A stretch of DNA of 45,373 nt from a virus. The notes below the pieces were generated by a model that worked only from the letters and a program-made list of their open reading frames with translations, did not search any database and was not told where the DNA came from. The stretch's first letter is position 1, and each line of letters starts with the position of its first letter. The DNA lies in the IMG/VR virus record IMGVR_UViG_3300017963_000379, positions 1 through 45,373 of that record. One strand, given 5' to 3'. The position numbers and the translations under genes are program-made. Positions 1 through 45,373 of this stretch are shown here, in pieces.

Positions 1-2
1 TG

Positions 3-116
3 AGTAATAAGATGGATAAAGAAGACGGTATTAGGCTGTTCTCAATAAAAACAATTAAAAGAGAAGTACAAGAACCAAAACTAAAAGTGTGTATTCACAC
101 TAAGAGAAATGGCTAG
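3..116 (+). CDS. C-terminal end of an upstream gene, or a 34-residue ORF
   Basis: This frame is open from the left edge of the window to a TAG at 114-116. An ATG at 12 would give a charged peptide of 34 residues (MDKEDGIRLF...), but the frame stays open upstream, so it may be the tail of a gene cut by the window edge. Its stop lies inside the start of the next ORF (ATGGCTAG, 8-base overlap), an arrangement that recurs between several gene pairs here and suggests translational coupling. No domain is recognised. Confidence 0.4.
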   Translation, partial: SNKMDKEDGIRLFSIKTIKREVQEPKLKVCIHTKRNG

Positions 117-321
117 AATGCAGCTATTAAATGCAATAGAAGAAGAGAAGAAAGAGGATAGAAAAGAAAGCGTATTACTTGCAAGGTGTAGGAAAAGAAC
201 AATGGGAATAACAGAAGAAGCAGTATGTAGAGCAGTATACGGCGAAAGAAAATGTATAGAAGATAGTATGAAAACAGAGGGTATAATGAAACCCTGTACA
301 CAAACAAGACGTGTGCTATAG
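109..321 (+). CDS. small charged protein, unknown function
   Basis: A 70-residue ORF rich in Lys, Arg and Glu with four cysteines (C27, C40, C49, C63 by count) and no membrane segment. The start is chosen because the ATG overlaps the preceding stop in the motif ATGGCTAG, like other coupled starts in this window. Codon use (AGA, ATA, GAA) matches the rest of the phage. I recognise no family. The Cys residues do not form a clear CxxC zinc site. It may be a small early or accessory protein, and a chance ORF cannot be excluded. Confidence 0.45.
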   Translation: MARMQLLNAIEEEKKEDRKESVLLARCRKRTMGITEEAVCRAVYGERKCIEDSMKTEGIMKPCTQTRRVL

Positions 322-350
322 ACCATTAGTAGGAAGTAATTAACCTCCAT

Positions 351-539
351 ATGACTATACCGGCCCTCCCCTGGACTTACGTTTGTTCTCCAGTAAGGCA
401 CTTTCTTATAATAGAAAACGTGTACAAAAAGCATAAGAAAGCTATAGCTAAGAAGCAAACAAACGCGTACAAGAAGAAAGAGAAACAAAACAAGCCTAAA
501 AACAACATGCCTTGCCTAGCATACCAAGTAGAAAAATAA
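351..539 (+). CDS. doubtful small Lys-rich ORF
   Basis: A 62-residue ORF whose second half is very Lys-rich (KKHKKAIAKK..., KKKEKQNK). The upstream AGGAAG is about 15 bases from the ATG, too far for a good ribosome site, and the N-terminal third (PALPWTYVCSP) uses codons unlike its surroundings. The Lys-rich part alone may be coding, for example from a GTG at 420. It is listed only because nothing else explains these 190 bases. Confidence 0.2.
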   Translation: MTIPALPWTYVCSPVRHFLIIENVYKKHKKAIAKKQTNAYKKKEKQNKPKNNMPCLAYQVEK

Positions 540-547
540 TAAAGTTT

Positions 548-580
548 AGGGAAATCTGTAAACGAGTATTTACAATCCCT
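548..580 (+). other. two-part hairpin
   Basis: Outer arms AGGGA (548-552) and TCCCT (76-80 of the 500s, i.e. 576-580) enclose a perfect inner stem TGTAAA (557-562)/TTTACA (569-574) with a 6-base loop. No T-run follows, so it is not a normal terminator. Confidence 0.45.
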
Positions 581-618
581 TACTTATACCCAGTAAAATG
601 GATCACATTTTTTGCCTC

Positions 619-661
619 CACAGAACCCATTTTTAGTTGTAGAGCTATATAAGGTTCTGTG
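619..661 (+). other. 9-bp inverted repeat
   Basis: CACAGAACC (619-627) is perfectly complementary to GGTTCTGTG (653-661), with a 25-base loop. It lies in noncoding DNA and is not followed by a T-run. It could be an RNA hairpin or a protein-binding site. Confidence 0.45.
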
Positions 662-826
662 AGAGTGTCCTGTAAAAAGGTGTTTTTTGTTTGCCTAGCT
701 ACGTCTATATGGTGTATGCAGGATTTCCCTTTGTTTTTCTTATTTCTTGCCTTGTATTTAATTCTTAGTTGTTTAAGACATTAGAAATAGAACACTATTT
801 AGAAGATACAAAATAAGGGTAGAAAG

Positions 827-954
827 GTGCAGATAAAACTGTCTATAGATGAACAAATGTCTGCTCCGTATACACTAGATAAAGATTAGAAGTAGAAAGA
901 AGGTTTGGAAAGAAACCATTTAGAATAAGAGGCGGAATAGATAAGCTTCCTTAG
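827..954 (+). pseudogene. possible frameshifted small gene
   Basis: From a GTG at 827 the frame reads VQIKLSIDEQMSAPYTLDKD and then stops (TAG 887-889). The -1 frame is open from 883 and reads RLEVERRFGKKPFRIRGG followed by IDKLP before a TAG at 952-954. Joined, the two parts read like one continuous protein of about 43 residues, so a one-base change near the AAAGATT at 881-887 may have split a gene. The weak AAGGG at about 815 is the only ribosome-site candidate. It could also be chance. Confidence 0.3.
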
Positions 955-964
955 TTGTAAGGAG
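947..964 (+). promoter_or_regulatory. hairpin covering a ribosome binding site
   Basis: TTCCTTA (947-953) pairs with TAAGGAG (958-964; 6 Watson-Crick pairs plus one T-G) around a GTTG loop. The AAGGAG at 959-964 is the ribosome site for the ATG at 973, 8 bases downstream, so the whole site lies in the stem. This would limit translation until the stem opens. Confidence 0.4.
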
Positions 965-972
965 AGAAAAAG

Positions 973-1230
973 ATGCTTGTACAGACTTTGAAACAGGGAA
1001 CTAAGTTTAAAGGAAAAGAATTAAACGGTAGACAAGCTAGGTTCCTAAGAAAGTTATACAGAGGAGATATAAGGGTTAAAGGCCCAAGGGAAACGGAAGA
1101 ATATAAAGGCAGGAAAAAGAAAATTAGAATCTGTGATGTGTGCGGAAAGAAAAAGAACGTAAAGAAGATGAGAGAAAATGTACGACGTGGTTTGTCTGTT
1201 TGTAAGCAGCATCATCGTTTAGGATTTTAA
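973..1230 (+). CDS. small basic zinc-finger-like protein
   Basis: An 85-residue, strongly basic protein. The C-terminal part carries C54-x2-C57 and C77 with H80/H81, a pattern fitting one zinc site (CCCH type), preceded by Lys/Arg-rich segments likely to bind nucleic acid. The start is set by AAGGAG at 959-964, which lies in a hairpin. The next gene, 30 bases downstream, is a nuclease-like protein, so both could act on DNA. No exact family is recognised. A phage regulatory or DNA-binding role is inference. Confidence 0.7.
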   Translation: MLVQTLKQGTKFKGKELNGRQARFLRKLYRGDIRVKGPRETEEYKGRKKKIRICDVCGKKKNVKKMRENVRRGLSVCKQHHRLGF

Positions 1231-1260
1231 TTTTCTTTTTCATAAAGGCTAAAGAATATA

Positions 1261-1878
1261 ATGACAAGAAGGAGACGTGTTAAGAAACGGCATTTGATTA
1301 ATGCTGGAAAGAAAGAAAGGAAGAGGGATACAGAAGAACAAACAGATCATCAGAAGCTTGTAGATATTGCGAAAGAATGGCTTAGCAAAAAATGTGCTGT
1401 TGTTATAACAGAAATGAAAGCGGGTTTTGGTGAGGTGCCAGATGCAATAGGTTGGAATTGGAGTATGCCTATTGTTATAGAATGTAAATCCAGTATTGCA
1501 GATTTTAATTCTGATTCAAATAAGCCACATAGGAGGAATCCCGAGAGTGGTCTTGGTTTGTTTAGATACTATATGGCTTATGCTGGCGTTATAAGAACAA
1601 ACCTTTTGCCTCCCGGATGGGGATTGATAGAGGTTTCAGAGTGGCAAAAAGGAAAGAGAAAGGGGCAACCGAGAGTAAGTATTGTTCGTCAGTGTGATAC
1701 ACAATACTTTTTGAAACGAAACGAAAGAAAAGAAGTGCAGATACTACTTAGTGCAATAAGAAGGATAGCTAAATCTGCAGGAAAAGATTTAACTGCTGTA
1801 TCTGCTCGGGCGTATGTACACGATACAAAAGCCTGTGCGCAGATTTCTTTGTGTACTAAGTTGAAAAGAGATTATTAA
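1261..1878 (+). CDS. PD-(D/E)XK nuclease-like protein, MmcB type
   Basis: A 205-residue protein. After a basic N-terminus (residues 1-25) and a helix (about 30-44) comes the restriction-enzyme-like core: E51 in TEMK, P60-D61 (PDAIG), a hydrophobic strand, then E74-C75-K76 followed by SSIADF with D81. The ECKSS-x-ADF string and the later LPPGWGLIEV strand resemble MmcB-type nuclease-fold proteins, which act in DNA repair. The catalytic D/ExK residues are all present, so cleavage activity is possible. The role here (repair, replication, or attack on host or rival DNA) cannot be read from the sequence. The ribosome site is weak (AAAGGCTAAAG upstream). Confidence 0.7.
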   Translation: MTRRRRVKKRHLINAGKKERKRDTEEQTDHQKLVDIAKEWLSKKCAVVITEMKAGFGEVPDAIGWNWSMPIVIECKSSIADFNSDSNKPHRRNPESGLGLFRYYMAYAGVIRTNLLPPGWGLIEVSEWQKGKRKGQPRVSIVRQCDTQYFLKRNERKEVQILLSAIRRIAKSAGKDLTAVSARAYVHDTKACAQISLCTKLKRDY

Positions 1879-1919
1879 TTTAGGTATGTAACATCTCCTC
1901 GAGGCTGTGCAATGCAGCA

Positions 1920-1955
1920 GAGGCAAATAGGTTTTGGCGATTGTCTATTTGCCTC
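1920..1955 (+). terminator. strong hairpin, possible terminator
   Basis: GAGGCAAATAG (1920-1930) and CTATTTGCCTC (1945-1955) form a perfect 11-bp stem with a 14-base loop. Only ACTTTAAAA follows, so the T-tract is weak. It sits just after the nuclease gene and before the tRNA, and could end the leader transcript or be a processing site. Confidence 0.45.
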
Positions 1956-2090
1956 ACTTTAAAATTAGCCTTTTTGAAAATTTAAAAAACAGAAAGGACT
2001 ATATAGATGTGGCATCCGTGGAGTGGAAGAAAGGTTAATCCTTTCTTTATGCTTCCTGGCAAGATGCCTAGACAAAGGGATGTAAAATCC

Positions 2091-2162
2091 GCCGGAGTAG
2101 CTCAACGGCGGAGCACTTCATTTGTAATGAAGATGATAAGGGTTCGAATCCCTTCTCCGGCT
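2091..2162 (+). tRNA. tRNA-Thr (anticodon TGT)
   Basis: A complete cloverleaf. The acceptor stem is GCCGGAG/CTCCGGC (2091-2097 with 2155-2161), with T2162 as discriminator. The D stem is GCTC/GAGC. The anticodon stem is CTTCA/TGAAG, with loop TTTGTAA and anticodon TGT at 2123-2125. The T arm is AAGGG-TTCGAAT-CCCTT (2138-2154). CCA is not encoded (AAA follows). It reads ACA, by eye the favoured Thr codon of the genes here, so it probably supports late structural-protein synthesis. Confidence 0.96.
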
Positions 2163-2200
2163 AAAAGCACAAAAAAGATTTCAAGTTGAAAGGCTGTGCT

Positions 2201-2443
2201 ATGAATTTTGGCGGAGCAGTTTCGTACATTGTTTTATGTACTATGATTGCGTTAGAACATTGTCCTATAAAAGGATACGATTGGGATTTTGGTACAGGAA
2301 TATGGATTGCTATTATTGCAGTTGCTGTTCTTAATTCACAGGGATTTATATCACTTGTAAACGCATCTAAAGAGACAGAAAAACAGGATAAAAAACATAG
2401 TGGAAAACCAACAAAACCAGACGGATCTGGGGCTCCTGTGTAA
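2201..2443 (+). CDS. small membrane protein
   Basis: An 80-residue protein with two hydrophobic stretches, about residues 4-18 (GAVSYIVLCTMIAL) and 34-55 (GIWIAIIAVAVLNSQGFISL), then a polar Lys/Pro/Gly tail. The ATG at 2201 is chosen over an in-frame TTG at 2186 because GAAAGG lies about 8 bases before it. It lies between the tRNA and the structural operon. Two short membrane segments would fit a holin-like or envelope protein, but no family is recognised. Confidence 0.65.
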   Translation: MNFGGAVSYIVLCTMIALEHCPIKGYDWDFGTGIWIAIIAVAVLNSQGFISLVNASKETEKQDKKHSGKPTKPDGSGAPV

Positions 2444-2511
2444 AACGCTAGTTTAAGTACAAGGTTTTAAAAGTTCCAAAAAAGTATGGTTTTTCATATA
2501 TAAAAAGGCTT

Positions 2512-2568
2512 AAAAATAGCCAAAAGTTAACGTTTAAAAACCAGTTTTGTTATAGGGTAGGGTACACA
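2512..2568 (+). repeat. intergenic motif pair, left copy
   Basis: AAAAATAGCC at 2512-2521 and TAGGGTAGGGTACACA at 2553-2568. Both recur in the noncoding DNA after the structural operon (44237-44246 and 44199-44214; the longer one with a single base change). They frame the operon and may be control sites. Confidence 0.5.
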
Positions 2569-2605
2569 AGAGAGATACATGATTTTATGCAAGTTTCTAT
2601 TTTAT

Positions 2606-2640
2606 CGCAATTTTGCGCTGTATATAAAGGTATATAGATA
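2606..2640 (+). promoter_or_regulatory. possible promoter/operator before the structural operon
   Basis: The inverted repeat CGCAA-TT-TTGCG (2606-2617) is followed directly by TATATAAAGGTATATAG (about 2621-2637), an AT-rich element like a -10 or late-promoter box. No good -35 is seen. It lies 35-65 bases before the first gene of a run of over 40 kb on one strand, where a promoter is expected. Confidence 0.3.
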
Positions 2641-2672
2641 GATAAATCCATTAGTTATATGGAGGCCAAAGA

Positions 2673-3770
2673 ATGGAGCTTTTAGACAAGAAGTTTAAAA
2701 CTAAGCTTTTAGAAGAGGATATTCAGAAAGCGCAACACAACAAGAAGAAAGAGAAAACGAAGAAAGCAGTATGGACAACTGCTTATATAAACAATCTTCC
2801 GGATAGTGCTTTTGCTATTGTTCTCACGGGAGGAAAGAAGGACCAAGGAAACAAAACAGTTCCCAGATCCCTAAGGAAGCTTCCATATAAAGATGCGAAC
2901 GGAAAAGTGGATCTTCCACATTTAAGAAACGCCTTGGCAAGACTTCCGCAATCTGATTTAACAGCAGCACAAAAGAAAAGTGCTTTAAAGGTTTTACAAG
3001 CTGCTGCGAAGAAGGTTGGCGTTGGAGCTGCTGCAAAAAAAGACGCAAATGTCAAGAAGGGTATGGGAATTGAACTAGGTGCTCTGGTTGGTGTAGATTA
3101 TGAAAAGGTTTCTAAACAAGGAGACTGGTTTTTAAGAAATAAGTATATTCGAATTGAAACAGCAGAGAATGGTTTGATACTAGACATTTCTGAAGATTGG
3201 GAAATTGCAGAGACAGAAGATAGTAGAAGAGACTATAAGTGGATTTCTAGGCGTTACATTTTTGCGACAATGGAAGGGCTAGTTGAAAAGTTAATGGAAG
3301 AGCTTACATATTTAACTGGTTCGACAATGACCGTGGAAGAGTTTGCAGAGATGCACGGATATATGCCTAGAAAGAAAGAAGAAGATACAGATTTAAAAGT
3401 TGCGTCTATCCGTAAAGGTATGATGGTTCTTAAGACCGGGGAGGCGGATGGTCATATTCATACTGCACATGGAGAAATCGTTGACAAAGAAATACAGGGA
3501 GTTATGAAAAAGTTCTTTGTTGGCGAGACAAAAGAAGAGGCAACTTATTACCTTATTGAAGGCATTGCATCAGATATTGTAAGCACTACTTATGATGAAG
3601 TTACAAGCCTGATCAAGAGCCATAGTCATAAATTTGAAATTGAGTTAACGGAGTTTGATGAAACTGGCTGGAGAGTTAAGGGAGAAACTTCCCAAGACGA
3701 ACAGCATTATCATCATGTTGACATTGTGAACTTTGAGAGTGTTCCGATGTCAAATACTCCGGACGAATAA
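2673..3770 (+). CDS. DUF-type phage protein with C-terminal histidine (HxH) repeats
   Basis: A 365-residue protein. Residues about 34-115 (LPDSAFA..., then VDLPHLRNALARLPQ and a Lys/Ala helix) match a domain I know from proteins near phage capsid proteases. A middle region follows (about 140-235). The C-terminus carries HIH (261-263), HSH (317-319) and HYHH (345-348), each in a short beta-strand context that resembles the 15491 gene. The His clusters could bind metal. The ribosome site is GGAGG before the ATG. It is the first gene of the structural run. It may be a virion or prohead accessory protein. A catalytic role is not shown. Confidence 0.6.
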   Translation: MELLDKKFKTKLLEEDIQKAQHNKKKEKTKKAVWTTAYINNLPDSAFAIVLTGGKKDQGNKTVPRSLRKLPYKDANGKVDLPHLRNALARLPQSDLTAAQKKSALKVLQAAAKKVGVGAAAKKDANVKKGMGIELGALVGVDYEKVSKQGDWFLRNKYIRIETAENGLILDISEDWEIAETEDSRRDYKWISRRYIFATMEGLVEKLMEELTYLTGSTMTVEEFAEMHGYMPRKKEEDTDLKVASIRKGMMVLKTGEADGHIHTAHGEIVDKEIQGVMKKFFVGETKEEATYYLIEGIASDIVSTTYDEVTSLIKSHSHKFEIELTEFDETGWRVKGETSQDEQHYHHVDIVNFESVPMSNTPDE

Positions 3771-3789
3771 ATCTTTTGGAGGCTTTGCT

Positions 3790-3978
3790 ATGCAATGGCC
3801 TTTTCAAAAGAAAGAAAGGTTTGTTAGACCTTTGCCCGCTGGAAATGTTATTACAAACAAAACAAAGAAGGCATTGGTTCTTTGGAAAATACTTGCTTTG
3901 TTTAGTTTTGGATTGGCGATAGCAGGATGGACAATAGTATTTTTTCTTTTATACAAAGAAATGACTGATAGTTTGTAG
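3790..3978 (+). CDS. small single-span membrane protein
   Basis: A 62-residue protein with a basic N-terminus (KKERFVR) and one long hydrophobic helix (about residues 33-56, LWKILALFSFGLAIAGWTIVFFLL). The ATG at 3790 is chosen because GGAGG lies at about 3777-3782. An in-frame upstream ATG at 3733 would overlap the previous gene and has no ribosome site. It may be a holin-like or membrane-anchored accessory protein. No family is recognised. Confidence 0.65.
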   Translation: MQWPFQKKERFVRPLPAGNVITNKTKKALVLWKILALFSFGLAIAGWTIVFFLLYKEMTDSL

Positions 3979-3987
3979 GGGGAAATA

Positions 3988-4413
3988 ATGGTAAACGAAT
4001 TTCCTAACCCAGACTTAATATATGCCTTGTGCAAAGGAAGCAATTCTGGAGAGCCATTTGAAAATATTCTGTCTGGCAGTACAACAGAGATTCCAGTCGA
4101 CTTTGAAAATTACAAAGGATTTGTAGAAGGTGGTTTAGTTTTTAGAATTGTTTTAGAAAAGGTTGGAGGGGATGCAACGTCTTATGCCGTAGAGCTAAGA
4201 ACAAAGTCTGGTGCAACACTCGCTAGGGATAAGGTTCTTAGTGTTACTGGAGTAACTACTATAACAGATACAAGTTTTGATCCGCCAAAGCCTTTTATTA
4301 ATCTTGAGACAGACGACGAGAAAAAACCATTGTTGTTTGTTGCAATTACTCCAACAGGAGGAACAGATGTAGATTTAGAGGGTATTATAATTATTGAGCC
4401 TAAGAAGGTTTAA
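3988..4413 (+). CDS. beta-rich structural protein, unknown
   Basis: A 141-residue protein made mostly of predicted beta strands, without signal or membrane segment (FRIVLEKVGGDATSYAVELRT, LLFVAITPTGG). It starts the run of virion accessory and fibre genes, after a GGGGGAAAT ribosome site. Size and strand pattern suit a small decoration or fibre-associated protein, which is inference from context. Confidence 0.55.
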   Translation: MVNEFPNPDLIYALCKGSNSGEPFENILSGSTTEIPVDFENYKGFVEGGLVFRIVLEKVGGDATSYAVELRTKSGATLARDKVLSVTGVTTITDTSFDPPKPFINLETDDEKKPLLFVAITPTGGTDVDLEGIIIIEPKKV

Positions 4414-4432
4414 CTTATCTAGGGAGTAGAAA

Positions 4433-4681
4433 ATGGTAACTATAGATTTTACAGTTCTAACTCCCACAATTGAGTATCTTACTAGTCAGGTAGACGGAAT
4501 AAAGGTTATTTTTACAACTACTAATTCCTTTGAACAAGTCTTACGACTTTTTAAAAACGGGTTGCTACTAGAAGAAGGAAGTGATTATACAGTGAGCGTT
4601 CCTAATACAATTACTTTTTTTGTTGCGCCCAAAATTCATCCGCTAGATGGTGCAGAAAAGATTAGGGCAGAGCTTATTTAA
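4433..4681 (+). CDS. small fibre-type beta domain protein
   Basis: An 82-residue protein that is essentially one domain of the kind common in phage fibre and baseplate proteins: strand, then LFKNGLLLEEGSDYTV, then TITFFVAP. The same NGxLL...V-x-F pattern closes the next gene (FLFLNGRLLYGG...), so the two may share a fold or assemble together. Ribosome site AGGGAG. It probably sits in or on a fibre. Confidence 0.6.
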   Translation: MVTIDFTVLTPTIEYLTSQVDGIKVIFTTTNSFEQVLRLFKNGLLLEEGSDYTVSVPNTITFFVAPKIHPLDGAEKIRAELI

Positions 4682-4698
4682 TTTAATGGAGAATTCTC

Positions 4699-6186
4699 AT
4701 GGTAACAAGAATCGATCCAGACCAAATTAAAACACCTCCGTTTGATGACACAAAATCTTCTGGTTCTACTCTCGAGTCTGGGGCTGTTGATTTGGCAGAC
4801 GCTATTGATAGCGTTATGTCACAGGTTAAAAATTTACTTGGAGAAACAAATTGGTACGATACGCCAGACGAAACAGTTGCTTTACTTGCAGCAAGGGCAA
4901 AGCTGGAAGATAAACTTGCATTAAAGAACGCACAGCTTTTTGCGGATGTTAGTGTTCCAGCAAGTCAAAACTATGTTGCCCTTGGGGCTGGTGAATATCC
5001 TTCAGAGGTTAAGGCTATTGCTACTTCTGTAAAGGGGGCAGTAACAGCACAGTTAGCAGGAGCTATTGGATCCCATTCCCTAACGGAGATTGCAGGATCA
5101 AATGCTTTAAACCCAAAAAACTTATTACACGTTATTGATGGAACAACTGGCGATCCTATTCTTTCTGGCGGAAAAACTGTTTATGGCTTATTACAGGTTG
5201 GTTCTGCTGCAACAGATGGAACAGCATTTGCTGCATCCGGAGATGAACAAGCACAGATTTCTTTCGTAAGAGCAAACGCAACATATGACGACCTTGAAGC
5301 TTGTCCTGTTGCAGATATAGAAAGTACAACAATTAATTACGGATATGTTGTTCGCAACGATTTAGATTCTTTGTCCGAACAAGCTTTCTTACCAGATTTT
5401 GTTTTTGCAGATGCTCCTGCTGCTGCTGCTGTATCTATGGATGCTGCATATAATGGCGGATCCATTGTTACAGTTGATGATACAGATGTTGATTTTAGAT
5501 TAACGGATACAAAGGAATTTGTTGTCTCCGATTCTACTGGAGCAGTAAAGATCTTAAGGGTTCAGGCTCTTGCTGCTGGAGACGAGTTAGAAATTAATGG
5601 TGCCCTCGATATGAATGGGGATATCGATGGCAATAGCAATAAGGCTACTTTTAATGAAGTAGAAGTTGGTGGAGCTGCTGGTCGCGTTGCAAGAACGGGA
5701 GGAGATTTAACTTTACAGACTATAACGTCTGGCAACGTACATTTAAGCTCTGTTGCAGAAATTCAGTTTACTACTAGCAGGGAAACAGCATTAGAATTAG
5801 ACGATGTAACTAGTGGGGCAATTTCTGGTTTATTTAGCCAGTCCTTTTCTTCTGTTGCTGCTGCAATTAAATATGCAGGGGAACATGGAGGCGTTGATTT
5901 AACTCTTGGCATTTTTGTTGCTGGATCAAACTATTCTCAGGACGTAAATATCCCAGGAGGAGCTGGCGGATTAGATATTTCTTCTCCTCACAGTATTGAT
6001 ATGAATACGCCAGCAGGAGTTGATACATTTTTATTCTTAAATGGTAGGCTTCTGTATGGTGGAAATGGAACTACACAGAATGATGTTTATGCTGGTGATA
6101 CTCCTGCAAGCGGAGATATTAAAGTAGACTTCCCAAAAGGGATTAAAACTGGCGACGTTATTATTGCAATTCAGTTTGTTCAGTAA
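4699..6186 (+). CDS. fibre-like virion protein
   Basis: A 495-residue, Ala/Gly/Thr/Asp-rich protein without Cys-rich or catalytic motifs. The N-terminal region (about 20-75: AIDSVMSQVKNLLGETNW...) resembles a segment of the large fibre at 39624 (EIRTKIKDAKGTTNW...), suggesting a shared attachment or trimerisation module. The middle is repetitive beta (DINGxLDMNGDIDGN, GGAAGRVARTGGDLTLQ). The C-terminus (about 445-495) has the FLFLNGRLL beta domain also seen in the preceding gene. Its place upstream of the portal would suit a head or neck fibre, but a tail fibre is equally possible. Confidence 0.65.
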   Translation: MVTRIDPDQIKTPPFDDTKSSGSTLESGAVDLADAIDSVMSQVKNLLGETNWYDTPDETVALLAARAKLEDKLALKNAQLFADVSVPASQNYVALGAGEYPSEVKAIATSVKGAVTAQLAGAIGSHSLTEIAGSNALNPKNLLHVIDGTTGDPILSGGKTVYGLLQVGSAATDGTAFAASGDEQAQISFVRANATYDDLEACPVADIESTTINYGYVVRNDLDSLSEQAFLPDFVFADAPAAAAVSMDAAYNGGSIVTVDDTDVDFRLTDTKEFVVSDSTGAVKILRVQALAAGDELEINGALDMNGDIDGNSNKATFNEVEVGGAAGRVARTGGDLTLQTITSGNVHLSSVAEIQFTTSRETALELDDVTSGAISGLFSQSFSSVAAAIKYAGEHGGVDLTLGIFVAGSNYSQDVNIPGGAGGLDISSPHSIDMNTPAGVDTFLFLNGRLLYGGNGTTQNDVYAGDTPASGDIKVDFPKGIKTGDVIIAIQFVQ

Positions 6187-6219
6187 TAATTCTTTAACGG
6201 CATAAAAGGAGAGCCGGAT

Positions 6220-6753
6220 ATGCAAGATGTTAAAACAAAAAACGTTATTCTTGGTATTCAGAAAGTTATAGAAGATCTTGAAGGGCTAATTAAAGAGCAG
6301 AAAGAAGTGCAGATAAAAAAACAGGGAGTTATTGCTGCACTTCAAGCTTCTCAACATCGTTTGGCAGCAGAAACAAAGAAATTAGGGGATGCTGCTAAGG
6401 AGTTAAACGATAAAGAAAAACTTTCTGAAGATGATAAGCTAAAAATAAAAGGCAAGCTACAGGGTTATTCAGAATGTATAGAGATTCTGAAGGCAATGGA
6501 GAAAGAAAACTCGGCCGATTTTCAACAAATCAAAGGCCGGATAGCCGGATACTCTGAGCTTGTACAACGTTCTAAAAAGAGAATTAAAGAAGAAGAAGGA
6601 AAAGTAGAAAGAAGGAAAAGGATGGCTGAACAGGATCCAGATGGTACAAGAGAAGATGGAAGTCCTAAGCCATTAAACGATAAGCCTAAAAAAGAAGTAA
6701 GGCCGAAACAAAAGAAGAAAAAGAAATCTCCTAGGAAGAAGAAAAATGGATAA
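6220..6753 (+). CDS. coiled-coil protein with Lys-rich tail
   Basis: A 177-residue protein, almost wholly helical and strongly heptad-like over about residues 5-150 (long Glu/Lys/Gln helices), ending in a very basic tail (KKKKKSPRKKK). It looks like a rod or assembly-chaperone type protein. Its last codons overlap the next start by 8 bases (ATGGATAA). Ribosome site AGGAGAG. The function is unknown; fibre assembly is suggested only by its neighbours. Confidence 0.6.
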   Translation: MQDVKTKNVILGIQKVIEDLEGLIKEQKEVQIKKQGVIAALQASQHRLAAETKKLGDAAKELNDKEKLSEDDKLKIKGKLQGYSECIEILKAMEKENSADFQQIKGRIAGYSELVQRSKKRIKEEEGKVERRKRMAEQDPDGTREDGSPKPLNDKPKKEVRPKQKKKKKSPRKKKNG

Positions 6754-6961
6754 GCAAGTATCTAGTACATTAGATATTAAAATAGATGATACGGATACTA
6801 ATTTCTGTCTAGACGGGGAAGAACGTTGCCCGTATGTGATTGCAGGGTTTTGTCAGTTATATCGGCAAACAATTATATACGGAGAATTAACAGGATATGA
6901 TCCTAATAAAAAATGGGGATGGCAAAGGTGTCAAGCTTGCCTAGATGACGAGGTTACATAA
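6746..6961 (+). CDS. small Cys-containing protein
   Basis: A 71-residue acidic protein with five cysteines: C21, C28, C36 and the pair C62-x2-C65 (WQRCQACLDD). The pattern may bind a metal ion. Its ATG overlaps the previous stop (ATGGATAA) and its TAA overlaps the next ATG (TAATG), so translation is probably coupled on both sides. No family is recognised. Confidence 0.6.
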   Translation: MDKQVSSTLDIKIDDTDTNFCLDGEERCPYVIAGFCQLYRQTIIYGELTGYDPNKKWGWQRCQACLDDEVT

Positions 6962-7836
6962 TGCCTCATACTCCAGATAGATTCCCCGGAACAAGGGAAG
7001 AAGATGAAATAAAAATGATCCCACAAACATCCGATCCGGATGAAGCGGGAAAGTTTTTATATAAAGATGGGCAGTTTAAGTTTAAAGATGAAGACGATAC
7101 GTTTAATCCTAAAATTTCTGGCTATGCTTTAGGCTATATTTATAAACTTAATTTAAAAGTAGTCCCGGGAAATGGAAATCAAATAAGTATTCAGCCAGGA
7201 AGATGTGTAGATGATAGCGGATCTGTTCTTTTAGTTTTAACTAGTGCTAAAATAGTAGATTTAACAGTTAGTGGAAAGAATGGGTTAGATACAGGATCTG
7301 AAGCAGCAAATACATGGTATCATGTCTGGCTTATAAAAAATTTAACTACAGGGGAGGTTGCTGGTTTATTTTCGGCATCAAAAACTTCTCCTGTTATGCC
7401 TTCTGGGTTTACAGTTAAAAGAAGGATAGGTGCAATAAGAAATAATCCTTGGAGTAACATTTGGGCTTTTTGGCAGAGTGGCATTTCTAACAGAAAAGAA
7501 TATCAATATTATGTAATGGCTGTTGGACATGCTGTTATAACAAATGGAACGGGAAGTCTTGTTTCTCCGGATTTGGTTGATTGTTCTTCTTTTATCCCCT
7601 CAACGTCTACTAGGGGAATATTTTTAGTTTGGGAACCTGCATCCGAGTATGGCGTTGTTCTTTCTCATGGAGATGGTGTTATTTCTGTTTCAAATTATCC
7701 AAATCTTGCAGGAGGAAAAAATCCTGCTCTAATGCTTTGTGATCTAAATTCTGCCCAGAAGATCTGGAGTTGCGGGACAGGAGATACAATAGATTATAAC
7801 GTTTATGTTTTGGGATACATAGAGGACATAGAATAA
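6961..7836 (+). CDS. tail-fibre-type structural protein
   Basis: A 291-residue protein with a typical phage fibre/needle domain. GYIYKLNL...QISIQPGRC begins a beta region, followed by TWYHVWLIKN, TTGEVAGLFSAS, SPVMPSGFTVKRRIGAI, a string seen often in fibre proteins, and a C-terminal beta region. It is one of a run of four probable virion surface genes. The start overlaps the previous stop. Which particle part carries it is not shown. Confidence 0.65.
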   Translation: MPHTPDRFPGTREEDEIKMIPQTSDPDEAGKFLYKDGQFKFKDEDDTFNPKISGYALGYIYKLNLKVVPGNGNQISIQPGRCVDDSGSVLLVLTSAKIVDLTVSGKNGLDTGSEAANTWYHVWLIKNLTTGEVAGLFSASKTSPVMPSGFTVKRRIGAIRNNPWSNIWAFWQSGISNRKEYQYYVMAVGHAVITNGTGSLVSPDLVDCSSFIPSTSTRGIFLVWEPASEYGVVLSHGDGVISVSNYPNLAGGKNPALMLCDLNSAQKIWSCGTGDTIDYNVYVLGYIEDIE

Positions 7837-8657
7837 TGCAAAAAGTTGTTATTGACAAAATAACAAAACTTGTAAAGCGCTACGGATATACAGATTTTGC
7901 AAGTAAGCCGGACTTTGATCCAAATACAGAACAGGTTATTGAAAACGATTTTGTATTTGATCAGGACTATGAATATACATGGGATGGAGAAACATTTATA
8001 AAAGGGGACGAGAAAATGCTAGAGCTTTCCCCTCAAGCAGTAAAAATTCATGATGTTGCAGATCTGGATCCTAATATTGCTAAAACAAAGGTTAAAGGAA
8101 TTAATTTTGATGTTCCTGCACAAAGTTGGGGGCAGAAAGATTTTTCTTTTCCGTACAAAGTTAATATCTTATCCGGAGATGGGTTTACAGGATTTGCGGG
8201 AGATGGAGATATATTTGAATTCCTAGTATCTCCGGATACTCCTGTTGGGCAAGTTACACAAGCCAAAGCGTCGGGGCAAACTGTTATTCCTGTAAGCCAA
8301 ACTGTTATAGAAAATATTTTAGCAGGATTCTGGTGCAAGTTTGCTTTAAATCCTGCTTTGCCCGGGCAAGCCATAGAACATGAAATAGTACATATAGACA
8401 TAGATAGTTTACAAATAACAATTTCTCCTGCACTGAATGAGGATGTAACGACAAATCATTATGTTCTTATGTCTATAAAATACGCAGAGGATTTAGAATT
8501 ACAACATGGAGAAAATATAGATATTGGCGGAAGAGCAGCAGGGTCTTCAAGTGTTCCTGCCAATACTATTATGAGGGCGAGGTATTATAATGCTGGTTCT
8601 CAAGCCAAAAGAATTAGATTAAGACTTACTTTAAAATATGGAGGAAATTCAAATTGA
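7836..8657 (+). CDS. beta-rich structural protein
   Basis: A 273-residue protein whose first 60 residues are polar and Asp-rich (FDPNTEQVIENDFVFDQDYEYTW, fibre-tip like). The rest is beta-rich and ends in MRARYYNAGSQAKRIRLRL, a jelly-roll-like final strand set. The start overlaps the preceding stop (TAATG). It probably partners the 6961 protein in the same fibre or appendage. No enzyme motif is seen. Confidence 0.55.
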   Translation: MQKVVIDKITKLVKRYGYTDFASKPDFDPNTEQVIENDFVFDQDYEYTWDGETFIKGDEKMLELSPQAVKIHDVADLDPNIAKTKVKGINFDVPAQSWGQKDFSFPYKVNILSGDGFTGFAGDGDIFEFLVSPDTPVGQVTQAKASGQTVIPVSQTVIENILAGFWCKFALNPALPGQAIEHEIVHIDIDSLQITISPALNEDVTTNHYVLMSIKYAEDLELQHGENIDIGGRAAGSSSVPANTIMRARYYNAGSQAKRIRLRLTLKYGGNSN

Positions 8658-9202
8658 CAAAGGGAGCTGTTGGATTTTCAACATATAAAGGGAAAGGCTT
8701 TTTTAAACTTTTAGCCAAGGCAATTAAATATTTTACTCATGGGAAATGGAGTCATAGCTTTTTAATTATTAACGATAGCGATAAGCCAGAAAGGCTTTTA
8801 GTTCAAGAAGCTGGAAATTTTGGTGTTTATATCGTTTCTTTTAAAAAGTATCTTACAGATAAGTACGATATATCTGTCTATGCGCCTCTTGTAGAAAAGA
8901 ATGCGATAGATCAGTCTATTGATCTACTTGCAGAAGATTTAGAGGAGCCTTATGGTTATTTACAGCTATTGGGATTTATATGGGTTTGGATAGTTAGGAA
9001 GCTGTTTAAAAAGAAAATAAAAAACCCGATAACGGGAGGAATTATTTGTAGCGAAGAGGTTTTGTACCATCTTAAAAATATAAGAATAGACGAGCGCTTT
9101 GATAAGATGGACGACAATACAACAGATCCAAATATGATCTATGAGATAGTTTTAGATTCCAAGTTTAAAGAACTAAAATTAAAAGAGAAAAAGAGTGATT
9201 AA
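8654..9202 (+). CDS. papain-like cysteine hydrolase, permuted NlpC/P60 (YaeF/YiiX-like)
   Basis: A 182-residue protein. KWSHSFLII places the His (H34) on a strand, E52 sits in LLVQEAGNFG, and ICSEEVLYHL places the Cys (C132) at the start of a helix after the strand GGII. His before Cys is the order of the circularly permuted NlpC/P60 families, which cut cell-wall peptides or other amide/ester bonds. Hydrophobic residues about 104-118 (LLGFIWVWIV) may contact membrane. The start is TTG, with GGAGG about 10 bases upstream and overlap with the previous stop. Its place among fibre genes suggests a virion-borne wall-cutting role. A lysis role is possible, as no other lysozyme or amidase is seen here. 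Confidence 0.7.
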   Translation: MTKGAVGFSTYKGKGFFKLLAKAIKYFTHGKWSHSFLIINDSDKPERLLVQEAGNFGVYIVSFKKYLTDKYDISVYAPLVEKNAIDQSIDLLAEDLEEPYGYLQLLGFIWVWIVRKLFKKKIKNPITGGIICSEEVLYHLKNIRIDERFDKMDDNTTDPNMIYEIVLDSKFKELKLKEKKSD

Positions 9203-9232
9203 TATATTTTACTTTTTGCGAAGAGATAAAAG

Positions 9233-9883
9233 ATGCCTGGAATTGTTATTAGCTCCGGACCTGCTCTTCGCAGAGTAAACGATGTAGTTAAATTAACTGC
9301 AACTCTTGTGAAGAACGGGGATCCAGTAACAGGAAAAACACCTTATGTAAAACTTGTAAGAAGAAGTGATAATAAGTTTTATAATTTTAATTTAAACGTT
9401 TGGCAAGTAGGATCTATATCTGCTGCTCTGACAGAGAGTGTTATTGTTTCTGGCGTATACGAAAGAACATTTAATCACGGATCTGCGGATGTAGATAATG
9501 AAGATGATTACTTAGCTATATTTACTGGTAATGGTGCAATAGCAGATAAATTTTTTGCTACTTCCGAATATTCTTTTAGAGAAATACTTAAGACAGGGGA
9601 TGAGGTTACTTTAGATGCTGTTACGATATCTGCCATAAGAAACGCTATTGTGACGCATGTGGTAGGGGGGAATATATTAGGTATTACATTAGAAAATTCG
9701 TTAGATTTGATCAGAAAGATTTTAAATAACAGGTTAGAATTGCAAGACGGTTCTACAGATAACTGGGAACTTTATGATGACGATGACTCTACTGTGTTAT
9801 TAAGATACGATGTTACAGATAAGCTTGGGGCAGCAATTTCTATAGAGCCAGCCACTCCGGCAAGAAGGACAAGAGGACAATGA
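9233..9883 (+). CDS. Ig-like structural protein
   Basis: A 216-residue protein. Residues about 5-115 look like an Ig-type beta sandwich (VVKLTATLVKNGDPVTGKTPYVKLVRR), as in bacterial-surface or fibre Ig domains. The C-terminal part (about 150-205: IRKILNNRLELQDGSTDNWELYDDDDSTVLLRYDV) is a motif found at the end of many phage structural proteins. It is probably part of a virion appendage with the next genes. Only a weak GAAGAGATAAA ribosome site precedes it. Confidence 0.6.
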   Translation: MPGIVISSGPALRRVNDVVKLTATLVKNGDPVTGKTPYVKLVRRSDNKFYNFNLNVWQVGSISAALTESVIVSGVYERTFNHGSADVDNEDDYLAIFTGNGAIADKFFATSEYSFREILKTGDEVTLDAVTISAIRNAIVTHVVGGNILGITLENSLDLIRKILNNRLELQDGSTDNWELYDDDDSTVLLRYDVTDKLGAAISIEPATPARRTRGQ

Positions 9884-10023
9884 GTATAACAACTAGAGGA
9901 TGGGGAGCACACAGTATAACAACATCTGGATGGGGATATACTTGGAAAGGCGCAATAAGAAGAGCTTTTAAATATATAACGCTCCGTATTACAAGGTTAT
10001 GGAGGTTTAAGCTTGAGCGTTGA
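9880..10023 (+). CDS. 47-residue protein with tandem SITTxGWG repeats
   Basis: A short gene starting at ATG 9880, inside the previous stop (ATGA). It encodes two near-repeats, SITTRGWG (2-9) and SITTSGWG (12-19), followed by a basic, aromatic tail (RRAFKYITLRITRLWRFK). Very short proteins with (I/L)TTRG(W/Y/F)G repeats are known beside phage structural genes, but their role is not. It overlaps the next start by 11 bases, so translation is probably coupled. Confidence 0.6.
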   Translation: MSITTRGWGAHSITTSGWGYTWKGAIRRAFKYITLRITRLWRFKLER

Positions 10024-10198
10024 TAAATTTGATTTTACTTTAAATATAAACAGAGAAGAAAGTATGCCTTTACAAAGTGCAAGAAATATAAGCTTAGGGA
10101 TTCTTTGTATAGATAAAGGTATTAATTTTCTTTCCCAAATTGGGAAGACGTATCGGTTTACTTTATATATTGATCCAAAACTAGTAGGCGGGCCTTAA
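10013..10198 (+). CDS. small beta protein
   Basis: A 61-residue protein starting at TTG 10013, with an excellent GGAGG at 10001-10005, 7 bases before it. The composition predicts five short strands (FDFTLNINRE, ISLGILCID, TYRFTLYID). It lies one base before the next gene's ATG. It probably belongs to the same appendage unit as its neighbours. Confidence 0.6.
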   Translation: MSVDKFDFTLNINREESMPLQSARNISLGILCIDKGINFLSQIGKTYRFTLYIDPKLVGGP

Positions 10199-10199
10199 T

Positions 10200-10517
10200 A
10201 TGGCAGCTAATGAAATTCATATTGGGGATATAGGAACATCTATTCAAGCTACTATTCAAGATGGTGCACAAATAGTGGACTTATCTAGTGCAACTACACA
10301 AAAATATATTGTGAAAAAGCCAGACGAAACATGTGTAGAATGGACTACAAGTTTTGTAACAGATGGGACGGATGGTAAGATCGAATATGTAACGCAAACA
10401 GAAGATTTAGATCAAGCCGGAGAGCACGAAGTTCAGTTTTATGTTGAGATGCCAGGAGGGCAATGGACTTCAGAAATTGGGTCCTTTATTGTTTATCCTA
10501 ATTTGGAATGTGATTAA
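10200..10517 (+). CDS. BppU/Ig-like small structural protein
   Basis: A 105-residue protein forming one beta domain of the type at the N-terminus of upper-baseplate (BppU) and similar phage proteins: IGDIGTSIQATIQDGAQIVDLSSA, IVKKPDET, IEYVTQTEDLDQAGEHEVQFYV, then a closing strand GSFIVYP. In characterised phages this fold anchors receptor-binding proteins. Here it sits with the fibre group upstream of the portal. Confidence 0.65.
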   Translation: MAANEIHIGDIGTSIQATIQDGAQIVDLSSATTQKYIVKKPDETCVEWTTSFVTDGTDGKIEYVTQTEDLDQAGEHEVQFYVEMPGGQWTSEIGSFIVYPNLECD

Positions 10518-10533
10518 GTAGAAAGGAGGCAGT

Positions 10534-10671
10534 ATGCCTACGTTTGTAAGACCTTTCACTTGTAGTAAATGCAAAACAAAATTTAAAGCGTTAGTTCCGC
10601 AAGGTGCAAAATGGGTTCAATGTGCAAATAATAACTGTAAGAATATGATAAGGATTAAAGATCATGGATAG
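10534..10671 (+). CDS. 45-residue zinc-ribbon protein
   Basis: A short gene behind a perfect AAAGGAGG site (10522-10529). It encodes one zinc-ribbon-like unit: C10-x2-C13 ... C30-x4-C35, with basic residues between. The stop overlaps the next start by 8 bases (ATGGATAG). Such mini zinc ribbons usually stabilise protein or nucleic-acid contacts. The partner is unknown. Confidence 0.7.
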   Translation: MPTFVRPFTCSKCKTKFKALVPQGAKWVQCANNNCKNMIRIKDHG

Positions 10672-10882
10672 GCAAGATGCCGAAAAAGAAAAAGCTCAGA
10701 CTATGAATTATGGGGATTTGGCTTTTTGGATTTACTTATCAAAAAGAATTTTGTGCTTACCAGATAATATATCGCTTGGAGAATTTTATTCTATTCTACT
10801 TAAGAATAAAAATAAAAACTTAGTTTTGATGGAAATAGAAAATGAGCTTACAAAAGATAACCCTGCCAGGGATAGTTCTTAG
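10664..10882 (+). CDS. small helical protein, unknown
   Basis: A 72-residue, mostly helical protein (GDLAFWIYLSKRILCLPDNISLGEFYSILLK, then a Lys/Asn/Glu helix). It overlaps the zinc-ribbon gene by 8 bases and the next gene by 41 bases, an unusually long overlap. The next start at 10842 lies inside its coding sequence. No family is recognised. Confidence 0.55.
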   Translation: MDRQDAEKEKAQTMNYGDLAFWIYLSKRILCLPDNISLGEFYSILLKNKNKNLVLMEIENELTKDNPARDSS

Positions 10883-11741
10883 CTCAGAAGAAGCTAAAGG
10901 AATTGCAAAAGGAATTAGAACGCAGATTATTAAGTCTGAACAGTACCTAAAATATATAGGTAAGCTTATTTTTGTTGTTTGTGATGAGAAAGCTTATGCA
11001 ACAATAAAAATGGGAACACCAAAAGTAAAAAGCTTATCTCAATTTAATAAAGATTTTAAGAAGCATAAAATTTCTGTAGAAGAAAGAAAATTAAAATGGC
11101 CTAGAAAAAAGAAATTATTTGCGTATGATGTTGATTTAGTAGAAAATTTTGATATACCTCTATCAGTGGATATAGATGGCAACACAAGGCTTTTTATTAA
11201 AAATGTAACATTAACTATAGAGGAAGATAAGGAAGAAGAGATTTTACAGGAAAATGTAGAGGAAGAAACACAAGAGCAAGAAGATATACAAGAAGAGGAA
11301 TGTGGTACAAGTGTAACTGTTATAAATAGAGATATACAACCAGAGCCTGTTTCTTCTGCAGACGTGTTTGAGGAAAAGTTTATAGAAAGAAGAGGTGCAG
11401 TAACAGATTTTGATGTTAGAGATCCTAATGCTAGAAAATTAGATGATTATTTGGATGAGATATCTGCAGACGAAGTAATGGATGTTATAACAGAGCAAAA
11501 AGGTTTTAACGATAATAGAAATAGTTCTAGACGAGAGGTACAAAGAGAAGATCCGATACCACAACGTCCTCCTAAAAGTGGAAATAAGCTTAAAGATCAA
11601 ATTACAAGAATGAGGGATGGTGCTAAAGATAAAACACAACATAGAGAAGAAATAAAACAAACTAAAAATGTTTTACCTCAGAAAAAGAACAGACTTAGTA
11701 GTTTTTCCGAACAATTTAAAAAAAAGCTTGAGCGATTATAA
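10842..11741 (+). CDS. PUA/ASCH-like domain protein with charged tail
   Basis: A 299-residue protein. Residues about 8-125 look like a PUA/ASCH-type beta barrel: LSSEEAKGIAKGIRTQIIKS, then YIGKLIFVVCDEKAYATIKMG, SLSQFNKDFKKHKISVEERK..W, KLFAYDVDLVENFD. The string HxIsxEERxxW...LfaYdvd is one I associate with PUA-like phage proteins. Residues about 130-299 are disordered and alternate acidic (EEEILQENVEEE) and basic. It directly precedes the portal, where terminase is usual. An RNA- or DNA-binding role in head assembly or packaging is inference. Confidence 0.5.
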   Translation: MSLQKITLPGIVLSSEEAKGIAKGIRTQIIKSEQYLKYIGKLIFVVCDEKAYATIKMGTPKVKSLSQFNKDFKKHKISVEERKLKWPRKKKLFAYDVDLVENFDIPLSVDIDGNTRLFIKNVTLTIEEDKEEEILQENVEEETQEQEDIQEEECGTSVTVINRDIQPEPVSSADVFEEKFIERRGAVTDFDVRDPNARKLDDYLDEISADEVMDVITEQKGFNDNRNSSRREVQREDPIPQRPPKSGNKLKDQITRMRDGAKDKTQHREEIKQTKNVLPQKKNRLSSFSEQFKKKLERL

Positions 11742-11743
11742 AA

Positions 11744-13456
11744 ATGACAGAAAAGACTAAAACCCGAACTTCCCTTGGCGAAGGCGATAACAAAGAATTG
11801 GAAGTTTTTGTTGTAGGTGGGGAAGATGTAAATGTTTCTAAGTCGGAATTTACAGATTTTGATGTTGCTGCGACTGTAAGCGGAATGACAACACAAACTC
11901 TTATATCCGGCGATGCTATTGAAAAAGTTCCATTCGATATTGATAAATGGGTTTTAGCTCCGGAAATTTCTACACGTTTGTCTGCATGTATTTTTGTTAG
12001 AAGCAGAAATACTGCTGGTATGGGATATGAATTAATTCCAAAGAAAAACGTGCAGAGAGAGCTTGAAAAGTATAGAAAAGAATCTTCAGAAGAAGAAAAT
12101 AGAAAGAAGGATGAGCTTGTAGCAAATATACAGGCAGAAAAAGATAAGGCAGAAGAGCTTTTAGAAAACCCTAATCCAAAAAAATCTTTTATGAAAATTA
12201 TGCAAATGGTTATAGCCGACAAAGAGGCTGTTGGCAATGGTTATCTTGAGGTTAGAAGGGAGCCTTTAAGCGCACAAGGAAAAAAAGAAGGTGAGCCTAT
12301 GTATTTGGATAGGGTTTTTGGGCATAGCATCAGAAGGAAAGTAAAAGGCGGATTTGTAGAATTAGTAAATTCTAAAACTGTTAAGCATTATAAAGAATGG
12401 GGCGATAAAAGAATTATAAATAAGAAAACTGGTAAAGAGCATAATCCTGGGAAGGATGGTGCAATTACACCAGAGGATCGCGCGACAGAACTAATCCCAT
12501 TTATTGTGGATCCGATTAGAAGAACTAAATACGGAATGCCAAGGCATATTTCTTGTGGCCCGACAATAGCAGGGAACAGATTTGCATCAGAACGCAATGC
12601 GGTCTTTTTCGAAAACGACGCAACACCTCGTATGGCTATTGTTGTACAAGGTCCGTATAGGCTTTCGAAAGAAAGCAGGGACGATATAAAAGAATTTATT
12701 GAAACAAAAGGTAAGGGGAAAGATGGTGCAGGACGTGTTTTAGTTATTCAAGCTGGTAAAAAAGAAGGCTCCGTAACAGAGAGCGAAGATGTAAAAATTA
12801 CATTTGAAAAACTTACTGTTGGACTTGCAGAAGAGGCAAGCTTCTTAAAATACCAAGACAGAGGGGACAGGGAAATTGCAGAGGCTTTTAATTTACATCC
12901 TGTGTTTTTTGAAAAAGATGCTACAAGGGCATCCGCAAATATTGGTAGGTCTATTACATTAGATCAGGTGTTTGAGCCAGAGTTAGCAGATCATGAATAT
13001 ATTTTAAACCAAACAATAATTAAAGCTCTTGGCGTAGAGCTTATACAGCTTAGGCTTAAGAGGCCAAAGATAGTAGATGAAGAAGGACAGGCTACTATCT
13101 TTCAAAAGCTGCATAGGATTGGAGGTATTACTCCTAACGATATTAGGGATTTCCTGGGTAAGCCAAGGTTTAAAGAAAACTGGGGCGATTATCCTCTCGC
13201 GCTTGCATTACAGCAATTAAAAGTCCCACAAGATAGATCGCAAGGTGATCTTGTTACAGGTCTTTTAAATGTTGGCGGAGGAGATAAACTAGAAACAGGA
13301 CAAGTAGAAACAGGAGAAGGTTTGCAGACACAGCAGGGGGATATAAATAAATCTATGTCTCCGTTTGAGCTTATTACTGCTTTAATTAGTTTAGATAAAA
13401 TGATTGATAGTGCCGTTAGTAAGAAAATTAAATCCGGCGAGAAGAGCGATGGATAA
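11744..13456 (+). CDS. portal protein (PBSX-type)
   Basis: A 570-residue protein with the features of the phage portal family. The N-terminal clip/wing region (VLAPEISTRLSACIFVRSRNTAGMGYEL) is followed by an acidic helix insert. The core YGMPRHISCGPTIAGNRFASERNAVFFENDATPRM, FIETKGKGKDGAGRVLVIQAG and REIAEAFNLHPVFF match PBSX-like portals. A Gln-rich C-terminus follows. The dodecamer forms the DNA channel at one head vertex. The portal stop overlaps the MuF start. Confidence 0.93.
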   Translation: MTEKTKTRTSLGEGDNKELEVFVVGGEDVNVSKSEFTDFDVAATVSGMTTQTLISGDAIEKVPFDIDKWVLAPEISTRLSACIFVRSRNTAGMGYELIPKKNVQRELEKYRKESSEEENRKKDELVANIQAEKDKAEELLENPNPKKSFMKIMQMVIADKEAVGNGYLEVRREPLSAQGKKEGEPMYLDRVFGHSIRRKVKGGFVELVNSKTVKHYKEWGDKRIINKKTGKEHNPGKDGAITPEDRATELIPFIVDPIRRTKYGMPRHISCGPTIAGNRFASERNAVFFENDATPRMAIVVQGPYRLSKESRDDIKEFIETKGKGKDGAGRVLVIQAGKKEGSVTESEDVKITFEKLTVGLAEEASFLKYQDRGDREIAEAFNLHPVFFEKDATRASANIGRSITLDQVFEPELADHEYILNQTIIKALGVELIQLRLKRPKIVDEEGQATIFQKLHRIGGITPNDIRDFLGKPRFKENWGDYPLALALQQLKVPQDRSQGDLVTGLLNVGGGDKLETGQVETGEGLQTQQGDINKSMSPFELITALISLDKMIDSAVSKKIKSGEKSDG

Positions 13457-15317
13457 TGTTTTAGATAATATGCCGTTAGAGACACTGAATGTTGCAAAGC
13501 AATTAACACAGCACCTAATATCAAAACTTCAAGATGGTATTGTATCAAAACAAGATGAAGGGAAGTTTGGTATTTTTTTAGGTGATGCTATAGACGATCC
13601 TGGAAAAAGGGAAATACAAATATTTGAAACAATGCGCAACGAACTTAAGCGCAATGCAAATGGAACAAAAACAAGTAGTGCTGTTTCTAAGTTTGTAGAT
13701 AAAGGTGTTAAGGTAAAAGACGGAGAACTTATAGTAAATGAAAAACAGTTAAAGACATTGCATAAAGATTTATCTGTTGTGCTTGGAAAGGATGTTGCAA
13801 GCGGAGTTACAAAGGATATTAAAAGTATTATAGAAAAGCAATGGCTTGCAACAAAGAAAGCAGTAGACAAATCTGTTAAGCAGTATAATAGGGCTGTAAA
13901 GCAGGGTCTTACTAAAACAGATAATAGGCTTATTAATGTACTAAATAATAGTAACAACTTTTTTATATCTGGCGCATACGACCAAGTTTTAGTTAATCAC
14001 GTAAACGATATAGTTGCTATGCACGTTCGAGAGGGTTTACCAAAAAACAAACTTGCAAAAGAAATTAAAGCTGCAATAGGAGAACAGATACCAGAACGTG
14101 CAGATTTTTATTACAAGGTTTTATCTAACGATGTTTTAAATAGGGCTAGAACTACTGCACAGGTTGAGTCTTATGTAGAAGCAAGAATTAGAAGATACCA
14201 AATATTTGCAGTTTTAGATGAACGTACAACTCCGCAATGTGAATACATGGATGGAAGAATTTTTGAAGTAGAAGTAGCTAGAAAAATAGTTACAGATACA
14301 CAATCGTTCGGTGTTCCTACATCTGAAGTACAAGCAGAAAATTTTAAAGCTCTTAAACCATGGATTCAGTTTGATGAAGAACGGGCAACCGGAGGAAAGA
14401 ATGCTCTCTATTTTAGAGATGCAAAAGGTAACAGAACTTATTTGCCGAATAGCAAATTTAAAGGAGGTGCAGACGGATTTAATTTTAAAGGAAAGAAATC
14501 AGACGGAGTAAGTACAGCAATACAAGATCTTGGTGGAAAAAATACTAATCCTCCTATGCTACCTCCGTTTCATGCTAACTGTAGAACAACTACAGTTGTT
14601 GACGAGGAAGATATTAGAGAACAAATAGCTTCAGAAGAAGTTGGCCCTGGAGAGTTACCTTCTAGCGCACCAAAATTCAAACCTGCTAAATCTGCTTCAG
14701 AAGCAGAAGATTGGATGATGGAGAACTTAATAAATACTGCACCATTAGAAGAGTTAAACATTCCAAAAAATAAATGGAAAGCATTTTTAAAGGAAGACGG
14801 AGATTTAAACACAAAAGGAATTAGTTTAGATGTGCTGAATTCTTTTAACAAACAAATGTTTGATATGAAGAATAAGCATAACCTTCCTTTGTTTGATGCG
14901 ATTAATAATAGAACAAAAGATCCTAAGACTATTGCTTCCTTTACTACTAATAGGGCTGGAACATATAGGGAACTTAATATAAATGCAGACTTTATAGCAA
15001 AGATTAAGAAACAAGGTTATTCATTACAAGATTATGTTAAGCAATCCCATAAAGACGGTTTTATGGCAGCTAAAACAGTAGATGAATTAGCATATCACGA
15101 AGCTGCACACTACTATCAAAGAACAAAACCAATTCCTATAAATAAAGTAGAAGATGCTTTTCAGGTCGCAAAAGATAAGGGTATCTCTGTAAGTGTTTAT
15201 GGAGATATAAAAGCAACAGAGTTTTATGCAGAAGCAGCAGTTATAGCAAAGAGAGATGGGTTAAAATCATTTGCCACTAAAGACTTGGCAGAAGCATTAG
15301 AAGAGATATTACCATGA
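13449..15317 (+). CDS. MuF/SPP1 gp7-type head morphogenesis protein with C-terminal HExxH domain
   Basis: A 622-residue protein from ATG 13449, whose ATGGATAA overlaps the portal stop. Residues about 195-385 are the MuF (minor capsid) domain: VLNRARTTAQVESYVEARIRR, FAVLDERTTPQCEYMDG and the closing PPFHANCRT (H375, C378). Beyond it, residues about 420-622 form a second domain with H550-E-A-A-H554 and a later Glu (E591 or E595), the zinc-site arrangement of gluzincin metallopeptidases. The MuF part binds the portal or connector and may enter the host with DNA. The HExxH tail could be a protease or an injected effector. Activity is not shown. Confidence 0.85.
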   Translation: MDNVLDNMPLETLNVAKQLTQHLISKLQDGIVSKQDEGKFGIFLGDAIDDPGKREIQIFETMRNELKRNANGTKTSSAVSKFVDKGVKVKDGELIVNEKQLKTLHKDLSVVLGKDVASGVTKDIKSIIEKQWLATKKAVDKSVKQYNRAVKQGLTKTDNRLINVLNNSNNFFISGAYDQVLVNHVNDIVAMHVREGLPKNKLAKEIKAAIGEQIPERADFYYKVLSNDVLNRARTTAQVESYVEARIRRYQIFAVLDERTTPQCEYMDGRIFEVEVARKIVTDTQSFGVPTSEVQAENFKALKPWIQFDEERATGGKNALYFRDAKGNRTYLPNSKFKGGADGFNFKGKKSDGVSTAIQDLGGKNTNPPMLPPFHANCRTTTVVDEEDIREQIASEEVGPGELPSSAPKFKPAKSASEAEDWMMENLINTAPLEELNIPKNKWKAFLKEDGDLNTKGISLDVLNSFNKQMFDMKNKHNLPLFDAINNRTKDPKTIASFTTNRAGTYRELNINADFIAKIKKQGYSLQDYVKQSHKDGFMAAKTVDELAYHEAAHYYQRTKPIPINKVEDAFQVAKDKGISVSVYGDIKATEFYAEAAVIAKRDGLKSFATKDLAEALEEILP

Positions 15318-15478
15318 TGCCTACAACAATTTGTTTTATATGCAAACATTATAAAGGAGATAGAAAGTGTAAGGCGTTTCCGGAAAAAATTCCTAAGGAG
15401 ATATTTTTTGGTGAAAAGGATCATACTAAAAAGTTTAAAGGAGATAATGGGATAACTTTTGAAGCAAAGAAAAAATAG
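15314..15478 (+). CDS. 54-residue Cys-containing MuF-neighbour protein
   Basis: A short gene overlapping the MuF stop by 4 bases (ATGA). C7-x2-C10 and C19 sit at the N-terminus, followed by AFPEKIPKEIFFGEKDH and KKFKGDNGITFEA. The pattern C-x2-C...C-x-A-F-P-x-x-I-P-x-E-I...H...GDNGI-x-F is one I know from small proteins beside MuF and portal genes in many phages. The function is unknown. The Cys/His pattern may bind metal. A second ATG at 15317 is an alternative start. Confidence 0.7.
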   Translation: MMPTTICFICKHYKGDRKCKAFPEKIPKEIFFGEKDHTKKFKGDNGITFEAKKK

Positions 15479-15490
15479 GCGGAGGAAATT

Positions 15491-15814
15491 ATGAATAACA
15501 GAATACAGAACCAAATGTTAGACTTACACAAGGAAGTGCACGATGTTTGTGGTGTAGAAACAGAAGTGCAGAAAAAGCTACAGCGTATAGAGTTTATGAC
15601 TGGCATGATGGGGAAGCATCAGCATACCGTTTCTTTAATTGAAAAAGATGGAAAAATTTCTGGTACAACGGAAAGAAAATTAGGGCATGTGCATAAGGTT
15701 GATTTATCTATTCAGGACGGAGAGGTTTTAGGTTATACAGGTTCTACAGATGGGCATAAGCATATTATGAAATACAAAATGAAAATAAAAACAAAGAAGG
15801 AAAAAGAAAAGTAA
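15491..15814 (+). CDS. HxH-repeat protein
   Basis: A 107-residue protein. After a helix (5-38), three HxH motifs stand exactly 23 residues apart: HQH (43-45), HVH (66-68), HKH (89-91). Each is followed by a strand and a D-G-x-(I/V)-x-G turn (KDGKISGTT, QDGEVLGYTG). This suggests a short beta repeat with a row of histidines on one face that may bind metal. The C-terminus is Lys-rich. The ribosome site GGAGG is strong. It lies between MuF and the protease, so it is probably a head protein. Confidence 0.65.
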   Translation: MNNRIQNQMLDLHKEVHDVCGVETEVQKKLQRIEFMTGMMGKHQHTVSLIEKDGKISGTTERKLGHVHKVDLSIQDGEVLGYTGSTDGHKHIMKYKMKIKTKKEKEK

Positions 15815-15827
15815 ATAGAGGTGAACT

Positions 15828-16661
15828 ATGCCCACAATAAGAAGCGGAGAGAAAAAGAAAGATTGGTTGAAAAGATGTATCCCTGTACTTATAGAAGAAG
15901 GCAAGTCAGAAGAACAAGCTTCTGCAATTTGTTATAGCATGTGGGCAGAAAAAAGGAAGGTTAATAGTATGGAACCTGTATTAAAAATAAAAGGAAAAGA
16001 ATCTGTTGAATCTGAAAATATTAAAAAGACAGATACAGAAGAGCTGACTAGGCTTCATACTTTAATTCATTGGATATGGGATATTAAAAAAGCAGATGTT
16101 ATGGATGTAGAGTTAACTGATGCGGAAGTTGTTCAGATTCATAAAGCCATTTCCGATGAATTTAAAAATAAAGGTTTAACGCATGTTTCTCAATTATTAG
16201 GAGTGGATGAAACTATATTGTTACAGAGCAACAAAGAGCAGCAAGAAGAAGATGGAGAAGATTTAGTGAATTATGAAGTTAAGTTCCTCAAGGCCGAAGA
16301 TGGGCAGGAAGAAACAGAAGAAGAGGAACGGATGGTTTATGGTATCGTGTTAGAGCCAAATACAGTTGATGCACAGAGGGATATCATAAGCGAAGAGGAA
16401 ATTAAACTTGCTGCACATAGGTTTTTAGAAGATAGTCAAGAGATAGGCTATGAACATACGGACTTTGCAAAATCATTTAAGATTATGGAAAGCTTTGTTG
16501 CGCCTGATAATTTTATCATAAATAAACAGCAGGTCAAAAAAGGGACATGGCTGATGGCCGTAAGAGTCGTGGACGACCAAGTTTGGAAAGAAGTTAAGAA
16601 GGGAAATTTAAAAGGGTTTTCGGTAGCAGGAAAAGCTATAAGGACGAAAACCGCAGCATAA
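15828..16661 (+). CDS. XkdF-like prohead protease
   Basis: A 277-residue protein. Residues 1-42 carry a module common at the start of phage head proteins (IRSGEKKKDWLKRC...EQASAICYSMW). Residues about 165-277 match the XkdF-like putative serine protease domain: YGIVLEPNTVDAQRDIISEEE, AAHRFLEDSQEIGYEHTDF, WLMAVRVVDDQVWKEVKKGNLKGFSVAGKA. Such proteases cleave scaffold and capsid during head maturation. The scaffold and capsid genes follow directly. An internal AGGAAGG and in-frame ATG (15969) could start a shorter form without the N-terminal module. Confidence 0.8.
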   Translation: MPTIRSGEKKKDWLKRCIPVLIEEGKSEEQASAICYSMWAEKRKVNSMEPVLKIKGKESVESENIKKTDTEELTRLHTLIHWIWDIKKADVMDVELTDAEVVQIHKAISDEFKNKGLTHVSQLLGVDETILLQSNKEQQEEDGEDLVNYEVKFLKAEDGQEETEEEERMVYGIVLEPNTVDAQRDIISEEEIKLAAHRFLEDSQEIGYEHTDFAKSFKIMESFVAPDNFIINKQQVKKGTWLMAVRVVDDQVWKEVKKGNLKGFSVAGKAIRTKTAA

Positions 16662-16674
16662 GTAAGGAGTTGAT

Positions 16675-17478
16675 ATGGCAGTAAAACTTCCTATCACATC
16701 GTTATCGTTTTTAAGGCCAAAGGAAGTTTCCTTAGTTAAAAAGCCAGCAAACCAAAAGGAATTTCTTATTGTTAAAAGTGACGGAGGTAAAGAAATGAAA
16801 TTAACCCAGGAAGGGATTGTCGAAATCCTGAAGTCCGCGAAGAGCACGTCGGAGGGGCTTAATACTCTGACACAGGAGCTTGAAAAGCTTCAGAGCAATA
16901 GTGCAACAGAAACCGATAAGGAAGGTATGGAAAAGGTTGTTGCAGAGCTGCAGAAAACCTCGGAAGAGCTTACTAACGTTGTTAAGTCTTTAAAGCCCGC
17001 GGATGATAAAGAAGCGGATAAAAACGAAGATGCAGACAGCAAGAAAGAAGCGGAAGATGTTTCCAAAAAGTTCGATGAGATTACAAAAAGCCTGGAAGGT
17101 CTTTCCGGTAAAATTGAAGCTCTGAAAAAACCCGAGGAAGGCGAAGAAGAGAAAGATGAGAAAGACGACGGCAAAGACGAGCAGCAGAACACAGACGAAG
17201 GAAAGCCTAACAAGGAAGAGTTTATTGCCGATGTTACAAAGGCAATGGACGAAAGGGCTGAAAAGCTTGTTGGTCTGTTTAAAGAAGCTGCTGGTGAAAC
17301 GTTTGGCGATATTGTTGGCCGCGTGGAGAATATTGAGAAGTTCCTCCGTGGCGAGACTGAACAGCCTTCTAAAGACGAGAGCGGCGAGTACAAGCGCAAC
17401 TATGGTCAGGATGATAATGAATCCACTATTGAAAATGCGGATAATCCGTTTGCTTCCATGCTGGAGCTTATGGGTTAA
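16675..17478 (+). CDS. scaffold-type head assembly protein, with probable nested short form
   Basis: A 267-residue protein. Residues 1-40 carry FLRPKEVSLVKKPANQKEFL, a string typical of head protease/scaffold regions. From Met41 on it is acidic, Lys/Glu-rich and coiled-coil-like (to about 250), with a C-terminal helix (NPFASMLELMG), as in scaffolds that bind capsid protein. Ribosome sites stand before both ATG 16675 (AAGGAG) and the in-frame ATG 16795 (GGAGGT). It lies between protease and capsid protein, as expected for a scaffold. Confidence 0.75.
   Translation: MAVKLPITSLSFLRPKEVSLVKKPANQKEFLIVKSDGGKEMKLTQEGIVEILKSAKSTSEGLNTLTQELEKLQSNSATETDKEGMEKVVAELQKTSEELTNVVKSLKPADDKEADKNEDADSKKEAEDVSKKFDEITKSLEGLSGKIEALKKPEEGEEEKDEKDDGKDEQQNTDEGKPNKEEFIADVTKAMDERAEKLVGLFKEAAGETFGDIVGRVENIEKFLRGETEQPSKDESGEYKRNYGQDDNESTIENADNPFASMLELMG
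16783..16797 (+). promoter_or_regulatory. internal ribosome site and start for short scaffold form
   Basis: GGAGGT at 16783-16788, then 6 bases, then ATG at 16795, in frame with the 16675 gene (codon 41). Codon use changes at this point from TTA/AAA-type to CTG/AAG/GCG-type. It would give a product of 227 residues. Confidence 0.6.
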
Positions 17479-17535
17479 AAAAGATTTTGCGAGAAAAAAG
17501 TATCTTAGTTTAGATTTTGCAAAAGGAGTTATCTA

Positions 17536-18822
17536 ATGGGAAAGAACGACGATTTTGTGGCAAAGGCCGTTACTGGCTCGTCCTTCTTAAACGGCGGGGA
17601 ACTGAACGCTCGTCAGCGTGACGTTTTCCTTATGTTCGTGCGGAAGTTTACTAAACTTATCCCAATGTCCCGCACAGAAATTATGGAAAATCCTAAGCTG
17701 GAGATTCCTAAACTGCATATTGGGGAGCCTATTACGATAGGCTTACAGGATAATACGCAGATCACAGAAACTGGAACGCCTAAGTTTAATCAGATTTCTT
17801 TGGACACAAACGAAACGGTTTCTCGTTACGAGATTACTCGTCGTGCGGTCCGTAGAAATGTTTCTATGCAGAGGCTTCTGCAGCAGGTCACACAGGCTAT
17901 GATGGGCCAGATGGCTACAGACCTTGAAAACCTGTTCATTAATGGAGATAGTTCGCTTGCATCGGGCACTCCTATTAATGATCTGCTTCGTATTGACGAC
18001 GGGCTGGATAAGAAGACGGATGGTGCACATCTGGTGGACTGGAAAGGGGAGTTTGTTAATAAAACTCTCTTTGCTGCTATGATTCGTAGTATGCCGGATT
18101 CTTATTCGGATGATCCTGGTCTGCGTTTCTTTATGCCTCGTGCAATTCAGGTGGATTGGGTTGAATTAAATTCCCAGCGAATTGATTCAATAGGCGAGAG
18201 AGCTTTCCGCGGGAACGTTGAGGCTCCGTTTGGTATTCCTATCGTGCAGATTCCGCTTATGCCTTCTCGCAAGGCTGTTTCTGTTACGGTTGCTACTGCT
18301 GGTCATATTCTTGGTACGACTCAGGGTCCTTGGGATATTGTAACTGGCACAAATGATACACTGATTATTAATCTTGGTGCAGGGGCAAAAACAGTTATTC
18401 TCCCCGCCGGAACGTTTGTTGCACATGAAATTGCTGCTTACATCAGAGGCACAGTAGGGTTAGAAACAATTGTTGCTTTAGATGACGGGTTTGGTCGTCT
18501 GTATCTTGAGCATCCGAATACTGGTTCTGCCAATACCCTTACTATTTCTGCTGCTAACGGATGGGCAACACTTGGTATTGCTGTCGCGGCCTATGCAGGA
18601 GAGGATGCTGGAACTGCAAGCGATATTAATGAAGGTTGTATTGTTTGGCTTGCTAATCCTCTTAACTTCATCTGGGGCAACCTGGATCGCACAGAAATTT
18701 ATACCGAGTGGAATAAAGACTATGCTCGGTGGGAAACTGTTGTGATTAACGAGGTGGATACGGAAGTTGAGGCACTTGATAAAGTTGTTAAGGGTATCAA
18801 CATTCGTCGCCGTCCTTACTAA
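17536..18822 (+). CDS. major capsid protein (HK97-like fold) with inserted domain
   Basis: A 428-residue protein. The N-terminal arm (about 1-50) is followed by the capsid core: ETVSRYEITRRAVRRNVSMQRLLQQVTQAMMGQMATDLENLFINGD, LRFFMPRAIQVDWVELNSQR, FGIPIVQIPLM and, after an insert, GCIVWLANPLNFIWGNLDRTEIYTEW, which closes the fold. Residues about 247-365 are an added domain resembling flagellin/hook-type inserts (NDTLIINL...GAKTVILPAGTFVAHEIAAYI...LYLEHPNTGSANTLTI). Codon use (CGT, CTG, GAT/GAC mix) differs from its neighbours, as expected for the most abundant protein. Ribosome site AAAGGAG. Confidence 0.9.
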   Translation: MGKNDDFVAKAVTGSSFLNGGELNARQRDVFLMFVRKFTKLIPMSRTEIMENPKLEIPKLHIGEPITIGLQDNTQITETGTPKFNQISLDTNETVSRYEITRRAVRRNVSMQRLLQQVTQAMMGQMATDLENLFINGDSSLASGTPINDLLRIDDGLDKKTDGAHLVDWKGEFVNKTLFAAMIRSMPDSYSDDPGLRFFMPRAIQVDWVELNSQRIDSIGERAFRGNVEAPFGIPIVQIPLMPSRKAVSVTVATAGHILGTTQGPWDIVTGTNDTLIINLGAGAKTVILPAGTFVAHEIAAYIRGTVGLETIVALDDGFGRLYLEHPNTGSANTLTISAANGWATLGIAVAAYAGEDAGTASDINEGCIVWLANPLNFIWGNLDRTEIYTEWNKDYARWETVVINEVDTEVEALDKVVKGINIRRRPY

Positions 18823-18854
18823 GCCTAGCCTAAATTAAAAAAGGGAGAAAGCAA

Positions 18855-19163
18855 ATGACAACTGTTGCTTTTGAAATCCCCTGGAATTTAGGTGAAGGGG
18901 GAAGTAATTTATCAAACGATGGAGGCAATGGTCTTTTAAGAGCATTGCGTTCTATTGTTGCAGACTTGGATGAAGTAAAATCCAAGTTTGATGCACATAA
19001 ACATCAGGTAGATGGTTCTGCTTTAAGTGCCACAAGCGATATTACTGGCGGCCCTGTTACGGGAACAACTACAGGATCACCGGATGGCGGAACTGTGACT
19101 GATGTAACAGTTGGAACAACTGTTGAGAGCGGAATCGACAGACGACTTGGAATTGATGTTTAA
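18855..19163 (+). CDS. small head-associated protein
   Basis: A 102-residue protein. A short helix (LLRALRSIVADLDEVKSKFDAHKH, about 27-50) is followed by a Gly/Thr-rich tail (ITGGPVTGTTTGSPDGGTVTDV). The helix + HKH + GT-rich pattern is common in small virion proteins after the capsid gene. It could be a decoration or plug protein. Ribosome site GGGAGAAAG. Confidence 0.55.
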   Translation: MTTVAFEIPWNLGEGGSNLSNDGGNGLLRALRSIVADLDEVKSKFDAHKHQVDGSALSATSDITGGPVTGTTTGSPDGGTVTDVTVGTTVESGIDRRLGIDV

Positions 19164-19180
19164 ATTTGGAAGGGTAGGAA

Positions 19181-19669
19181 ATGGCGAATAAGGATCGCAG
19201 CGAGCGGGGGAAAGAGCAGATTGCCTATTTCGTTCCTAAAACTGCAAGTTCTTATAAATGTTTAGGCAATCTTGGTCATCCGTATTATTTCACAAAAGAT
19301 AATCCTGTTAAGGTTACACTGGCTCCGGATATCCGAATGTTCCGTTCTAGACAGGATGTTTTAGAATGTGATAAAAACGGAAGACCATTAGCGGAGGTTG
19401 GAGAAACAAAACAGCCTCTAAGTTACTCTACAACCGATTCGCCTAGCTCCCCTTCTTCTGAGGTTACTGTTTTAGTTGGGGATAAAATTCCCGCAGAAAA
19501 CGAAGAGGACACAGAGGAAGAGGAAAAAGAAGAAAAACCTAAAAAGAAAAAGAAGAAAAAGTCTTCTGACAAAAAGAAAGAAACGAAGAAGAAAAAGAAG
19601 AAGAGTAAAAAAGATAAGTCAAAGGAAGACGAGGACGACTTTGAAGAAGACTGGGACGAAGATGATTAA
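19181..19669 (+). CDS. small domain with highly charged Lys/Glu tail
   Basis: A 162-residue protein. Residues about 12-75 form a compact beta domain (AYFVPKTASSYKCLGNLGHPYYFTKDNPVKVTLAP, then MFRSRQDVLECDKNGRP), as in small proteins after the capsid gene. The rest is disordered: an acidic stretch, a long Lys-rich block and an acidic end (DDFEEDWDEDD). Such tails often contact DNA or are used in assembly. The role here is unknown. An alternative frame over the Lys-rich part (19476-19679) is a shadow. Confidence 0.6.
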   Translation: MANKDRSERGKEQIAYFVPKTASSYKCLGNLGHPYYFTKDNPVKVTLAPDIRMFRSRQDVLECDKNGRPLAEVGETKQPLSYSTTDSPSSPSSEVTVLVGDKIPAENEEDTEEEEKEEKPKKKKKKKSSDKKKETKKKKKKSKKDKSKEDEDDFEEDWDEDD

Positions 19670-19681
19670 TAGAGGTTAATA

Positions 19682-20617
19682 ATGTATAGGTTTACAACAA
19701 TCAAAAGGCTTCGTAACGAAGGCTTTGAAGAGTCTGTAATTAATGACGATAGGGCAGACGATTTGATTGTTGAAGCCTCACATTATCTAGCTGATGCGCT
19801 TGGGCAATGGTTTGTTCCTGTCCGCGTTAAAAAGCAAGTTAATGGAGGAGGCGCATCAATCATCTACCTCTCTAATAGAATTCCGTTTTTAGAGGTAATT
19901 AGTTTAAGGGATACTTTTACCGGACCTGTTGTTGGCGGAAGTGTTATAAATAGAGCTGAGGCTATTGTCCAAGGCGATTTGGATTATGCGGAAGACGATT
20001 ATTTTATTCGTGGTAGGCAAGTCCAATTAAAGTATGGCACTTTTTATGATGGCAGGAACAATATCATTGTGGATTGTTATACAGGCTTACTGGATAATTT
20101 TGTAGAAGAAGCAAGACAGGAAACTATTCGAAAGGTTGCGCATTCTACAGCAGCAGATTTAGCATATAAAGGTAAGTCTGTAGAATTAGATAGTTTAACG
20201 GACCTGGAAGAAGGGGATGTTGCTATTTTTGAAAGCAATGATACTGCAAGAGACTTTTTAGGAATGGCAATTATTACAGCGCTTAATCGAACAGATACTA
20301 AGATTAAGTTTGATCCAATAAAGACAGAAAATGCAGCACAGATTCCTAGCGGATCTAATGTTATAGTCTTTGGTAAGGTTCCTCGTCTTATAGAACGTGC
20401 GACTGTAATGATTATTAAAAAGTTATCTTTGCAGATTGGTTCGGAAGATTTTGATGAGGCTATAAGAGCCTCCAAAATTAAAACAGAGAGGACGGATGGT
20501 TATTCCTATACATTATTTGGAGACCGTGAAGGCGGAGGAATTGGTTTAACTGGAGATCCTTTTATAGATTCACAGTTAGATAAATTTTCTGAGCCTAATC
20601 ACGTGGATCTAGTGTAA
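19682..20617 (+). CDS. head-tail connector protein
   Basis: A 311-residue protein at the place of the gp6/gp15-like adaptor. The helical N-terminus (EESVINDDRADDLIVEASHYLADALGQWF) and beta region (IIYLSNRIPFLEVISL) match the adaptor type that docks under the portal. An extra C-terminal part (about 155-311; RKVAHSTAADLAYKGKSVELDSLTDLEEGDVAIFES, RATVMIIKKLSLQIGSEDF) makes it longer than the usual 100-200 residues. Its stop overlaps the next start (TAATG). Confidence 0.65.
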   Translation: MYRFTTIKRLRNEGFEESVINDDRADDLIVEASHYLADALGQWFVPVRVKKQVNGGGASIIYLSNRIPFLEVISLRDTFTGPVVGGSVINRAEAIVQGDLDYAEDDYFIRGRQVQLKYGTFYDGRNNIIVDCYTGLLDNFVEEARQETIRKVAHSTAADLAYKGKSVELDSLTDLEEGDVAIFESNDTARDFLGMAIITALNRTDTKIKFDPIKTENAAQIPSGSNVIVFGKVPRLIERATVMIIKKLSLQIGSEDFDEAIRASKIKTERTDGYSYTLFGDREGGGIGLTGDPFIDSQLDKFSEPNHVDLV

Positions 20618-21051
20618 TGAGTATACCTCTACGTTATAACCCTGTGTTAATAAAAGTTAAGGCTTTAGCCAAAGAAGGCAGAATCCCAACAGAAGATAGG
20701 ACTGTTGTTGATGATGTTTTTAAGCGTCCAATGGGCGATAAGACTTATGTAGGCGATGGGCATTCTTCTGTTGTTTCTTTTAAAGCACAGGTTAATTACC
20801 TTCGTAGTATGGAACAAAATCCAACTAGAATGGGCAATGCTCCTTTGTCAGATGGTCATCTAACAATTCGTAAATCAGATTACGATTTGATGGATGTTAA
20901 GCCCGATGTTGGAGATTTAATTATTGAAATAGCTGGAAGTACAGTTTTATTTGAAATTATTGAGAAAAGACCATCCGGCCATTTAAGAGGCAGATCAAAT
21001 CTAATGATGCTTTATTTCGATCGACCTAAGGAAAAGGAAGGAAGACCATAG
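20617..21051 (+). CDS. head-closure (stopper) type protein
   Basis: A 144-residue beta-rich protein with KPDVGDLIIEIAGSTVLFEIIEKRPSGHLRGRSNLMMLYF at its end, the layout of small head-completion/stopper proteins (SPP1 gp16 position). It follows the adaptor with overlapping codons and overlaps the next GTG start by one base. The assignment rests on size, strand pattern and gene order rather than on a diagnostic motif. Confidence 0.55.
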   Translation: MSIPLRYNPVLIKVKALAKEGRIPTEDRTVVDDVFKRPMGDKTYVGDGHSSVVSFKAQVNYLRSMEQNPTRMGNAPLSDGHLTIRKSDYDLMDVKPDVGDLIIEIAGSTVLFEIIEKRPSGHLRGRSNLMMLYFDRPKEKEGRP

Positions 21052-21650
21052 TGATTATAAGAACTGGCAATTGGGACGGCATTAATAAAGCGCTTAATGC
21101 AGGGAACCTAGCTGCACAAATAGAAAAACATGGCGCTCTAGCCTCCAAACGTGCAGGTCTTCTTTTAGAAGGAAGGATTAGAAAACAAATAAGAAAGGTT
21201 TCTAGTCCTCCGAACCATCCTATAACAATTGAAAGAAAAGGCAGTTCAAAACCGTTACAAGATACAAACCAATTAACTGCATCTGTAACGCATATCGTTC
21301 TTGCGCCTTTAATTGTTTGGGTTGGAATTCCTGAAGGTATATCGCATAAAGAGACAGGGGCAAGTTTAGCTTTGATCGCGACTGTTTTAAATGGTGGGCA
21401 GTTTGGTAAGGTTCCTAAAGATACTATTATTGTTCCTAAAAATGCGAAGGCTCTTTTTATTCCATTGAGAAGAGACGTTGAACCAGACGATCCGGGATTA
21501 AAAAGAGGTGTGGATTTTGTTCTGGCAAAAAGTGTAAGAATTAGAGCAAGACCTTTTTTACCTAAAGCTGTAGAAGGGGCACAAGGGAGAATTATAAAGA
21601 TTTATGAAGCTGCTGCTATTGCTGCTTTTCGTTCTTTGCTAAGAGGCTGA
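21051..21650 (+). CDS. HK97 gp10-like / virion morphogenesis protein
   Basis: A 199-residue protein starting at GTG, with AAAGGAAGG upstream. LASKRAGLLLEGRIRKQIRK (about 30-50), the substrate-like HPITIERKGSSKPLQDTNQLTASVTH, VWVGIPEG and the closing RIRARPFLPKAVEGAQGRI are hallmarks of gp10/gpG-type neck and tail-completion proteins. It joins the head-closure protein to the tail terminator. Confidence 0.75.
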   Translation: MIIRTGNWDGINKALNAGNLAAQIEKHGALASKRAGLLLEGRIRKQIRKVSSPPNHPITIERKGSSKPLQDTNQLTASVTHIVLAPLIVWVGIPEGISHKETGASLALIATVLNGGQFGKVPKDTIIVPKNAKALFIPLRRDVEPDDPGLKRGVDFVLAKSVRIRARPFLPKAVEGAQGRIIKIYEAAAIAAFRSLLRG

Positions 21651-21651
21651 A

Positions 21652-22935
21652 ATGGCAACCTTATACAAAATAATTAAAGAAATGCAGCTTAGTGAATTAA
21701 GTTGGAACGATGCAGAATTAAAAGTAGACGATTTTGCAAGGTTATTTCCAACAGACGAAACTGGAGAATTTTCCCTTGGAATTTTTGCAAAGTATAGAAA
21801 TATTGGAATCTTAACTTTTCCTAATGTGATAATTGGTGCACTTACAGAGTCTTGGAGTTTTGAGGTTTTAAAAGCTTTTAATAAAGACGAAGACGAAAAC
21901 GAACTTGGGACAGTAGAAATTCAATTATCTAATGATAATGGTTCTACTTGGCTTTATTGGACAGGAGCTGCTTGGGATGTTGCTGGAGCAAGCGACTGGA
22001 ATACAGAAGAAGAGATTCAAGATGGCGTTTCGTCTTTTAGTTTTGTTTCCGGAAGTGTAAAACAAATTAAAGTAAGGGTAAGGTTAAGTCCAGATGCCGA
22101 TGGTATATCTACTCCTGCTGTTTATGGAATTGCTATACACTATGAATTAAATTACATTCCAGAAGAGGATGTGGTTAGATCGCTAGTTGCAAAGCTTAAT
22201 ACAGAAGTTAAAGTTGTAACTGAGGCAGCAGTTAAGATTAAAGGGGCAAAAAATAATTTCGTTCTGCCCTTAGGCGTTGAGATTGTTAGTGTTTTAGGTG
22301 TTTGGAATATTACATCAGATCCAGGAAGGCTTTCAAACATCTATAGCAGTATCTCTAGTACCCTAGAATCTGAAACAGAAACAGGGGAAAAAGTTTATCA
22401 ACACATAATTACATTAACAAGCTCACAATCTGCAGATTCTGAATTGCTTGCCAAGGTTGAAGTTAAAGTTTCTTTTTACGTCGCTCCAGATAGCGATTAT
22501 GTTACTTCAACGGTTCCTAAATACATTATAGAGTTAGGCGACCATGATGAAGATCAAGAGTTTAGAAACGATGGTAGAAAATATGAAAAGAATAAGCAGA
22601 AGCTAAAAGTTAGAGTAAGAAAACATCCACAGGCTTTTAGATTGCCTGTTACTATTCTTTCTTACTCGCCAAGGGAAGACTTAACTCTGCAGATGAACAG
22701 AGAACTGATTCGTGTTTTAAAGCATAAAAAAATAACTTCTTTAGATACTGCAGAACAAATGCAAATATCGGACGAATCAGATTTTGGATCTGCAAATGTA
22801 ATTAGGGAAGATCTTTCGGTCAAGAGTTTTGAATTTGCAGTTCTATATAAAGATCTGCAAACAGATTATGAAGAAGTAGATATGGCAGCGTCCATAGAAA
22901 CGGTATATGATTTAGGAGGGGCTTATGAAGGTTAG
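21652..22935 (+). CDS. tail terminator-like protein with added beta domains
   Basis: A 427-residue protein in the place of the tail terminator (between the gp10-like protein and sheath). The first about 185 residues are beta-rich (FPNVIIGALTESWSFEVLKAF, VEIQLSNDNGSTWLYW, KVRVRLSPDADGISTPAVYGIAIHYEL) and look like fibre-type sandwich domains. The rest carries strands and helices (LGVEIVSVLGVWNI, ILSYSPREDLTLQMNRELIRVLKHK). Tail terminators are usually about 150-200 residues, so this would be a fused, enlarged version. No diagnostic motif was found. Confidence 0.45.
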   Translation: MATLYKIIKEMQLSELSWNDAELKVDDFARLFPTDETGEFSLGIFAKYRNIGILTFPNVIIGALTESWSFEVLKAFNKDEDENELGTVEIQLSNDNGSTWLYWTGAAWDVAGASDWNTEEEIQDGVSSFSFVSGSVKQIKVRVRLSPDADGISTPAVYGIAIHYELNYIPEEDVVRSLVAKLNTEVKVVTEAAVKIKGAKNNFVLPLGVEIVSVLGVWNITSDPGRLSNIYSSISSTLESETETGEKVYQHIITLTSSQSADSELLAKVEVKVSFYVAPDSDYVTSTVPKYIIELGDHDEDQEFRNDGRKYEKNKQKLKVRVRKHPQAFRLPVTILSYSPREDLTLQMNRELIRVLKHKKITSLDTAEQMQISDESDFGSANVIREDLSVKSFEFAVLYKDLQTDYEEVDMAASIETVYDLGGAYEG

Positions 22936-23218
22936 AAATAATACTAATAGTGATTTTGAATTAGCCTTCTCCAATGGTACTTCTATTAGGCTTTCTAGGG
23001 GAGAAACTACAAGGGAATTAACAGAGAAGGAAATAACAGATGTTCTTTTCGCAAAAGCTTTAAAGAAAAGAAGTGTTGTTCCTTTTAAGAAAAAACTTGT
23101 AGTTAAGCCTGTAGTTAAACCCGTAGAAAAGAAAATTGAAATACCAAAAGAGAAAAAGGTAGAAAAAACAAGCTTCAAAAAAAAGCCTGTTAAAAAGAAA
23201 GAAGAGAAAGAAGATTAA
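22925..23218 (+). CDS. small protein with Lys/Pro/Val-rich tail
   Basis: A 97-residue protein. A compact N-terminus (MKVRNNTNSDFELAFSNGTSIRLSRG, a small beta unit, then ELTEKEITDVLFAKALKK) leads into a tail of VKP and KKxxIPKEKK repeats. It overlaps the previous gene by 11 bases and lies just before the sheath. It is probably a tail-assembly accessory. No family is recognised. Confidence 0.55.
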   Translation: MKVRNNTNSDFELAFSNGTSIRLSRGETTRELTEKEITDVLFAKALKKRSVVPFKKKLVVKPVVKPVEKKIEIPKEKKVEKTSFKKKPVKKKEEKED

Positions 23219-23287
23219 TTGTTGGATAGATAAAAAGATAGCCAGCTTAAAAGTCTAAGGGTCTTTTTTGTATTGGAGGCAAACATA

Positions 23288-25573
23288 ATGCCTGAATATC
23301 ATGTTGGCTTAAATTTGGAGGAAAGGTTTGAAAGCCCTCCGGCCATCGAAGGCGTTCCTGTTAGTATTGGGGGCATGATTGGCAGAACAAGAAAAGGGAG
23401 TATAGAAAAAGCCATTTATGTTTCTAGTTGGGAAGACTTTGTTCGTAAATGTGGAAAGTTCTACGGAGGCTATGCGCTTCCTAAACATATTTACGGGTTT
23501 TTCCAGAACGAGGGGACAGCGCTTTGGATTTCTCGTGTTTTAACAGAAATGGTTTATGGATCTCTTAGTACAGGCTCTGTTCCAAGCAATAACGCGATTA
23601 CTTGGACAGCAGTTCATCCGGGAGCAGAGAGCAATGGGATTCAGGTTGAACTAGTAGATCCTGGAGGTGCGAGTCAGCCTTTAACTATCACTGTTGCTGT
23701 TACTGCTAGTGGATGGCTTATTACAGTTAGCCTGGAAACAGATGGCGGAAGTGCTATTATTTCTACTGCTGCTCAGGTTATTGCAGCAATTACTGCAGAC
23801 CTGGATGCTTCGGAATTAGTTACTGCTGCTAATACGTCTGGCTCAACTGGCGCAGGAGTTATGACTGCTGCTGTTGCTGCAAATCTTACGGGAGGGGAAG
23901 GTCCTGCTATTGCAGATGGATGGTTTAGGGATAGCGATAATAATGAGGTTGCTGCTTATATCGCTGCTGCAGATCCTGGTCATTGGGGCAGAGCACTTAA
24001 AATTACAACAAGAAAAGCATCAACTACTTTAACTGCTGCGATCAGTGCAGGGGCTACAACGGAAGCAGAAGTAGATTCTGTGGAAGACATAGGGATAGGT
24101 GATCTGCTTATCTTTGATGTTGCAGGAACAATGGATTATGCTGTTGTGCATACGGTGGACGCAACGCTGAAGAAGGTTACTTTTGTTTCTAAAGTTTTTG
24201 GTGCCCATTCTATCGGCGCAACAGTTGAAACTGCTACAACACATGCTGTCGCTACAACTATTGTTAATGCCCTTGCGAATGGTGCAACTAGCGCAGAATT
24301 AAATAATGCAATAGGCGCAAGAAAGGGTAGCCTAATTCATATTAACGACGGAACCACAGAAGTAACGGTTGAAGTTACTAACGTGTCTGGTAATACTATT
24401 TACTTCAGTGCTGTTACTCTTGGTGCAAGTATTGCTGCTGGATCTCCTGCTACGTCTTTCGAATTTGATTTAATTGTGGAAGACGATACTGGAGTTACAG
24501 AGACGCATGAAGATCTTTCCATGGTAGCCAATAATGCTATGAACTACATTAATACAAGGCTGTCTGGAAAATCAAATCAGAGCGACCTTATTGAAGTTAC
24601 GGATCAGGCTCCTGCTAATACTCCTGCTTATCTGGATATCCCGCTTCCTGTTTACCAGATTGCCTTAGAGTATGGCTTAGACGGAGAAACGCCACAGGAT
24701 GCGGATTACATAGGCGTTAGTACGCCAGGTTCTGAAACTGGTATTTATCGCTTTAGTGGCATCAAAGAGATCTCTATGATTGCAACTCCTGGTGTTCTTT
24801 CTAAGCTTGTGCAGGAAAATGGCCATGCTTGGTGCGATGCTAGGCTTCACGCGATTTATATTGGTGCAGTTACACAGTCGATAGATACTATTCAGGAAGC
24901 AAGGGAATTTAGAGATTATACCTTAAATGGTTCTACCATGAGGGGAACTTGTTATTTCCCTTGGCTTACTATTTATGATCCGGAAACTGATTATACAGTT
25001 CTGGAAGACATTTCTCCGGAAGGTTGGGTCATGGGAGTTTGGTCCCGAGTTAGAGCATCTAGGGGATTCCATAAGGCTCCTGCAAACGAAAGAATTATTG
25101 GTATTCAAGGTCTTTCCACAGACGATAAAACAATCGACTGGGACGATGCTTCTATCGCCCTTAATCCTAGGGGAGTTAATATTATTAGAGACGTCCCTGG
25201 ATACGGAATTCGTATTTATGGTGCAAGAACATTATTAAAGGATGCTCGACCGCAGCAGTTTATTCACGTCGTTGCAACATACATTTATAATGAGCAGAGT
25301 ATTCTGAGTAATTCATTATGGGTTCCGTTTGAGCCCCTTAACGACGATACTGTGGAAGACCTGCTCACATCGATTGGGGACTTCTTTTATCAGCAATGGA
25401 ATACTGGAGTTTTTGTGCCAGAGGACGATCCTTCCAAGGCTTACTATGCAGAGGTTATTAGCAGATCAAATAACCTTCTGAAAGTTAAGTTTGGCTTCAA
25501 CGTTGTTGAAACTGCTGAAAAGGTTGTGTTTGTTGCAAGCAACATGAACGGCACTTTAACTGTTGAAGAGTAA
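23288..25573 (+). CDS. tail sheath protein
   Basis: A 761-residue protein. The ATG at 23288 is chosen because GGAGG lies at 23275-23279. The N-terminus (EERFESPPAIEGVPVSIGGMIGRTRKGSIEKAIYVSSWEDF, then GGYALPKHIYGFFQNEGTALWISRV) and C-terminus (GYGIRIYGARTL, QFIHVVATYIYNEQSILSNSLWVPFEPLNDDT) are typical of contractile sheath proteins. A large beta insert lies between (about 105-430). Sheath subunits form the contracting outer tube. The length exceeds that of small sheaths such as P2 FI. Confidence 0.92.
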   Translation: MPEYHVGLNLEERFESPPAIEGVPVSIGGMIGRTRKGSIEKAIYVSSWEDFVRKCGKFYGGYALPKHIYGFFQNEGTALWISRVLTEMVYGSLSTGSVPSNNAITWTAVHPGAESNGIQVELVDPGGASQPLTITVAVTASGWLITVSLETDGGSAIISTAAQVIAAITADLDASELVTAANTSGSTGAGVMTAAVAANLTGGEGPAIADGWFRDSDNNEVAAYIAAADPGHWGRALKITTRKASTTLTAAISAGATTEAEVDSVEDIGIGDLLIFDVAGTMDYAVVHTVDATLKKVTFVSKVFGAHSIGATVETATTHAVATTIVNALANGATSAELNNAIGARKGSLIHINDGTTEVTVEVTNVSGNTIYFSAVTLGASIAAGSPATSFEFDLIVEDDTGVTETHEDLSMVANNAMNYINTRLSGKSNQSDLIEVTDQAPANTPAYLDIPLPVYQIALEYGLDGETPQDADYIGVSTPGSETGIYRFSGIKEISMIATPGVLSKLVQENGHAWCDARLHAIYIGAVTQSIDTIQEAREFRDYTLNGSTMRGTCYFPWLTIYDPETDYTVLEDISPEGWVMGVWSRVRASRGFHKAPANERIIGIQGLSTDDKTIDWDDASIALNPRGVNIIRDVPGYGIRIYGARTLLKDARPQQFIHVVATYIYNEQSILSNSLWVPFEPLNDDTVEDLLTSIGDFFYQQWNTGVFVPEDDPSKAYYAEVISRSNNLLKVKFGFNVVETAEKVVFVASNMNGTLTVEE

Positions 25574-25620
25574 ATAAATTTAAAATGTTAATTTATAATT
25601 AAATTATGGAGGTTTTTAAA

Positions 25621-26139
25621 ATGCCACATATTGTTGGGACCCCAACAGTCGGGCCGGAATTAACAGGGCAGCGCATTGATCCTTATACAGGATTTAGATT
25701 TCGTGTTACTGCTCTTGGTATCCCAAGTTGGAGAATGGGTTTTAAAACAATAGAGGGTATTGAAGACGAGACAGAAGTTGTGGAGTACCGAGAAGGCACA
25801 GACCGTATGACAAAAAAACTGCCCGGTATTCATAAGTCTACAGAGCTTGTTTTAATGCGAGGTAAAAGTAGATCTAATGATCTCCAGATTTGGAGATCAG
25901 AAGTTGCAATCGCACAGAAAAGAGCTGGCTTCCCATCTCCTACGTTTAGACGAACACTTAAGATTCAGATTATGGATGATTTTAATCGTAGGCTTAAAGG
26001 TTTCACTTATGTTGAGTGTTGGCCAAACAAGTTAAGTCATGGGTCTCTGGATGCTGGTACAAGCGATGTTTGGACAGAAAGTGTAACAGTTCAAAACGAG
26101 GGCGGAATTCCAGATCCGTTCGATCTTAAAGAGATTTAA
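25621..26139 (+). CDS. tail tube protein (gp19-like)
   Basis: A 172-residue protein, and the size fits. TGFRFRVTALGIPSWRMGFKTIEGIEDETEVVEYREGTD, KLPGIHKSTELVLMRG and RRLKGFTYVECWPNKLSHGSLDAGTSDVWTESVTVQNEG match the inner-tube family of contractile tails. The ATG at 25621 is chosen over 25606 because the GGAGG falls between them. It follows the sheath directly. The tube is the channel for DNA. Confidence 0.92.
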   Translation: MPHIVGTPTVGPELTGQRIDPYTGFRFRVTALGIPSWRMGFKTIEGIEDETEVVEYREGTDRMTKKLPGIHKSTELVLMRGKSRSNDLQIWRSEVAIAQKRAGFPSPTFRRTLKIQIMDDFNRRLKGFTYVECWPNKLSHGSLDAGTSDVWTESVTVQNEGGIPDPFDLKEI

Positions 26140-26189
26140 AATAAGCTTTAGTATCCAAGCTTGGTAAGTTTTACTGAAAGGCAAAACAA

Positions 26190-27041
26190 ATGTCAGAAGA
26201 GAGCAATAATCCGCAAACAAGCGTGACTCCTTTTCCACAAGTTCCGTCTCCTGGCGAAACTTCAAGTTTAATTTTACCAATAGGTTCGTTTGATATTGCT
26301 CAAAACGTTTATAAGTCTGTACGGTATTCTGCTTTTATAGGAAAGGCCAGAAAAAATGTAGCGAAGCCTCAGATACTTAGTAATCCTGGGAAATTAATTA
26401 CTGCTGTTCTAGCAGAGATTATAGAATTTCCGGATATTAAGTATGATGATATTGCAGAAAAGAAATTGCTTTGTCGCCATATGTATTCTGCGGATAGAAC
26501 TGCTTGTGTTCTGGCCATTAGAAAAGTTACAAGACAAACGCCTATCGTGCAGACATTAGATTGTCCGATGTGTGAAGCTAATTTGCAAGTAACCACGACG
26601 CCGGACGAACTACAGTTTGTTTCATTAGAGGAAACAGAGTTTAAGCTAGACGAATCTAGAAAGGAGTATATTTATAAATATGTTTCTTCTAGAAATGATA
26701 TTGTTGAGTTTAAGCTCCCTAGAGGAATTGTTGAAGAAGGTTTAACAAATGCGGAATTAAAAAATATTGGGGAAGCTTCTCAAAAGATTTTAGCATCTTG
26801 CATAGAAACATTTAACGGAGAGAAGATTTACGAAGACTTTTTTGATAATGAATCTACGGGATATATTGATGAACTAACGGATGCGTTTTCAGACGAACAG
26901 CCAGGGTATGATATGAACTTAGTTGCTACTTGCGATAGTTGTGGAACAACAATTGATTATCGGGTAGATGCTGCGGATTTTTTGCTACCGAGTGCTCGCC
27001 GGAAGCGATTCTCCAAACATGGAAGGAAGTCGGCGCATTAG
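26190..27041 (+). CDS. tail assembly chaperone, short (0-frame) form
   Basis: A 283-residue protein between the tail tube and tape measure, the standard place of tail assembly chaperones. It has a Pro/Ser-rich N-terminus, a helical centre and two CxxC pairs (C125-x2-C128 in DCPMC and C248-x2-C251 in TCDSC), which suggest a zinc-binding domain not seen in most such chaperones. The last 18 residues are basic (ARRKRFSKHGRK). The gene contains a T-TTT-TTG slip site near its end that would give a longer product (26190-27169). Confidence 0.7.
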   Translation: MSEESNNPQTSVTPFPQVPSPGETSSLILPIGSFDIAQNVYKSVRYSAFIGKARKNVAKPQILSNPGKLITAVLAEIIEFPDIKYDDIAEKKLLCRHMYSADRTACVLAIRKVTRQTPIVQTLDCPMCEANLQVTTTPDELQFVSLEETEFKLDESRKEYIYKYVSSRNDIVEFKLPRGIVEEGLTNAELKNIGEASQKILASCIETFNGEKIYEDFFDNESTGYIDELTDAFSDEQPGYDMNLVATCDSCGTTIDYRVDAADFLLPSARRKRFSKHGRKSAH

Positions 27042-27169
27042 CAATGATATTTAAAGGTAATTCCTTTCGTGACTTGTGGGCGCTCTCAGATCAAGAAAGA
27101 GAATTCTGGCTTAACTTTGCAGAATGGTGGAATGACGAATTAACTAAGCGCATGAAACAAGGATCATAA
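26190..27169 (+). CDS. tail assembly chaperone, long form by -1 frameshift (GpGT type)
   Basis: After the slip at 26978-26984 the ribosome continues in the -1 frame from 26984 to a TAA at 27167-27169. This adds ATECSPEAILQTWKEVGALA, MIFKGNSFRDLWALSDQERE and FWLNFAEWWNDELTKRMKQGS, to give 326 residues. The extra part is protein-like and helical, and its only ATG (27044) has no ribosome site, so a separate gene is unlikely. In lambda, P2 and Mu relatives the long form (GpGT) binds the tape measure and recruits tube subunits. Confidence 0.72.
26978..26984 (+). promoter_or_regulatory. -1 ribosomal frameshift site (T TTT TTG)
   Basis: A canonical X-XXY-YYZ slippery heptamer in zero frame (GAT TTT TTG). 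A likely stimulatory stem follows after 8 bases: TGC-(TC)-GCCG at 26993-27001 with CGGCGCA at 27031-27037, 7 bp with a two-base bulge. Confidence 0.7.
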
Positions 27170-27173
27170 TAGA

Positions 27174-29921
27174 ATGGCAAATATTGCGCGAAATATGGGA
27201 TTAGGCGTTGTTTTGACAATGCAGAACCGCTTAAGTGGACCTGCTGTAGCAGCTTCGTCTTCTATGGCTATGCTTACTGCACAAACAGAAAAAGCAAGAA
27301 TAGCACAAGTAAGATTTGAAGCTGCTATGGGAGCCGGAAAAATGGCTCTTATAGGAGCAGGAGGGGCCTCCCTTGCGTTAGGCTTAGTTGCAAACGAAGC
27401 AGCTAAGTTTGAAGAAGGGATGGCGAGGGTTGGAGCAGTTTTAGATCCTACAACTGCTCAGTTTAAGAATTTAACAGCAGCAGCAGTTGAAGCAGGAATT
27501 AAAACAAGATGGTCGCCAAGGCAAGCAACAGAAGGATTAAAAGAATTAGCGACAGCGGGCTTTGATGCTACAGAATCCCAGAAAGCTTTGCTTCCTGTTT
27601 TAGATTTAGCTACAGGTTCTTTAGGCCAGTTAGGTGTTGCACAGTCTGCAACTGCTGCAACCGCTGCAATTAGAGGTTTTGGCTTAGAGGCAAAAGATAC
27701 AGGAAGAGTTGTAGATACTCTTTTACGATCTACACAGCTTACAAACTTACAAGCAAGAGATTTTGAAGTTTCTCTCGGTTTAGTTTCTGGGCAAGCAAAA
27801 GCTGCTGGACAGGAATTTGAACATACTGTTGCAATATTAGGTGCGTTAAGAAATACTGGTATGTCTGCATCTGTGTCTGCAACTTCGTTACAAAACGCTT
27901 TAAGAGGTATTGTGCAACCAAAAGCACAAAGGGCTTTAGCAGATTTAGGAGTATCTGTTAAAGACCAGGATGGGAACTTTAGATCTCTTGCGGATATTAT
28001 ATTTGATGTGCAAAAAGCAACGAAAGGAATGGCTGGCGTTCAAAAGTTTATGACATTACAAACTATTTTTGGTGTTAGAGGTTTAAGAGCATATAATGCG
28101 ATTGCAACTATGGGTCAGAAGAAATTTAAAGGCTTAGAAAATAGTTTAAAAAATGCTGCTGGAACAGCAGAAACATTTAGAAAAAAGATCCTATCGTCCC
28201 TAATTGGCAGAATAGCTTTAATGATAGGATCTATTTTTACTTTAGCTAATCAGCTTGGTAAGCCATTGCTTGCTCCTATTAAACTTCTTGTAACTGGCTT
28301 TACAAAATTTTTAAATATTCTTATTAAGCTTACACAATGGTTCCCAATAACAACGGGAATTATTATGAAAGTAGTTGGTTTAACTACTGTAATAACAGGA
28401 ATGATAGGTGTAATGCTTGTTCTTGGTGCTGTGCTTCTAAAGCTTAATTCAACATACAAGCTTTTAGAGAAAGCAAAACTTGCATACTTCTTTGTTTCAA
28501 CGCTTGTATTTGGAATGGAAGGTATGACAAGAAAACAGGTTTTATTAAGTCTTGTTGCGGATAAGCTAAAGCTAACGCACACAGATTTAATGAATGCGAA
28601 AACAAAAGTAAGAATTTTACTAGAAAAAATATTAGGGATAGGTATATCAAGAAATACTTCTATAACCTATGCTAGTGTTGCTGCTGCTTGGGCACAGCGA
28701 GTTTCAACTATTGGTAATAACGTTGCGCTTGGAATTAATAATGCACTTAGGTGGATAAATAATAAATTAACATGGGGCGGAATTAAGGCAATGTTTTTCA
28801 ATGCAAAAGCTGCTGTTATGAACTCTACTGCAATGACAGGAGCATCAGCAGCTACAGGAATGTTTAGTGGAGCATTACAGGGATTAAAAGCTGCTATTGT
28901 TTCTAATCCTATTTTACTTTTAATTGCTGTCGTTGTTCTTGCTGCTGTTGCTTTTGTTAAACTTGCTAAGGCATTTTGGGAAGCAGAAGGGGCAATGAAA
29001 GCTGTGTTTGGGCTTTTATTGTTTGCATTGTTCCCCGCAATAGCCCCATTAATTTTCTTTGCAAAGATATTACATTCTGCTTGGACGAATAATATTGCAG
29101 GAATAAGATCTGCGTTCATGCAGTTAAAAGAAGCAGTAATGTCTATTTTTGCACCAATAGGGAAATTATTTAGTTCGTTAGAAGGTGTAGGGAAGTTAGG
29201 CGGATTATTTAGCTCTGTAATCGGCTTGTTCTTAAAGCCAATAGTTTGGATGATACAAAGGATTTCAATTGCTGCAACTGTGTTAGGGGCAATAATTGAA
29301 ATTGTTGTAAACGAAGTTTCTGCAATACTTGCTCCATTACAACCTGCAATAGATGATTTAAGTGCTGCATTTGATGAGCTTTCTACTTCTGTGTTTGGTT
29401 CTGGCGGAGCTAACCTTGGCTTTTGGAAAAAGTTTGGTAAGGTTGTAAGACAGGTTATTAAATTTACTCTTATACCTCTTGCGAAGGTTGTAGGCTGGAT
29501 AGTTAAAGTAATTACATTTTTAACTAGAGCAGTTAAAGCAATTATTGGGCCTATAAAACAGTTCGCATCTGCAATAGCAGGGATAATAGAAAAAGGTGTT
29601 GGGTTCGTAAGCAATGTTATTTCTGGTGCAGCTTCAATAGTAGGTTTTCAGCATGGTGGAATTGTACCAAAAGGAAAAGCAGTTAATGCCCAGTTTGAAG
29701 GCAAATCAACAGAAGTTGTAATGCCATTACCGTCTGGTATGAGACCTGCTGATTTACAAAGAATATTTAAAGAGGTAACAGAAAGAAAACCAGAAGCTAT
29801 AGCTACTGCTCCTGGGAAAGTTGTAATAGAAAATGTGATTATGTTAGATGGGTTTGAAATTGCTAGATATCAGTCAGAGCAAGATATGATTAATACCATT
29901 AGAGATTTTGGAGAAGGATAA
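27174..29921 (+). CDS. tail tape measure protein
   Basis: A 915-residue protein. Residues about 75-285 match the phage-tail minor/TP901 tape-measure core (AAKFEEGMARVGAVLDPTTAQFKNLTAAAVEAG, ATAGFDATESQKALLPVLDLA, ALRNTGMSASVSATSLQNALRGIVQP). Then come long hydrophobic helices (about 345-435, 575-595, 615-640), and a C-terminal beta region (QHGGIVPKGKAVNAQFEG). By the usual rule of about 0.15 nm per residue the tail would be near 135-140 nm. No lytic-transglycosylase or peptidase motif is seen in it. Confidence 0.92.
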   Translation: MANIARNMGLGVVLTMQNRLSGPAVAASSSMAMLTAQTEKARIAQVRFEAAMGAGKMALIGAGGASLALGLVANEAAKFEEGMARVGAVLDPTTAQFKNLTAAAVEAGIKTRWSPRQATEGLKELATAGFDATESQKALLPVLDLATGSLGQLGVAQSATAATAAIRGFGLEAKDTGRVVDTLLRSTQLTNLQARDFEVSLGLVSGQAKAAGQEFEHTVAILGALRNTGMSASVSATSLQNALRGIVQPKAQRALADLGVSVKDQDGNFRSLADIIFDVQKATKGMAGVQKFMTLQTIFGVRGLRAYNAIATMGQKKFKGLENSLKNAAGTAETFRKKILSSLIGRIALMIGSIFTLANQLGKPLLAPIKLLVTGFTKFLNILIKLTQWFPITTGIIMKVVGLTTVITGMIGVMLVLGAVLLKLNSTYKLLEKAKLAYFFVSTLVFGMEGMTRKQVLLSLVADKLKLTHTDLMNAKTKVRILLEKILGIGISRNTSITYASVAAAWAQRVSTIGNNVALGINNALRWINNKLTWGGIKAMFFNAKAAVMNSTAMTGASAATGMFSGALQGLKAAIVSNPILLLIAVVVLAAVAFVKLAKAFWEAEGAMKAVFGLLLFALFPAIAPLIFFAKILHSAWTNNIAGIRSAFMQLKEAVMSIFAPIGKLFSSLEGVGKLGGLFSSVIGLFLKPIVWMIQRISIAATVLGAIIEIVVNEVSAILAPLQPAIDDLSAAFDELSTSVFGSGGANLGFWKKFGKVVRQVIKFTLIPLAKVVGWIVKVITFLTRAVKAIIGPIKQFASAIAGIIEKGVGFVSNVISGAASIVGFQHGGIVPKGKAVNAQFEGKSTEVVMPLPSGMRPADLQRIFKEVTERKPEAIATAPGKVVIENVIMLDGFEIARYQSEQDMINTIRDFGEG

Positions 29922-30532
29922 TGCCTAACACACGATTAGATTTAGAAGGTGTTAGGAATGCAGTAGTAGGCCAAGAACAAACAAGAGGTGTTACTGCTGC
30001 ACCAAAATCTCCTAACACAGTTGTAAATGGTTCTTCGGGAGCTAGAGTAACTGGTAAAACTAAAATGGTTTTCCGAAAGGAACACAATCTTTCGGATTTT
30101 ATAGAGGTAGATTATAATCCAGAAAAGTTGCCAGTTCGTTATTCTGCTAAGTATAACGATAAAGCAGTTATAGGTGGGGACGACGCTGTTGAATGGCAGG
30201 GAATTAATAAAAGGGAATTCCCAATAGAGCTTTTATTTAATGATTTCGGATACCACAGAACAAAGGGATTTAAAGAAAGCGCAGATTATAAATTAGGATG
30301 GTTACAGGCTTGTATTACTAGGCCATTATTGCAAGTTATAGATGGCAAGGCTATGACGCTTCCTCCGGTTGTTTTTGTAGAATTTGGATCTAGAGCATTT
30401 AGGGCAGTTATAATAAAAATAGATGGGTATGAAGAAATGCAGGATAATATATCTTATGATCCAATTCGTGCAAAGGTAAGTATTACTGTTAGAGTTATAA
30501 GAAGAAAAAGAGGAACTAAGCCTCCTGCATAG
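29921..30532 (+). CDS. CIS tube/LysM-type baseplate adaptor
   Basis: A 203-residue protein. After a flexible N-terminus, FIEVDYNPEKLPVRYSAKYND, EWQGINKREFPIELLFND and LQACITRPLLQVIDGKAMTLPPVVFVEFGSRAFRAVI form the fold of the contractile-injection-system tube/adaptor family that caps the tube end. It directly follows the tape measure and overlaps it by one base. It probably links the tube to the baseplate hub. Confidence 0.75.
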   Translation: MPNTRLDLEGVRNAVVGQEQTRGVTAAPKSPNTVVNGSSGARVTGKTKMVFRKEHNLSDFIEVDYNPEKLPVRYSAKYNDKAVIGGDDAVEWQGINKREFPIELLFNDFGYHRTKGFKESADYKLGWLQACITRPLLQVIDGKAMTLPPVVFVEFGSRAFRAVIIKIDGYEEMQDNISYDPIRAKVSITVRVIRRKRGTKPPA

Positions 30533-30543
30533 GAGATATAGAG

Positions 30544-30864
30544 ATGCCTTTATTTCCTAATTCTGCATACAGAATAGGCGAAAACGGTAAAAGAATTACT
30601 GCAACTAAGGTTGCTCGTAATGGCGTAGATATTACTTTCTTACACGACAGAAAGAAATTTACATTAGACGATATGAAAGGAGTTGTAAGGCTTAGGGAAG
30701 TACAAACAGGAGAGCTTATAGACCTAGTCACGTTTGAAAAATGTGCAATAGCTACAAAATGGTATATTATAGCGGATATAAACGAATTGTTTTATCCAGA
30801 CGAAGAACTTACAAAAGGGACAAGGCTTTTAGTTCCATCCACAGAAGATTTGAAGTCTTTGTAA
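30544..30864 (+). CDS. tail protein X / LysM-like small baseplate protein
   Basis: A 106-residue protein ending in YIIADINELFYPDEELTKGTRLLVPS, the pattern of a LysM-type unit as in P2 gpX-like proteins, which sit between the tube adaptor and hub. The first half is beta-rich. Ribosome site AGGAGATATAG. Gene order (adaptor - X - D - V) matches P2-like baseplates. Confidence 0.65.
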   Translation: MPLFPNSAYRIGENGKRITATKVARNGVDITFLHDRKKFTLDDMKGVVRLREVQTGELIDLVTFEKCAIATKWYIIADINELFYPDEELTKGTRLLVPSTEDLKSL

Positions 30865-30865
30865 A

Positions 30866-32020
30866 ATGGATTATTTTAGCATAAAAATATTAATAGATGG
30901 TCAGGATATAGAAACAACTGGCTTAAAAGAATACCTTGTTTCTGCAGAGATACATCAAGAACATTCTAAATGTGATATGGTGATTATAGGTTTCTGGAAC
31001 GAACAGCTTAAGTTTACAGATTCAAACGCATTTAGAGAAAGAGCAGAAATTGATGTATTTCTCGGGAATGGTAATACAACAAACTATATAGATAGGTTTA
31101 TTCTTCAAAAACCAGAATTTAGGTTTTCTGGAACAGATATTCCTGTAATCAGGCTTATTGGTTTTAACGAATCTATATTATTAAAAGATAAGGGACAAAA
31201 GAGAAGATCTTTTGCAAATATGACTGATTCTGAAATCGCACAACAAATTGCAACAGAGAACGCATTACTTACAGATCTACAAACAACAAGTGTTAGAAGA
31301 ACATCTGAAACGCAATTAAACGAAACAGATTTACAGGTTTTGTCTAGGCTTGCTAATAGAAATGGTTTTGTTTTATATGTAGAAAAGAAAACACTTCATT
31401 TTCATCCTGTTAGATTTGATAAAAGCTTAACAGAGTTAGAATACGGATCTGGAGAAAAAACACTGAGGCAGTTTAATGTTTCTAAAACACTTGTAGACAA
31501 AGGGGGAACATTTACTGCTACATTTCTAGATAAGCTTACTGGTGTTATGCAAACGGTTTTATCTGCAGACGTACCAGACGCAATTAAAACACAAGATTTA
31601 TCTTTGTATCCTGATTATAGAGACGCACAGCAAATATTTACACAAAGACATAAAAGATACGAGGTTTCATTAGATCCAGAAGATAATATACAAAGCCAAC
31701 AGCAAGCCATAAATCGTATACAGCAAGGGAACCAATATCTTATAGGCGGATGGGGAGTAGCAACATTAACTCCTGCTTTAAAAGCAAGACAAATAATTTC
31801 TTTAAAAGGTATTGGGCATTTAACAGGGAACTATTATTTAAAAAAGGTTATTCATAAAATAGAAAAAGGAACAGCAGGAGGAATTACTAGATTTTATGGA
31901 TTAAAATCTAGGTTTGGAATACTTAGGCAAACTTCTGTTCCTGGATCACAAGGTTCTTCTGTTACAAATAATCCAGCTAAGGATATTCAGCCTAATGTAA
32001 TAGGGGAAGCAGCACTATGA
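30866..32020 (+). CDS. baseplate hub protein (late control gpD-like)
   Basis: A 384-residue protein of the gpD/gp27-like hub family: IKILIDGQDIETTGLKEYLVSAEIHQEHSKCDMVIIGFWN at the N-terminus, SDSEIAQQIA-type helix, and LNETDLQVLSRLANRNGFVLYVEKKTLHF, the hallmark of the family, with the C-terminal strand part GNYYLKKVIHKIEKG. It would form the trimer on which the spike sits. It follows X and precedes the spike. Confidence 0.85.
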   Translation: MDYFSIKILIDGQDIETTGLKEYLVSAEIHQEHSKCDMVIIGFWNEQLKFTDSNAFRERAEIDVFLGNGNTTNYIDRFILQKPEFRFSGTDIPVIRLIGFNESILLKDKGQKRRSFANMTDSEIAQQIATENALLTDLQTTSVRRTSETQLNETDLQVLSRLANRNGFVLYVEKKTLHFHPVRFDKSLTELEYGSGEKTLRQFNVSKTLVDKGGTFTATFLDKLTGVMQTVLSADVPDAIKTQDLSLYPDYRDAQQIFTQRHKRYEVSLDPEDNIQSQQQAINRIQQGNQYLIGGWGVATLTPALKARQIISLKGIGHLTGNYYLKKVIHKIEKGTAGGITRFYGLKSRFGILRQTSVPGSQGSSVTNNPAKDIQPNVIGEAAL

Positions 32021-32862
32021 TAGAAAAGCAAAAAGATAAGAAAAGATATTATAGTAAATACTCTGCAGTAGTTTTTGATAATAACGATCCAAATAAACGC
32101 GGAAGAATAAAAGCATACGTTCCTAAAGTTGGCTTTACTGTAGAAGGTGCTGGCCCTACTGCATGGGCTTTGCCTGTGTTAGATCATCCTGGGAAATGGT
32201 TTGGTCCTCCTGTTAATACAAAAATATGGATAGAGTTTGAAGGAGGGGATCCAAATATTCCAATTTGGTCTGGCGCATTTGTTGGTGCTCCTGGCGGAAA
32301 ATCAGAGTTGCCTTTAAGAGCCCAAGGAACAGACGATGGAACAGAAGCATTAAAAGGATCTGATACATTTAATACTGCAACGGGAACAGTAAAAACAGAA
32401 ACAGCACATCCGTTTGCACCAATTTATCCAAGTAACAATGTTATTGCTTTGCCAAACGGAATAAGAATTGAATACGATGATACACTAGGCAAAGAAAGAG
32501 TTTTAATACTGCATCCTAGCGGATCCTTTATTGAAATGTATTCAGATGGCAAAGTAACAATGAAGGTTGCGGATGAGTTTTGGAATAAAATAGCTGGAGA
32601 CTTACTATTTCATGTTTTAGGAGATAAGTTTGAAACAGTAGTTGGGAATGTGGAAGAAAAGGCAACACAAAGAATTATTGAAGCAACTGCTATTAAACTT
32701 GGATCTACTTCAACTCTTAGTGTTATGCTTAGTAGTATAATCACTAAATTTAATGCGCATACACACAATGTTACAGCAGTTGGTTCACCTACTGGCCCTC
32801 CATTAGCTCCTAATACTTACATCCCAGGAACAGATTCAACAACTAAAGTTAAGGCGGAATAG
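32017..32862 (+). CDS. baseplate spike protein (gpV-like)
   Basis: A 281-residue protein overlapping the hub stop (ATGA). Residues about 10-95 form an OB-type domain (KYSAVVFDNNDPNKRGRIKAYVP, WALPVLDHPGKWFGPPVNTKIWIEFEGGDPNIPIWSGAF), as in gpV/gp5-like spikes. A beta-helix follows (FIEMYSDGKVTMKV...EFWNKIAGDLLFHVLGDKF), then LGSTSTLSVMLSSIITKFNAHTHNVTA with a HTH metal-type motif. It is the needle that meets the cell surface. Confidence 0.85.
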   Translation: MIEKQKDKKRYYSKYSAVVFDNNDPNKRGRIKAYVPKVGFTVEGAGPTAWALPVLDHPGKWFGPPVNTKIWIEFEGGDPNIPIWSGAFVGAPGGKSELPLRAQGTDDGTEALKGSDTFNTATGTVKTETAHPFAPIYPSNNVIALPNGIRIEYDDTLGKERVLILHPSGSFIEMYSDGKVTMKVADEFWNKIAGDLLFHVLGDKFETVVGNVEEKATQRIIEATAIKLGSTSTLSVMLSSIITKFNAHTHNVTAVGSPTGPPLAPNTYIPGTDSTTKVKAE

Positions 32863-32864
32863 CT

Positions 32865-33275
32865 ATGAATATTGTTGAGTTTTTAAGAAACCAATCTCAA
32901 GAGAAAACTCATTTTATAACTGTTTTTAAAAGCATAGATTTAGAATCTTCCCCAAAGCTTTTAAAACAGGTTTCGGATAGGATGGATATACTAAAAGAGA
33001 AAATTAATCATTCTAGATCTCGAGAGGCGCATTTAAAAGATTTAGTTGCAGACGTTACAAGTGCAATTAAAACGTTAGAGATTGCAAAAGTAGATGAAGA
33101 AGATATAGAACAATTAAGAGGCTGGAGAGAAGAACTTTTTGAGATGATAGATAACATTAATTATAAAGAGATGGAAGATAAAATAAGAAGGCTTTCAAAA
33201 ATTAAAAATAGGGTTAAGTCAAGATCTCCGTTTATGAATAAGATTAAATCGGAGTTCTCAAATGATTTTAAATAG
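32865..33275 (+). CDS. coiled-coil baseplate-region protein
   Basis: A 136-residue protein, almost all helix with heptads from about residue 28 to 125 (LKQVSDRMDILKEKINHSRSREAHLKDLVADV...). It lies between spike and gp25-like genes and overlaps the latter by 14 bases. It may brace the wedge or act as a chaperone. No family is recognised. Confidence 0.6.
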   Translation: MNIVEFLRNQSQEKTHFITVFKSIDLESSPKLLKQVSDRMDILKEKINHSRSREAHLKDLVADVTSAIKTLEIAKVDEEDIEQLRGWREELFEMIDNINYKEMEDKIRRLSKIKNRVKSRSPFMNKIKSEFSNDFK

Positions 33276-33702
33276 AGAAGTTTTAGGAAAAGGCTTTAAG
33301 TTTCCTTTTAGAATAGGAGGAGATTCTTTAAGCCATGACGGACCAGAACAATCTAAATATGAAGAGCATGTTTTAGATCGTGTAAAACTTAATTTGCTTT
33401 CTAGGTACAAAAGCAGAAGATACCAAAGACACCTCGGTAATAGAATACATGAATTACCATTTGAGGACCTTGTTAGAAGTCCTGGGTTGGCAAGAGAGCT
33501 TGTAGAAGATGCTTTTGAACAAGAGCCTATGGTTCAAATAGAAAGCATAAATGCACAAGCAGACAGAAATAGAAGTATTTTATTTGTATATGTAGATGTT
33601 TACTTTATAGCCACATCCCAAAAGGCAAATCTTGTATTCCCCTTTTATAAGGGAAATCAAGATCGTCCTTCTATAAAAGAAGTCCAAGTAGAATATGAAT
33701 AG
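33262..33702 (+). CDS. gp25-like baseplate wedge protein (GPW family)
   Basis: A 146-residue protein of the usual size with FKFPFRIGGDSLSHDGPEQSKYEEHVLDRVKLNLLSR, RRYQRHLGNRIHELPFE and a C-terminal strand (ILFVYVDVYFIATSQKANLVFPFY), as in T4 gp25/P2 gpW. It joins the sheath to the baseplate wedge. No lysozyme catalytic residues are recognised. Confidence 0.85.
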   Translation: MILNREVLGKGFKFPFRIGGDSLSHDGPEQSKYEEHVLDRVKLNLLSRYKSRRYQRHLGNRIHELPFEDLVRSPGLARELVEDAFEQEPMVQIESINAQADRNRSILFVYVDVYFIATSQKANLVFPFYKGNQDRPSIKEVQVEYE

Positions 33703-33710
33703 AGGCTAAA

Positions 33711-35615
33711 ATGGCATCAACAGCAGTTCCTCCTATTGACTATACAAGTCGAGACGAAGATTCTACAAAAAATTTAATGGTAGAAAGAAAGCCATTTCTA
33801 ACTCCGGAATGGACAGACGATAATGACTTTGATTTAGGGATGGCAGTTATAGATGAGTTTTCTGCTGCTGCTGCTATTATGCACTTCTATTTAGATAGAG
33901 CAGCAGGGGAAGGTTTTGCAGAGACTTGCATAAAAAGGGAAAGCCTTCAGAAACTTTTCTGGTGGTGGAATATTCCTGCATCTGTTCCTGCGACTGTTAC
34001 TTTAAAGTTTTCAATTGAGAATTCTTTAAAGGCAGATATTTTAATTCCAATTGAAACACAATGCCAAACAGTATCTTCTGAGTCTCCTGTTTATTTTGAA
34101 ACAGATGCGGATTTAACTTTAGAATATGCTTTACTTACAGCAGACTCAGACGGATCTACTACTGTTTATTGTCCTGTTACTAATTTTGTTGCAGGACAAA
34201 CCGTAGAAATTGGAGACGACGATAGTTCGTCAATTCAAAGGGTTATTCAGTCTGTTGGCGTGAACTATGTTGTTTTAACGTCTGCTGTTGCAGTTGGATT
34301 TACTACTGCACAGAATGCTTATATCTCTGCTTTAACAGGAACAGTTACTGCGACAGAAGGAAAAGCGGGGGAAGAAAGCCTTGCAAATTCCGATGGAACA
34401 GAATTTCAAAAACGCAGATCCCAATCAGATTCTATTATTGACGATAGCCTTGTTCTTGTTATAGACGAAGGAGGCGGAGATGTAGATTGGGACGCACAAG
34501 AAACATTTTATGACAGCTTATCTACAGATACACATTTTATATGGAAAAGAAAATGGGATGGAACAATTGAAACTGTAACTGGTGATGGTGCACAAGGTAA
34601 AATTCCAACATCTGGCGCAATCATGAAATTTACATATAGAGAAGGAGGAGGCTCTAGAGGAAATGTTGGAACGGGGACTATAACACAAATAAATGATCAA
34701 ATACTAGTTGCTGGAACTCCTGTAAATGTTGCTGTAACAAATGAAGCAGATGCATCGGGCGGATCTGAAGAAATGGATTTGCCAGAAGCAAAGATTCGTG
34801 GTCCTGAAATTATTAGGACAAACGACCGTTATGTTAGTACGCCAGATTTTATAGCAGGGGCTAAAAGTGTTTCTGGTGTTGGCAATGCAAATGCCGTTAG
34901 AGTTACAGAGCCAGGAGTTGAATATAATGTAAAGGCCTATATTATTCCTACAGGGGGAGGCCTACCATCTACAGCTTTAAAGAATGCAGTAGAAGCAGAG
35001 TTATTATCTAAGTGTGAAATAAGGACTGTTCCAAAGGTTTTTGATCCGGGATTGGCTAGGGTTCAGATAGGTGGGACAGTTCATGTGTTTAGTAATTATA
35101 TTCAATCTATAGTAGAAGAAGCAGTACAAGATGCGCTTGAAGAATTTTTTACTGCTTCAAACCAAGAGTTTGGTGCAGATGTTAGAGAATCAGATGTTAG
35201 CAGGGTTATAGATGAAGTTGATGGTGTTGATTATGTGAATATCACAAAACTAACTTTATTTGTAGATTCTACAGATATTGATTTAGAAATATGGACTGGC
35301 GACGCAACATTTAGCGATGTAATTGTTGGATCTGCTGTTGGAAGTGAAACATGGACAATTGTTTTTGATTCTGCAACTACATTTAATGTTCGCGGGACTG
35401 TTTCTGGCGTACAGATTGCTACTGGGACGCTAGGAACACAGTATGTAAGCGATAATGGAGAGGTTACATTTACTATAACTGCTGGCGGGACGCCTATGGC
35501 AATAGGAGATAAGGCTACTTTTAGAACATCCCAATACAGAGGAAATATTGCGATACTAGATGATGAGATTCCGGTTCTGGAACTCAATGACTTAGTATAT
35601 TCGGGCGGAGGCTAG
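33711..35615 (+). CDS. baseplate assembly protein (gpJ-like wedge)
   Basis: A 634-residue protein of the J-like wedge family. The N-terminus reads PIDYTSRDEDSTKNLMVERK...FDLGMAVIDEFSAAAAIMHFYLDRAAGEGFAETCIKRESLQKLFWWWNIP, then VTLKFSIEN, a long insert (about 150-350) and a C-terminal part GLARVQIGGTVHVFSNYIQSIVEEAVQDALEEFF...VRESDVSRVIDEVDGVDYVNI. This order is typical. It is longer than P2 gpJ owing to the insert and an extra beta end (about 515-634). Confidence 0.85.
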   Translation: MASTAVPPIDYTSRDEDSTKNLMVERKPFLTPEWTDDNDFDLGMAVIDEFSAAAAIMHFYLDRAAGEGFAETCIKRESLQKLFWWWNIPASVPATVTLKFSIENSLKADILIPIETQCQTVSSESPVYFETDADLTLEYALLTADSDGSTTVYCPVTNFVAGQTVEIGDDDSSSIQRVIQSVGVNYVVLTSAVAVGFTTAQNAYISALTGTVTATEGKAGEESLANSDGTEFQKRRSQSDSIIDDSLVLVIDEGGGDVDWDAQETFYDSLSTDTHFIWKRKWDGTIETVTGDGAQGKIPTSGAIMKFTYREGGGSRGNVGTGTITQINDQILVAGTPVNVAVTNEADASGGSEEMDLPEAKIRGPEIIRTNDRYVSTPDFIAGAKSVSGVGNANAVRVTEPGVEYNVKAYIIPTGGGLPSTALKNAVEAELLSKCEIRTVPKVFDPGLARVQIGGTVHVFSNYIQSIVEEAVQDALEEFFTASNQEFGADVRESDVSRVIDEVDGVDYVNITKLTLFVDSTDIDLEIWTGDATFSDVIVGSAVGSETWTIVFDSATTFNVRGTVSGVQIATGTLGTQYVSDNGEVTFTITAGGTPMAIGDKATFRTSQYRGNIAILDDEIPVLELNDLVYSGGG

Positions 35616-35616
35616 A

Positions 35617-37644
35617 ATGGCTTTTGATAAAACACTTATGGTTCCTATATATCAGGCTGGAGCTGGAGCCGGAAATATTTTAAAAATTACATCTACAGGA
35701 AAGACGTTAGAATCTATTGTTGGAGAAGAAGTAGATTCTAACTCTAATCAGTATGGCCCTTTAAATCCTGCATTTGTTTGGAATGGAAATGTATTTCTGC
35801 CTATCGGCAGAGGTGGACAGAATACATTGGGATTTGTTGGCTATTTAAATCACAACGATGAACTTGGATTTTTATTAGGGGAAGATATGCGGAATAAAAT
35901 TCTCCCATTTGGAGATAAAGTTTTATTCTTAAGCTATCAATATGTAGAGAGCGGAAGTAGCCCTTTTAATCGCGACGGAAACCATTTTGTTAAAACTTAT
36001 ACTGGTCACTTATATGATGTATGTATAAGAGGCGAGGAAGTATTTTGGACGCAATATCAAAGAGCATATAAATGGAATTATCCTTTTACTGTCGCTCCTT
36101 CTGCTCTAACAGGAATGCCTAATTATGGATTCTGTATAGTAGAATTTAAAGGAGATGTTTATATAATTGCTTCTAACGGTGGAAACCAATATGTTCAGCT
36201 ATTTAAATGGAATGGTGTAACCTGGGCGCAAGTTGGTAGTGATTTCGATACTGGCGGATCCGGGATGCAAATTATAAATATCCAATGGGTTGCTTTTCAA
36301 TATAACGAAAAGCTTTGGCTTGTTGTACAACAAAGAATTGGTTTTCAAAGAGTAAGATGTTGGGAAATTGATGTTACTACTGGAAACTTTACAGAACATA
36401 ATTCAGACGTTCCTGCAAACCTAAAAGTTAATGCTGCTGCGCAAGCTGCTACTATTGTTGTACCAGACGATACAGGATCAAGTAGGCAAATATTTCTTCT
36501 GTTTACTTATGTACAAAGCTATGTTTCTAACGTTTGGTACTTATACGAATTTGCAGACGGAAGCGAATGGTCATTAGTTAATTCTGGAACAGAAAGATTT
36601 TCTTGTCCGTATGGCGCTGCTATATGGGATAAAGACGCAAAAGGGGCGAGAATTGGAGAGTCAAGTCAAAATATAGCGGGGCATGTTGACTTTGAAGTGC
36701 ACGTTGCAAATTTACAATCTAATGGAAGTGTTGACATAGATCCTAGGTATAAGAAAAGTCCTTCTGCTACAGATTTTCCGCCTTATTCCCAGTGTACAGA
36801 AATGACTGGCGTTGGAAGCGAAGGAAAAACAAGTTTAGCGTCTATTCCTACTGGTATAACTACTCTTGCTCATTTATCTGATGATTGGGCGGATTCAATT
36901 CTAAATGCAAATCTTTGGGAAATAGTTAATACTTGTATTAATGGTGCATCCTTAATTAGAGATTATGGTATAGGTTATTCTTATGCTGCACATGATTATT
37001 CTATAGTAGAAGATTCTGGAATTATAAGATTTCCGGATTCGACTACAGGTCCGCCAAAAACAGGAATTGCTTTAAAAAGTAAATGGTGGATGACTGGAGC
37101 TTTCCAAATTGATATAGAATTACAAAATCTTACATATCTTTATTCAAGTGCAAGCGATTTTGGGGCACTTGCGCTATTTATTAAAGAAAGAACACATAAG
37201 GGATATGGAATATTAATATTTAAAAGAAGTGCCGGAGTTTATAAAGCAAAGCCTTTTGTTTTCCAGCAAAATACTTCTCCTGCAACTAAAGGAAGCGATT
37301 CTACTCACACATTATCAGATGGAGAGAAAATAAGAATAGTAAGAAACGCATCCGACGTTTGGAAACTTACTGCAGATCCGGATACTGCAAACGAAACACT
37401 TACATTAGGCGTTAATCCTAATTATGATGGTCCGGTTCAGATATTTATCTGTGGATTATCTTTAGAAATAAACTTTGTAGCAAGTGATCCAGGACCTGCA
37501 TTTGGTCCTATCGTTGTTTCTGGCGCTGGAGCGTTAGGAAAATACGATGGTGCATTAAAACACGATTTTGCATGGGATGTTGTTACAGACTTAGGGGGAG
37601 GATATACAGGTTTAACAAGGCTATTTGCAGATGCAATTTCATAG
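35617..37644 (+). CDS. large adhesin-like protein (beta-propeller plus lectin-like domain)
   Basis: A 675-residue protein. The first about 345 residues repeat W-containing beta units (FVWNGNVFLPIGRGG, DVYIIASNGGNQYVQLFKWNGVTWAQVGS, LWLVVQQRIGFQRVRCWEIDVTTGNF), as in a beta-propeller. A linker follows, then residues about 415-640 (LSDDWADSILNANLWEIVNTCINGAS..., GALALFIKERTHKGYGILIF) resemble a concanavalin/LamG-type carbohydrate-binding fold. It lies among baseplate genes, so it may be a receptor-binding protein. No catalytic motif is seen. Confidence 0.6.
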   Translation: MAFDKTLMVPIYQAGAGAGNILKITSTGKTLESIVGEEVDSNSNQYGPLNPAFVWNGNVFLPIGRGGQNTLGFVGYLNHNDELGFLLGEDMRNKILPFGDKVLFLSYQYVESGSSPFNRDGNHFVKTYTGHLYDVCIRGEEVFWTQYQRAYKWNYPFTVAPSALTGMPNYGFCIVEFKGDVYIIASNGGNQYVQLFKWNGVTWAQVGSDFDTGGSGMQIINIQWVAFQYNEKLWLVVQQRIGFQRVRCWEIDVTTGNFTEHNSDVPANLKVNAAAQAATIVVPDDTGSSRQIFLLFTYVQSYVSNVWYLYEFADGSEWSLVNSGTERFSCPYGAAIWDKDAKGARIGESSQNIAGHVDFEVHVANLQSNGSVDIDPRYKKSPSATDFPPYSQCTEMTGVGSEGKTSLASIPTGITTLAHLSDDWADSILNANLWEIVNTCINGASLIRDYGIGYSYAAHDYSIVEDSGIIRFPDSTTGPPKTGIALKSKWWMTGAFQIDIELQNLTYLYSSASDFGALALFIKERTHKGYGILIFKRSAGVYKAKPFVFQQNTSPATKGSDSTHTLSDGEKIRIVRNASDVWKLTADPDTANETLTLGVNPNYDGPVQIFICGLSLEINFVASDPGPAFGPIVVSGAGALGKYDGALKHDFAWDVVTDLGGGYTGLTRLFADAIS

Positions 37645-37653
37645 GATAATACT

Positions 37654-38046
37654 ATGTCAAAATATCCTCAAACTAATGGGCCTCCTGTTTTACTTTGGAA
37701 GGATGGGCAAGGTTATCCTCAAGAGCCAGGTCCTCCAGTAGATGTTGATACAAGTGTTATAGTAGAGCCTAGAATAACAAATTTCACACAAAGAGTTGGA
37801 ACCAATGTTGGAGACTTGGTTGGAAATGTTTATAACACAACAGGAGCCCCTATAACACTTGTTAGTGTAGAAGTTTCTACTACAGGAGCAGCAGGTCCTT
37901 GGGAACCTTGTGATATTCTTTTTACGGATGGGGCATACGTTTTCCCGACTACAGGGGATGCAGACGGAGAACCGTTTAACGTTCCTATTCAAATTAATGT
38001 AGTTTTTGCCGGATATGTGTATTTTAAAATTGAGATATCGTACTAA
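37654..38046 (+). CDS. small Ig-like structural protein
   Basis: A 130-residue protein. A Pro/Gly-rich N-terminus (QTNGPPVLLWKDGQGYPQEPGPP) precedes a beta sandwich of about 90 residues (RITNFTQRVGTNVGDLVGNVYNTTGAPITLVSVEVSTTG...VYFKIEISY). The stop overlaps the next start (TAATG). It is probably part of the baseplate or fibre attached to the 38046 protein. No family is recognised. Confidence 0.55.
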   Translation: MSKYPQTNGPPVLLWKDGQGYPQEPGPPVDVDTSVIVEPRITNFTQRVGTNVGDLVGNVYNTTGAPITLVSVEVSTTGAAGPWEPCDILFTDGAYVFPTTGDADGEPFNVPIQINVVFAGYVYFKIEISY

Positions 38047-39596
38047 TGGCTACTTCCACTCATATAAACGGTCCATTCTACTTTGCTTCTGTGCCTGAAG
38101 CAGTAGCTAATCTTACTGTTTCAAACTTACAGGCAAGAAGAGGGTTAGAAGGACCTCAGATTATTTTAACGTGGACTAAGCCTGTAAAATATGATCAGCT
38201 CAACAGGCTTAGAATTGTCCGTAAAATGGGATCTTATCCAGATGATGAAACGGATGGGAAAATAGCTTTAGATACAACAAATGTACAGTTAGAATACTAC
38301 ACAGATTTCCCAGGATACGGACCAGAATATTTTTATTATAAAGTTTTCTGTAGAAGAGGATCTAGCTGGATTTCTACATACTTAAACGAAGTTGTAGAAC
38401 TTGCACATGATACACAAAGCGAATTACAAGATAAGTTTTTTAGAGAGCTTGGAGAACCATTTACTACTTTTGATAAAGAAAGATTTGGTTCGCAACAAAG
38501 AGTTTTAGAATCTGCGGATTTAGATATATACGAAAAGATTTTACTTGCAGAAGATGGGGAAACAGACCAAGGAGAGTTTAGAAGGTTCTTAAAGCTTCCG
38601 AACCTTATCTTTAACGAAATACTTGCTTTAACAAGGGCAATAGCTACAAGAGACGGGCTAGGCGTTGTACACGATGTTAAAAGAACAAAGCCACAATATT
38701 TAGATTATATTGCAAAGCTTTATGGTTGGAGATTTAATTTCGATCTTCCTGTTGGTGCAGCAAGACAAGAAATTATAGATCTTCCAGATGTGTATAGAAA
38801 GAAGGGAAGAGAAGACATAACAACTCAATTTATAAATAACATTCTTGCAGGACACACAGTAACAATAGTTATATTTGACGATGTGCTTGATTGGAATGAT
38901 TATCCAGATGGTTCTTTTTTAGATACAACAGATTTAGTTAGCGAGGTTAATTTTCTAACATCATTAAGTGATATTTATGTAATTGTAGATAATCTTGGTA
39001 CGTCTACAATAGGTTTTAACCAGATTGGAATTAATGTTGTACCAGATACTACAAAGAAAATAAAAGCTTCTGAAATAAGGAAGCTAGAAAACATTATGGA
39101 AGACTTTTTCAGTGTTCTAGACGATGTTTTTATTATTGTGCATCAAACATTTACTTTAAATTATCCTACAGATTTTACTACTGCCGGAGTTAACTGGATT
39201 AATTTTGAGTTAACTGTTGGCGGGAAAACATATATTCAGCTATGGGACTACTTTGGTTTAGGTCAGGGGGATGCTGAATGGGATTATGGTTTAACACCTA
39301 CTCCACTAGCAAGCGATACGCTATTAACAGATGAACAATATAGGGCAGTACCTAGAAACGTTGTTTATGCGGATGCGAGTTGGGTTCCAACTTCTACTCC
39401 TGGTAAAAAGGTTTTGGTTAGATGCTTTGTAGATAAAGATGTAATAACAAGCCTTTATAATAGAGAAGTTGGTTTGTTTGGCGGAGGATCTTTAGCTGTA
39501 GATACAGGAACGTTACTTGCAGAAAAGTTTTTCCCTCTGCGTTTTGTAAATGATAGTGTTAGGTATATTGTAGATTTTAGAATTCAATTCCCTTAG
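38046..39596 (+). CDS. tail protein I-like baseplate protein with FnIII domain
   Basis: A 516-residue protein. Residues about 15-115 are a fibronectin-III-like domain (VANLTVSNLQARRGLEGPQIILTWTKPVKYDQLNRLRIVRKMG, YFYYKVFCRRGSSWIS). Residues about 185-275 resemble gpI-type tail proteins (LALTRAIATRDGLGVVHD, PQYLDYIAKLYGW, LPVGAARQEIIDLPDVYRKKGREDITTQFIN). A beta-rich C-terminus follows. In P2, gpI lies between gpJ and the fibre, as here. FnIII fusion is unusual. Confidence 0.65.
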   Translation: MATSTHINGPFYFASVPEAVANLTVSNLQARRGLEGPQIILTWTKPVKYDQLNRLRIVRKMGSYPDDETDGKIALDTTNVQLEYYTDFPGYGPEYFYYKVFCRRGSSWISTYLNEVVELAHDTQSELQDKFFRELGEPFTTFDKERFGSQQRVLESADLDIYEKILLAEDGETDQGEFRRFLKLPNLIFNEILALTRAIATRDGLGVVHDVKRTKPQYLDYIAKLYGWRFNFDLPVGAARQEIIDLPDVYRKKGREDITTQFINNILAGHTVTIVIFDDVLDWNDYPDGSFLDTTDLVSEVNFLTSLSDIYVIVDNLGTSTIGFNQIGINVVPDTTKKIKASEIRKLENIMEDFFSVLDDVFIIVHQTFTLNYPTDFTTAGVNWINFELTVGGKTYIQLWDYFGLGQGDAEWDYGLTPTPLASDTLLTDEQYRAVPRNVVYADASWVPTSTPGKKVLVRCFVDKDVITSLYNREVGLFGGGSLAVDTGTLLAEKFFPLRFVNDSVRYIVDFRIQFP

Positions 39597-39623
39597 CAAC
39601 AGCAAAAGCATAAGGAGTAAAAG

Positions 39624-41837
39624 ATGGGAGTTCGTAATGCTGTTATTTCTAGAGATATATTTGACGAAGAAAAAGAATATGTATATCCAATAGCTCAGCG
39701 TGGGCCTAATAAGCCTCTTGTGGATGCAGATTTTAACGATGGATGGGAATCTATTGCCACAAGAATCCAGAGGGTTATGCAAATCTTTGGAGATGGTTCT
39801 CCTAATAATGGTTTTAAAATAGAAGAGTCTGGTGTAAGTAACGTTAATAATTTTACTGTTAAAGGTGGGGACGGAACACTAGATGGGGCAGGAAGAATAA
39901 CGGAAAAAGGTTTGCTCTGTCTTTTAAAAAGCGATGTAGAGTGGAATAGCCTTTTATCTGACGCGGATAAGATACATGACCAATCTACTGGTTTAACTAC
40001 TACAAAGCTTACTAACACAGGAGCAAATTGGAATACAAATGAGTTAGCGGGAAGGCTGTTAGTTCCCAATACTGCAAACGGAACAACATTTACAATTGCT
40101 TCAAATACTGCAACAGAAATAACAATATCCGCAGGAGATATGACAACTGTTGCGTCTGCTGGAGATACATATAGAGTAGAGCCATCAACTCCTAGTGGAG
40201 TAAGAACAGATATTGTTTACTTAGATATCTATCTTGATGAAATTGATAGTGACGAGGATACAAACTTAAAACATCCGCTTAGTGGAGGATCTAGCTTTAC
40301 TTCTTGCTTAAGAAATAAGCTAAAACATATTGTAAAGGTAAGGGAAAATAGTTCTACACTTCCTACAAGTCCAACAACAGATGTAGACGGGAATGTTCAC
40401 TATTATGTGAAGCTTGCAACGCTTACTAGGGATGCTAATAATACAATTACTGCATCTGAAATTGCAGATAATGTAGTTAGGGATATTTATAGCATAGCTG
40501 ACATTAGGGCAGAGGTTATTGCAGCTAGAGGAACTGCTGCGGATTTAGATACTAGGTTAGATCAGTCTTTAGAAGAGAATGGGGATTTAAAGGCTAATAC
40601 TGTTGGCAGTTCTCAAATAACAAATGGTGCAATAGTTAACGAAGACGTTAATGCTTCTGCAGATATTAACCAGACAAAAATAGGAGATAGTGATACTGTA
40701 GACGATTCGTTTGCTGGCGTTCCGGCAGACTTAGAAGATGATTTAAACGAGATTAGGACAAAAATAAAAGATGCTAAGGGAACAACTAACTGGGACGATG
40801 CAGTAACAGATACACTTGAGAATGTTGTTTCTGAAGTACAAACTGCGAGAGGTACACAAGCAGACTTAGATACTAGGTTAGATGTAGCACTTAACGAAGA
40901 CGGAAGTTTAAAGCCTGTTTCTGTTATTAACCAAGTTCCAAGGCTTGCATCGGAGCCTTCTTTATTATTCTATCCAAAGGACGGAAGTTCTACAAATACA
41001 TATAGGCTTCATATGTTCCGTGGAGGCTTTACCAGAGAATATGGACAGGCAAATACAGTAAACGGTCCGTATGTTAATCTAGACCTTTCACATGGTAGCT
41101 ATCCTTTAGATGTGGTTGTGGGAGCTGCTGCGGGGCCTGGCGGATCTGATAACCAAGCTGCATCTCAAACGTTTGCACAGAAATGGATGTATATTTATTT
41201 AATTGGGAAAGACGATGGAAGCATTGCATTAGTTGCGTCCGACCCTGCGAGAACACCATTTGGACAAGGTCCTCTGTTAGATACTTCTAGCTATGACTTC
41301 CCAACTAATGGATGGAAATACTGGAAGTTTATTTGCGCAGTAAGAAACAGAAGTGCTGCTGGATGGGACTTGGTTCCTATAAGAAAGAAGGGAAAGCATT
41401 GTTCTTATGAACAGGCACATAGTGTACAGACAGGAGGTTTCCCAGTAGGCAGAACACAGTATAGTATTGCAACTAGAATTCCCCCTACTTCTATGCGGGC
41501 AAACCTTATGCTAGATGTACTTATTTACAATGGTGCAACTGGCATTTTAGAAATTTCTCCTGCATCTGCTGTTTCTGCTGGCGAAACAATGCTTATGCAG
41601 GATCCAACTCCAACAGATCCTAATGCAATGGTTTGGAAACTTAAGGCAGATGCAGGTCATGCAAATCCTTCTGGTGACATACAAAAAGATTCTAATACAG
41701 GATGGTGTGCAACAGATGACGCACAAAGAATAGATATTACTGCTGCCTGGAACTCAACAGGCACAGCGGAATGGGAAGTATTTGTATTAGGATATGAAGA
41801 GTTTGTTGATCAAGAAGATAGTGAAATGAGCTTCTAG
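39624..41837 (+). CDS. tail fibre protein with duplicated module
   Basis: A 737-residue protein. The N-terminus (GPNKPLVDADFNDGWESIATRIQRVM) is the attachment module common in fibres. The middle has two copies of EVxxARGTxADLDTRLDxxL (about 298-316 and 405-423), with an EIRTKIKDAKGTTNW unit between, and TVGSSQITNGAIVNEDVNASADINQTKI, a typical shaft repeat. The C-terminal about 280 residues are a beta-rich receptor-type tip ending in EWEVFVLGYEE. Ribosome site AAGGAG. Confidence 0.8.
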   Translation: MGVRNAVISRDIFDEEKEYVYPIAQRGPNKPLVDADFNDGWESIATRIQRVMQIFGDGSPNNGFKIEESGVSNVNNFTVKGGDGTLDGAGRITEKGLLCLLKSDVEWNSLLSDADKIHDQSTGLTTTKLTNTGANWNTNELAGRLLVPNTANGTTFTIASNTATEITISAGDMTTVASAGDTYRVEPSTPSGVRTDIVYLDIYLDEIDSDEDTNLKHPLSGGSSFTSCLRNKLKHIVKVRENSSTLPTSPTTDVDGNVHYYVKLATLTRDANNTITASEIADNVVRDIYSIADIRAEVIAARGTAADLDTRLDQSLEENGDLKANTVGSSQITNGAIVNEDVNASADINQTKIGDSDTVDDSFAGVPADLEDDLNEIRTKIKDAKGTTNWDDAVTDTLENVVSEVQTARGTQADLDTRLDVALNEDGSLKPVSVINQVPRLASEPSLLFYPKDGSSTNTYRLHMFRGGFTREYGQANTVNGPYVNLDLSHGSYPLDVVVGAAAGPGGSDNQAASQTFAQKWMYIYLIGKDDGSIALVASDPARTPFGQGPLLDTSSYDFPTNGWKYWKFICAVRNRSAAGWDLVPIRKKGKHCSYEQAHSVQTGGFPVGRTQYSIATRIPPTSMRANLMLDVLIYNGATGILEISPASAVSAGETMLMQDPTPTDPNAMVWKLKADAGHANPSGDIQKDSNTGWCATDDAQRIDITAAWNSTGTAEWEVFVLGYEEFVDQEDSEMSF

Positions 41838-41849
41838 GAGTCTTAAAAA

Positions 41850-42275
41850 ATGCCAGAAAAAATAAAAGAAAGAGACAATTATAGGTCTTTTGCTGTTATA
41901 GATCAGAAAAAAGATTTTCTTGCTTTGACAACAAGGGCAAAGAAGATACACCAAATTAAGTTAAAGTATCCAGAACCAGACTACAAGGTTTGGGATATAA
42001 CAGGAAATGACGAAGTCCCAGTTCCGAAAGGTGGAACTAGTAAAGATATTACTATAGATGAAAATGGCGATTGGAAAGTTAAAACAACACAAGAGCAAAT
42101 TGCAAATAGAAAGAAACAGCTAAGGATTAAACAGCTTAAACTTATTATTGTAGAACTAAATGTAAAGAAAGATAAAGCAGAAACTATGGGCTCCGGATAT
42201 ACACAGATAGTTACGGATATAGAACAAAATATTAGCATCGCACAAAAGGAGCTTGACGAATTGGAAGGTTCGTAA
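41850..42275 (+). CDS. fibre-associated protein with helical tail
   Basis: A 141-residue protein. A short N-terminal beta part (NYRSFAVIDQKKDFLALTTRAKKIHQIK) is followed by a helix pair (ANRKKQLRIKQLKLIIVELNVKKDKA...YTQIVTDIEQNISIAQKELDELEGS). Size and place after the fibre suit an assembly chaperone of the U/Tfa kind, but no family motif is seen. Confidence 0.5.
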   Translation: MPEKIKERDNYRSFAVIDQKKDFLALTTRAKKIHQIKLKYPEPDYKVWDITGNDEVPVPKGGTSKDITIDENGDWKVKTTQEQIANRKKQLRIKQLKLIIVELNVKKDKAETMGSGYTQIVTDIEQNISIAQKELDELEGS

Positions 42276-42276
42276 A

Positions 42277-42561
42277 ATGCCGGATGAAGCTAACACTACT
42301 GGTTCTAACGAACCTCTTGGAATCGATGTTGTTAGTTTTATAGAGTGGAGGGCGGAAACAAAGAATGAACTAAAATGGATTAGAAATGAAATTGGAAGTG
42401 TTGCTAAAACACAGAAAGAGGTAGCAAAAAATGTAGCAGCAAATAAAACATCAATTGATGTTCTTACTGCAAAGGTTACTCTTTATGCAGCAGCAGCAGG
42501 AACTATATGTGGCTTAGTGGTTACAATAAGTATTCTAGTTCTACAAGCGATATTGAAGTAA
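42277..42561 (+). CDS. XhlA-like membrane protein
   Basis: A 94-residue protein: an acidic helix (IEWRAETKNELKWIRNEIGSVAKTQKEVAKNV, about 21-53), then one C-terminal membrane segment (about 66-92, VTLYAAAAGTICGLVVTISILVLQAIL). This layout matches XhlA/BhlA-type lysis accessory proteins. ATG 42277 is chosen, one base after the previous stop. It opens the putative lysis module. Confidence 0.6.
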   Translation: MPDEANTTGSNEPLGIDVVSFIEWRAETKNELKWIRNEIGSVAKTQKEVAKNVAANKTSIDVLTAKVTLYAAAAGTICGLVVTISILVLQAILK

Positions 42562-42600
42562 TAAGGTAAAAAGAAAGAGCCATGAAAGGGGGATACATCC

Positions 42601-43035
42601 ATGCGAGCAGAAGGAGCAAAAGTTTTAGTGCTCGATACAAAGGAACAAATCGCAAAGTTCCGTGCTCTAATGGAAAATGCAACTAAATTTAATTTTTACT
42701 ATGCAGAAAGTTTAGAAGAAGCTATAGAAAAAATATACAAAGAAAACATTCCTATTGTTCTTGTTGGCTGTAAGATTAATGGGCATGTTGCTGAAGAGAT
42801 CCCAGACATTATATTAAAAGAAACAAATAAACCTATACATGTAATATTAAATTCATTCGATGGGGATACTTGCAAGTTTAGTAGAAAAGCTTATTTGCAA
42901 AGTCCATTGTTCGATGTTATATGGCCTACAATAAATCCAGAGAAGATAACTAGAAGAATCTTAGTTGCGTTAGAAGCGCACGAGTTGGAAGTTTCCAGTA
43001 GCAGTTTCTTTTTTGCAGAAGGGGAAGAACCATGA
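42601..43035 (+). CDS. CheY-fold pseudo-receiver domain protein
   Basis: A 144-residue protein with five strand-helix units: KVLVLD (7-12), FNFYYAES (30-37), IPIVLVG (50-56), KPIHVILNS (77-85) and FDVIWP (104-109), each followed by a helix. The order fits a response-regulator receiver fold. D12 is kept, but the normal phospho-Asp at the end of strand 3 is replaced (VLVGC), and the KPF motif reads IWPTINP. It would not be phosphorylated in the usual way. It lies between an XhlA-like and a lipoprotein gene, after an AAAGGGGG site. The role is unknown. Confidence 0.6.
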   Translation: MRAEGAKVLVLDTKEQIAKFRALMENATKFNFYYAESLEEAIEKIYKENIPIVLVGCKINGHVAEEIPDIILKETNKPIHVILNSFDGDTCKFSRKAYLQSPLFDVIWPTINPEKITRRILVALEAHELEVSSSSFFFAEGEEP

Positions 43036-43454
43036 GAAAACCTGTAATGCTTTTGTTATTGAGTGCATTGTGTGCAATTGTACTTATTGGTTGCCCAATG
43101 CCAGAAGCTTATGTTAGGTCTTCGGAAATTGCCCTGCAGAATAGTAAAAACCTAGATGCAAACGTAGATATCTTTGCAAAGAATTATTATACGTTTATTG
43201 CGAAGGATACGGAGAGGTTGGTTAAAGAAGGAAAAATGAATGAGGAAGCTAGGACAAAGGTTTTAGAAAACGTTGAGAAGCAGATGGCTAACCTGAAAGA
43301 GCAATCTGTTATTAATAGGAAGTTTGTTCTTGTTGCACATGATCAGGCACACGAAGAAGGGTTGGATGTTAATGATGTGCTGTTGGCTATAAAAACAGTA
43401 AATGAAAGTTATCCAGATATAAAAGAGTTTATAGATAAATTGAAAGGCGAATAG
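43032..43454 (+). CDS. lipoprotein
   Basis: A 140-residue protein with a signal peptide (KPVMLLLLSALCAIVLIGC) and lipobox L18-I-G-C21. The mature part is a long helical domain (NLDANVDIFAKNYYTFIAKDTERLV...). It would be lipidated and anchored outside the cytoplasm. A spanin-like role is possible, but the length and lack of Pro-rich repeats are unlike Rz1. It overlaps the previous stop. Confidence 0.65.
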   Translation: MRKPVMLLLLSALCAIVLIGCPMPEAYVRSSEIALQNSKNLDANVDIFAKNYYTFIAKDTERLVKEGKMNEEARTKVLENVEKQMANLKEQSVINRKFVLVAHDQAHEEGLDVNDVLLAIKTVNESYPDIKEFIDKLKGE

Positions 43455-43456
43455 TT

Positions 43457-43732
43457 ATGCCAGAGTCGGAAGGGCCAAAAGAAGTAGATATTGACAAAGA
43501 GATTAAAGACGTAGAAGAAAAAGTAGAAGAACAGATGTCCGCGGAAGATTACTTTAATGCTATGGGATTAGATTCTACAATAGAAAAAAACGACTTTGGT
43601 ATAGATGAAGCAGAGAAGATTTTTCTGCAAGCTGCTAAAGAGGTAAAAGAACAGAAGGCTACACAAAGGAAAGTTAAATCCTATGTAAAGTATGCTTGGA
43701 GTATTTTTAATACACTTAGGAAGTTGGCCTAG
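43457..43732 (+). CDS. small helical protein
   Basis: A 91-residue protein, acidic at the start and basic at the end (VDIDKEIKDVEEKVEEQMSAEDYFNAMGL...KVKSYVKYAWSIFNTLRKLA), with an amphipathic C-terminal helix. It is flanked by lipoprotein and membrane-protein genes, so it may act at the membrane. No family is recognised. The next gene's ATG follows closely. Confidence 0.55.
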   Translation: MPESEGPKEVDIDKEIKDVEEKVEEQMSAEDYFNAMGLDSTIEKNDFGIDEAEKIFLQAAKEVKEQKATQRKVKSYVKYAWSIFNTLRKLA

Positions 43733-43744
43733 ATGGAGGAAGTT

Positions 43745-44164
43745 ATGCGTTACTGGAATACATTAGCAAGTTTTTTCTTAATTATGTTATGTCTATTTGC
43801 ATTAATGTTTGTCTGTTCTCCTGTATTTGCCGAAGCTGCAGAGTCAACAGCAACGACAGCAGTACAAGGAGAAGAAACAAACGTTATACTTCTTATCTGT
43901 ACAATTATTTCTTCTGTTGTTATTCCTAGTATTTCCCTAGTCGCATGGATCTTATTTCAGAAGGGGAAGATAAGTAAGCAGGATAAAGAGATAGCAGATA
44001 AGATAGCTGAAACTATGGCAAATGGTGTAGAAGCTTTTAAGAAAATGAATAAAACAGAAAGTAAGAAGCTTACTACTGTTATTAAGACAGAGGCAGATGT
44101 TAAAAACGTAGGCAAAGAACTTGATGATTACTTAAAGAAAAAGGGGTTAAATAACGGTATATAG
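43745..44164 (+). CDS. membrane protein with signal peptide, holin-like
   Basis: A 139-residue protein from ATG 43745 (GGAGGA at 43735-43740). Residues about 7-31 look like a cleavable signal peptide (FFLIMLCLFALMFVCSPVFAEAA). A second membrane segment (about 47-72, VILLICTIISSVVIPSISLVAWILF) precedes a Lys-rich helical tail. It is the last gene of the operon. It may be a holin or anti-holin, but no family is recognised. Confidence 0.6.
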   Translation: MRYWNTLASFFLIMLCLFALMFVCSPVFAEAAESTATTAVQGEETNVILLICTIISSVVIPSISLVAWILFQKGKISKQDKEIADKIAETMANGVEAFKKMNKTESKKLTTVIKTEADVKNVGKELDDYLKKKGLNNGI

Positions 44165-44198
44165 GAAAACCTGTAGCAAACACTGAATCCCGGGCTTG

Positions 44199-44246
44199 TA
44201 GGGTAGGGTATACAGCAAATTGGTTTTTAATGCTCAAAAAATAGCC
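44199..44246 (+). repeat. intergenic motif pair, right copy
   Basis: TAGGGTAGGGTATACA at 44199-44214 (15 of 16 bases as at 2553-2568) and AAAAATAGCC at 44237-44246, in reverse order to the left copy. A third AAAAATAGCC lies on the - strand at 44680-44689, and AAAAATAGGC at 44353-44362 is a near-match. Confidence 0.5.
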
Positions 44247-44314
44247 TTTTTCTATGTGTTTTCTATACAAAAAAGGCGGAAAACAAGCATGTTTAACAAG
44301 CAGTAAATAAAGTA

Positions 44315-44347
44315 GGGCTCCCTGGCAGAAGCTTGGGAGCCTTTTTT
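44315..44347 (+). terminator. intrinsic terminator of the structural operon
   Basis: GGCTCCC (44316-44322) and GGGAGCC (44335-44341) form a 7-bp stem with a 12-base loop, followed at once by six T residues (44342-44347). It lies about 150 bases after the last operon gene. Confidence 0.85.
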
Positions 44348-44788
44348 ATGCGAAAAATAGGCTAAAAGGTACGGTTTTTTGGTATCCTAGAATCTAGCGT
44401 ACCAATTAACACCAGAAAATCAAGAAAACGCACAAATTTTACACGATTTTTAGCCAAACTTGAGATCCAGGGATACAGCAGCACCGATTTACATAAGTAG
44501 TTTAAAAAAGATTGCCCTAAAATCGCCGATAAATCGTTGTTTTTCAGCGACTTATACAATTGTAAAATTTTAAAAAATCGCCTACTTATGGCTACGATTC
44601 CACCAACTTTCCACATCAAACCTAATTCCCGTCTAGCTTGGCGTGATTGGGCTTTTTTGCGATTTTTGGGCGAAAAAATGGCTATTTTTGGAAGCTTAAC
44701 ACTTCCCAGATCTGTAAGTAGTTACTAGACTTAGGGCAAAAAAACGAAAAACAGGGTGAAATATAGGTAAAACACAGTAAGTTTATGC

Positions 44789-44816
44789 TTTACTTATAAG
44801 TATTTAAGTATATAAT
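44789..44816 (+). promoter_or_regulatory. promoter of the AT-hook gene
   Basis: A -10 box TATAAT (44811-44816) with TTTACT (44789-44794; 4 of 6 with TTGACA) 16 bases upstream, in a very AT-rich context. Transcription would start near 44823, giving a leader of about 100 bases with a small AAGGTT-ATC-AACCTT hairpin (44875-44889). Confidence 0.6.
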
Positions 44817-44921
44817 ATACATAGGATGGCACAAACAAGCGAACAAAACGGCAAGGAGGAAAGCAAAACAGCACAAGGTTATCAACCTTTAACCCTTTTC
44901 ACTTTTTTAAAGGAGCCAGTT

Positions 44922-45269
44922 ATGGCTAAGAAGACAAAGAGAAACGGCAAGAAGCGCGGACCTGGACGTCCCAAGGGCAGCAAGAACAAAACGAAGAAGG
45001 CAAAGGCTACCACGGGCAAAAAGAGAGGCAGGAAGAAGGCTAACGGAAACGTTGCCAAGAAGCTTCTCAAGGATGCGCGAGCCTTGTACAAGGCAACGCA
45101 GAAGGAACACAACAAACTGTTCTTCGCGATGGAAAAACTGGAAGCAAAGGCAAGGGCACTTCGCGCGAAGGCGGATGCCAAGATGGACGAGCTTATGCAG
45201 CTTTCGGAAATCATTGACAAGTTTCAGGCAAAGCGCAACCGCAAGAGCAAGGCCAAGAGCAAGAAGTAG
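44922..45269 (+). CDS. AT-hook, histone-like DNA-binding protein
   Basis: A 115-residue, Lys/Ala-rich protein. An AT-hook (RGPGRPKG, 12-19) and a second basic hook-like block (KKRGRKK, 33-39) are followed by a long helix (about 44-103: LLKDARALYKATQKEHNKLFFAMEKL...) that can form a coiled coil, and a basic end. The ATG at 44922 is chosen because AAAGGAG lies at 44909-44915. An in-frame ATG at 44826 is close to the predicted transcription start and lacks a site. Codon use (AAG, GGC, GCC, CTT) is much more GC-rich than in the neighbours, which suggests strong expression. It has its own promoter and terminator. It may coat or compact phage or host DNA. Confidence 0.75.
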   Translation: MAKKTKRNGKKRGPGRPKGSKNKTKKAKATTGKKRGRKKANGNVAKKLLKDARALYKATQKEHNKLFFAMEKLEAKARALRAKADAKMDELMQLSEIIDKFQAKRNRKSKAKSKK

Positions 45270-45284
45270 AAACAAACAAACCAA

Positions 45285-45316
45285 CCCTGTAGGGAGAAAT
45301 ACCCTACAGGGTTTTT
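45285..45316 (+). terminator. intrinsic terminator after AT-hook gene
   Basis: CCCTGTAGGG (45285-45294) and CCCTACAGGG (45302-45311) form a perfect 10-bp stem with loop AGAAATA, followed by TTTTT. Two more A-T pairs can extend it. It follows the gene by 15 bases. Confidence 0.95.
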
Positions 45317-45334
45317 ATATTTTAGGTGTGTGCA

Positions 45335-45373
45335 ATGCAGGAAACAAAAACAATAGAGAGAACAAAGGAGAAA
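45335..45373 (+). CDS. start of a gene cut by the window edge
   Basis: An ATG at 45335 opens a frame (MQETKTIERTKEK) that runs to the end of the window. It lies just after the terminator. The upstream AGGTGTGTGCA is only a weak ribosome site, so the start is uncertain. Confidence 0.35.
   Translation, partial: MQETKTIERTKEK

Follow-up and report, generated by a model that had tools for sequence, protein, structure and literature searches.

An uncultivated contractile-tailed phage very probably makes short and long forms of a T4 gp26/gp51-type tail assembly chaperone from one gene by a -1 slip on a run of six T's

Frameshifted tail assembly chaperones are known in many phages, and the case described here is in most respects an ordinary one. 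The lambda G/GT pair supplies the analogy by which short chaperone copies are taken to coat the tape measure protein and long copies to recruit the tail tube subunit, and the G-T frameshift has been described as widely conserved “except T4” (PMC5009743). According to papers that cite the work, Vladimirov et al. 2022 identified the chaperones of T4-like phages, and the same citing papers relate that some of these phages carry a short gene and a longer fusion gene with no frameshift (PMC12846349, PMC10885494). One of the two, from 2025, regards poly-T signals in T4-like chaperones as already known and argues for a conserved -1 frameshift in Vandenendeviridae (PMC12846349).

We analyzed a window of 45,373 nucleotides (positions 1 to 45,373 of IMG/VR virus record IMGVR_UViG_3300017963_000379), from an uncultivated contractile-tailed phage that very probably uses a -1 slip on six T's to obtain a short and a long tail-building helper protein from one gene. 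The gene lies, as in the G/GT type of arrangement, between those for a T4 gp19-type tail tube protein upstream (25606 to 26139; PF06841; E = 4.7e-20) and a tape measure protein downstream (27174 to 29921; PF10145; E = 1.2e-34), as identified with Pfam; all three, and the elements of the chaperone gene described below, are on the plus strand. Its zero frame (26190 to 27041) encodes 283 aa, assigned by Pfam, PHROG, and predicted-structure comparisons to PF12322 and read here as the short chaperone form (TAC-N). Near its 3′ end, at 26978 to 26984, is the slippery heptamer T TTT TTG, which differs from the lambda heptamer and which, as the initial annotation had proposed, sits in the correct phase (X_XXY_YYZ, zero-frame codons GAT TTT TTG). 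The -1 frame is closed immediately 5′ of the T run and open from the heptamer to a stop at 27167 to 27169. The resulting extension (26984 to 27169), 61 codons plus the stop, would be fused to residue 265 as the C-domain of the long form (TAC-NC). The predicted product of 265 + 61 = 326 aa agrees with the length originally given, and its predicted junction peptide is ...VDAADFLATECSPEAILQTWK. The extension is modeled as helical (pLDDT, 78), with a first helix at residues 6 to 22.

By itself the heptamer is weak evidence or none, because about 110 in-frame XXXYYYZ shifty heptamers occur in this AT-rich window. A scan of the window identified 26978 to 26984 as the sole in-frame heptamer near the 3′ end of a gene and followed by a long -1 extension, bar two sites that were set aside because the -1 frame there merely enters the next, overlapping gene. 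Taken alone, this combination of 3′-end heptamer and long extension in the window is suggestive. Elsewhere in the window, the tail sheath encoded at 23273 to 25573 is long (766 aa) relative to its family; the sheath domain occupies residues 498 to 654, which suggests a large inserted or N-terminal region. A lone tRNA-Thr gene (anticodon TGT) lies near the left end (2091 to 2162).

Relatives were sought among IMG/VR viral contigs with the chaperone, its extension, the tube protein, and the tape measure protein as queries, and the scans repeatedly returned the same five groups; a scan of bacterial genome contigs found no prophage relatives. The distinct set, on which our main reading rests, comprised five sequences: the window and relatives L004, L005, L006 (= L007), and L010. 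One further contig, L002/L003, was identical to the window in the chaperone region, and L002, which may come from the same virus population, was excluded as independent evidence. The chaperones of the four diverged relatives are 39 to 46% identical to that of the window, and all four, like the window, keep GGATTTTTT followed by A or G in the same phase. GAT TTT TTG or GAT TTT TTA is thus present in 5/5 sequences, for which the joint probability is about 2e-5 when each sequence's own codon usage is applied and the sequences are taken as independent; for L004, with 55% GC, the probability of GAT TTT TTR is 0.012 alone. The -1 frame is open in 4/4 relatives, ends at the start of the tape measure gene, and encodes a domain 38 to 51% identical to that of the window. 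Because the heptamer is conserved in five diverged sequences, we judged it to be nonrandom. The -1 frameshift proposed from the window alone could have been refuted by relatives that lack the heptamer or give the downstream part its own start; the four relatives did not refute it, and they support a programmed -1 shift in the chaperone gene that separates tail tube from tape measure.

The same relatives bear on two explanations that draw on the homopolymer itself. A sequencing or assembly error could have split a single gene by a one-base indel at such a position, an explanation that is hardly credible and that the relatives refute, as four diverged contigs repeat the arrangement and also conserve the zero-frame tail. 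Slippage of RNA polymerase, rather than the ribosome, on the run of six T's would likewise suit a homopolymer and would generate mixed frames. We consider this highly improbable: every -1 case checked has the run in T TTT TTN, the phase for tandem slippage; it stays at six in L006 and L005; and slippage in bacteria has usually been reported on runs longer than six T's.

Past the slip site, both frames are under constraint for about 50 nt. In this stretch (26985 to 27041), the zero frame encodes the basic tail LPSARRKRFSKHGRKSAH while the -1 frame encodes the first part of the extension, and both are conserved over the first 15 codons. We held the zero-frame protein constant and redrew synonymous codons for these 15 codons in the five sequences (20,000 draws). 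The similarity observed among the -1 frames (BLOSUM sum, 467, versus 9 ± 43 expected) was reached in 0/20,000 draws, and all five -1 frames were open in 0.55% of redraws. The converse test gave a zero-frame similarity of 438 versus 83 ± 33 expected. Shared ancestry does not explain this conservation, because silent sites outside the overlap are saturated: synonymous codon identity was 0.378 in the chaperone (0.343 expected at saturation), 0.275 at the tape measure start (0.255 expected), and 0.396 in the downstream -1 part (0.371 expected). Within the overlap, the corresponding values were 0.58 versus 0.35 for the -1 frame and 0.41 versus 0.24 for the zero frame. Differences at wobble positions of the -1 frame are also fewer within the overlap (0.35) than in the downstream part (0.59; P = 0.003). 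Together, the conservation tests indicate protein-level constraint on the -1 frame that starts at the slip site and covers the part upstream of an ATG at 27044.

Beyond the slip site, the short form has a conserved basic tail of 15 to 18 residues (6 or 7 K/R, no D/E), and this zero-frame tail is the one unusual feature of the locus. As the overlapping -1 frame does not account for all of the zero-frame conservation, the tail LPSxGxRRFxRRGGR, found in the short form only, could be a functional element, in which case the slip would choose between two competing C-termini rather than simply between stopping and continuing; we advance this tentatively, with somewhat less than even confidence. Cyanophages, whose zero frame ends immediately, served as a control; directly past the slip they show only slight constraint at wobble positions (0.50 versus 0.42 expected). 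This control leans toward protein-level selection on the basic tail and leaves some room for an RNA-level signal.

The ATG at 27044 opens a 41-aa reading frame (27044 to 27169) within the extension. Inspection agreed with the earlier remark that it has no ribosome site: a purine-rich stretch is the only candidate and is too distant upstream to make a good one. An ATG occurs near the zero-frame stop in 4/5 sequences (the window, L005, L006, and L010), at no more than 3 nt from it in the window and close to it in L005 as well. Translational coupling of this start to the stop (TAG CA ATG) would yield two proteins, the second a free 41-aa peptide. In L004, CAC replaces the ATG and that frame has no earlier start codon. 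The ATG lies at the end of the first predicted helix, so that a start there would truncate this helix of the domain, and the heptamer would be left without explanation. Because the -1 frame is conserved as protein upstream of the ATG and the ATG is missing in one relative, independent initiation alone is insufficient; we judge that this reading frame is not the main route to the extension and that an arrangement of two separate proteins is unlikely. Reinitiation could possibly add a free 41-aa C-domain as a minor product.

A hairpin can form downstream of the slip site, as the initial annotation noted, but its energy is not unusual relative to shuffles; folding z-scores for the 80 nt downstream were -0.65 (window), -0.90, 0.27, -0.01, and -0.04 in the five sequences. 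The RNAalifold consensus gave no covariation support for the stem (covariation term, 0.04) and paired the slip run itself. Being neither significant by shuffles nor conserved, the stem-loop was rejected as a stimulator. By eye, no upstream ribosome-binding-like stimulator was conserved in the set of five. The slip may rest on the run of six T's alone or on some element unrecognized here.

The chaperone carries two CxxC pairs, which had been taken as an oddity that might mark a zinc-containing branch of the GpG/GpGT system. Profile and structure searches instead place the protein in PF12322 (T4_baseplate; the T4 gp26/gp51 family), which it matches with E = 1.8e-6 and 28.2 bits (curated cutoff, 24.5); L006 is also above the cutoff (29.0 bits), and L004 (16.8 bits) and L005 (18.8 bits) fall below it. 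The window protein also matches phrog_150, a baseplate hub family (E = 4.5e-5), and an AlphaFold model of its N-part (pLDDT, 70) matches T4-like baseplate hub proteins best (E = 2.4e-13; TM, 0.6). Solved structures gave no match in sequence or fold. Lambda GpG-type families were absent from the Pfam and PHROG matches of the window protein and its close relatives, and the protein of phage BRock had a single, chance-level match to phrog_508 (E = 0.26). The cysteine pairs (C125 and C128, 26562 to 26573; C248 and C251, 26931 to 26942) are invariant in the five sequences and present in many PF12322 proteins, including those of C48C1, RHph_I1_9, Atu_ph07, SP-15 (where the second pair is spaced CxxxxC), LIS04, GXN1, BRock, and GiJojo. 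Since they are common among the sampled non-Tevenvirinae members of PF12322, they are a family trait and not the marker of a special branch.

On this sequence evidence, it is very likely that a T4 gp26/gp51-type tail assembly chaperone is made in two forms through a -1 slip at T TTT TTG. We infer that the slip is ribosomal, and likewise its efficiency: the majority of ribosomes would continue in the zero frame and produce the 283-aa short form, and a minority would move back one base with the Phe- and Leu-tRNAs on TTT TTG, reading T TTT TTG as TTT TTT. Slipped ribosomes would then follow the -1 frame to the 326-aa long form, in which a 61-residue helical C-domain would take the place of the short form's 18-residue basic tail. 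If the lambda pair is a guide, many short copies would coat the tape measure protein and the few long copies would recruit the tail tube subunit.

Comparable sites recur elsewhere in PF12322. A -1 extension follows T TTT TTC in P-SSM2, S-SSM7, P-SSM3, and Atu_ph07, T TTT TTT in C48C1, and T TTT TTG in Rhizobium phage RHph_I1_9; several annotations list the extension on its own, as a small “gp51” or “assembly catalyst.” In profile comparisons, the cyanophage/Rhizobium extension matches the C terminus of T4 gp51 (E = 2.7e-11). The window extension matches the cyanophage extension (E = 5.8e-4; 2/200 column shuffles as good) and the Streptomyces/SP-15 extension (E = 0.0012; 0/200 shuffles as good), and its direct match to the gp51 C terminus is weak (E = 0.035, or 0.044 in another comparison).

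Other PF12322 phages, namely SP-15, LIS04, GXN1, BRock, and GiJojo, carry the extension in the +1/-2 frame and probably use a +1/-2 slip. Immediately 5′ of the zero-frame stop, SP-15, LIS04, and GXN1 share NCC CGA TTY, which contains the slow CGA codon and is a candidate +1 frameshift site. In BRock and GiJojo, the extension overlaps CTG TTT CGC GAA CTC TAA/TGA at the end of the PF12322 gene and is annotated as a separate open reading frame whose start site differs between records. In Vibrio phages YC and K386, a gp51-like -1 extension follows the PF12322 gene with no canonical slippery heptamer, possibly reflecting a coupled start or a noncanonical slip.

For the window phage, two annotations are corrected by this analysis: the “baseplate hub” label conceals a chaperone, and the small open reading frame ahead of the tape measure gene very probably encodes the C-terminal part of a fusion protein. 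The locus resembles lambda G/GT and its P2 equivalent in position, two-form logic, and -1 slip (PMC5009743) and differs from them in that its protein has no detected sequence relation to GpG. It is also like the proposed -1 frameshift of Vandenendeviridae/Andersonviridae (phage Adele), which lies at a conserved GTTTTT between TAC-N and tape measure; those phages are another family, and the likeness concerns the frameshift arrangement (PMC12846349). Closer still are the cyanophages P-SSM2, S-SSM7, and P-SSM3 and the Rhizobium/Agrobacterium phages, in which the PF12322-type chaperone ends in ..(D/S)FF or DFL, the TTTTTT run has the same phase, and the -1 extension is homologous to the gp51 C-domain. 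In those phages the zero frame stops 0 to 2 codons past the slip, whereas in the window phage it continues for 15 to 18 conserved basic residues, making the dual-coded tail a small, testable oddity. T4 itself has a PF12322 short/long pair, gp26 (TAC-N; E = 8.8e-64) and gp51 (TAC-NC; E = 3.9e-52), with the C-terminal domain in gp51 and none in gp26. That pair is encoded by two separate genes, 26 and 51, on opposite strands, whereas the window phage has one gene with a slip site. PF12322, often called the exception without frameshifting, thus very probably uses a -1 slip on six T's in the window group, the cyanophages, and the Rhizobium/Agrobacterium phages and probably a +1/-2 slip in others, so that the two-gene layout of T4 looks like one solution among several.
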